A stretch of DNA of 36,733 nt from contig JAPKZJ010000097.1 of assembly GCA_026393855.1 (NCBI GenBank), forward strand, positions 1-36,733. Direction: 5' to 3'. Below, piece by piece: positions 1 to 36,733 of the stretch. A program made the position numbers and the translations under genes. How positions within the stretch are numbered: position 1 is the first letter of the stretch; every line of letters starts with the position of its first letter. This DNA comes from Candidatus Aminicenantes bacterium. Lineage in GTDB: Bacteria; Acidobacteriota; Aminicenantia; Aminicenantales; UBA4085. The notes under the pieces were generated by a model. The model was not told the origin of the DNA and did not search any database. It saw only the letters and a program-made list of their open reading frames with translations.

Positions 1-1
1 C

Positions 2-124
2 GACGGTCTGATGCGCATCGATCCGGCCGGCCGGACGATGTCCGTGGCGACGGAGTGGAAGGACAGGACCGGCTACGAGGAATTTCTCGTCCGCCGCCTC
101 ACGAAGCAAACGGGCCCGAACTAA
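2..124 (+). CDS. C-terminal end of an unidentified protein (truncated by window edge)
   Basis: An open frame runs from the first complete codon at base 2 to a TAA at 122-124, giving about 40 residues that end in ...RRLTKQTGPN. The stretch around DGLMRIDPAGRTM and EWKDRTGYEEFLV reads like a normal soluble protein end. I do not recognise a family. The stop overlaps by two bases the stop of the convergent rhamnosidase gene, so the two genes are packed tail to tail with no room for a terminator. Its start and main domains lie outside the window, so no function is offered. Confidence 0.55.
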   Translation, partial: DGLMRIDPAGRTMSVATEWKDRTGYEEFLVRRLTKQTGPN

Positions 125-2901
125 ATCTTCGCCGCGAACCGGTAGGCGCCGGATTCGACGGCCAGGACGACGCAGCCCGCTTCGGTCCGCAGAACCTTGA
201 CGCCCTCGGCCCCGTTCAGCGGCCGGCCTCCCTCCGTTACGGTATCCGGGCTCGCCGCGGGGACATAACCCGTGGCCGTCGTGTTCGGGGGGATGGTCAC
301 CTCAAGGATCAGCTCCCCACCCTCTTTCTTCCAGCTCGATCGGATCGTCCCGTGCACGGACTCGTAACTGCCTCGGACCCAAGTCAGGTCGCCGACGGGT
401 GTCGGCCGGATGATGATCTTGCCGAACCCGGGGGATTCCGGATCCGGACGGATGCCGGCCAGGTATTGCCGCATCCAGATGGCCAGGTCGCCGATCTGCA
501 TGACGTGGTTGCCGGAGTTCATGGCCGGGTCGGCCGTGTCCCCATTCCACAGCTCCCAGATCGTTGTCGCGCCTTTGGACACCATATAGCCCCAGCCCGG
601 ATAGTCGCTCTTCGTCAGCATGGCGTAGGCGAGGTCGGGACGGCCGTTGTCCGAAAGCACGCGCATCAGCCACTGCGCACCGACCAGGCCCGTGCCGACG
701 TGGCCGCCGCTTTCCTTCTCGATTTTCTCGACCAAGTGAGCGAACAGGCCGGCTCGGCGGTCCTCGGGGACTAGCCCGAAGGCCAGGGCCAGAACGCTGG
801 AGGTCTGGGTGCCGTTGTCGTAGACGCCCTTGGCCGGGTCGAAGAACGTCCGGTTGAAGGCCTCGCGCAGGGTTTCGGCCATTTGCCGCCAGCGGGCCGC
901 GTCGGCCTTTTCGCCGACGATCTCCGCGGCCCGGGCCATCAGGCCCAGGTCATAAAAATAATAGGCCGTGCTGATCAGGTCGCCGCGGGTGACGCGGGCT
1001 GGATCCTTGGAGTGGATGAGCGTCGGTGTTTCCGGCGGCACGCACCAGTCGCCGTAGGTGTTGCGCGGCATGATCCCGTCCTTGAGGAACCCGGCCATGT
1101 AGTCGGCCCACTTTTTCAGGGCCGGGTAGAGGGCCTTGATGGTGCCGGCGTCGCCGTACATGTCGAGGAGCATGCGCGGGACGATGACGAAAGTGCTGGG
1201 CCAGACGATGCCGTCGTTGTAGCAGAACCAGAAGGCCGGGGCGACGTCGGGAACGCTGCCGGTGCCTTTCTGGGCGTCGGCGATGTCGCGGGCCCACTTG
1301 GCGTAGAAGGCTGCGACATCGAAGAGGTAGGCCTCGCCGCGCGACACCGACGAGCGGTCGCCCAGCCAGCCCTGCCGCTCGTCCCGCTGGGGGCAGTCCG
1401 TGGGGATGGAGCGATAGTTGCCGCGCGTCCCCCAGAGGATGTTGGCGGCGATTTTGTTGAGCAGGGGGTTGGAGGTCTCGAAATCGCCCGCCCGCTCCAT
1501 GTCGTCATGGACGACCCGACCCTCGAGAGCGTCCGCCTCGGGGGTTCCGGGGAAGCCGGTCATCTCGACGAAGCGGAAGCCGTGGTAGGTGAAGCGGGGC
1601 TCGTAGATCTCCGCGCCGCCGCCGTGCAGGGTGTAGACGTCCGTTGCCTTCGCGCTTCGGAGGTTATCGGTATAGAGCGTTCCGTCGGCCTTGAGGGTCT
1701 CGGCGTGGCGCAGGCGGATCTGCGTACCAGCCGGTCCCTGGACGTGCAATCGACACCAGCCGACGATATTCTGGCCCAGGTCGTAGATGAATACGCCCGG
1801 CTTGGGGTTGGTCACCGCGGCGGGGCGCAGGGTCTCCACGACTCGAATGGGCTCGATCATGGGCGCCGTCATCCGGCCGCCGGGCGCGTCCATGAGATCG
1901 GCCGCGGCCCATTTGGAATCGTCGAAGCCGGGCTTGTCCCAGCCGTCGAGCTCCATCCGGGCGTCGTATTCCTCGCCGTCGTACTCGTTGTCGGCCGTGA
2001 TCGGCCCCCGATCGGTCGCCTTCCAGAGGCCGTCGCTGACCAGGCTGGTCGAAGTCCCGTCCTTGAAGCGGACGTCGAGACGCAGGAGCAGCCGCGGCAG
2101 TCCGTAGTTGCGCATGCCCGTGGGGTCCTTGACCCGCGGCGCGTGGAAGCGGCCGTTGCCCAGGACGACGCCGACCGCGTTGGCGCCTTTTTGGAGCAGG
2201 GCCGTGACGTCGTGCGCGATATAGAAGACGTGCTTGTCGTATTCCGAGAGAGCCGGCGAAAGGACGTGATCGCCGGCTTTGCGGCCGTTGATAGACAGCT
2301 CGCTCAACCCCAGCCCCGAGATATAGGCGGTGGCCTGTTCGACGTCCCCCGCCAGCGAGATCTCGCGGCGCAGGTAGCGGGCCGGCAGGCGGCGGGCTTC
2401 ATCGGCGGGGGTGGGTTCCCCGACATTCATGCCGATCCAGCGGCCGCTCCAATCTCCGGGCTCCAGCAGGCCCATCGACCAGGCTGCGGGCTCGCTCCAC
2501 TCGGAGATCCGTCCGGATTCATCCCAAACCCTAACTTTCCAATGCGCGCGCAAGCCTGAAGTCATTGGTTGGCCGGCATATTCGATCCCTATCGAGAGGT
2601 TTGATTCCACTCGGCCGGTGTCCCAGAGATCGCCTTCGTCGGCCGCCAGGCGGCTCGGAGTGGAGGCGACCAGGATCCGGTAGGCCGCTTGGCGGTGGCC
2701 GCGGCCGACGAGTCCGGGCCCCGCCGGCTGCAGCACCCAGCCGAGCCTCGGATGCGCGGCGTCGATGCCCATGGGATCGGACAGCGATTCGCAGCGCAGC
2801 CGGGCAGCGGCGACGTCCGCGGGTCCGGCGGTTTTGCGGCAGGCGGTGGATGCCCCGATGAGGGCGATCGTCAGGACGGCGATGAGGGTGGTCTGGCGCA
2901 T
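121..2901 (-). CDS. Secreted alpha-L-rhamnosidase, GH78 family
   Basis: The predicted protein has 926 aa, a usual length for bacterial GH78, and would release terminal alpha-L-rhamnose from plant or microbial glycans outside the cytoplasm. The start is the ATG at 2901, because GGAGAG sits 5-6 nt upstream; an in-frame GTG at 2913 is less likely. The N-terminus is a hydrophobic export signal ending near a cysteine (ASTAC, about residue 21), a weak lipobox, so it could be a lipoprotein. Beta-sandwich N-terminal domains precede the (alpha/alpha)6 catalytic domain. That domain carries the GH78 signature DCPQRDERQGWLGD at about residues 500-514, which supplies the acidic active-site residues including the general acid Glu. 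A second conserved Glu lies in TTIWELWNGD near residue 780, and a C-terminal beta domain follows. It has its own candidate promoter (2934-2962). A second GH78 gene lies two genes upstream. The family call is firm; the exact substrate is unknown. Confidence 0.93.
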   Translation of the reverse strand: MRQTTLIAVLTIALIGASTACRKTAGPADVAAARLRCESLSDPMGIDAAHPRLGWVLQPAGPGLVGRGHRQAAYRILVASTPSRLAADEGDLWDTGRVESNLSIGIEYAGQPMTSGLRAHWKVRVWDESGRISEWSEPAAWSMGLLEPGDWSGRWIGMNVGEPTPADEARRLPARYLRREISLAGDVEQATAYISGLGLSELSINGRKAGDHVLSPALSEYDKHVFYIAHDVTALLQKGANAVGVVLGNGRFHAPRVKDPTGMRNYGLPRLLLRLDVRFKDGTSTSLVSDGLWKATDRGPITADNEYDGEEYDARMELDGWDKPGFDDSKWAAADLMDAPGGRMTAPMIEPIRVVETLRPAAVTNPKPGVFIYDLGQNIVGWCRLHVQGPAGTQIRLRHAETLKADGTLYTDNLRSAKATDVYTLHGGGAEIYEPRFTYHGFRFVEMTGFPGTPEADALEGRVVHDDMERAGDFETSNPLLNKIAANILWGTRGNYRSIPTDCPQRDERQGWLGDRSSVSRGEAYLFDVAAFYAKWARDIADAQKGTGSVPDVAPAFWFCYNDGIVWPSTFVIVPRMLLDMYGDAGTIKALYPALKKWADYMAGFLKDGIMPRNTYGDWCVPPETPTLIHSKDPARVTRGDLISTAYYFYDLGLMARAAEIVGEKADAARWRQMAETLREAFNRTFFDPAKGVYDNGTQTSSVLALAFGLVPEDRRAGLFAHLVEKIEKESGGHVGTGLVGAQWLMRVLSDNGRPDLAYAMLTKSDYPGWGYMVSKGATTIWELWNGDTADPAMNSGNHVMQIGDLAIWMRQYLAGIRPDPESPGFGKIIIRPTPVGDLTWVRGSYESVHGTIRSSWKKEGGELILEVTIPPNTTATGYVPAASPDTVTEGGRPLNGAEGVKVLRTEAGCVVLAVESGAYRFAAKI

Positions 2902-2933
2902 GTGTCTCTCCACGGCAAAAGATGGGGACTGCT

Positions 2934-2962
2934 ATCAAATATCCGCCGGGCCCGCTTGTCAA
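2934..2962 (-). promoter_or_regulatory. Candidate sigma-70 promoter of the first rhamnosidase gene
   Basis: On the minus strand TTGACA (2962-2957) is followed after exactly 17 bp by TTTGAT (2939-2934). The -35 is perfect and the -10 matches four of six positions. It lies 33 nt upstream of the ATG at 2901 and just beyond the stop of the metallopeptidase gene. This suggests that the rhamnosidase gene can be transcribed independently of the upstream block. Confidence 0.5.
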
Positions 2963-2986
2963 GGCCGGCGGCGAGGACGAATCCCT

Positions 2987-4465
2987 TCAATACACGGAAA
3001 ACCGCAGGAAAAGCTTGTTCGGATCGATAACCTTCAAATTGGGAATTCCGTCTTTCCAGGCGATCTGATAGATCGGCAGGAGCATCTCCTGGCTGAACGG
3101 GATGGGGTCTCCGGCGATGATGTACTTGGCGAGGTCGGCGCGCACCTCATCGGCCGGAAGCCAGATCGACGCGGCTCGCACGAAGTCGGCCAGAGTCAAT
3201 TCATAGCCCTCGGTTTGCCCCTTCCGAAATGCCGCCAGGGCCAGTAACAGATCGCGAAGGCCCATCCCGCCGTCGGTGGCCAGGCCGATCCGGTTGTCGA
3301 GGTAGAAGGCGAAGAGCGCCCCCCGCCGGTAGGGCAGCTTGTTGTCGTCGCCCATCTTCCAATAGTTCTTGAACACGTCGGCGTTGGGCGTGTTCTTGAC
3401 GGGGCTGGCGTAATGGGCCTGCATGATGTCGTTCAGGCCGAATTCGAACTCCGACGGCGCCGCATAGCGGGCGGCCAACAGCGCGCCGAGGGTGACGAAA
3501 TCGTTGAAGCCCTCGCTGAACCACTGGTCGTCCGTGCCCATGTTCAAGCCGCCGCCGCCGAGCCAGCGGTGGCCGGTTTCATGGGACAGATTGAAGAACC
3601 GGTCGGGCGTCAGGATCGTGTCCGATAGGTCCGCGTACTTGGAAAGGAATCCGTTGCCGAAGGCCACCCCGCCGATATTGTAGTCGACCCCCAGAAACGG
3701 CTGGAGAATCAGAGAGTAAGGTTTGTCGTCGTCATCTCGCCAATATCTCCGCAGGACGGCGTAGTACCGTCTGACGTACTCCCGGATCCGCTCGCGGTTG
3801 AAATAAGCCCCCGGGCTCAGCCGGAGCACGAGGTAGACGCTGGATCGGCCGACCGCGATCTTGTCCACGGTCAGGTCGCGGGCGCCGGTGATGGGGCTGA
3901 AAAGAAAGGAATCGACGCTCCCGGCGGCGGGTGTTTCGCCGCGATTCTCCGGGTCGAAGGGATAGAACAGCGGAAACGGAGGCTTTTTCTCCCATTGGAC
4001 GGACTGGCGGGCTTTGCGGCCGGCCGGCCCCGGCGCCGGGTTCAGGAATATGTTGACGCCGTGGCCGTAGAAATAATCCTTGCGGATCATGGGGCGGAAC
4101 AGCTCCCCGCGCATGGCCTGTTCCGCCATATGGGATTCCCGGATGTCGTAATTGATGGATACAGGCTCGAGCCCGGGGTAATCGAGGGTGATCGTTCGAG
4201 AGCGGGCGTCGATTTTAATTGTCGCGGGGGACGCGGCTTGAACGTTCTTCAGACAATCGAGGATGTCCGCCTGCCCCCCGAAACGAGGCTCGCCGTAGGT
4301 GAAGGTCGTACGATCTTGGACGAAGGGTTTGTAGAGAAGCGAGACATGGACCGTGTCGCCGCCGACGTAGCTGAGCCGATATTGCAAGTCGACGCCGGCT
4401 TGAGCCGAGGCGCGGCTCGGTAGGCACAAGAATAGGGCCGCGATAAGGCCTAGCGCTCTTTTCAT
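2987..4465 (-). CDS. Secreted gluzincin-type zinc metallopeptidase (M1/M61-like)
   Basis: The predicted protein has 492 aa. The open frame continues far upstream inside the rhamnosidase gene, but the ATG at 4465 begins a clear signal peptide (MKRALGLIAALFLCLPSRASAQ), so I take that start. The gene begins 2 nt after the stop of the upstream rhamnosidase gene. The active site is visible: H295-E-T-G-H299 followed by exactly 18 residues and then E318 (in WFSEGF). This is the HExxH-x18-E zinc site of gluzincin peptidases such as M1 and M61. The preceding 270 residues look like beta-rich domains. The strand-rich N-terminus and the GGGG stretch right after the zinc helix fit M61-like proteins better than classical aminopeptidases. 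Its presence between two rhamnosidases suggests a role in glycoprotein or exudate breakdown, which is inference. The substrate is unknown. Confidence 0.75.
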   Translation of the reverse strand: MKRALGLIAALFLCLPSRASAQAGVDLQYRLSYVGGDTVHVSLLYKPFVQDRTTFTYGEPRFGGQADILDCLKNVQAASPATIKIDARSRTITLDYPGLEPVSINYDIRESHMAEQAMRGELFRPMIRKDYFYGHGVNIFLNPAPGPAGRKARQSVQWEKKPPFPLFYPFDPENRGETPAAGSVDSFLFSPITGARDLTVDKIAVGRSSVYLVLRLSPGAYFNRERIREYVRRYYAVLRRYWRDDDDKPYSLILQPFLGVDYNIGGVAFGNGFLSKYADLSDTILTPDRFFNLSHETGHRWLGGGGLNMGTDDQWFSEGFNDFVTLGALLAARYAAPSEFEFGLNDIMQAHYASPVKNTPNADVFKNYWKMGDDNKLPYRRGALFAFYLDNRIGLATDGGMGLRDLLLALAAFRKGQTEGYELTLADFVRAASIWLPADEVRADLAKYIIAGDPIPFSQEMLLPIYQIAWKDGIPNLKVIDPNKLFLRFSVY

Positions 4466-4467
4466 GA

Positions 4468-6897
4468 TCAGCTCTTGTCCTGGATTCGGTCTTTCGTCCT
4501 CTCGCGCGATCGGAGAGGGCCGACCAGGGTGTTCGGCCCGGCCGCCAGGGCGCGGCGGGAGCCGTCCGGCAGAACCGCGATCGCTTCGATATTCTCGGGC
4601 ACGGTGGCCGTCATCCGGAATTCGCCGCCGTCGGCGGTCCAGCGGACCGCAATCCGGCCGGCCGGGCTGTCGAAATCCACCGCCGCGCTTTTCAGGTCTC
4701 CGGGCTGGGGCGCGATCAGGATCTTCCGCCACCCGATCCCGCCCGGTTGTTGGCGGATACCGGCGACATAGGCGAAATGCCATTCGATGAGATGGCCGAG
4801 AGCGAAGTGGTTGAGGCCGTAGATGGTGCCCCGCCTGGCATCCCAGGTCTCGGGCAGCGTTGTGAGCCCGGTCTTGACCATATAGCCGAAGCTCCCGACC
4901 GTCTCGCGGCCGTAGACTTTCTGGAGAACATCGCCGCGTCCGCCTTCGGCCAGCGCCCGCATGAAGAAGACATGAAAGACCTCACCGACCGTCTGCTGCC
5001 AATCCCGCCGCTCCAGATCGTCGACGATGGCCTGCAGGGCGCCGGCCCTGTCTTTTTCCGGGATGAGTCCGATACAGAGGGCGGCCGCATTCGCGGCTTG
5101 GCAGGATCCGCCGTTCTTGACGGTTTTCGTGCCTGGGTCGTAGAAATGCCGCTGGAAGTCCGACCGGATTTGTTCGAAAAGAGCTTGGTAGCGGACGGCA
5201 TCATCGTCTTTTCCGAGAACGCGGGCGGCTTGGGACAGCGTCTCGGTTCCCAGCGCCCAGACCGCCGTCGCCGAAACCGGCTGGGGTGTCCAATGCGAGG
5301 GCCCATCCTCTTTTCCGTGGCCGTAATCGAGCCAGTCGCCGAGGTTGCTGGTGATGATCCCGTCCTTGGCCTGGCTGGCCAAATAATCGAGGTACCGCTT
5401 CATGCTGTCATAGGAGGCCGCCAGCGCGCCCCGATCGCCGTACCATTCATAAAGATGCCACGGAACAAGGACGCCGGCGATGCCCCACTCGGCAGCCTCA
5501 TGATATTTCCCGTGGGGATTGGCCGCCGTGAGGTACATGGGCGCCTTGGTGATGATATGGCCGTCGGGAAGCTGGACGTCGCGGATGGCCCGCGCGGTCC
5601 GTTTGTACCAATCGCGAACGTCGAACAGGTAGCTCACGGACCGGGCCATGTGCCAGGTCTCTTCCAGCCAGGCGTATTTCTCGCGATGGGGGCAATCCGT
5701 CGCGTAGTGGCTCATGTTCGAGCGGACGGCCCAGTCGGACAGGCGCTGGATCGCATTCTGGAGGCCGCTCGAACACTCGAACGAACCGACGGCCGGATTG
5801 GCCGCCCGGACATGGACCAGCTCGATCTTTCGAATCACGGGCAGATCGCCGGGATTGGGCTCGCCGGCGGGGACGGCGCCGGTGACACCGACATAGCGGC
5901 AGCCGATATAGGAGAACAGGGTTTGATGCGATTCCTCTCCGCCGCCGCGCAAAATATAATCCTGCCAGACTTCCTGACCTGTATCCCAAGTATAGGGGAA
6001 GCGGACCTTGCCCTTGGTGTCGACGTCTTCGGCCGGCTTGAATCGAACGTGTTGACCGGCCTTCCCCGAAACGGTGAAGCGCAGAAGCGCGGAGCAATTC
6101 TGCGGGAACACGTAGGTGAAGCCCGCGGCTCCCATATTCTTCGTCCCGGTTGCTTGAAAAACCTCGAATTCCTTCATCGGCGGACCGATGAGCGACACGA
6201 GCTCGGCAGCCGGAGCGGGCAAGATAACGACATCGGCCCAACCGTCGTCGGCGGACCCCGGTTTGTCCCAGCCGTCGGGATCGAGCCGGGCGTCGAAATC
6301 TTCGCCGCCATAGACGTCGGAAAACGTCAACGGCCCTTCTCGCCACTTCCACTCCGGGCCGCTGGCGATGACGATATCGTCCCCGGATCGGACTTGGATG
6401 CGGGCTTCGAGCCATAAGCGATAGGCCGCTCCCTTGGCGAAGTCGGTCGCATACCCCCGATACCGGCCCGGATCCTCGGTCGGAACGACATGCCAGAACG
6501 AATTCCCCAGTATCACGCCGAAGACGTTTTCGCCCGGCTGAAGCAGCCCTGAAATGTCGAACTCCTGCACGTAAAGCGTCTTGTCGTATTGGGACCAGAC
6601 CTGGTTGATGACGCCATCGCCGACCCGCCGGCCGTTCAGGCTTAGGCTGTAGTGCCCGAGGCCGACGATGCGAACCGTTCCAGAGCGGGGTTTCGCGTCG
6701 AGCCGGAAGCTCCGGCGCAGGATCGGGGCGGAGCGCTTGTCCGTGCTCGATGAATCCAGGGCCGGGCCGATCCACGCAGGATGCGCACTTTCCGGGGGGA
6801 CGAACCCGGCCGCATCATGCTTCCGGCATTGGCCGTTCACGCCCGGCAGGACGAGGATGGCGAGGAGCAAGGCTAAGAGCTTGGGCTTGGGGCTCAT
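4468..6897 (-). CDS. Secreted alpha-L-rhamnosidase, GH78 family (second copy)
   Basis: The predicted protein has 809 aa. The ATG at 6897 opens a hydrophobic signal (SPKPKLLALLLAILVLPG) with a cysteine near residue 22. The longer upstream frame runs through the previous gene and is not a credible start. There is no convincing Shine-Dalgarno sequence before this ATG. GH78 features are an N-terminal beta domain with GLGHYSLSLNGRRVGDG, the signature DCPHREKYAWLEE at about residues 400-412 carrying the catalytic acidic residues, and the later TTLPETWD motif near residue 680. The protein is clearly diverged from its neighbour at 121-2901: the signature is HREKYAWLEE rather than QRDERQGWLGD. The two may therefore cut different linkages or act on different rhamnosides. 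It is probably co-transcribed with the membrane protein gene upstream and the metallopeptidase downstream. Confidence 0.9.
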   Translation of the reverse strand: MSPKPKLLALLLAILVLPGVNGQCRKHDAAGFVPPESAHPAWIGPALDSSSTDKRSAPILRRSFRLDAKPRSGTVRIVGLGHYSLSLNGRRVGDGVINQVWSQYDKTLYVQEFDISGLLQPGENVFGVILGNSFWHVVPTEDPGRYRGYATDFAKGAAYRLWLEARIQVRSGDDIVIASGPEWKWREGPLTFSDVYGGEDFDARLDPDGWDKPGSADDGWADVVILPAPAAELVSLIGPPMKEFEVFQATGTKNMGAAGFTYVFPQNCSALLRFTVSGKAGQHVRFKPAEDVDTKGKVRFPYTWDTGQEVWQDYILRGGGEESHQTLFSYIGCRYVGVTGAVPAGEPNPGDLPVIRKIELVHVRAANPAVGSFECSSGLQNAIQRLSDWAVRSNMSHYATDCPHREKYAWLEETWHMARSVSYLFDVRDWYKRTARAIRDVQLPDGHIITKAPMYLTAANPHGKYHEAAEWGIAGVLVPWHLYEWYGDRGALAASYDSMKRYLDYLASQAKDGIITSNLGDWLDYGHGKEDGPSHWTPQPVSATAVWALGTETLSQAARVLGKDDDAVRYQALFEQIRSDFQRHFYDPGTKTVKNGGSCQAANAAALCIGLIPEKDRAGALQAIVDDLERRDWQQTVGEVFHVFFMRALAEGGRGDVLQKVYGRETVGSFGYMVKTGLTTLPETWDARRGTIYGLNHFALGHLIEWHFAYVAGIRQQPGGIGWRKILIAPQPGDLKSAAVDFDSPAGRIAVRWTADGGEFRMTATVPENIEAIAVLPDGSRRALAAGPNTLVGPLRSRERTKDRIQDKS

Positions 6898-6931
6898 AAA
6901 TTTATTGTTTAGGAGGGTGCCTCGGCGCCGG

Positions 6932-7510
6932 CTAGGACTCCTGCTGGAATGGCGATTCGAACCGGCAGCCGGGGCATGCCGGCAAAGCGATGTCGTAGGG
7001 ACGACCGCAGGCCAGGCACATCCGCTTCGTCTCGCCCGGATGAAGCGTCCGGTCGGGAAACGGCAGGCCCCGGTACTTGGCCACTTCATCTCCGACCTGA
7101 AAGAGCTTGAAAGCCCCGGGGCTCACTTCGATGCGTTCTTTGCGGCCGGCTTCAGTGCGAATCTCCAATCGATAGGCGGTTCCGACGACGCGCTTCCGTC
7201 TACGGCCGCTCCGGCCGTAGACGTCCGCCGTGGACTTTGCGACCAGGCGTCCCCGCCAGTTCTTATCCATCTTCCTGAACATATTTAGCATCAGGACGAG
7301 CATGAGGAAGGCGAAAAAGCCGCCGCTGGCGAGTCCTTCCTGCCAGGTGTACTTTCCGCTGATCAAGGCGCCGATGACGAGGCCGGCCGGGATGAGCAGG
7401 ATGAGGGCGATGAACCACCCCTTGGAGTAGGTGTGATAGTTGGCGCGATACTTCACCGCCCAATCCGGCGCGGTCCGCGAATCCCTTGTTTTTGAGTCTT
7501 GAGCTGACAT
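6932..7510 (-). CDS. Small membrane protein with C-terminal zinc ribbon, function unknown
   Basis: The protein has 192 aa. A charged N-terminal segment is followed by two transmembrane helices (about residues 32-52 and 62-80). A basic soluble domain comes next, and a four-cysteine zinc-ribbon motif CLACGRPYDIALPACPGC stands near the C-terminus (about residues 167-184). The start ATG at 7510 is supported by AAGGGAG about 7 nt upstream. It is the first gene of the minus-strand block that continues into rhamnosidase and metallopeptidase, with only a 34-bp gap, so it may be co-transcribed. I do not recognise a named family. The zinc ribbon resembles those of membrane scaffold or regulatory proteins, but no role can be assigned from the sequence. 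Confidence 0.75.
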   Translation of the reverse strand: MSAQDSKTRDSRTAPDWAVKYRANYHTYSKGWFIALILLIPAGLVIGALISGKYTWQEGLASGGFFAFLMLVLMLNMFRKMDKNWRGRLVAKSTADVYGRSGRRRKRVVGTAYRLEIRTEAGRKERIEVSPGAFKLFQVGDEVAKYRGLPFPDRTLHPGETKRMCLACGRPYDIALPACPGCRFESPFQQES

Positions 7511-7613
7511 TCGGTGTCTCCCTTCTCTTTATTCTATAATAAGCCTATGTTCTTTTTCATCGGAGGCGTTTCTCCGCGCACGGACCGGCTGGAATCGCCC
7601 GGGAGTTGAGCTC
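7511..7613. promoter_or_regulatory. Divergent intergenic region with candidate -10 elements
   Basis: This 103-bp gap separates the minus-strand zinc-ribbon gene from the plus-strand toroid gene. It is more AT-rich than its surroundings. A perfect TATAAT lies at 7535-7540 on the plus strand, and a TAGAAT (5 of 6) lies at 7536-7531 on the minus strand, so the two putative -10 boxes overlap. Neither has a good -35 at the usual distance. If both are used, divergent transcription would be mutually exclusive. This is inference. Confidence 0.3.
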
Positions 7614-8621
7614 ATGAATTCCTGGAAATCCGTCCTCAAAGCCGACCCCACGCCGTGGCTGCTCGAAAAAGAAAACCCCGGCGTCCGCCGCCTGGCCCTG
7701 ACCCGGCTTCTGGACCGCCCGGCGTCCGACCCGGAGATCAAGGAGGCCGGGCGCGACATCATGCGCCTGGGCCCGGTCCCCAAGATCCTGGCCGGGCAGA
7801 ACGCCGACGGGTCCTGGGAGAAGCCGGACGATTTCTATGCGGCCAAGTACAAGGGCACTTCCTGGCGGCTCATCCTCCTGGCCGAGCTGGAAGCCGACGG
7901 TCGCGACCAACGGATCCGCCAGGCCTGCGAGTTCGTCTTGAAAAACTCGCAGGACCCCGCGAGCGGGGGCTTCGCCTATCACTCTTCGGGCCGATCGGGA
8001 GGGGGACGCGTCAGCGAAGTGATTCCCTGCCTGACCGGGAACATGGTTTGGAGTCTCATCCGCCTGGGCTTGGCCGATGATCCCCGCGTCAAGCGCGGCA
8101 TCGAGTGGATCGTCCGTTATCAGCGCTTCGACGATCGCCTCGCCGTCGCCCCTACGGGGTGGCCCTACGACCGTTGGCAGACGTGCTGGGGGAGACACAC
8201 TTGCCATATGGGGGCGGTCAAATCGCTTAAAGCTCTGGCCGCTCTGCCCGCCGCCAAACGGACGCCCGAAATCCGCAAATGCATCGATCGGGGCGCGGAG
8301 TATTTCTTGATCCACCACATCCACAAAAAGAGCCACAACCTGAGCGCCGTCTCCAAACCGGGTTGGCTGCGCCTCGGCTTTCCCTGGATGTATCAGACCG
8401 ACATCCTCGAGATTCTCGGGCTCCTGACTCGCCTCGGCTATCAAGACGACCGGATGCGGGAGGCGATCGACCTCCTCATCTCCAAACAGGACGCTCGCGG
8501 CACTTGGACTTTGGAGAATACCTTCAACGGCCGTTATCCGGCGAACATCGAGGAGAAGGAAAAGCCCAGCAAATGGGTCACCGTCCACGCTCTCGGCGCG
8601 CTGAAGCGGTTCTTCAGCTGA
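7614..8621 (+). CDS. Squalene-cyclase/prenyltransferase-repeat alpha/alpha-toroid protein
   Basis: The protein has 335 aa and no signal peptide. The ATG at 7614 follows GGGAG at a suitable distance. It contains QW-type repeats typical of the terpenoid cyclase/protein prenyltransferase toroid superfamily: QNADGSW near residue 62, SQDPASGGFAY near residue 117 and KQDARGTWTLENTF near residue 295. These sit between amphipathic helix pairs. At half the length of true squalene-hopene cyclases, and without a visible DxDD or DCTAE catalytic motif, it is unlikely to cyclise squalene. Such short toroid proteins are usually annotated only by fold. Two histidine-rich stretches (HTCHMG and HHIHKKSHN) are notable and might bind metal. 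The next plus-strand gene has its own promoter immediately downstream, so the two may be transcribed separately. Confidence 0.7.
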   Translation: MNSWKSVLKADPTPWLLEKENPGVRRLALTRLLDRPASDPEIKEAGRDIMRLGPVPKILAGQNADGSWEKPDDFYAAKYKGTSWRLILLAELEADGRDQRIRQACEFVLKNSQDPASGGFAYHSSGRSGGGRVSEVIPCLTGNMVWSLIRLGLADDPRVKRGIEWIVRYQRFDDRLAVAPTGWPYDRWQTCWGRHTCHMGAVKSLKALAALPAAKRTPEIRKCIDRGAEYFLIHHIHKKSHNLSAVSKPGWLRLGFPWMYQTDILEILGLLTRLGYQDDRMREAIDLLISKQDARGTWTLENTFNGRYPANIEEKEKPSKWVTVHALGALKRFFS

Positions 8622-8637
8622 GCGCCCGCCGCGGGAT

Positions 8638-8666
8638 TTGACACCCCTCTCGCCCTCGCATAGAGT
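8638..8666 (+). promoter_or_regulatory. Candidate sigma-70 promoter of the BNR-repeat gene
   Basis: TTGACA (8638-8643) is followed by a 17-bp spacer and TAGAGT (8661-8666), with a perfect -35 and a -10 matching four of six. It lies 16 bp after the stop of the toroid gene and 25 bp before the ATG at 8692, a normal arrangement for a dedicated promoter. Confidence 0.5.
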
Positions 8667-8691
8667 GGCCTCATACAATAGGAGATTCCCC

Positions 8692-11600
8692 ATGCCCCGT
8701 CGCCCCGCCGTCCTCTCCCTCGCCTTGATCGCCGCGCTGACGCTCGCAACCGCGATTCCCGCGGCCGCCCAGCCGGTCGACGGCAAATATTTTTCCGGCC
8801 TGCACTGGCGCTCGATCGGGCCGTTCCGCGGCGGCCGGACCCGAGCCGTGGCCGGCGTCCCGTCGCAGCCCAATGTCCTTTATATCGGCGTCTGCAACGG
8901 CGGCGTCTGGAAGACGACCGACTACGGCCGGACCTGGAAGCCGATCTTCGACGGCCAGCCGACCGGCTCGATCGGCGTCGTCGCGGTGGCGCCCTCCAAT
9001 CCCGACGTCGTCTACGTGGGTACCGGCGAGGGCCTGCAACGGCCCGACCTCTCGGTCGGCGACGGCGTCTATCGCTCCTCCGACGCGGGCCGGACCTGGA
9101 CGCATCTCGGACTGCGCGACGCCCAGCAGATTCCCCAGCTCATCATTGATCCGCGCGACCCCGACCGGCTGTTCGTCGCCGCGTTGGGCCATCCCTACGG
9201 CCCCAACGAGGAGCGGGGCATCTACCGCTCCACCGACGGCGGCCGGACCTTCGTCAAGGTCCTGGGCGGCGACGAGAACACGGGCGGATCCGAGCTGGCC
9301 TTCGATCCTTCCGACCCGTCGATCGTCTACGCCGGTCTCTGGGAATCCCGGCAGGGGCCGTGGGAGAACGCGGCCTGGAGCGGGGCCGGCGGCGGGCTTT
9401 ATAAATCGATCGACGGCGGTACGACCTGGCGGAAGCTCGCCATTTCCAGTGAAGAGGCTGCGGTCCAGGTGAACCTGGCGATCGCGCCCAGTTCTCCCAA
9501 GCGCCTTTACGCTTCGGTCGCCACCGCCCGCGGCACGGGCTTGTGGCGGTCCGAGGATGGCGGGGAGACATGGGTCCGCCCCTCCACCGACAACCGGCCG
9601 GCGGCCCGGATCGGCGGCGGCGACCTGCCGCGGATGGCCGTCCACCCCCGCGATCCCGACGTCGTGATCGTCGCCGGCACGGTGTCCTGGAAATCGACCG
9701 ACGCCGGCAAGACCTGGGTCGCTTTTAAGGGCGCGCCTGGCGGCGACGATTATCAGAACCTCTGGATCAACCCGAACAATCCGGACGTCATCCTGATCGC
9801 CTCCGACCAGGGCGCCGTCGTCACCGTCAACGGCGGCCAGAGCTGGAGCTCCTGGTACAACCAGCCGACCGCCCAGCTTTACCACGTCGCCGCCGATAAC
9901 GACTTCCCCTATAACGTTTACAGCGGGCAGCAGGAGAGCGGCTCGGTCGGCATCGCCAGTCGCGGCAATGACGGCCAAATCACCTTCCGCGAATGGCATC
10001 CGGTGGGTGTGGACGAATACGGCTATGTCGCGCCCGATCCGCTGGATTCCAACATCGTCTACGGCGGACGTAGCGTTACCCGCTACGACAAGCGGACAGG
10101 CCAGGTGCAGAACGTCGGCCCCCAGCCCGTGCGCGCCGCCGATACCCGGACCGTCCGGACCCAGCCGGTCGTGTTTTCCCCAGCCGATCCCCACGTCCTC
10201 TTTTTCGCCACGAATACCCTATGGCGCACGGCCGACGGGGGCCAAAGCTGGACTCACATCAGTCCGGACCTGACTCGGACCGAATGGGCCGTCCCAGCCG
10301 GCGTGGGCAAGTACAAGTCCGAGGCCAGCGCCCAGCCGGCGCGCAAAGGCGTCATTTACTCCATCGGCCCCTCGGCCCTCGACGTCAAGCGTATCTGGAT
10401 CGGCACCGACGACGGGCTTATCCATGTCACGGCGGACGGCGGCAAGACCTGGGCCGACGTGACGCCTCCCGCGATCGGGCCCTGGGCCAAGATCGCCATC
10501 ATCGAGGCCGGGCGCTTCGATCTTCAGACGGCCTTTGCCGCCGTCAATACGCTTCGGCTCGACGACATGAAGCCGCACATATTCAGGACCCATGACGGCG
10601 GCAAAACCTGGTCTCCGATCGTGAACGGCATCCCCGACGGGGCGCCGGTCAATGTCGTCCGGGAGGACCCCCGGCGGCGGGGCCTGCTGTTCGCCGGCAC
10701 CGAGCGCGAGATCTATGTCTCCTTCGACGACGGGGATCACTGGCAGTCCCTGCGGTTGAACATGCCGGCTACATCGATGCGCGACCTGATCGTCAAGGAC
10801 GACGACCTCGTCGTAGCCACTCACGGCCGGGGCTTTTGGATCCTCGACGACATCACTCCCCTGCGGCAGATGACCGCCGCCGCCCTGGCTGCGCCGGTTG
10901 CCCTCTTCAAGCCCCAGACCGCCGTTCGGGTGCGCTGGAATATGAATACCGACACGCCGTTGCCGCCCGACGAGCCGGCCGGCGAAAACCCGCCCGACGG
11001 GGCGGTCATCCACTACGCCATGAAGACGGACCTGGCGGGGCCCCTGACCCTCGAAATCCTCGACGCTAAAGGGACCCTCGTCCGCCGCTACGCGAGCACG
11101 GATACGATCGAGAAGATCGATCCGGCCACGACCCCCGTTCCCTATTACTGGTACCGGCCGCCGCAAAAGCTCGAAACGACCGCGGGCCTGCACCGGTTCA
11201 CTTGGGATATGCGCCACCAGCCGCTCGCGGGCGGCGGCGGACGCGGCGGCCTGCCCATCGCCGCCGTCGCCTTCAACACGGTCGCGGGATCCAATGCGAT
11301 CTGGGCAGCGCCCGGGGCATATACCGTCCGGCTGACCATCGACGGCAAGGCCTATACCCAACCCCTGGCTTTGATCATGGACCCGCGGGTGAAAACTCCG
11401 GCCGCCGACCTGGCCTGGGTTTTCGAGACGTCACGGACGCTTTATGACGGAGTCCTGGAAACGCAGGAGGCCCTGCGGCAGCTGCGGTCGATCCGGGCCC
11501 AGGTCGCGAAGATTCGCGGCGGCACCGTGCCTCCGGCATTGGGCGAGGCGCTGGCCGCGTTCGACAAGAAAGCAGCGGCGTTGGAAGGCTCGGCCGGCGG

Positions 11601-11871
11601 GACGGGCCAGCGCGGGGGCGGGGCTCCGGCTCCGGCCGCGGGCGCAGCGGACACGCTGTCCGGCGTCAGCGCCGGCCTGCCGTCCGTGATGGGCCTGCTG
11701 CAGGCCTCCGAAAGCACGCCCACGACTCAAGTCGCGGCGGCCGTCGCGGATCGGCTGCGGGCTTTGGGAGTCGTGCGCGGCGCCTGGCGCGCTTTCTCTA
11801 CGGCGGATTTGAACGCCCTCAATGCGTTGCTCAAGGCGGCCGGCCTGCCCGCCGTCGCGATCGCCCCTTGA
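8692..11871 (+). CDS. Large secreted BNR/Asp-box (sortilin VPS10-like) beta-propeller protein
   Basis: The protein has 1059 aa. The ATG at 8692 follows GGAG about 7 nt upstream and opens a signal peptide (MPRRPAVLSLALIAALTLA, then AAAQ). I count eleven Asp-box-like elements of the S-x-D-x-G-x-T-W type, for example TTDYGRTW, SSDAGRTW, STDGGRTF, SIDGGTTW, SEDGGETW, STDAGKTW, TADGGKTW and THDGGKTW. They imply one or two large propellers across about residues 30-740. Residues 740-960 look beta-rich (Ig-like). The C-terminal part is helical with a glycine- and alanine-rich linker near residue 980. Proteins of this build are common in Acidobacteriota and Bacteroidota and are annotated as glycosyl hydrolase BNR or WD40/YVTN-like. 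No sialidase arginine triad or other catalytic site can be assigned by eye. A periplasmic or surface binding role is plausible. Confidence 0.85.
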   Translation: MPRRPAVLSLALIAALTLATAIPAAAQPVDGKYFSGLHWRSIGPFRGGRTRAVAGVPSQPNVLYIGVCNGGVWKTTDYGRTWKPIFDGQPTGSIGVVAVAPSNPDVVYVGTGEGLQRPDLSVGDGVYRSSDAGRTWTHLGLRDAQQIPQLIIDPRDPDRLFVAALGHPYGPNEERGIYRSTDGGRTFVKVLGGDENTGGSELAFDPSDPSIVYAGLWESRQGPWENAAWSGAGGGLYKSIDGGTTWRKLAISSEEAAVQVNLAIAPSSPKRLYASVATARGTGLWRSEDGGETWVRPSTDNRPAARIGGGDLPRMAVHPRDPDVVIVAGTVSWKSTDAGKTWVAFKGAPGGDDYQNLWINPNNPDVILIASDQGAVVTVNGGQSWSSWYNQPTAQLYHVAADNDFPYNVYSGQQESGSVGIASRGNDGQITFREWHPVGVDEYGYVAPDPLDSNIVYGGRSVTRYDKRTGQVQNVGPQPVRAADTRTVRTQPVVFSPADPHVLFFATNTLWRTADGGQSWTHISPDLTRTEWAVPAGVGKYKSEASAQPARKGVIYSIGPSALDVKRIWIGTDDGLIHVTADGGKTWADVTPPAIGPWAKIAIIEAGRFDLQTAFAAVNTLRLDDMKPHIFRTHDGGKTWSPIVNGIPDGAPVNVVREDPRRRGLLFAGTEREIYVSFDDGDHWQSLRLNMPATSMRDLIVKDDDLVVATHGRGFWILDDITPLRQMTAAALAAPVALFKPQTAVRVRWNMNTDTPLPPDEPAGENPPDGAVIHYAMKTDLAGPLTLEILDAKGTLVRRYASTDTIEKIDPATTPVPYYWYRPPQKLETTAGLHRFTWDMRHQPLAGGGGRGGLPIAAVAFNTVAGSNAIWAAPGAYTVRLTIDGKAYTQPLALIMDPRVKTPAADLAWVFETSRTLYDGVLETQEALRQLRSIRAQVAKIRGGTVPPALGEALAAFDKKAAALEGSAGGTGQRGGGAPAPAAGAADTLSGVSAGLPSVMGLLQASESTPTTQVAAAVADRLRALGVVRGAWRAFSTADLNALNALLKAAGLPAVAIAP

Positions 11872-11917
11872 AAGAGCCGATGCTCTGGCGCGGAATGGAC
11901 CGACCGGGAGGATGGAA

Positions 11918-12352
11918 ATGATGAAGCTGGGGACGGTTTTGTTTCTGTTGTGCGGTGCGATCTTGGGGGCGGGCCACGTTGCCGCCGACATGGACGTCCG
12001 AAGGGGCGGCTCGCTTTGGGCCCGCATCGAGGCGGGCGGAGCCATCCGCATCGACGGCCGCCTGGCCGGATATTTCGAGGACGACGGGGCGGTCCGCAAG
12101 GACGGCTCGCTCGTGGGTAAGATCGAACCCGACGGCGCCATCCGCCGCGGCGGCAGCCTGGTCGGGGCGATCGAGCCGGACGGCACTTTTCGCCGGGGCG
12201 GGTCGATCATCGGCCGCATCGCGAGCGACGGGACGATCCGCAAGGACGGCTCGCTTTGGGGCTCGGTCTCCGAGTGCTGCAACGACCACGAGGCCATGCG
12301 CAAGGTGGCTGCCGTCCTTGTCTTTTTCGACGCGGGGTACTTCAAGGACTGA
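11918..12352 (+). CDS. Small secreted protein built from six exact 16-residue repeats
   Basis: The protein has 144 aa. GGAGG at 11907-11911 best serves ATG 11918; the adjacent ATG at 11921 and an ATG at 11912 are alternatives. A signal peptide (about residues 1-24) is followed by six in-register 16-residue repeats (residues 27-122) of pattern [VIF]-R-x-[GD]-G-[SR]-[LI]-x-[GA]-x-[IVF]-x-x-x-G-[AT]. The last copy degenerates to a C-C pair. A short helical tail (DHEAMRKVAAVLVFF) ends the protein. The repeat predicts a regular all-beta fold, each unit giving a strand pair with a turn at DG. It recalls the 4-fold beta-flower type of repeat protein, but that match is only by resemblance. It follows the BNR protein gene by 46 bp and may share its transcript. 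The function is unknown. Confidence 0.75.
   Translation: MMKLGTVLFLLCGAILGAGHVAADMDVRRGGSLWARIEAGGAIRIDGRLAGYFEDDGAVRKDGSLVGKIEPDGAIRRGGSLVGAIEPDGTFRRGGSIIGRIASDGTIRKDGSLWGSVSECCNDHEAMRKVAAVLVFFDAGYFKD
11996..12283 (+). repeat. Six tandem 48-bp in-frame coding repeats
   Basis: Six units of exactly 48 bp (16 codons) run without gaps inside the small secreted protein gene. The units differ in nucleotide sequence, so they are an old or selected protein repeat and not a recent slippage product. Units 3-5 are the most alike (D/GGS-hydrophobic-GxI at the same positions). Confidence 0.8.
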
Positions 12353-12353
12353 T

Positions 12354-12382
12354 TTGAAACATCGTCCGGGTTGTGATTAAAT
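12354..12382 (+). promoter_or_regulatory. Candidate promoter of the Ehr-type operon
   Basis: TTGAAA (12354-12359), a 17-bp spacer and TTAAAT (12377-12382) lie just after the stop of the repeat protein gene. The spacer ends in TGA, which makes this an extended -10 (TGn). The predicted transcript would have a 5' leader of about 50 nt before the regulator gene. No other promoter-like stretch is seen before 20369, so this probably drives the regulator and all six complex subunits. Confidence 0.5.
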
Positions 12383-12440
12383 CGGATCTTCCCTTCCGTT
12401 CTTCGGACGGCCATCTCCCAATCGGTATGGGGCAACAAGC

Positions 12441-13130
12441 TTGGATTTGAAGATCAAAGACATCGTCGATCTCCTGCAAATTCCGGAAAAGACGATCCGG
12501 CAGTGGGTCAAGGAAAACAAGATCCCCCACTATATCATTCACCATCAAGTCCGCTTCAACCGGACGGAGATCAACGAATGGATCCTCGACCGGAAGCCGG
12601 AGCTGGCCGCCAACCTCCTGGGGTTGAGCATCGCCGGCCGTCCGACCCGGCTGGCCGACCTCCTGCGCCAGGGCGGCATCCATTACGATCTGCCCGGCCG
12701 GACGGTCATGGAGATCCTGCCGGCGGCCATCGAGGCTATTCGGATGCCCGAGGGCCTATCCCGGCGGGATACCCTGGCCGCCCTGATCGATCGGGAGGAG
12801 CTGATGACGACGGCCATCGGCCGGGGCATCGCCATCCCTCATCCCCGCAACCCCCTCCTCGCCGACGGCGGCGATGCCCGGGTGGCGGTCTGCTTCCTCC
12901 GGGAGCCGGCGGATTTCGGAGCATTGGACGGCCGCCCTGTCCATACGCTGTTCCTCCTGCTGACCGACAGCCCGCGGCGGCATCTCGAGGTCCTGTCCAA
13001 GATCTCCTACCTCTGCCAGATTCCCGCCTTCCTGGCGCTCCTCGAATCCCGCCGTCCGGCCGAGGAGATCTTCGGATTCATCCAGGACCGCGAGCGCGAA
13101 TGGACGAAGCTGGAGGCCGGCCCGCGATGA
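12441..13130 (+). CDS. HTH-PTS EIIA (PtsN-like) fusion regulator
   Basis: The protein has 229 aa. The likely start is TTG at 12441, preceded by GGGG about 8 nt upstream; a second TTG at 12447 is possible and no ATG fits. Residues 1-52 form an excisionase/MerR-like winged helix (IKDIVDLLQIPEKTIRQWVK, then HHQVRFNRTEINEWI). Residues about 85-225 are a PTS EIIA domain of the fructose/nitrogen type with the phosphorylatable histidine in IAIPHPR (His134). It carries no transport domains, so it is a sensor and not a sugar permease part. The domain order suggests DNA binding tuned by PTS phosphorylation. The stop overlaps the start of the HyfB-like gene (ATGA), so the two are translationally coupled. 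I infer that it controls or senses for the membrane complex encoded downstream. Confidence 0.8.
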   Translation: MDLKIKDIVDLLQIPEKTIRQWVKENKIPHYIIHHQVRFNRTEINEWILDRKPELAANLLGLSIAGRPTRLADLLRQGGIHYDLPGRTVMEILPAAIEAIRMPEGLSRRDTLAALIDREELMTTAIGRGIAIPHPRNPLLADGGDARVAVCFLREPADFGALDGRPVHTLFLLLTDSPRRHLEVLSKISYLCQIPAFLALLESRRPAEEIFGFIQDREREWTKLEAGPR

Positions 13131-15106
13131 CCCTGTTTTTGGCCGGGACCGGACTTTTTCTCCTGGCGGGGATCGCCACTCTCTTCGTCGGTCCTTCCCG
13201 CAAAGGCCTGATTTTCGCGGGCGGAGCGGCCGCGGCCCAAGCCCTGCTCCTGCCCGCGGCGATCAAGGTTTTACTGGGGGGGGGCTCTCCGAGCGCGGCG
13301 GTCGAATTCTCGTTCCCCATCGGGCGGGCCGTCCTGCGGCTCGATCCGTTGGCCGCCTTTTTCGTGCTGATCGTCAGCCTGGGCGGTTTCCTGGCGGCGG
13401 TCTATTCGAAAGGGTATATGAAAGCCGAGTCCGGGGACCGGTCTTCGCTCTCGCGCTACTATCTGTTCATGGGACTCCTGATCGCTGCGATGCTGGTGGT
13501 CGTGACGGTCCAGAACGCCCTACTGTTTCTGATCGCCTGGGAAGTCATGTCGCTGGCCTCCTTCTTCCTGGTCGCGCACGAACACGCCAAGGACGAAGTC
13601 CGGCGGGCCGGCGTTTATTATCTCGTGGCCATGCAGGTCGGGGCGGCCTTTCTGATCGCCGCCTTCGTCTGGACCTCCAGCCTCTCCGGCAGTCTGGACT
13701 TCGCTTCGTTCGGCCCGGCCCTGGGCGGAGAGGGCTTGCTTCCGAGCCTTCTGTTCCTGCTGTTCTTCGTCGGATTCGGGACCAAAGCCGGCTTCGTTCC
13801 GTTCCATACCTGGCTGCCGCTGGCTCACCCGGCCGCGCCGACGGGCGTCTCGGCGCTGATGTCCGGGGTGATGATCAAGACCGGCATCTACGGCATCCTG
13901 CGCATCCTTCTCCTGGGCGGCGGCCGGAGCCTCGTCCTGGGCTATATCGTCCTGGCCGTCGGCATCGTATCGGGAATCTACGGGGTGATGAACGCTATCG
14001 CCCAGCACGACCTGAAACGGCTGCTGGCTTACCACAGTATCGAGAACATCGGCCTCATCGGCCTGGGCATCGGGATGGGCATGATCGGGCTGGCCGCCGG
14101 GCAGGAGGGGATCGCCGTGCTGGGGTTTTTCGGGGCGGTTCTCCACACTTTCAACCACTTCACGTTCAAGAGCCTGCTTTTCTACGGAGCCGGCGTCGTC
14201 TATTTAAAGACCCATACCCGGGACATCGACCGGCTGGGCGGGCTTGTCCGTGTCGTGCCGGTCACCTCGGCTCTTTTCCTGGTCGGGTCGCTGGCCATTT
14301 GTGGGCTCCCGCTCTTCAGCGGGTTTATCAGCGAGTTCGCCCTTTATTCCGGACTGATCCGGGGCTTGGCCTCCGGCCCCTTCCCGCGCTTCGCCGCCCT
14401 GGCCGGGTTGGCCGGCTTGGCCTTTATCGGTGTCATGGCCGTCCTTTGCTTCAGCAAGGTGTTCGGCATCGTCTTCCTCGGCTCGCCCCGGAGCGCCCGG
14501 GCCGAAACGCCCGGAGAGGGTTCCGGCTGGCTCGTAACGCCGATGGCCGTCCTGGCGGTCCTCATCGTCTTCGTCGGGATGCTGGCCCCGCTGGTGATCC
14601 CCCTCCTCGGCCCCGTCGTCCGGCCGATCGCCGCCGGGGGCGCGGACGGGGAATGGCTCCGGCTTGTCGACTTGTTCCGCCGCATCGCCCCGGCCTTGGC
14701 CGTCTTCGGCGGTTTGATCGTCTTTTTTATCGCCCTTCGCCGACTCTTGATCGGGACGAAGCCGGTTGCCGTTTTTAAAACCTGGGACTGCGGCTATCAA
14801 GCGGAAAGTCCCCGTTTCCAGTACACCGCCGGATCATTTGCCGCGCCGTTCCTGCGGCTGATCGCGCCGCTCGTCCCTACGCACCAGCACATTGCCCCGC
14901 CGGAAGGGTTGTTTCCCGCGGGGGCGGAGTACCGCAGCCACCCGTTGGACTTGGTCGAGATCCGTCTGATCCGGCCGCTCGTCGGAGTTATCCGTCGATT
15001 CTTGAAGCTCTTCACCTGGATCCAGACGGGACAGACGCAGAATTATATTCTCTACGGGCTGATCTTCCTCATCGTCCTGATCATTTGGATCATCGGAGTC
15101 CGTTGA
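13127..15106 (+). CDS. HyfB-like proton-conducting membrane subunit of Ehr-type complex
   Basis: The protein has 659 aa. It starts at the ATG overlapping the previous stop; the longer frame upstream is a shadow of the regulator gene. This is an antiporter-like (NuoL/M/N, Mrp) subunit with about 14-16 helices. Family marks are WEVMSLASFFLVAHE (conserved Glu in TM5), FGTKAGFVPFHTWLPLAHP followed by PTGVSALMSGVMIKTG (lysine and helix break), and HDLKRLLAYHSIENIG. The C-terminal TWDCGYQ motif, then a long loop and a final helix, is specific to the HyfB/HycC branch. It would move protons or sodium across the membrane, driven by electron transfer in the soluble arm. It is followed without a gap by the NuoH-like gene. 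Confidence 0.88.
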   Translation: MTLFLAGTGLFLLAGIATLFVGPSRKGLIFAGGAAAAQALLLPAAIKVLLGGGSPSAAVEFSFPIGRAVLRLDPLAAFFVLIVSLGGFLAAVYSKGYMKAESGDRSSLSRYYLFMGLLIAAMLVVVTVQNALLFLIAWEVMSLASFFLVAHEHAKDEVRRAGVYYLVAMQVGAAFLIAAFVWTSSLSGSLDFASFGPALGGEGLLPSLLFLLFFVGFGTKAGFVPFHTWLPLAHPAAPTGVSALMSGVMIKTGIYGILRILLLGGGRSLVLGYIVLAVGIVSGIYGVMNAIAQHDLKRLLAYHSIENIGLIGLGIGMGMIGLAAGQEGIAVLGFFGAVLHTFNHFTFKSLLFYGAGVVYLKTHTRDIDRLGGLVRVVPVTSALFLVGSLAICGLPLFSGFISEFALYSGLIRGLASGPFPRFAALAGLAGLAFIGVMAVLCFSKVFGIVFLGSPRSARAETPGEGSGWLVTPMAVLAVLIVFVGMLAPLVIPLLGPVVRPIAAGGADGEWLRLVDLFRRIAPALAVFGGLIVFFIALRRLLIGTKPVAVFKTWDCGYQAESPRFQYTAGSFAAPFLRLIAPLVPTHQHIAPPEGLFPAGAEYRSHPLDLVEIRLIRPLVGVIRRFLKLFTWIQTGQTQNYILYGLIFLIVLIIWIIGVR

Positions 15107-16024
15107 ATGAGCCACCTCCCCGGTTACCTCGTCCTGCTCGCGGCCTCGGTCCTCTTCACCGGCGTCGCGGGCCGGGTCAAAGCCTGGTGGGCCGGCCGTC
15201 GGGGGGCGCCTTTATTACAAGAGGTCTTCGATCTCCGCAAGCTCGTCCGTAAGGGCGAGGTGATCAGCCGGACGACGTCCTTCGTCTTCCGGTTGAACCC
15301 GCCCGTCCAGGTCGCAGCCGTCGCCTTCGCCGCCCTGCTCGTGCCTCTGCCCGGCCAGCCCTCGCTTCTCCATATCCCCGGCGACTTCGTCCTCTTTACT
15401 TATGCCTTCGGCCTGGCCAAGTTCATGGCCGTGATCGCGGCCTTGGACACGGGCAGCAGCTTCGAGGGGATGGGCGCCAGCCGCGAGGCCGCCTTCTCCA
15501 CCCTAGTCGAGCCGGCTTTCTTTATCCTCTTGGGTTCCCTGGCCCTGGTCACCGGCCGGACTTCGTTCGAAGCCATCTTTGCCCGACCCCACTACGGCAT
15601 CGGCAGCGCCGTCCTGGTCAAGGCCCTGGCCGCCTTGTCGTTCTTCATCATGCTCCTCGTGGAAGGATCCCGCGGACCGGTCGATGATCCGACGACCCAT
15701 CTGGAGCTGACCATGATTCACGAAGTCATGATCCTGGACTATTCCGGGCCCGACCTGGCTTTCCTTCTGTACGCGGCCGGGGCCAAGATGGTCCTGTTCG
15801 CCGTGCTGATCGCCGACCTGTTGATCCCCTCGACGATCGGCCCTGCGGCCGGAGCCCTGCTCTTGGGGGCCGCGCTCGGCCTGACGGCAGCGGCCGTCGG
15901 GCTGGTCGAGTCCCTCACCGCCCGAATCCGGATGACCCATGTGCCGCAGTTCGTGTTCCTCCTGACGGCCCTGGCCCTGACGGTGTTCGCCGTCCTCCTG
16001 TTTTCCCTGCGGAGAGGCTTCTGA
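15107..16024 (+). CDS. HyfC/HycD-like (NuoH-type) membrane subunit of Ehr-type complex
   Basis: The protein has 305 aa with about eight transmembrane helices. The ATG at 15107 directly follows the previous TGA. Diagnostic features are an N-terminal KAWWAGRRGAPLLQ segment (ubiquinone-pocket-like arginines) and EGSRGPVDDPTTHLELTMIHE. The latter corresponds to the NuoH loop with conserved acidic residues that join the electron-transfer arm to the ion channels. Its length matches HycD/HyfC. The stop overlaps the next start (TGATG). It acts as the membrane anchor beneath the HyfG- and HyfI-like proteins encoded at the end of the operon. Confidence 0.88.
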   Translation: MSHLPGYLVLLAASVLFTGVAGRVKAWWAGRRGAPLLQEVFDLRKLVRKGEVISRTTSFVFRLNPPVQVAAVAFAALLVPLPGQPSLLHIPGDFVLFTYAFGLAKFMAVIAALDTGSSFEGMGASREAAFSTLVEPAFFILLGSLALVTGRTSFEAIFARPHYGIGSAVLVKALAALSFFIMLLVEGSRGPVDDPTTHLELTMIHEVMILDYSGPDLAFLLYAAGAKMVLFAVLIADLLIPSTIGPAAGALLLGAALGLTAAAVGLVESLTARIRMTHVPQFVFLLTALALTVFAVLLFSLRRGF

Positions 16025-16659
16025 TGTGGGATCTATTCATCATCCTGTTCGGGGCGACCATCCTGTCGCTCTTCGCGGCCAGCCGGATCGAGTCCTTCAT
16101 CCGGGTTTTGGCCCTGCAGGGGCTTCTGCTTTTTTTACTGGTCGTCATCGACCTGCGGACCATCAACTGGCTGAGCATCGCTTTTCTGGTCCTGGAGACG
16201 CTGGTCGTCAAGACCATCGTCATCCCTCTGTTCCTGCTCCGGGTCATCCGGAGAAACGAGATCGGCCGCGAAGTCGATCCGCGCCGGCCCCAGTTCTTCC
16301 GGCTTCTGCTGGGCGGGTCGGTCTTCCTGTTCGGGTTCCTGGCCGCATCCTGGGCCGCCAAGACCGGCCCCATCGAGCAGCCGCTCTACTTCGGGATGTC
16401 CATCTCGATGATGATCGCCAGCCTGTTCCTGATCGTCGAGCGGCGCCGGATCATCCTCCATATTCTCTCCTTCATCACTTTGGAGAACGGCATTTTTCTC
16501 CTGTCCCTCTCGGTGGCCCACGAGATGCCCATGCTGATCAACCTGGGGGTTCTGCTGGACCTCTTCGTCGGCGTCTTTCTGCTGGTCCTCTTCTTTAATA
16601 CGATTCAGTCTCTGTACGACGGCGGGACGATCGACGTCCTGTCCAAGCTGAAGGATTGA
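16024..16659 (+). CDS. HyfE-like (NuoK-related) membrane subunit of Ehr-type complex
   Basis: The protein has 211 aa with six to seven helices and starts inside the previous stop (TGATG). HyfE proteins combine a NuoK-like core with extra helices, which fits this length. Visible family features include VLETLVVKTIVIPLFLLRVI near residues 57-76, with a glutamate and a lysine inside the membrane segment. SFITLENGIFLLSLS near residues 150-165 carries the typical NuoK-like in-membrane Glu. It belongs to the ion-translocating module between the HyfC- and HyfF-like subunits. No oddities are seen. Confidence 0.82.
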   Translation: MWDLFIILFGATILSLFAASRIESFIRVLALQGLLLFLLVVIDLRTINWLSIAFLVLETLVVKTIVIPLFLLRVIRRNEIGREVDPRRPQFFRLLLGGSVFLFGFLAASWAAKTGPIEQPLYFGMSISMMIASLFLIVERRRIILHILSFITLENGIFLLSLSVAHEMPMLINLGVLLDLFVGVFLLVLFFNTIQSLYDGGTIDVLSKLKD

Positions 16660-16660
16660 C

Positions 16661-18088
16661 ATGGCCCCGCTACTGATCGCCCTTCCGCTCGGCCTCGGCG
16701 CGCTGGCCTGGATCGCCCGCGACCGCCGGATCAGCCGGGCGGCTCTGCTGGGGACAGCGGCGGTCTTCCTGGCGGCGGTCGCCGCCTGGTGGGCCGGCGC
16801 CGGCCGCGGCGATAGCGGGGGAGGCCTGGCCGCCTACCTGTCGGTGGACGCAATCGGACTGGTCTTCCTGACGATCATGGCCCTAGTCTTCGCGGCGGCC
16901 GCCGTGGCCAGCCTGGCCTATTTCAAGGAACAGGGCTTGTCCCCCCGGCGCGAGGCCGCCTACACGGCCCAGCTCCTGTTTTTTGCGGCGGCCATGGCGG
17001 GCGTCATGCTGGCCCGCCATCTGGCGCTCTTCTGGGTTCTCCTCGAGGCGACGACACTGACCAGCGCCCTGCTGATCTACTTCGAAAAGAAGAAGTCCTC
17101 GTTGGAGGCCGCCTGGAAATATGTCTTCATCTGCTCCGTGGGGATCGCCCTGGCGTTCGTCGGGATCATCATCCTCACGGTGGGGAGCCGGGGCATCAAC
17201 TCCCTGTTCTTCACCGAGCTGGCCCGCCGGGCGGGCGAGATCAATCCCTTCTGGCTGAAGATGGCCTTCGCCTTCATCCTGGTCGGCTTCGGGACCAAGA
17301 TCGGCGTGGCCCCGATTCACGCCTGGCTGCCGGACGCCCACTCCGAGGCGCCCGCGCCGGTCTCGGCCCTGCTTTCGGGCGCCTTGTTGAACTCTTCGTT
17401 CCTGGGGCTTGTCCGGTTCCAGGCGATCATGATCCGGGCCGGATTGGGGGGCTTCTCCGATTTCCTTCTCATTCTGACCGGCTTTCTCTCCCTCGTGGTG
17501 GCGGCCGCGTTCCTGCTCCAGACCGTCAATTACAAACGGATGCTGGCCTATTCCTCGATCGAAAACATGGGCATCCTCTTCCTGGGCTTGGCCTTCGGTC
17601 CGGCTGGGTTTTTCGCCGCGCTCCTCCACAGCGCGGCCCATTCCCTGGCCAAGGCTTCGCTGTTCCTGACCTCGGGGGAGATCCTGCGCCTGTATGGCAG
17701 CAAGCGGATCGACGATGTCCGGGGCTTGTTGCGGAGGGAGCCCCGGATCGGCTGGGTCTGGATCGTCTCGTTCCTGGCCGTCGCCGGCTTCCCCCCGTTT
17801 CCCGCGTTTTTGAGCAAGATTCTTTTGATCGGCGCCTTCTTCGCCGCCGGTTCCGGCTGGCTGACCGGCCCGTTCCTGGCCCTGATCGTGGTGATCGTCT
17901 TCGGCATGGGCGGCGCCGTCTTCCGCATGGCCTTCGGCGAACCGCCGGCGCCGGCCGCGGCGGAGCGATCCGGCCTTCTGTCCTACGGGCCGCAAGTCCT
18001 TCTGCTCATCCTGCTTTTAGCGATCGGCCTGTCCATCCCGGCGAAAGTTTTGGCGCTCATGAGGGAGGCGGTCGGTCTTTTGAACTGA
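16661..18088 (+). CDS. HyfF-like antiporter-type membrane subunit of Ehr-type complex
   Basis: The protein has 475 aa with about 14 helices, and its ATG lies 1 nt after the previous stop with AAGGA upstream. It is a second NuoL/M/N-type subunit. LFWVLLEATTLTSALLIYFE carries the TM5 glutamate. FGTKIGVAPIHAWLPDAH followed by APAPVSALLSGALLN is the broken helix with a lysine and histidine. NYKRMLAYSSIENMG is the family signature in the later half. Together with the HyfB-like subunit, the complex thus has two predicted pumping channels, more than the single one in minimal group 4 hydrogenases. Confidence 0.86.
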   Translation: MAPLLIALPLGLGALAWIARDRRISRAALLGTAAVFLAAVAAWWAGAGRGDSGGGLAAYLSVDAIGLVFLTIMALVFAAAAVASLAYFKEQGLSPRREAAYTAQLLFFAAAMAGVMLARHLALFWVLLEATTLTSALLIYFEKKKSSLEAAWKYVFICSVGIALAFVGIIILTVGSRGINSLFFTELARRAGEINPFWLKMAFAFILVGFGTKIGVAPIHAWLPDAHSEAPAPVSALLSGALLNSSFLGLVRFQAIMIRAGLGGFSDFLLILTGFLSLVVAAAFLLQTVNYKRMLAYSSIENMGILFLGLAFGPAGFFAALLHSAAHSLAKASLFLTSGEILRLYGSKRIDDVRGLLRREPRIGWVWIVSFLAVAGFPPFPAFLSKILLIGAFFAAGSGWLTGPFLALIVVIVFGMGGAVFRMAFGEPPAPAAAERSGLLSYGPQVLLLILLLAIGLSIPAKVLALMREAVGLLN

Positions 18089-18100
18089 CCGGAGATGAAT

Positions 18101-19591
18101 ATGGCGACAAGCGCGGCGTTCAAGAATCTTCAGCCCGTACCCGTGACGGAGATCCCCCGGCTGTCGCCGGCCGAGTTCCGGCGCGCGATGGTCGAAGATG
18201 CGGAGGCGGGCCGCCGGATCGTCCTCTTCTTCGGCGATCGCGAGCCGGCCGGCGTCACCCTGACCGCCGTTCTGGCGGATGACGATCGATCGCGGCTGTT
18301 CGCGGCCTCGACCTGCGTGGGAAGCGAAGCCCGGTATCCGGCGATCACGCCCGACGTCCCGGCGTTTCATTTGTTCGAGCGTGAGGTCTACGAAGAGTTC
18401 GGCCTGGAGCCGGTCGGCCATCCCTGGCTGAAGCCGGTCCGCCGCGGCATCGCCGGAATCAATCCCGCCGAAGCGCCCACCGCTTTCTTCCGAATGGAGG
18501 GCGACGAGGTGCACGAAGTCGGCGTCGGCCCGATTCACGCCGGGGTCATCGAGCCCGGCCATTTTCGCTTCTCCTGCCAGGGCGAGGATGTCCACCACCT
18601 CGAAATTCAGCTCGGCTTCCAGCATCGAGGCGTGGAGAATCTCTTCCTGCGGCGGCGCGACCATCCGGCTTTTCTCCTGCGGTTGGCCGAGTCGATCGCG
18701 GGCGACAGCGTCATCGGCCATGCCGGCGCCTTCGCCGGGGCCACGGAAGCCCTCGGCCGCATCCTCCCCGCCCGGCGGGCCCTGATGATTCGCGTCATCG
18801 CCCAGGAATTGGAGCGCATCGGCATCCATCTCGGGGACTTGGCGGCCCTGGCCGGCGACGTCGCCTATCTGACCGGGCAGTCCGTATACGGGGCCCTGCG
18901 GACCAAGATCATCAACACGACCCTGGCCCTCTGCGGCAGCCGTTTCGGCCGCGGCCTGATCGCGGTCGGCGGAGTCCGATTCGACGTGACCCCGGAAGGG
19001 CGGGCCGCGGTCCGGTCCGTCCTCGAGGAGGTCGAAGAAGGCGCGCGGCTGGCGTCCGCCGTCCTCTTCGGGTCCGGGTCGGTTCTGGCCCGCTTCGAGA
19101 AGGCCGGGATCGTGTATCCGGAAACGGCCCGGCAAATCGGTCTGGTGGGGCCGGCGGCCCGGGCCAGCGGGTTGGCTCGGGACGTTCGTTCGGACCATCC
19201 CTACGGCGGATATGCGTACTTTCCCGTCCATAAGATGACCCTGACCTCGGGCGATGTCTTCGCCCGGGCATATATCCGCTCGGTCGAGATCGCCCAGTCC
19301 ATCCGTCTCGTCCGTGAGCAGATCGATCTCCTGCCCGAAGGGGATCTCCTCCATCCTCCGGGCCCTCCGGCGGCCGGGCATCTCGTCGTCTCCCTGGCCG
19401 AGGGCTGGCGGGGCGAGATCGCCCATGCGGCGGTCACGGATGACGAAGGCCGCCTGAAGCGCTATAAGATCAAGGACCCGTCGTTCCACAACTGGTTCGG
19501 GCTGGCTATGGCCGTCCGGAAGAACGGGATCTCGGACTTCCCCATCTGCAATAAAAGCTTCAACTTGTCCTATTGCGGATTCGACCTATGA
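18101..19591 (+). CDS. HyfG-like large subunit (NuoC-NuoD fusion) lacking [NiFe] cysteines
   Basis: The protein has 496 aa. GGAG at 18091-18094 has correct spacing to the ATG at 18101; the ATG at 18095 is too close. Residues 1-115 are a NuoC/30-kDa-like domain (FHLFEREVYEEFGL, then GHPWLKPVRRG). Residues 150-496 are the hydrogenase/NuoD-like large subunit (HHLEIQLGFQHRGVE). In [NiFe] enzymes an ERxCGxC motif and a C-terminal DPCxxC bind nickel. Here the first reads AESIAGDSVIGH (Cys to Ala and Ser), and the C-terminus reads SFNLSYCGFDL (NLSYCG in place of DPCxxC). The metal centre therefore cannot form in the known way. This is the mark of Ehr complexes, which are related to group 4 hydrogenases and complex I but whose substrate is not established. 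No C-terminal extension for protease maturation is present, and no hyp maturation genes are seen in the window. Confidence 0.88.
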   Translation: MATSAAFKNLQPVPVTEIPRLSPAEFRRAMVEDAEAGRRIVLFFGDREPAGVTLTAVLADDDRSRLFAASTCVGSEARYPAITPDVPAFHLFEREVYEEFGLEPVGHPWLKPVRRGIAGINPAEAPTAFFRMEGDEVHEVGVGPIHAGVIEPGHFRFSCQGEDVHHLEIQLGFQHRGVENLFLRRRDHPAFLLRLAESIAGDSVIGHAGAFAGATEALGRILPARRALMIRVIAQELERIGIHLGDLAALAGDVAYLTGQSVYGALRTKIINTTLALCGSRFGRGLIAVGGVRFDVTPEGRAAVRSVLEEVEEGARLASAVLFGSGSVLARFEKAGIVYPETARQIGLVGPAARASGLARDVRSDHPYGGYAYFPVHKMTLTSGDVFARAYIRSVEIAQSIRLVREQIDLLPEGDLLHPPGPPAAGHLVVSLAEGWRGEIAHAAVTDDEGRLKRYKIKDPSFHNWFGLAMAVRKNGISDFPICNKSFNLSYCGFDL

Positions 19592-19610
19592 CCGCCGCAG
19601 CGGGAGAATC

Positions 19611-20369
19611 ATGCTCGACCTGTTGAAATTGAGGAAACGGCACGGGCGTCCCGTGATCAAGGACCTCCGGCGGGCGGAGGTGAAAGCCCCCTTCCGCGGC
19701 TTTCCACTCCTGCGGGAAGGGGCCTGTCCCGATGGCTGTGATCAATGCCTGCGAGCTTGCCCGACGGGCGCCCTGTCGATTCGTCCGCTGCGGCTCGACC
19801 TCGGTGCCTGCCTGTTTTGCGGCGATTGCGAAACGGCTTGCCCGGCCGGGATGGTGCGTTCCACTCCCGCCCACCGTCTGGGAGCCTCGAAGCGCGAGAC
19901 TCTGCGGATCGGGCCCGGGGAGACGGCCGCCTCCTTTGCCGCTAAGGCCATCGGATCCCGACGGGAGATCCGCCGGCTCTTCGGCCGCTCTCTCAAGCTT
20001 CGCCAGGTCTCGGCCGCCGGATGCAACGGCTGTGAGATGGAGCTGGGCGCCTGCGGTAACGTCAACTTCGATATGGGCCGGTTCGGTGTGGACTTCGTCG
20101 CCTCGCCCCGACACGCGGACGGCCTGGTGTTGACGGGACCGATCTCGCGCAACATGTCTCCGGCCCTGAAGGACGCCTATCGAAGCTTGGGAACGCCTCG
20201 GGTCGTGGTCGCCGCGGGAGCGTGCGCCATCCACGGCGGTTTGTTCGCCGAGAGCGTCGATCTCGACCGCTCGTTTCTGGCCGAGACACCCATCGATCTC
20301 TTCGTTCCCGGCTGTCCTCCGCATCCCCTGACTTTCATCCGGGCCGTGCTCGATTTCCTGGGACGTTGA
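19611..20369 (+). CDS. HyfI/NuoB-like small subunit fused to a 2[4Fe-4S] ferredoxin domain
   Basis: The protein has 252 aa. The ATG at 19611 follows CGGGAG. The N-terminal part is a NuoI/HyfH-like ferredoxin with two clusters: C39, C43, C46, C50 and C67, C70, C73, C77, each ending in CP. The first has an unusual CxxxCxxCxxxCP spacing. The C-terminal part (about residues 128-252) is the NuoB/HycG-type small subunit with all four ligands of the N2-like cluster: C138 and C141 in AAGCNGCEMEL, C205 in GACAIHGG, and C235 in PGCPPHP. The electron-transfer chain is thus intact although the large subunit has no nickel site. The fusion replaces the separate HyfH and HyfI subunits. Last gene of the operon. 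Confidence 0.86.
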   Translation: MLDLLKLRKRHGRPVIKDLRRAEVKAPFRGFPLLREGACPDGCDQCLRACPTGALSIRPLRLDLGACLFCGDCETACPAGMVRSTPAHRLGASKRETLRIGPGETAASFAAKAIGSRREIRRLFGRSLKLRQVSAAGCNGCEMELGACGNVNFDMGRFGVDFVASPRHADGLVLTGPISRNMSPALKDAYRSLGTPRVVVAAGACAIHGGLFAESVDLDRSFLAETPIDLFVPGCPPHPLTFIRAVLDFLGR

Positions 20370-20403
20370 CCGGGGCGCAACGAGAGCTTGTCGGGAATCG
20401 TTG

Positions 20404-20409
20404 TATAAT
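20404..20409 (+). promoter_or_regulatory. Perfect -10 box (TATAAT) before the six-bladed propeller gene
   Basis: TATAAT stands at 20404-20409 in an otherwise GC-rich gap, 47 bp before the ATG at 20457. No good -35 is seen at 16-18 bp. A TTGACC at 20366-20371 is too far away, with 32 bp between. The gene may need an activator, or this may be chance. Confidence 0.35.
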
Positions 20410-20456
20410 TGGAACGAGGGGGGCGGGAATCCACCCTCGCATCAGGGGAGGGGACC

Positions 20457-21668
20457 ATGAAATCGCCTTTTAAAATCGGCTTGGTGATCGTCGTCGGCTT
20501 GGGCCTTTCTATGGCCGACGCCGCGGATGCGAAGGGAACGCCCGGCGGGCAGGCGGGGAAACCGGTTGTCGTTGCCAATCCAAAGGAGCCCGTCCCCCCG
20601 TCCGGGCAGCGGACGAAGGTCGTCTTCCGGGAAGAACTGACGATTGGGGTCGAGGAGGGCGATGAGAACTATATGTTCGGATCCAGCATCCAGGTGACGG
20701 CGGACGAGAGGGGGGGCATTTACGTCCTGGACTGGAGCCGAAAGAGAATCCAGAAATTCGATCCCGCCGGGAAGTTCCTCTTTTCCATCGGCCGCGCGGG
20801 CCAAGGCCCCGGGGAGTTCGGCAATCTCTGGGAGATGCGCTTCGACGGCCGGGGCCGGATCTATATCACCGATATCGCCAACAAGAGAATCACGTTCTTC
20901 GACAAGGAAACCGGCCGCTTCGCGGAGGCCATCAAGCTGGAGGCCTCTACGGGGGCCGTCATCCTCCTTTCCAACGGGACCTATTTCACCTCGACGAACA
21001 CACGCGAGGACCGGCCGGACGGGCCCAAATGGGCGATCCCCTACGGGATCTTCGACCGGGACTTCAAGCTGAAAACCGAGTTCCGCCGGGACGGGGTCGA
21101 CTTCACGGGCCTGCCGGAATACGCCGACCGGGCGCGCTTTGTCGCCGGGATGCTGAGCCGAAGCGCTTTCAAGCCGAACGTGATCACCGCCGTGACCGAC
21201 GATGAGCGGCTTATCGTCGGATACCCGGACCGATACGAATTCACCGTCTATGATCGGACCGGGGAGCCGCGTCTGCTGATCAAAAAAGACGCCGCACCGC
21301 GGTTGGTGACGGATGGGCACAAGGATTACTACTTCCAAACGGCCGTTCTCTCGTTTCTGGCGTCCAGCGGAGGGAACAACCGGCCGAAGGACGAGGATGT
21401 CCGGAAGGCCATGGTCTATCCCAAGCTTCTCCCGGCTTATAACCAGATCATCCCGATGGACGACGGGCTGTTGTTCGTCGTGACGGACACGCTGCCCCGG
21501 GCTTCGACGGTCGATCTCTTCGACGCCAAAGGGGCTTGGCTCGGCAGCTTCGTGACCGACGTGCCGGCGTCCACGCTCATATTCAGGAACGGGAAGGCTT
21601 ACGGCGTCGAGGAGATTGACGACTATCACTACGTGAAGAGATACGCTTATACCCTTCAGAAATATTGA
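20457..21668 (+). CDS. Secreted six-bladed beta-propeller (NHL-like) protein
   Basis: The protein has 403 aa. The ATG at 20457 follows a strong AGGGGAGGGG ribosome binding site and opens a signal peptide (FKIGLVIVVGLGLSMADA). The body has repeated NHL-type blades with the pattern D-x-x-G-x-[IL]-Y-[VI]-x-D followed by [IV]-x-x-F-D-x-x-G. Examples are GGIYVLDWSRKRIQKFDPAG, GRIYITDIANKRITFFDKET and the RAGQGPGEF motif, which is characteristic of the 6-bladed beta-propeller family abundant in Bacteroidota and Acidobacteriota. It is probably periplasmic or surface-exposed. It is transcribed separately from the Ehr-type operon and converges on the minus-strand operon with 27 bp between stops and no obvious terminator hairpin. 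No catalytic residues are recognisable. Confidence 0.8.
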   Translation: MKSPFKIGLVIVVGLGLSMADAADAKGTPGGQAGKPVVVANPKEPVPPSGQRTKVVFREELTIGVEEGDENYMFGSSIQVTADERGGIYVLDWSRKRIQKFDPAGKFLFSIGRAGQGPGEFGNLWEMRFDGRGRIYITDIANKRITFFDKETGRFAEAIKLEASTGAVILLSNGTYFTSTNTREDRPDGPKWAIPYGIFDRDFKLKTEFRRDGVDFTGLPEYADRARFVAGMLSRSAFKPNVITAVTDDERLIVGYPDRYEFTVYDRTGEPRLLIKKDAAPRLVTDGHKDYYFQTAVLSFLASSGGNNRPKDEDVRKAMVYPKLLPAYNQIIPMDDGLLFVVTDTLPRASTVDLFDAKGAWLGSFVTDVPASTLIFRNGKAYGVEEIDDYHYVKRYAYTLQKY

Positions 21669-21695
21669 CCGAAGGGCTTGTTCGCGGGCGTCGGC

Positions 21696-23087
21696 TCAGC
21701 GCTTGGCCGCCGCGGGCCCGTTCAATAGCCCCGCCGCCTTGAGGCTTAAATAGGGCAGGGCGATGGTGGCGACATAGAGCGGATTGCTGGCGCCGCCCGT
21801 GTCCGGGTTGAACCACTCCCAGGCTTGGGTTGTTCCGTCGGGCCGCAAGTTCTTTCGGAGCGAGGCGACGAACTCCCGGGCCATGTCCGCGGCCGCCTTC
21901 GGATCGACGCGACGGATCGCCGCGATGACCCAACCGGTTGGAGTTCCCCAATAGCCGCCGTTCTGGTACTCCCCGGGCTTGGCCACCGAGACCGTCCAGT
22001 TGCCGGCGTCGCCCCGGCCGGTCTTGGGCAGATGGCGGACCCAGCCCTGCCGGACCGTCGTCCCTTCCCGGAAGCCTCGGACCAACGCGCGGGCGACCTG
22101 TCCGGCCGCGGGCTCGTCCAAAGCGCCGATCGCGACGGCGAAGGCGCTGCCCCAGACGTCGGGCTGATTGCCGACTTCGGTCGCCGAATGAAGCCAGGCC
22201 TCGGCTCCGTCCGGGCTCATCCGTAGAAACGTCGCGGGCAGGGCTTTGCGGATTCGCGCCGCGTCCCGGCGGTAAGCTTCGGCCTTGCCCGGCTCGCCCG
22301 CGGCTTCGAACAGTGTGGTCAGCCGGAGCGCCGCCTCGTACTTGAGGAGCGAAGGGAAGAGAAGCTTCCCGCTCTTGGATTCGGCGTCGCAGAAGCCCCA
22401 GTCCTTGGCGTTTTCCGTCTCGATGGGGCCCGCCGTGACCAGCCCTGTGATCGGATCGGACGGCGCAATCCGGTAGATCTTCTCGCACAGATCCGAGAGC
22501 TTCTCCAGGCTGAAGGAGGTCCGCATCTTCGATCGGAAAAGGTTCAGGCTCCCGCTCATCCGCCAGTGCTCGAAGACCGCGCCGATGAAATAGAAATGGT
22601 CGTCCAGCGGCGGGTATTTGCCCCAGGGAGAACCGCCCTGCTTGTCGCCTGTCTCGTAATTCCCGGGGTAGAACGTCGGCAGTCCGTCGAAATTGATGTG
22701 ATCCGGCACGGCATAGGCCGGCACGACGACCCCCGGCCTGACTTCCCAGTCCCCGGGCCCCAGGAGGGTTCCGACGATGAGCCGGATCCAACCCTCGATC
22801 TCCGCCGCGGGAATGAAATCCCCGCCCAGCATCATGATCGAGTCCCGGATCCAGTAGGCGGGATAACCCATGTTCCCGCCCGGCACATGGAGCGCGTAAG
22901 GCGTCGTGTTGCGCCAGGTTCCGGATGATCCTCCGGCAGGCAAGCGCGCGGATTCGACAATCCGGCGGGCCTGGTCCTTGAGGAAGGCTTCGTCGGCCCG
23001 GCTGAGGACTTGGCCGTCCGCATAAGGGGCCAGCGCCGATACGGCCAAAACGAGAACCCGACCGATGGCTGCGATGCGCTTGCTCAT
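21696..23087 (-). CDS. Secreted six-hairpin glycosidase-like protein, family unassigned
   Basis: The protein has 463 aa with an N-terminal signal (MSKRIAAIGRVLVLAVSALA, cut near ADGQ). Repeated helix pairs with aromatic and acidic loops (YPAYWIRDSIMMLGG near residue 76, WGSAFAVAIGALDEP, NGGYWGTPTGWVIAAIRRV, QAWEWFNPDTGGASNP) indicate the (alpha/alpha)6 barrel of glycoside hydrolases. The RDS after an aromatic pair resembles the substrate-binding loop of GH63, GH100 and GH37-type enzymes. I cannot assign a numbered family. The ATG overlaps the stop of the YkgJ-like gene, making it the last gene of a four-gene operon. A role in trimming glycans outside the cytoplasm is inference. Confidence 0.7.
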   Translation of the reverse strand: MSKRIAAIGRVLVLAVSALAPYADGQVLSRADEAFLKDQARRIVESARLPAGGSSGTWRNTTPYALHVPGGNMGYPAYWIRDSIMMLGGDFIPAAEIEGWIRLIVGTLLGPGDWEVRPGVVVPAYAVPDHINFDGLPTFYPGNYETGDKQGGSPWGKYPPLDDHFYFIGAVFEHWRMSGSLNLFRSKMRTSFSLEKLSDLCEKIYRIAPSDPITGLVTAGPIETENAKDWGFCDAESKSGKLLFPSLLKYEAALRLTTLFEAAGEPGKAEAYRRDAARIRKALPATFLRMSPDGAEAWLHSATEVGNQPDVWGSAFAVAIGALDEPAAGQVARALVRGFREGTTVRQGWVRHLPKTGRGDAGNWTVSVAKPGEYQNGGYWGTPTGWVIAAIRRVDPKAAADMAREFVASLRKNLRPDGTTQAWEWFNPDTGGASNPLYVATIALPYLSLKAAGLLNGPAAAKR

Positions 23088-23530
23088 GGGTCCACCGCGG
23101 CCGGAATCAGGATCGCCCCCTCCGATTCGAGATATCCCGCGATCGTGCCCTCGTCACTCAGATAGCCGACGCAGTCGGGATGGAGCGGCATGAGGCCGAA
23201 GCGCTCCCGGCCGGCCTCGTTCCGGAGGAGGCCCAGCGGGAAGAGCCGGCAGACGAGGGGGCGGGCCGGGTGGATACCGCAGCCTTCCTCGTTCAGGAAA
23301 ACGCAATCGCCGTCCGGCCGCAAGCGGATCGTCCCGTCCGCCGGATCGAGATGGCGGGTCCTGAAATCGTCCGGCGTCGTCGCCAGCCGGGCCGCCATCC
23401 GTTCGACTTCGGCCGCATCGGGAACGATCCTCTTGTTATTGCAGCAGACCCGGCAACGCTGGCATTTGAAGAAAAAGGGGCTTTCCCGATCGAGGCCAAA
23501 GCGCAGGCCGCTTCCGTCGTCGAAGATCAT
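23084..23530 (-). CDS. YkgJ-family cysteine-cluster protein
   Basis: The protein has 148 aa. The ATG at 23530 overlaps the lipid kinase stop by 4 nt; the frame upstream of it is a shadow. It shows the conserved cysteine pattern of the YkgJ/UPF0153 (CxxCxxCC) group, proteins predicted to bind zinc or an Fe-S cluster. KCQRCRVCCNNK stands near residues 22-33, CVFLNEEGCGIHPARPLVCR in the middle, and a final HPDC near residue 128. The function in this family is not established. It is coupled on both sides (overlaps of 4 nt with the lipid kinase and glycosidase-like genes). Confidence 0.85.
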   Translation of the reverse strand: MIFDDGSGLRFGLDRESPFFFKCQRCRVCCNNKRIVPDAAEVERMAARLATTPDDFRTRHLDPADGTIRLRPDGDCVFLNEEGCGIHPARPLVCRLFPLGLLRNEAGRERFGLMPLHPDCVGYLSDEGTIAGYLESEGAILIPAAVDP

Positions 23531-24489
23531 GGCGTCAGAATCCGCAAGGCCGCGGGCAAGGCCTTGACGACGATGATCCGCGATGGTCCACCCGGCCAGC
23601 CTTCGATGATCTCTCCGTCGGTCTGGACGTCCAGCCGGGCGTCCGATCGCAGGGTGAACTCGCGGGCCTTGACGATCCGGACTTCGGGCTCGCTGATATG
23701 AGCCCCGGTTTTGGTCAAGGCGTAGAGGCGGGCCAACCGGCGCATCGGGCAGGGGCCGATGAGACAGGCGTCCAGGCGGCCGTCGTCGGGATCGGCTTCT
23801 GGCGCGATGATCCGCCCGGTGGCCCAAATCCGGGTGTTGGCGAAGACGGCGATGGTGAACGGGCCGTCGATGGCCCCTCCGTCCCAGGCGATCGTCAGCT
23901 GGATCGGGATGTCTTTGCTTCGGTAGGCCTGGCGGATGCCCGCCACGCCGGCCAAGGTCTGGCGGCGGGCCAGGCCGGGACGCCGCTCGGCCAGGTCGTA
24001 GACATAGCGGTTGACCGCGGCGCCGAGGCCGACGTTGGCTTGGCCCAGGAAATACCCGCGAACCTCTCCGCCTTCGACGACCGCCCCGGCGTCGATCGGG
24101 CGGACGCGCCCGTCGCGCAGGACGCGACAGGCCGTCTCGAGCGAATTCAAGCCGAAGGCGGCTGGAATGTCGTTGGACGAGCCGAGCCCGACGAGGCCTA
24201 GGATTGGGGCCGGCCCGGCCGCCATCGATTTCCGGCCGAGGAGCTCGTTGACCATGATCAGGAAGGTCGAGTCGCCGCCCGCCCCGACCAGCACTCGGCC
24301 TTCCGGCCCGGCGCCGGCCAGCTTGCGGGTCATCTCGCGCAGGTGGTCTTCACTCTGGGTGACGATGAGGGAATAATCCACCCCCAATCGCCGCAGTTCC
24401 GCCTCGAGGCGGGTTTGCGTCCGCCTGGCCAGGCCGGAGCCGGCCGAGGGATTGAGGAGAATGGTGATGGGGCCGCGCGCGTCGCTCAT
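23527..24489 (-). CDS. Diacylglycerol/lipid kinase family protein (YegS/DAGK-like)
   Basis: The protein has 320 aa, the usual length for the family. The ATG at 24489 overlaps the MFS stop by 4 nt; the long frame upstream is a shadow of the MFS gene. The N-terminal ITILLNPSAGSG is the conserved DAGK start motif. The nucleotide-binding GGDGT motif is present as VGAGGDSTF (about residues 77-85), so the glycine after Asp is replaced by serine. A second region GLVGLGSSNDIPAAFG matches the PLGTANDFAR-type loop with an altered sequence. The C-terminal part has the beta-rich domain with DGRLDACL and a final DVQTDGEIIE matching the family's DGE motif. It would phosphorylate a lipid such as diacylglycerol or undecaprenol at the membrane. 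The substitutions leave the real substrate open. Confidence 0.82.
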   Translation of the reverse strand: MSDARGPITILLNPSAGSGLARRTQTRLEAELRRLGVDYSLIVTQSEDHLREMTRKLAGAGPEGRVLVGAGGDSTFLIMVNELLGRKSMAAGPAPILGLVGLGSSNDIPAAFGLNSLETACRVLRDGRVRPIDAGAVVEGGEVRGYFLGQANVGLGAAVNRYVYDLAERRPGLARRQTLAGVAGIRQAYRSKDIPIQLTIAWDGGAIDGPFTIAVFANTRIWATGRIIAPEADPDDGRLDACLIGPCPMRRLARLYALTKTGAHISEPEVRIVKAREFTLRSDARLDVQTDGEIIEGWPGGPSRIIVVKALPAALRILTP

Positions 24490-25838
24490 GGCGCCTCCCG
24501 TTGCATCTCGGCGGCCCGAGCCCGCAGGACGGCCCGCGACCGCTCGATGTCCCCGCGCACGTGCCGCAGGACCGGAATCCAGAACAGGATGTTGGCCGCC
24601 CAGAAGACTAGGACCAGGCCCATGGCCGTCCGCAGGCCCCAGAGGGTCGCGGCGTAGGAGGCGATGAGCGGGCCAAGGGCGTTGCCGGCCAGGTCCATGA
24701 CCGAGGCCAGCGAGACCATCGTGCCCCGGTGCTCCGGCAGGTTGATGTCGGCCAGGGTCCCGTACCAGTTGGGATTGACGCCTTGGTTGATGAACAGCGC
24801 GGCGGCGACGGTCAGAATCAAGGCGATCATCCCCGGCGCGGCCAGCGAGGCGTGCAGGCCGCCCGTCTCCGGAGCCCGGGCGGTATTGGCCAGAAACAGG
24901 ACCATGAAGACAATGGGCACGGCGTTGCAGGCCATGGCGGTGATCACCTTGGCCCGCTTGTCCTTGCGGAACCCGACGTCCCCGATGCGGCCGAAAACGA
25001 CCGCTCCCAAAGCACCCGCCGCAAAGACGGCCAGAAGCATGACGTTGACCGCGGCCGCGTCGAGATTGTGGATTTCTTTCATGTACTTGAAGATCAGGAA
25101 GAGGACGATCGACCCCGGGATGACGTCGATGAAGTTCAGGACAAGCCAGACGTTGCTGCGGGCCCGGCGGAGAACGGCGGCGTCGGACCGGGAGATGCGG
25201 AAGCGGTAATGGGCTCCTTCCCGGATGGCTCCCTGCAGGTCCTCCTCGCGGCCGCCGCGCTCGGGCTCGCGGAAAGCGGCGAAAACCGCGGCAGCTGCGA
25301 TTTCGGCGGCCCCGACGATGAGATACGCCGTCCGCCAACCCGTCCCCAGGGCGCCGGCCAGGCCGAAACCGGCCAACCGGCCGACCAGCATGGCCACGGA
25401 CATCAGGCCGAAAGCCGTGCCGCGCCGGCCGGGATCGACCGAATCGGAGGCCAGCGAAAAAGCGGCCGGGACGAAGGCGCCGGCGCCTATCCCCGCTAGG
25501 GCCCGGAGGGTGAAAAAGAGAGCATAGCCGGCCCGGCCTCCCGGGATGAGGGGGGAGAGAAGCGACGCGGCCCCGGCCAGGGCCAGCCCCCCGGCGCAGA
25601 ATCGAAGGCGGGCTCCGCGGTCGGACAGGATGCCGGCCGCGATCATGGCTAGGGCGGAGAGCGCCGTGGCGGCGAACCCGACCCAGCCCAGGGGCACGAC
25701 GTTGCGGGTCGAGCCGAAAAATCCGGCCAAGAGCGGATTGAGGAATGGTCCGAGCATCGATTGGTCGGCGAAAATGAACAGAAGCCCCGCCGTTAAAAGG
25801 AGAAACGGCAGGGGCGGAGCGGTGCGGTTCGGAGTCAT
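24486..25838 (-). CDS. MFS transporter
   Basis: The protein has 450 aa with about 12 transmembrane helices and a larger central cytoplasmic loop (around residues 190-220), the typical major facilitator layout. The loop after TM2 has the GxLSDRxGARxRF form of the MFS A-motif (AAGILSDRGARLRFCAGG). The second half repeats it weakly (AVVFGRIGDVGFRKDKRAK). It is the first gene of a four-gene operon with a lipid kinase, a YkgJ-like protein and a glycosidase-like protein. The substrate cannot be told; a sugar or lipid-linked solute is only a guess from the neighbours. Confidence 0.87.
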   Translation of the reverse strand: MTPNRTAPPLPFLLLTAGLLFIFADQSMLGPFLNPLLAGFFGSTRNVVPLGWVGFAATALSALAMIAAGILSDRGARLRFCAGGLALAGAASLLSPLIPGGRAGYALFFTLRALAGIGAGAFVPAAFSLASDSVDPGRRGTAFGLMSVAMLVGRLAGFGLAGALGTGWRTAYLIVGAAEIAAAAVFAAFREPERGGREEDLQGAIREGAHYRFRISRSDAAVLRRARSNVWLVLNFIDVIPGSIVLFLIFKYMKEIHNLDAAAVNVMLLAVFAAGALGAVVFGRIGDVGFRKDKRAKVITAMACNAVPIVFMVLFLANTARAPETGGLHASLAAPGMIALILTVAAALFINQGVNPNWYGTLADINLPEHRGTMVSLASVMDLAGNALGPLIASYAATLWGLRTAMGLVLVFWAANILFWIPVLRHVRGDIERSRAVLRARAAEMQREAP

Positions 25839-25858
25839 GGGTTTTGTCGGTCAGCAGA

Positions 25859-25887
25859 GATATACCGTATGTTCGGACGAGGTTCAA
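25859..25887 (-). promoter_or_regulatory. Candidate promoter of the MFS-lipid kinase operon
   Basis: On the minus strand TTGAAC (25887-25882), a 17-bp spacer and TATATC (25864-25859) lie 20 bp before the ATG at 25838. Both boxes match four of six positions. No second promoter is visible within the operon, whose four genes overlap by 4 nt each. Confidence 0.42.
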
Positions 25888-25920
25888 TCCCCTCGGTGGG
25901 AATGAGCCGGCAGAAAGCAT

Positions 25921-25949
25921 TTGACTCGGGTCGGGGCCGGGGTTAAGGT
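25921..25949 (+). promoter_or_regulatory. Possible promoter of the 25961 membrane protein gene
   Basis: TTGACT (25921-25926) has a spacer of 17 bp to TAAGGT (25944-25949), which is a poor -10 (3 of 6). The boxes would place the transcription start only about 5 nt before the ATG, so a nearly leaderless message would result. Confidence 0.25.
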
Positions 25950-25960
25950 AAAGCCGATCG

Positions 25961-26329
25961 ATGGAGAGATCTTTGCCCAAACCAGTCGACAATGCCGTTA
26001 AGATCGGCTGGCTGGTCCTCTATTGGGCCGTCACGGCTTGGCTTCTCTATCCCCTGATCTTCAAGATCATCACGCCAGATACGGCCAAGGAATACTTTTA
26101 CCGGTCGGCCCTCGGTGTCGTCCTTCTCATCCTGGTCTTCGGTAAGACCCTCTTCGACCTGCTCTTCCCGACCGAAATCTCGCGGGCTCGTAACATCGCC
26201 AACGTGGCTCTGCTGACTGTTTATACGACGGTTATGGCGGGCGGGATCATCTTCATGCTGATTCGGATCCTGGCTCTCTATCTCAATAAAAACGCTTCGA
26301 CCTATACCGGCGGCGACGTCCAATTCTAG
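25961..26329 (+). CDS. Small three-helix membrane protein, function unknown
   Basis: The protein has 122 aa. The ATG at 25961 has only a weak AAGG upstream. Three hydrophobic segments lie at about residues 14-36, 46-70 and 78-108, separated by short charged loops, with no signal peptide. No family is recognised. It lies 12 bp upstream of the UbiA-like gene and is probably co-transcribed with it, so a role beside the prenyltransferase is possible. That is inference from position only. Confidence 0.65.
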   Translation: MERSLPKPVDNAVKIGWLVLYWAVTAWLLYPLIFKIITPDTAKEYFYRSALGVVLLILVFGKTLFDLLFPTEISRARNIANVALLTVYTTVMAGGIIFMLIRILALYLNKNASTYTGGDVQF

Positions 26330-26341
26330 CCAGATCCCTCA

Positions 26342-27208
26342 ATGAAAGACATCATCGCGTCTCTCCGCCCCGGGCAGTGGATCAAGAATCTCTTCGTTTT
26401 CGCCGCCCCCGTGTTCGGGCGGGTGCTTTTCCGGCCGGGGCCGGCCGTCCGGACGGCGGCCGTGTTCGCGCTCTTCTGCGTTCTAGCGGGCGCGCTCTAC
26501 CTGGTCAACGACATCCTCGACGCGGAGTCCGACCGCTTTCATCCCCGGAAAGCCAAACGCCCGATCGCAGCCGGCCGGCTCCGGCCGGGGACGGCCTGGG
26601 CCGCGGCCGCCGGCCTGGCCGCTTGCGCCCTCGCGGCGTCGGCCGCCCTCGACCGACGCGTCTTCCTGGCCTTGGCCGCATACGCCCTGCTGCAGCTCTC
26701 TTATTCGCTTGTCCTCAAGCGGGTTGTCATCCTGGATGTCTTCCTCGTCGCCTCGGGATTCGTCATCCGGGTAGCGGCCGGCGGCTTCGCGGCCGGCGTC
26801 GTGCCCTCTTCCTGGCTCCTGGTCTGCACCAGCCTGCTCGCCCTTCTGATCGCTGTCGGCAAGCGGCGCAACGAGCTCCTCACGCTCGAAGAGTGCGGAG
26901 AGGCCCACCGCTCGGTGCTCCGCGACTACACGCCCGCCCTGCTCGACCAGATGATCGCCGTCGTCACCGCCGCCACGATGGTGACTTACGCCCTCTACGC
27001 CATGTCCGAGGACACGTCCCGGCGGTTCGGCTCGGGCCGCCTGCTCTGGACCGCGCCGTTCGTCCTGTACGGGATTTTCCGCTATCTCTTTCTGGTCTAT
27101 CGCAAGGGGCAGGGGGGAACACCCGAGGAGATGATCATCGAGGATCTGCCCTTCCTGGCCGCGATCGCCCTCTGGGCCGCCGTCTCCGCCGGGATCGTCT
27201 ACTTCTGA
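26342..27208 (+). CDS. UbiA-family prenyltransferase, DPPR-synthase-like
   Basis: The protein has 288 aa with about nine helices. The N-terminus LRPGQWIKNLFVFAAPVF is typical of decaprenyl-phosphate phosphoribosyltransferase (DPPR synthase)-like UbiA proteins. The first Asp-rich motif NDILDAESDR (N56, D57, D60, D64) is intact. The second region (YSLVLKRVVILDVFLVASGF) has the KRVVILD form of this subgroup. Family members move a prenyl or polyprenyl-phosphate group at the membrane; in mycobacteria the enzyme makes the ribose-phosphate lipid for arabinan. The stop codon TGA (27206-27208) is also the first triplet of the left inverted repeat of the downstream RAYT element. Confidence 0.84.
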   Translation: MKDIIASLRPGQWIKNLFVFAAPVFGRVLFRPGPAVRTAAVFALFCVLAGALYLVNDILDAESDRFHPRKAKRPIAAGRLRPGTAWAAAAGLAACALAASAALDRRVFLALAAYALLQLSYSLVLKRVVILDVFLVASGFVIRVAAGGFAAGVVPSSWLLVCTSLLALLIAVGKRRNELLTLEECGEAHRSVLRDYTPALLDQMIAVVTAATMVTYALYAMSEDTSRRFGSGRLLWTAPFVLYGIFRYLFLVYRKGQGGTPEEMIIEDLPFLAAIALWAAVSAGIVYF

Positions 27209-27233
27209 TAATTCCCAGACACATACTCAATTC
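27206..27233 (+). repeat. Left terminal inverted repeat of the RAYT element
   Basis: The 28-bp repeat begins TGATAATTCCCAGACACA and ends ACTCAATTC. It pairs with 28111-28138 in inverse orientation with two mismatches. A small inner hairpin (CATAC at 27222-27226 with GTATG at 27234-27238) overlaps its inner end. TGA at its edge is the stop codon of the UbiA-like gene. Confidence 0.75.
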
Positions 27234-27269
27234 GTATGCGCAAGAGCCAATTCTCTGAAGGAATCAGAT

Positions 27270-27935
27270 CTATTTCGGGAATTCGTTCTTAGGGCCGGGT
27301 TTTCTTTTTACCATAGGCAGCCCGGTCATTTCTTCGAGCCCTTGGAGAAATTTCTCACTTCCAAGCGGAAGCCCGTTCTTCGCATGAACGCGGAACTCCT
27401 CAAGGGTACTATTGGGGAGAGCTGACTCTAAATAGGCCTCCCAGTTGGAAATGCTAGTGTCTAATGGCGAAGTCCGCAGAAGTGGATCAAAGGACTTGTC
27501 GATATGCGCTCTTGCGCTTGAAAAATCCCAATCTCGCGCGTTACGGACGAGCTTGGCTCTTACGGGATTTGTTTCGATATATCTGATGGAATTGTATAGA
27601 TAACTCTCATCCATTGGAAACGAAGAGAATCTTCCCTGCCATAAAAAGCCCTTCCATTTGTTCCTTGCGTTTATTGTTTTTGTGTAAAATTTGTGCGTAT
27701 TGCCGAAAGTCCGAGCCAACCCCGCTTCATCCGAAGGAACGGCAACCAAATGCACGTGATTATCCATAATGCAGTATGCCCAAAACGCGACTTTGGCCTC
27801 TTCTGAATATTTTTTCAGCAGCCTAAGATAGAACGCCTTATCCTCATCATCAAAAAATACCCTCTGCCTTCGGTTCCCTCGTTGAGTAATATGATGAGGT
27901 AGATCCGGAATCACTATTCTTGCATAGGCGGGCAT
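27270..27935 (-). CDS. REP-associated tyrosine transposase (RAYT, Y1_Tnp family)
   Basis: The protein has 221 aa. The start at 27935 is supported by GGGGAG about 9 nt upstream. Y1-type single-strand transposase features are LPHHITQRGNRRQ at the N-terminus, the metal-binding HxH motif in DNHVHLV (H60 and H62), and a candidate catalytic tyrosine in HKFYTKTIN (Y84). The downstream GRFSSFPMDESYLYNSIRYIETNPVRA block is characteristic of RAYT proteins. The family cuts and joins single-stranded DNA at REP hairpins. The base composition and codon use are plainly more AT-rich than in all neighbours, which suggests recent acquisition. The frame is intact with no visible decay, so the enzyme may be active. 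Confidence 0.9.
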   Translation of the reverse strand: MPAYARIVIPDLPHHITQRGNRRQRVFFDDEDKAFYLRLLKKYSEEAKVAFWAYCIMDNHVHLVAVPSDEAGLARTFGNTHKFYTKTINARNKWKGFLWQGRFSSFPMDESYLYNSIRYIETNPVRAKLVRNARDWDFSSARAHIDKSFDPLLRTSPLDTSISNWEAYLESALPNSTLEEFRVHAKNGLPLGSEKFLQGLEEMTGLPMVKRKPGPKNEFPK

Positions 27936-28110
27936 GCTTCATTTCTCCCCGATTAAGAAGACGGCATAATTTATAAAATTTCTCAATGAACTCTTCCCTA
28001 CAATTTGATCCTCAAAGTCAAAATATTTCTATTGGAAAGCGCCTAATGTATCGGACTGCGCTCGAGGATTAATTTGGTACATGTCTGCGAAAGATGCGCT
28101 GCAGTTGGGG

Positions 28111-28138
28111 GAATTAAGTATGTGTCTGTGAATTATCA
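28111..28138 (-). repeat. Right terminal inverted repeat of the RAYT element
   Basis: On the minus strand this reads TGATAATTCACAGACACA followed by TACTTAATTC, 26 of 28 positions identical to the left end. TGA at its edge is the stop codon of recO. A looser, related stretch (ATTAATTTGGTACATGTCTGCG, 28067-28088) lies just inside it and may be a decayed additional copy. Confidence 0.75.
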
Positions 28139-28876
28139 GTCGCGAACGAGGCGCAGGGTTCGAGGCTCGCGCTCCAGGTGGAAGACGATCATGGCCTGCA
28201 GGGCGACCTGGATGGTACGCAAGGCCTCGGGTCCGAACGGCTCCACCGGGACGCGCGGCGGCGGGTTGCGCCGGACCCAGCGCAGGAACTCCCCCAGCTC
28301 CCGGCGGACGGGCTCCTTGCGGGCCGGGGCGCAGTCGCCGCAGTATATCCCGTCCCGCCGCGGCGACAGCCATGACGCTTCCGTCTCAGCCACGGCCTTG
28401 CGGCATTTCTTGCAGCTCCCCACCTCGGGCAGGATGCCGTTGATTTGCAGCAGCCAGGCCTCAAAGTAGCGGGCCAGCAGGCTCAGGTCCCCCTTGTCGC
28501 GCAGGGCCTGCAGGACGGCCAGGAGGAGGCGGAACAGAACCTCCTCGTGAGCCCGGGCCGGGGCGAACTCCTCGACCAGCTCGGCGAAATAGCCGAGGGT
28601 GAAGGCGGTCTTGAGGTCTGACTGGATGTCGAAGAACGATTCGAGCAGATCGGCGTTGCTGATCGTGACCAGGTCACGCCGCTCTTTTTCGTAGAAGAAG
28701 ACCCGGACATAGGACATCGGCTCGAGCGCGGATCCGAACCGGTTGGCGAACTTGCGGGCGCCCTTGGCCACGCCGCGCAGAACGCCCTTCTCCCGGGTCA
28801 GGAAAGAGCAGAGCTTGTCCTGGTCGCCGATCGGGGAGGTCCGAAGCACGATGGCTTCGGTTTGGTCGACGGGCAT
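28136..28876 (-). CDS. recO: DNA repair protein RecO
   Basis: The protein has 246 aa, a normal RecO length. RecO anneals single-stranded DNA and, with RecR, loads RecA in the RecF pathway. The N-terminal OB-fold segment shows TEAIVLRTSPIGDQDKLCSFLT and the family's KGVLRGVAKGARK. The helical domain follows, with a C4 zinc finger (C155, C158, C179, C182) as in many bacterial RecO. The start at 28876 has AAAGG upstream. It is the last gene of the rodZ-ntrY-ntrX-recO run, 19 bp after ntrX. The final TGA is supplied by the right inverted repeat of the RAYT element. Confidence 0.93.
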   Translation of the reverse strand: MPVDQTEAIVLRTSPIGDQDKLCSFLTREKGVLRGVAKGARKFANRFGSALEPMSYVRVFFYEKERRDLVTISNADLLESFFDIQSDLKTAFTLGYFAELVEEFAPARAHEEVLFRLLLAVLQALRDKGDLSLLARYFEAWLLQINGILPEVGSCKKCRKAVAETEASWLSPRRDGIYCGDCAPARKEPVRRELGEFLRWVRRNPPPRVPVEPFGPEALRTIQVALQAMIVFHLEREPRTLRLVRD

Positions 28877-28895
28877 ATCCGGCCTTTAGCGGCCC

Positions 28896-30257
28896 TCACT
28901 CGTTGAGGGTGATGTGGAGGGTCTTGATCCGGGCCTGGATCGCCTCGGGGGTCATATCCAGCTCGGCCGCGGCCCGGACGAGGTCCCATTGGTTCCGCAG
29001 CAGGACGCGGTGCAGTGTCGTCCGTTCGAACTGCTCCAGAGCCTGGGCCAGAGGCGCCGCGGCGGGCAGGCCGGCACCGGTCTCCCGCTCCCGGGTTTCG
29101 ACCAGAAGGGCGAGATGGGCGGGCCCGATCTCATCCTCCTCGACCAGAATGACGAAGCGCTCGATGACGTTCATGATCTCGCTGACGTTGCCCGGCCAGG
29201 AGTAGTTGAGGAAGGCCTTGAGGGCCTCGGGGTGCATGGTCTTGGGCTTCTTGCCGTAATCGGCGGCAAAGCCCTTCAGGAAATGATCGATGAGCAGGGG
29301 AATGTCCTCCGTCCGCTCGCGCAGCGGCGGGATGGACATCGGGATGACGTTGAGCTTGAAGAAGAGGTCCTCCCGAAAGCGGGCCTTGACGATCAGGTCC
29401 TTCAGGCTCTTGGTCGTGGCGGCGATGATCCGGACGTCGGCGGACACGATGTCGCTCGATCCGACCGGCTCGAAGGACTGCTCGATCAGGGCCTTGACCA
29501 GCTTGGCCTGGGTCCGCAGGCTCATGTCGCCGACTTCGTCCAGAAAGAGGGTCCCGCCGTCGGCCTGCAGGAGCTTGCCCTTCCTGTCCTTGACGGCGTG
29601 GGGGACGGCGCCCTTGATGGTGCCGAAGAGCTCGGCCTCGATCAGCTCGTCCGGGATGGCGGCGCAGTTGATCTCGACGAAGCGCTTGTCGGCGCGGCGG
29701 CTCTGGTCGTGGATGATGCGGGCGATCAGCTCCTTGCCGGTGCCGTTCTCGCCCGTCAGCAGGACCCGGCCGTCGGTCGGGGCGGCCTTCTTGATTTCCT
29801 CCCGTAGCCGGATGATGGCCGGGCTCTTGCCCACCAGATGGGTGCGGGCCCGCGTCTTCTCGCGGAGCTGGAGGTTCTCCTCCTCGAGGCGGCGCTGGCG
29901 GAGGGCGTTCTTGACGGTCAGGACGACTTTCTCCAGGGTCAACGGCTTCTCCAGGAAGTCGAAGGCGCCCAGTTTGGTGGCCTTGACGGCCGTCTCCACC
30001 GTCCCGTGTCCGGAGATGACTACGACCTGGGGCGGGGCGTCCAGGGTCCGGACACGGCGCAGGACATCCAGGCCGTTCATCTCGGGCAGCCAGATGTCGA
30101 GCAGCAGCAGCCCGAAGGCCTGCTTCTGCAGGAGACCCAGCCCTTCCTCGCCCGAGGCCGCCGTGCGGACGGCATAGCCCTCGTCCTCGAGGATGCCTTG
30201 CAGAGACGAGCGGATGCTCGCTTCGTCGTCGATGATCAGGATCTTGTCTTGGCTCAT
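28896..30257 (-). CDS. ntrX: NtrX-like response regulator lacking the GAFTGA loop
   Basis: The protein has 453 aa. An N-terminal receiver has the acidic pair D10/D11, phospho-acceptor D54 in LLLLDIWLPEMNG, and the FDFLEKPL lysine. An AAA+ domain follows with Walker A GENGTGKE (about 166-173), Walker B GGTLFLDEVGDM, and arginine fingers around FREDLFFKLN. At the position of the sigma-54-contacting GAFTGA loop it reads ELFGTIKGAVPHAV, so this element is missing, as in known NtrX proteins. It is therefore unlikely to activate sigma-54 promoters in the usual way. A Fis-type helix-turn-helix (LVRAAAELDMTPEAIQARIK) closes the protein. The start overlaps the ntrY stop by 4 nt, confirming it as the partner of the sensor. 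Confidence 0.88.
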   Translation of the reverse strand: MSQDKILIIDDEASIRSSLQGILEDEGYAVRTAASGEEGLGLLQKQAFGLLLLDIWLPEMNGLDVLRRVRTLDAPPQVVVISGHGTVETAVKATKLGAFDFLEKPLTLEKVVLTVKNALRQRRLEEENLQLREKTRARTHLVGKSPAIIRLREEIKKAAPTDGRVLLTGENGTGKELIARIIHDQSRRADKRFVEINCAAIPDELIEAELFGTIKGAVPHAVKDRKGKLLQADGGTLFLDEVGDMSLRTQAKLVKALIEQSFEPVGSSDIVSADVRIIAATTKSLKDLIVKARFREDLFFKLNVIPMSIPPLRERTEDIPLLIDHFLKGFAADYGKKPKTMHPEALKAFLNYSWPGNVSEIMNVIERFVILVEEDEIGPAHLALLVETRERETGAGLPAAAPLAQALEQFERTTLHRVLLRNQWDLVRAAAELDMTPEAIQARIKTLHITLNE

Positions 30258-32440
30258 GCGGGTAACTGTAGGATGAAGCGCGCGCCATGGGGTTTGACGT
30301 TGCGGACGTCGATGGCGCCGTTATGTTCTTTCATGATCTGGGCGACAATGGCCAGCCCGAGTCCTGTGCCCTTCTTTTTGGTCGAGAAATGGGGCAGGAA
30401 GAGCTTGTCCTTGTCCTCGACCGCAATGCCGGGCCCGGTGTCCTCGATCTCGACCTGGATCAACCGGGTGTCGCGGTCGAAGCCGGCGCGGACGACGATT
30501 CTACCCTTTTTGGCCATGGCGTCAATAGCGTTGTCGAAAAGGTTGATGAAGACCCGCTTCATCGGCTCCGGGTCAAGCGGCTGGCGGGCCGGCACCTCGG
30601 GGTCGATCGTTACCTCGAACTCGATATCGTTGTAGATGGGCCGGAAGAGGGCCGCGGCTTGATCGACGATCTCGGCCAGCGAGGCCGGCTGGAGGCTGAT
30701 CTTGGGCAGCCGGGCGAACTCGGAGAACTCGTCGACCAGGGACTTGATGGTCTGGGCCTCCTGGATGATGACCCGGGCCCCCTCCTCGAGCGCGGCCGGG
30801 GAGGCCGGATCGGGCCGGCTGAGGTTGCGCAGAATCCGCTCGGCGTTCAATTGGATCGGCGTCAGCGGGTTCTTGATCTCGTGGGCCACCCGCTGGGCGA
30901 CCTCTTTCCAGGCGGCGACCCGCTGGCTCTTGATCAGCTGGGACAGGTCGTCCAAGACGACCAGGAGGCCGGAGAAGCCGGCTCCCGGCGGCTTGAGGGG
31001 GGATAGAGTTAAGGCCAGCGTCAGCTGCTGGCCGTTCAGCATGATGGTGATTTCGCGGTCGGAGATCCGGTAGCGGGTCCGCATCCCGGCCTCGATGGCT
31101 TGGGCCAGCTCGGCGAAGTGGGGGTGGCGGAGGACCTCCCGGTAAGGCCGTCCCGCCACTTCGGCTGTGGCCGGCAACGCCAGCATGTCCCGGGCCGAGG
31201 GGTTGATGGTGGTGATGCGGCCTTCGGCGTCGAGGGCGATGACCCCGGTCGTGACGGTGTTCAGCAGGGTCTCGATGTACTGCTTGCGGGCTTCCTGCTC
31301 AGCCGTCTTCTGGGCCAGGCGGACCTGCCCGGTCTGGATGTCGGCGATCATCTGGTTGAACGACTCGACCAGGATGCCGAGCTCGTCCGAGGCCGGGTCC
31401 TCGACCCGGACATCCAGATTGCCTTTGGAGACCTCGCGGGTGGCCTGGGCCAGCTTCTCGATCGGGACGGTGATGGAGCGGGCCAGATGGAAGCCGATCC
31501 AGGTGGCGGCGAAGACGATCAGCATGGTGACCAGGACCAGCATCAGCTGGTAAGTCGTCTTGGTCAGGTCTTTCTGTTGGCGGCGGCGGCTGTAGCGGTC
31601 CCAATAGGCTTTGACGTTATTGATCTTCTGGGTATAGTTCTGCGGCAGGAACATCCCCGTGGTGATGAGAAACGCGGTCGTGTCCGGCAGACTGAAGGAG
31701 ACCCCCTGGCGGATGAACTCACCGGTACCCATGGGCTTGATATCGTTGAGGGGCACGCCGGCCTGAATCCGCTTGACGTTGTCCGACTTCAGTTCGTTGT
31801 AGTCCTGTAAAGGCAGGTTCGGGTCGAGATAGACGAACAGCTCCTCCTCGCCCTGGTAGACGGCGATCTCGGCCAGCTTGTACTCGGCCAGCTTGGTCCG
31901 GACGAAGGCCTCCAGGGCTCCGCGCTTGTCGGCCGCCAGCAGGCCCTGGGACCGCATCTCCTTCTCCAGCTGGACGGCGTAGTGCAGGGTCAGCTCGGAG
32001 GCGGTGACATAGAAGCCGTCGGCCACAGCCCGGGTGTCCTCCAGGACGCGGTTGACGTCCATCTTGAACCACTGCTCGATATTGCGGCTGATCAGGTCGC
32101 TGGTGAACAGGAACAGCAGTAGGGTCGGAAGAAAGGACAGGGCGGTGAAGAACATCACCAGCTTGGTCTTGAAATGGGCGCCGACCACTTTGCGCTTGCG
32201 CTCCAGATACAGCCGGGCCAAGTTGCGGCCCAGGACGAAGAGCAGGATCAGGGCCAGAAGCAGGACGATGAACTGAAGCGCTGTGAGCAGGATGCCCGTG
32301 GCCTTGGAGGGGGAGAATTCCTGGACCCGCCGCAGCAGAAAGTCGATGACGAAGAAGAGGACGATGAGAATCGGGATGACGAAAGCCAGAACGCGCGAAC
32401 CCCGTTTCTTGGGGGTCAGGACGTCCTTGGATTCAGGCAT
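30254..32440 (-). CDS. ntrY: NtrY-like membrane sensor histidine kinase
   Basis: The protein has 728 aa. Several N-terminal transmembrane helices (about residues 15-35, 45-67 and 90-112) are followed by a periplasmic or extracytoplasmic sensor region. A further helix (about 300-320) and a HAMP domain (SITVPIEKLAQATREVSKGN) come next. A PAS domain (about 390-480) is followed by HisKA with the phosphorylated histidine in QRVAHEIKNPLTPIQLNAER. The HATPase contains NLFDNAIDAM, DTGPGIAVED and GTGLGLAI. This is the NtrY architecture. It is separated by 7 bp from the rodZ-like gene upstream and overlaps ntrX downstream. NtrYX systems respond to nitrogen, redox or envelope cues in other bacteria; the signal here is unknown. 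Confidence 0.9.
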   Translation of the reverse strand: MPESKDVLTPKKRGSRVLAFVIPILIVLFFVIDFLLRRVQEFSPSKATGILLTALQFIVLLLALILLFVLGRNLARLYLERKRKVVGAHFKTKLVMFFTALSFLPTLLLFLFTSDLISRNIEQWFKMDVNRVLEDTRAVADGFYVTASELTLHYAVQLEKEMRSQGLLAADKRGALEAFVRTKLAEYKLAEIAVYQGEEELFVYLDPNLPLQDYNELKSDNVKRIQAGVPLNDIKPMGTGEFIRQGVSFSLPDTTAFLITTGMFLPQNYTQKINNVKAYWDRYSRRRQQKDLTKTTYQLMLVLVTMLIVFAATWIGFHLARSITVPIEKLAQATREVSKGNLDVRVEDPASDELGILVESFNQMIADIQTGQVRLAQKTAEQEARKQYIETLLNTVTTGVIALDAEGRITTINPSARDMLALPATAEVAGRPYREVLRHPHFAELAQAIEAGMRTRYRISDREITIMLNGQQLTLALTLSPLKPPGAGFSGLLVVLDDLSQLIKSQRVAAWKEVAQRVAHEIKNPLTPIQLNAERILRNLSRPDPASPAALEEGARVIIQEAQTIKSLVDEFSEFARLPKISLQPASLAEIVDQAAALFRPIYNDIEFEVTIDPEVPARQPLDPEPMKRVFINLFDNAIDAMAKKGRIVVRAGFDRDTRLIQVEIEDTGPGIAVEDKDKLFLPHFSTKKKGTGLGLAIVAQIMKEHNGAIDVRNVKPHGARFILQLPA

Positions 32441-32447
32441 GAAGAGT

Positions 32448-33365
32448 TCAGGGGGCGGGCGAGGGCGCCTTGCGCAGGAAGTCGGCCGCCGTGCCCCGGC
32501 TGATCCGGACGTCGGTCCGCACGGCCCCGGGAGGGCCGAACGGCACGCCGGGCTTGCCGTTCAGGGTGTAAGTCACCCCGCCTGCGTTCCCCAACTGGAG
32601 GATGAATTCCTCGGCGGCTTGGAAAGACTCTTCGCGGCCGGCGGCTTGGATGCCGTCCAGGACGATCCGGCCGTCCGCGGCCACTTGGATCCAGGTGTCG
32701 GCGGTGAACCGCAGGCCAAGCTTCAAGCCGGCCTCGAAGGAAGGCTGGGCCGAGGCTTGGCTTAGGCCGGCGGCGCCGGCGGGCGCCGAGGTTGCCCCCT
32801 GCTTCGCCGCGGCTTCCAAGGGAGCCGCAGGCTTGACGATCGGCGGGGCCGAAGGGACGGTCGAGGCGATCCGGGGCGCCGGCTTGGGGCGCGATTGGAC
32901 ATAGAAAATGACCCCCAGCGTCGCGGCGGCCGCGAGGAGGAGGAGGCAGAGGATCAGAACCCAAGGCTGAAGACGGATCCGCCGCTTTAAACTCGGGCCC
33001 GAGCGCCCCGGGGCCTCCCGGAAGTCCATGAGCTCGGGCCTGTGGACGCGGCTCGGCGGAGAAGCGGAGGCGCGGCCGGCGCGATCTTTGGCTGGAGGGG
33101 GAGGCGGGGCTTCGTGCGGCGCCGGTTCGGCCGGCGCATGCTCGGATTGGTACAGGGCCAGGAAATAGGCTTCGTCGGCGCCGATGGCCCGGACATAGGC
33201 TTTGAGCACTCCCTTGATGAAGAAAGGTTCGGACAGTTGGTCGAAGCGCTCGTCTTCCAAGGCCTTGAGCAGGCGGAGGCTGATCTTGGTCTGTTGGGCG
33301 ATCTGTTCGACGGAGAACGAGGCCTTATCGCGCGCCGACTTGAGTTCCTGCCCGAGAGATGACAT
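32448..33365 (-). CDS. rodZ: RodZ-like protein: HTH, one transmembrane helix, DUF4115-like tail
   Basis: The protein has 305 aa. Residues about 1-75 form a Cro/C1-type helix-turn-helix typical of RodZ (SLGQELKSARDKASFSVEQI, then SLRLLKALEDERFDQLSEPF and IKGVLKAYVRAIG). A basic proline-rich linker, a single helix (LQPWVLILCLLLLAAAATLG, about 128-150), an alanine/proline linker and a beta-rich periplasmic domain (DUF4115-like) complete the RodZ plan. RodZ links MreB to the rod-shape machinery. The start at 33365 is preceded by a very good promoter (33381-33409). Its position at the head of an operon with ntrYX and recO is notable; the identity is good but not certain. Confidence 0.8.
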   Translation of the reverse strand: MSSLGQELKSARDKASFSVEQIAQQTKISLRLLKALEDERFDQLSEPFFIKGVLKAYVRAIGADEAYFLALYQSEHAPAEPAPHEAPPPPPAKDRAGRASASPPSRVHRPELMDFREAPGRSGPSLKRRIRLQPWVLILCLLLLAAAATLGVIFYVQSRPKPAPRIASTVPSAPPIVKPAAPLEAAAKQGATSAPAGAAGLSQASAQPSFEAGLKLGLRFTADTWIQVAADGRIVLDGIQAAGREESFQAAEEFILQLGNAGGVTYTLNGKPGVPFGPPGAVRTDVRISRGTAADFLRKAPSPAP

Positions 33366-33380
33366 GGGAATGATGGGTCG

Positions 33381-33409
33381 ATTGTAAGCCAGGCTCCCGC
33401 GCCTGTCAA
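33381..33409 (-). promoter_or_regulatory. Strong sigma-70 promoter of the rodZ-ntrYX-recO operon
   Basis: On the minus strand a perfect TTGACA (33409-33404) is followed by a 17-bp spacer and TACAAT (33386-33381, 5 of 6). It is the best match to consensus in the window. It sits in the 48-bp gap between the ftsX stop and the rodZ start and predicts a leader of only about 8-9 nt. Confidence 0.65.
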
Positions 33410-33413
33410 TTCG

Positions 33414-34322
33414 TTACACTTTTAGGAATCTGGCGATGGAGCTCAGGCTGCCCAGGAATCCGACGAAGCCGCCGCCGAAGACCAGCCCCAAGGCCTGAGC
33501 CCAGGTCAGGTAGCGGAATCCGAACAGCTCCTGCAGGGCGCCCATGGAGGCGCCGAGATAGATGGGAAAAAGCTTGACCACGACGAGGATGAGGCCGAGC
33601 GACAGAAGCCCGCCCAGCAGCCCCATAGCCACCCCCTCCAGCAGGAACGGGCCGCGGATGAACGCGTTGGTGGCTCCGACCAGCCGCAGCAGCTCGATCT
33701 CGGACTTGCGGGCCAGGACGTTCAGCTTGATGACGTTGGAAATGATGAGGAGCGAGGCCAGGACGAGAATGCCCCCCAGGAAGAGGCCCGTATTGCGGGC
33801 CAGGCGGCTCAGCGACCGGACGCGCTCGGCCCAGTCGCGGTTGAACTGGGCGTCGGTCACGGCGGGGGCGCGGCGGGCCTCCGCGATCAGCCGGGTCACG
33901 TCGTCGGCTGGGACGTCCGGCCGGCGCAGGTCCGCTTCGATCGACGGGGGGAAGGGATTTTCCTTCAGGTTGGCGACAATGTCGGACAGCTCGGGAAAGT
34001 CCTTGAGAAATCGGGCTAGAGCCTCTTCCGCCGAAATCGTCCGGACGGCGCCGACGAGGGGCGAAGCCCGCAGCTCGGCGGCCAGCCGGTCCCGATCGGC
34101 GGGCGAGGCGTCGCGGCTGAGATCGAAGACGACGTTGACGTTGCGAGACAGCTCGCCGGCCTTGGCGTTCAGGTTGTTGGACAGCGATAGGAAGACACCC
34201 AGGATCAGCGAGGACAGGCAGATGATGGTCAGGGAGAAGAAATGGCGGGTCTTGAACTGCCAGAGGTTGTTCAGGGTCTCGCGCAGGAAGTAGCGCGGCC
34301 GGAGCGGGGTGGCGGGGGTCAT
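33414..34322 (-). CDS. ftsX: Cell-division protein FtsX
   Basis: The protein has 302 aa with four transmembrane helices: one near residue 30 and three in the C-terminal half, around 180-200, 225-250 and 275-295. An extracytoplasmic domain lies between TM1 and TM2. This is the FtsX topology. The N-terminus FLRETLNNLWQFKTRHFFSL and the SEIELLRLVGATNAFIRGPFLLEG segment are family marks. With FtsE it controls cell-wall hydrolases at the division site. The ATG overlaps the ftsE stop by 4 nt. The stop lies just before the promoter of the next operon. Confidence 0.92.
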   Translation of the reverse strand: MTPATPLRPRYFLRETLNNLWQFKTRHFFSLTIICLSSLILGVFLSLSNNLNAKAGELSRNVNVVFDLSRDASPADRDRLAAELRASPLVGAVRTISAEEALARFLKDFPELSDIVANLKENPFPPSIEADLRRPDVPADDVTRLIAEARRAPAVTDAQFNRDWAERVRSLSRLARNTGLFLGGILVLASLLIISNVIKLNVLARKSEIELLRLVGATNAFIRGPFLLEGVAMGLLGGLLSLGLILVVVKLFPIYLGASMGALQELFGFRYLTWAQALGLVFGGGFVGFLGSLSSIARFLKV

Positions 34323-34984
34323 GCCCGGCCTCGCCGCTGGATCTTGCCGTCGTGAAGCAGCACCACCCGCCCTTCGAAGCGGCGGATCAGATCGCGGTCG
34401 TGGGTGCAGATGACGACCGTGGTCCCCTGGCGGTTGATCTCCTGGAACAGCCCCATCAGCTCCGAAGCCAGCTCGGGATCGAGGTTGCCGGTCGGCTCGT
34501 CGGCCAGCAGAATGGTCGGGTTGTTGACGACGGCCCGGGCCACGGCCACCCGCTGCTGCTCGCCGTAGGAGAGCTCGGAGGGGAAGTCCCAGATGCGGTG
34601 GTGCATGGCGACCATGCGCAGGGCGATGAAGACCCGGCGCTTGAGATCGCGCGAGGGGACGCCTTGGACTTGGAGGGCGATGGCCACGTTGTCGAAGACG
34701 CGCTTGTGGAAGAGGAGCCGGAAGTCCTGGAAGACGATGCCCATGATCCGGCGCAGGAGATGGACTTTGGGGTCGGGCAGGAGGCAGATGTTCTTGCCGG
34801 CCACGAAGACCTGACCGTGGGTCGGGATGACTTCGCGGGTCAGAGTTCGCAGCAGGGTCGTCTTGCCGGAGCCGGAGGGGCCGGTGATGTAGCAGAACTC
34901 GCCCCGGCCGATGGTCAGGTCGATGTCGGAGAGAGCCCAGTGGGGCTTTTGATATTGAACCCAGACGTGCGCGAGCTCGATCAC
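34319..34984 (-). CDS. ftsE: Cell-division ATP-binding protein FtsE
   Basis: The protein has 221 aa. It is an ABC ATPase with Walker A GPSGSGKTTLL (about 35-45), a Q-loop region (VFQDFRLL), signature LSYGEQQRVAVARA and Walker B ILLADEPTGNLD. These are the classic features of FtsE, including the short length and AHVWVQYQKPHWALSDIDL start. The start codon is GTG at 34984. No Shine-Dalgarno sequence is present. Instead a perfect -10 box ends 6 nt upstream, so the transcript probably begins at or next to the start codon. It forms a two-gene unit with ftsX. Confidence 0.93.
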   Translation of the reverse strand: MIELAHVWVQYQKPHWALSDIDLTIGRGEFCYITGPSGSGKTTLLRTLTREVIPTHGQVFVAGKNICLLPDPKVHLLRRIMGIVFQDFRLLFHKRVFDNVAIALQVQGVPSRDLKRRVFIALRMVAMHHRIWDFPSELSYGEQQRVAVARAVVNNPTILLADEPTGNLDPELASELMGLFQEINRQGTTVVICTHDRDLIRRFEGRVVLLHDGKIQRRGRA

Positions 34985-34990
34985 GCGCCT

Positions 34991-34996
34991 ATTATA
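34991..34996 (-). promoter_or_regulatory. -10 box immediately upstream of ftsE (leaderless transcript likely)
   Basis: TATAAT on the minus strand ends 6 nt before the GTG start of ftsE, and no ribosome binding site fits in between. The candidate -35 position (35014-35019) is GTGTCC, which is poor and lies within a REP-like sequence. The perfect -10 is the main support. Confidence 0.45.
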
Positions 34997-35012
34997 CGCA
35001 AATTCAAATGGG

Positions 35013-35028
35013 CGGACACATCCTCAAT
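35013..35028. repeat. Solo sequence resembling the RAYT element end
   Basis: CGGACACATCCTCAAT at 35013-35028 matches 14 of 16 positions of the core of the left RAYT end (CAGACACATACTCAAT, 27216-27231). It lies in an intergenic gap more than 6 kb from the element. A perfect 6-bp hairpin with a four-base loop stands 12 bp further on (35041-35056). It may be a dispersed REP-like unit. Confidence 0.45.
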
Positions 35029-35040
35029 CAAAAAGCTGTT

Positions 35041-35056
35041 TTCCCGTTTCCGGGAA
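35041..35056 (-). terminator. Hairpin downstream of the small membrane-protein genes
   Basis: On the minus strand TTCCCG-GAAA-CGGGAA forms a perfect 6-bp stem closed by a GAAA tetraloop, 19 bp after the stop of the 59-residue protein gene. Five T residues follow about seven bases later. This makes a weak intrinsic terminator, or the hairpin of a REP-like unit. Confidence 0.4.
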
Positions 35057-35075
35057 TCGAGGACGGATCCGGGCC

Positions 35076-35255
35076 TCAGAGGGTAAAGAGGTACATCAGC
35101 CAGCCGAAAAGCAGGGCTCCGCCGGCCATGGCCAGGAAGAGAAAGATCCCGTACTTCCAACGCGAGGCCTTCTCCTTGCGCCGCAGCAGGGCCAGGACGA
35201 CCGCGACCAGGGCGGCGTAGACGATCATCGATAGGAAATGGCTTTCGAAGATCAT
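35076..35255 (-). CDS. 59-residue two-helix membrane protein, function unknown
   Basis: The minus-strand frame from ATG 35255 to TGA 35076-35078 encodes 59 residues. It starts MIFESHFLSMIVYAALVAVV and has two hydrophobic helices (about 9-25 and 36-56) around a basic loop RRKEKASRWK. Its ATG overlaps the stop of the upstream gene by 4 nt (ATGA), which is the strongest sign that it is real. Codon use matches its neighbours. I do not recognise a family. Confidence 0.6.
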   Translation of the reverse strand: MIFESHFLSMIVYAALVAVVLALLRRKEKASRWKYGIFLFLAMAGGALLFGWLMYLFTL

Positions 35256-35614
35256 GACTTCTTCCCCGCGGCGATGTCGGCGGCGTCCAGGGCGATCAGG
35301 TAGTTGAGCAGGCCGGCGCCGGCCAGATAGGCGGTGCCGAATTCAAAGGTGACCAGCTTGAGGTCGCCCAGCCCGATGGGCAGGAAGCGCGACAGGAGAT
35401 AGACCAGGCCGTTCCCGATGTCGGCGAAGAAGGCCAGGATGGTCAGCGGGTTCTCGGTCTGGAAGGGGTAGATCTTGCCGGACATCCAGAGGCCCAGTCC
35501 GGTCATAGCCAGGATCGCGGCCAGGAAGGTGAACCCGCGAGCGTATTTCTTTTGCACGATGTGGCCCAGTCCGGGGACGAGCCAGCCCAGGAGGAAGACA
35601 GCGATGCTTTTCAT
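35252..35614 (-). CDS. Small multi-helix membrane protein (DUF6677-like)
   Basis: The protein has 120 aa. The ATG at 35614 opens a hydrophobic N-terminus (MKSIAVFLLGWLVPGLGHIV). The longer frame upstream runs across the divergent promoter and is unlikely. Three or four helices are visible. The LVPGLGHIVQKKYARGFTF motif is the short, glycine- and proline-containing hairpin seen in TM2-like and DUF6677-like proteins. That family has no established function. It is co-transcribed with the 59-residue membrane protein, which it overlaps by 4 nt. The family name is given from resemblance only. Confidence 0.65.
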   Translation of the reverse strand: MKSIAVFLLGWLVPGLGHIVQKKYARGFTFLAAILAMTGLGLWMSGKIYPFQTENPLTILAFFADIGNGLVYLLSRFLPIGLGDLKLVTFEFGTAYLAGAGLLNYLIALDAADIAAGKKS

Positions 35615-35629
35615 GGCTTTCGAGCGCCC

Positions 35630-35659
35630 ATCATAGACCAAACCGTTCCTTCGGCGCAA
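35630..35659 (-). promoter_or_regulatory. Candidate promoter of the two small membrane-protein genes
   Basis: On the minus strand TTGCGC (35659-35654), an 18-bp spacer and TATGAT (35635-35630, 5 of 6) precede the ATG at 35614. It lies back to back with the mutM promoter in a 74-bp divergent gap. Confidence 0.35.
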
Positions 35660-35672
35660 GAGGCCCGGATTC

Positions 35673-35681
35673 TGATACAAT
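35673..35681 (+). promoter_or_regulatory. Extended -10 element directly upstream of mutM
   Basis: TGATACAAT at 35673-35681 is an extended -10 (TGn plus TACAAT), which can work without a good -35. Only seven C residues separate it from the mutM ATG at 35689, so the transcript would begin at or beside the start codon and has no room for a ribosome binding site. Confidence 0.45.
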
Positions 35682-35688
35682 CCCCCCC

Positions 35689-36552
35689 ATGCCCGAGCTG
35701 CCCGAAGTCGAATCGGTCGCCCGCAGCCTTCGGCGCCGCGTCCTGGGCCTTCGCATCGCTTCGGTGGAGGCGTTTCCGCCCCAAGGCAAGGCCGGCCGGG
35801 CCGCGGGGACCGGCTGGGGCGGGGGCCGCGCGGCCCGCGCCGCGTCGGCTGTTCCCCTGACCGAGCTGGCCGGCAAGACGATCGACAAGGTCGGCCGGAG
35901 GGGCAAGGTGCTTATCCTCGAGTGCGGCGGCCTGGCCCTCCTATTCCATTTGAAGATGACCGGTCGTTTCCTCTGGAGCCGTCCCGGGCGGCCGCGCGGC
36001 CGCCATGTCCACCTGGTTCTCCATTTCCGGCGCCCCGCCCGGGAGCTCCATTTCGAAGATGTCCGCAAATTCGGTCTTGTCCGCTGCCGACCGCTCGCGG
36101 GATTGGCGGCCTGTCCCGAGCTCTGCACCCTCGGCCCCGAGCCCTTCGATGTTACCGCCGGCGAGTTCGCCGCTCGGCTCAAGGCCCGGCGCGGCCGGAT
36201 GAAAAGCGTCCTCCTTGATCAATCTTTCCTGGCGGGCATCGGCAACATCTATGCCGACGAGGCGCTGTTCGAGGCGGGCGTTCATCCGCTGGCCGCGGCC
36301 TCGCGCCTGTCCCGCCCCCGGGCCGACCGGTTGGGGGCGGCTGTGCGGGACGTCCTGGCCAGGGCCATCGCCGCGGGCGGTTCCTCGATCCGGGATTATC
36401 GCAACGCCGACGGCGAGCTGGGTTCGTTTCAGGACGAACACAAGGTCTACGGCCGGGCCGGCGAGCCCTGCCCGCGCTGCGGCGGCCCGATCCGCCGGGC
36501 CGTCATCGGCGGCCGCAGCAGCCATTACTGCCCCCGGTGTCAAAAGAAATAG
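35689..36552 (+). CDS. mutM: Formamidopyrimidine-DNA glycosylase (Fpg/MutM)
   Basis: The protein has 287 aa. It begins MPELPEVESVARSLR, carrying the catalytic proline (after Met removal) and glutamate. A lysine in VGRRGKVLILE, LLFHLKMTGRF, HFEDVRKFG and LDQSFLAGIGNIYADEALF are diagnostic for Fpg. The C-terminal zinc finger is intact: CPRC, a loop, then HYCPRCQ. The enzyme removes 8-oxoguanine and other oxidised purines and nicks the strand. A glycine- and arginine-rich stretch (about residues 30-55) makes it slightly longer than usual. It is divergent from the small membrane-protein genes. Confidence 0.95.
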   Translation: MPELPEVESVARSLRRRVLGLRIASVEAFPPQGKAGRAAGTGWGGGRAARAASAVPLTELAGKTIDKVGRRGKVLILECGGLALLFHLKMTGRFLWSRPGRPRGRHVHLVLHFRRPARELHFEDVRKFGLVRCRPLAGLAACPELCTLGPEPFDVTAGEFAARLKARRGRMKSVLLDQSFLAGIGNIYADEALFEAGVHPLAAASRLSRPRADRLGAAVRDVLARAIAAGGSSIRDYRNADGELGSFQDEHKVYGRAGEPCPRCGGPIRRAVIGGRSSHYCPRCQKK

Positions 36553-36733
36553 ATTTCGTTCCATTCTGTGTGGCCTGCGTCACGGTATTCGTCCCGGCGG
36601 CGCGGGTTTTTCACGCCTTCCTTGCGCTTCTCCGCTCGGCGCCTGCAGCGCTTCGCAGTCCTCGTCGGGACGTTGCTTCGACAATCCCCGCGAGGGCGGA
36701 ACTCCGCATGCGCGTCCACCTGAGCCTGCATGA
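36553..36733. other. Gene-free end of the window
   Basis: No frame here has a recognisable product. Frames on both strands give arginine-rich shadow-like peptides. A start at 36708 (MRVHLSLHD) could open a gene that continues outside, but too little is visible to call it. Confidence 0.4.
36593..36611 (+). terminator. Possible intrinsic terminator of mutM
   Basis: CCCG and CGGG pair around a six-base loop, followed by five T residues (36607-36611), about 40 bp after the mutM stop. The stem is only 4 bp, so termination is uncertain. Confidence 0.3.

Follow-up and report, generated by a model that had tools for sequence, protein, structure and literature searches.

What does an energy-converting hydrogenase do once its nickel site is gone, and what tells the cell when to make it? 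These questions are raised by an operon in the window, the whole stretch of 36,733 nucleotides from a Candidatus Aminicenantes genome that was analyzed here. Homologues of HyfB, HyfC, HyfE, HyfF, HyfG and HyfI follow each other in this order between positions 13127 and 20369 and form the core of an Ehr operon. Packing is near-continuous, the spacing between the six genes ranging from -1 to +19 nt, and Pfam and NCBIfam profile searches assigned all six products to the expected families. This agrees with a first-pass annotation of the sequence, which had described a complete and closely packed set in the same order. The interval given there, 12441-20369, contains the six Ehr genes and also a seventh that was left unmentioned. 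This gene, which starts at 12441, encodes a helix-turn-helix (HTH) domain fused to a PTS EIIA domain (HTH-EIIA), and the hyfB start at 13127 overlaps it by 4 nt (Table 1). Genes for an NADH module (NuoEFG) were not found in the operon by ORF and profile searches. The window also carries a UbiA gene, which is of the decaprenyl-phosphate phosphoribosyltransferase type.

Table 1. Features of the Ehr operon, in coordinates of the window.
Feature	Position	Strand	Remarks
HTH_17 + PTS EIIA_2 (IIA-Ntr-like) fusion	12441..13130	+	229 aa, TTG start, first gene of the operon
HyfB-like antiporter subunit (NuoL/MrpA-type)	13127..15106	+	profile matches, conservation alignment
HyfC-like (NuoH-type) subunit	15107..16024	+	PF00146
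HyfE-like membrane subunit	16024..16659	+	NCBIfam hydrogenase 4 membrane subunit, 44 bits, under its cut-off
HyfF-like antiporter subunit	16661..18088	+	profile matches, conservation alignment
HyfG-like large subunit, 30 kDa and 49 kDa domains fused	18095..19591	+	PF00346, PF00329, alignments, tree
Former C1/C2 motif AESIAGDSVIGH, HyfG 198-209	18686..18721	+	alignment
Former C3/C4 motif SFNLSYCGFDL, HyfG 488-498, C-terminus	19556..19588	+	alignment
HyfI/NuoB-like small subunit with N-terminal 2x[4Fe-4S] ferredoxin domain	19611..20369	+	PF01058, Fer4_7

The positions of the four [NiFe] cysteines in HyfG were set by alignment to E. coli HycE and HyfG (DRVCGICGFAH ... LDPCYSCTDR). All four are replaced, C1 by A202, C2 by S205, C3 by S492 and C4 by G495, and a lone cysteine, Cys494, is found between the sites of C3 and C4. 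The ERxCGxC and DPCxxC ligands of group 4 [NiFe] hydrogenases are absent, as had been read from the sequence at first pass, and the two replacement motifs named at that time are the ones that cover these sites. The chain stops in the C4 region (...NLSYCGFDL) and has no C-terminal processing peptide, whereas HycE has a cleaved extension past DPCYSCTDR. Similar replacements are common to more than 100 homologues from about 18 phyla, which carry the Ehr-specific motif GD[S/T], and are therefore due neither to chance nor to sequencing error. In Gastranaerophilales and one acidobacterial family, C1 is retained as a lone cysteine (CGD[S/T]). At the former C3/C4 sites the family signature is NKSFxLSYxGxD. 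Maturation genes, which the first-pass annotation had put forward as a check, are represented in the genome by HypD. Since the genome also encodes two large subunits whose nickel motifs are intact (contigs C71 and C37), this finding is uninformative on Ehr.

Phylogenetic analysis placed HyfG inside a clade of 91 nickel-free rows (SH-aLRT 98; 100 for a core of 81 rows), apart from the cysteine-bearing hydrogenases of its own genome and from E. coli HycE, HyfG and NuoCD. The earlier assignment to Ehr is thereby upheld, and within the known Ehr family the complex is nothing out of the ordinary. Ehr (energy-converting or Ech hydrogenase-related) complexes are reportedly the subject of works by Coppi (2005) and Marreiros (2013). 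The Geobacter complex (EhrA-EhrL-EhrS) has the same Hyf-type B, C, E, F, G and I set, and known Ehr complexes and the one described here are alike in that nickel-ligating cysteines are missing while Fe-S clusters and antiporter subunits are kept. Nothing essential differs between them; the window has a single hyfB, while two copies are present in Geobacteraceae and several other lineages.

Ehr complexes are widespread, but one recent paper dismissed them, calling Geobacter Ehr nonfunctional (PMC13194489). Loss of the catalytic cysteines, together with ehr gene mutations in long-term Geobacter cultures, would be expected of a hydrogenase remnant under neutral drift. This reading is contradicted by more than 60 invariant residues among 36 HyfG sequences from many phyla, G203 and D204 being invariant in 36/36 aligned Ehr sequences. 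Channel and Fe-S residues are invariant as well, and Geobacter Ehr is expressed at the protein level (PMC7894505). From the conservation of these residues we conclude that Ehr complexes work, and a drifting remnant is scarcely credible.

The first-pass annotation was also right about the remaining machinery. All 12 Fe-S ligand cysteines of HyfI are kept and are conserved in most of 99 sequences, and a conservation alignment of HyfB, HyfC, HyfE and HyfF revealed that the charged residues of the ion channels are retained. These are E148, K229, K306, H349, H353, K357 and E412 in HyfB (numbering of the conservation alignment), E135, D193 and E200 in HyfC, K63, E154 and D179 in HyfE, and E129, K153, K213, K292 and K331 in HyfF. 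HyfC additionally has H198 and H205, which are Ehr-specific and invariant in 94/94 sequences. The AF2 model of HyfG, built like all our models as a single chain, had a pLDDT of 90, although values fell under 50 in the loop of the pocket (147-152) and in the tail (494-498). Its best fold match was HycE of FHL (7z0s_E), and E. coli NuoCD was also matched; the best PDB relatives of HyfC were FHL subunit 4 and Mbh13. E. coli formate hydrogenlyase and hydrogenase 4 (Hyc, Hyf) have the subunit order and folds in common with the window complex. Compared to these, it lacks not only the nickel site and the processing peptide but also formate dehydrogenase and HyfA/HyfD, and its HyfI has a fused HyfH-like domain. 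Respiratory complex I (Nuo) shares the NuoL/M/H/CD/B folds and the channel residues. It differs in having the NuoEFG module, and its proximal cluster is bound by a tandem CC, whereas that of HyfI is hydrogenase-like with a CxxC (C138, C141, C205, C235).

We lean toward the view that Ehr is a ferredoxin-driven, ion-translocating membrane oxidoreductase that makes no hydrogen and whose operon is under PTS phosphorylation control. A reduced carrier, most likely ferredoxin, would deliver electrons to HyfI, where they would pass via the two [4Fe-4S] clusters to the proximal cluster, which would face the emptied nickel pocket of HyfG. In this pocket, presumably lined by the Ehr-specific A202-G203-D204-S205, S492 and the conserved R439, a small acceptor may be reduced, and the energy released could drive translocation of H+ or Na+ via HyfC, HyfF and HyfB. 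POR-type 2-oxoacid:ferredoxin oxidoreductases occur in all 15 Ehr genomes tested, and this co-occurrence, of an enzyme that is itself common, points to ferredoxin as the most likely donor. The electron acceptor of Ehr is not settled, as had been noted at first pass and in agreement with published accounts (PMC10284858, PMC6349859).

Ehr could be a complex I minus its NADH module, in which quinone is reduced in the former nickel pocket. Such a quinone reductase would account for the fold match to NuoCD, the complex I-like channel residues and the presence of Ehr in Geobacteraceae such as Geomonas, which respire. However, the quinone-site residues His38 and Tyr87 of complex I (Thermus numbering) have no counterpart in the HyfG alignment, where I152 and G203 are found, and Ehr also occurs in Melainabacteria that lack the futalosine pathway (MqnA/D search) and have only weakly MenA-like prenyltransferases (UbiA search). 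We consider quinone reduction unlikely. A reductase of sulfane sulfur or disulfides, with the proximal cluster as catalyst, has a precedent in Pyrococcus MBS/MBX, where the same evolutionary step was taken: the nickel site was lost and the proximal cluster kept. Yet no sulfur-metabolism gene is conserved in Ehr neighborhoods, and in the PDB search HyfG matched FHL and MBH better than MBX (6u8y), making a sulfur reductase very unlikely.

On the donor side, a formate dehydrogenase docking onto Ehr to power ion pumping was proposed for Riflemargulisbacteria, Saganbacteria and Geobacter (PMC6349859). In Geobacter, Ehr subunits reach a higher abundance on formate than under hydrogen-containing conditions (PMC7894505), and in the genome studied here the molybdopterin oxidoreductase family has six matches, one of which adjoins a complex I NuoD match on contig C61. 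Against this, a formate dehydrogenase gene is neither found in the window operon nor conserved across 80 Ehr neighborhoods. Moreover, 13 of the 15 genomes with POR-type enzymes have no molybdopterin oxidoreductase: all 12 Melainabacteria-type Ehr genomes and one spirochaete lack any PF00384 protein. Unless these genomes are badly incomplete, they refute the proposal as a general rule, the Melainabacteria type speaking against a general formate dehydrogenase partnership, and we regard docking of this enzyme as highly improbable. Since a set of Ehr genomes is devoid of molybdopterin enzymes, the search for the partner enzyme is narrowed.

The second part of the preferred reading, PTS control of the ferredoxin-driven pump, concerns the HTH-EIIA gene. 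Its product passed the cut-offs of both domain profiles (PF12728, 47.7 bits with a cut-off of 27; PF00359, 73.9 bits) and scored 55.7 with the PtsN equivalog, against a cut-off of 138.7. The AF2 model had a pLDDT of 89, and the top Foldseek matches were the IIA-Ntr structures 3urr, 2a0j and 1a6j. Like IIA-Ntr (PtsN) of the nitrogen PTS, the protein has an EIIA fold and a phosphorylatable histidine, putatively His134 (GIAIPH), with His181 as second conserved histidine. In contrast to PtsN, it is fused to an excisionase-type HTH. The phosphorylatable histidine is conserved in 52/54 sequences and the HTH_17 domain in 29/30 homologues. At 44 of 80 loci, from at least 11 phyla, a homologue is encoded within the Ehr operon; other conserved neighbors in these 80 neighborhoods were limited to scattered matches and a SulP permease in six loci. 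Within the phylum, 149 genomes were compared: 28 have a close Ehr, and these include each of the 14 with a strong HTH-EIIA match (Fisher p 2e-12). A mirror-tree comparison showed that HTH-EIIA distances track those of HyfG (r 0.59, permutation maximum 0.26). The gene is absent from 19/63 Ehr loci and the regulator is therefore dispensable for Ehr activity. A search of the literature outside Coppi 2005 and Marreiros 2013 found no link of a PTS EIIA with Ehr.

BldC and MerR-like regulators bind direct repeats. HTH-EIIA has the same HTH_17 type and differs by the attached EIIA sensor domain. Relatives of the gene have candidate sites of a comparable arrangement upstream, tandem direct repeats one helical turn apart. 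The repeat, RGACA-N5-RGACA, is found upstream of the HTH-EIIA gene in 14/51 loci and almost nowhere else, and is an operator candidate. The window's own upstream region gave no significant match to it (p ~0.5), inverted repeats shared upstream of Ehr operons were not found, and a promoter scan yielded no match.

The HTH-EIIA protein probably switches the Ehr complex on and off. EI and HPr, whose genes lie together on contig C24 of the same genome near an ORF resembling RpoN, would phosphorylate His134 according to the PEP/pyruvate ratio, whereupon the HTH domain would alter expression of the Ehr operon, its own gene included. Whether a PTS phosphorelay controls Ehr in this manner across many phyla, with an operon-encoded HTH-EIIA that would sense PEP/pyruvate via His134, bind the tandem RGACA repeats and set expression, is evenly balanced in our judgment of the sequences. 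Direct binding is a known means by which IIA-Ntr controls ion transporters, and kdp operons contain ptsN (PMC13104625). In E. coli, unphosphorylated IIA-Ntr acts on the K+/H+ antiporter YcgO. HTH-EIIA might likewise act on the Ehr complex and not on DNA; the gene's position in the operon varies, and in locus L157 it even lies between hyfF and hyfG. Retention of the HTH domain and the upstream direct repeats argue against direct action, which we hold to be somewhat unlikely.

If transcriptional control by the PTS is true, the cell would tie a redox-driven ion pump of the complex I superfamily to its glycolytic carbon status. The linked PTS-type regulator is, as far as we found, the first handle on when cells want the Ehr pump. 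Geobacteraceae carry the HTH-EIIA gene, and control of the pump is thus testable in these bacteria.

The first-pass annotation had assigned the complex to the nickel-free Ehr relatives of group 4 hydrogenases, stating that its large subunit, HyfG, lacks all four cysteines that bind the [NiFe] site. Alignment with E. coli HycE and HyfG confirmed this loss: C1 is replaced by A202, C2 by S205, C3 by S492 and C4 by G495, and Cys494 is displaced by one position from the ligand site. The chain ends at the C4 region, leaving no C-terminal peptide that a maturation protease could remove. More than 100 homologues show replacements of this kind, and across an alignment of 36 Ehr sequences G203, D204 and S492 do not vary. 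C1 is retained as a lone cysteine (CGD[S/T]) in Gastranaerophilales and one acidobacterial family. A 105-sequence tree indeed grouped HyfG with nickel-free Ehr (SH-aLRT 98, core 100). The complex is of a known kind, whose function is unsettled (PMC10284858, PMC6349859). Geobacter Ehr was called nonfunctional (PMC13194489), a verdict contradicted by the conservation of Ehr. Two loci of other acidobacteria, L064 (genome G098, contig C166) and L068 (G005, C61), combine the NKSF tail with four intact [NiFe] cysteines; the tree places their large subunits outside the nickel-free clade, and these proteins are possible intermediates between hydrogenase and Ehr.

In the same tree, the nearest relatives of HyfG were sequences from Ignavibacteriales and Bacteroidetes, not from other acidobacteria. 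A close Ehr was found in none of four other sampled genomes of the order, and likewise in none of the sampled genomes of the class. Both observations are likely due to horizontal transfer of Ehr.

The remaining sequence claims held as well. In HyfI, twelve ligand cysteines are conserved: eight belong to two [4Fe-4S] clusters, the other four to a proximal cluster of the hydrogenase type. HyfB, HyfF and HyfC retain the Lys, Glu and His residues of the ion channels. H198 and H205 of HyfC are invariant and specific to Ehr, whereas hydrogenase and complex I carry residues other than His there. The AlphaFold model of HyfG (pLDDT 90) best matched HycE of formate hydrogenlyase, followed by E. coli NuoCD; its low confidence at the pocket loop 147-152 and the tail 494-498 would be as for mobile loops.

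Family searches gave the expected names for the six closely packed Hyf subunits, spaced by -1 to +19 nt. Together with a putative regulator gene, HTH-EIIA, they form a head-to-tail run (HTH-EIIA, hyfB, hyfC, hyfE, hyfF, hyfG, hyfI). The assembly has 3.68 Mb and is 95% complete; the window is its contig 97.

Coordinates of the operon and of further features (window positions unless a locus is named)
Feature	Position	Remark
HTH-EIIA gene	12441-13130	opens the seven-gene run
hyfB	13127-15106	overlaps the HTH-EIIA gene via ATGA
hyfI	ends at 20369	last of the seven-gene run
IS200-type (Y1) transposase-like protein	27270-27935	flanked by a UbiA-family gene and recO
SulP-family permease	L116:3-1772	adjoins an Ehr operon
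KdpD-like/EIIA protein	L170:3095-4750	own genome, contig C9

Elsewhere, Ehr operons of L050, L051, L053, L057, L127, L134 and other loci contain two hyfB genes and hence, like complex I, three antiporter-like subunits. Two different Ehr operons lie in tandem on a single replicon in L038 (Variovorax plasmid) and L152 (Verrucomicrobia). A SulP-family anion permease (Sulfate_transp and STAS) adjoins the operon in six loci and shares its strand in four.

Formate dehydrogenase has been considered as partner of Ehr (PMC6349859, PMC7894505). As a general partner, the evidence speaks against it: molybdopterin oxidoreductases were found in none of 12 Melainabacteria-type Ehr genomes, nor in one spirochaete with Ehr, and although such MAGs may be incomplete, chance absence in 13 of 13 is unlikely. 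All 15 Ehr genomes tested contain 2-oxoacid:ferredoxin oxidoreductases, a co-occurrence compatible with ferredoxin as donor.

HTH-EIIA combines an excisionase-type HTH with a PTS EIIA domain, whose modelled fold resembles IIA-Ntr in a fold search. Of 80 loci, 44 carry a homologue inside the Ehr operon (44/63 among those with upstream sequence), usually before hyfB, otherwise in the hyfB/hyfC gap, ahead of hyfG or flanked by two copies of hyfB. The phospho-acceptor histidine is kept in 52/54 proteins, a second histidine in 53/54 and the HTH_17 domain in 29/30. Among 149 genomes of the phylum, all 14 strong matches fell in genomes with a close Ehr; three were on separate contigs, next to hyfB at contig breaks. 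This count leaves out an EIIA-part-only match in another acidobacterium (L178; G110, C134), where the gene immediately follows the final antiporter gene in an operon for complex I. HTH-EIIA distances track those of HyfG (0.59), core subunits more tightly (0.82-0.90). Our literature search, with two founding Ehr papers outside its reach, did not turn up any paper that connects PTS EIIA with Ehr, and the word hydrogenase is absent from a 2026 nitrogen PTS review (PMC13104625). This regulatory link may be the new part of our findings.

An open k-mer and dyad scan upstream of the HTH-EIIA gene revealed GACA-N6-GACA in 15 regions, compared to at most eight for any dyad in shuffled sequence. In 14 of 51 loci (including L079, L080, L107, L108 and L131), the 150 nt upstream contain RGACA-N5-RGACA, a tandem direct repeat and candidate operator. 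The remainder of these loci has four occurrences, which makes the repeat about 450-fold denser upstream; its period is 10 bp, and it is found in both orientations. Spacings of 3, 4, 6, 7 or 15 gave 0-1 upstream matches, and loci without the regulator gave none (0/19). A spacing of one helical turn between direct repeats is in keeping with BldC-type HTH proteins. The window's upstream region has no significant match, so that for this organism the site is unproven.

HPr and EI genes adjoin each other on C24, close to an RpoN-looking ORF, and a second HPr-EI-EIIA protein on C112 adjoins an EIIC. With these general phosphotransferase proteins encoded in the genome, phosphorylation of HTH-EIIA by the relay would be possible. 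HPr genes, together with genes for spermidine synthase and a universal stress protein, also lie close to betaproteobacterial Ehr operons (L038, L040). The protein on C9, with a KdpD-like start and a C-terminal EIIA domain, is possibly another link of the PTS with ion transport in this genome.
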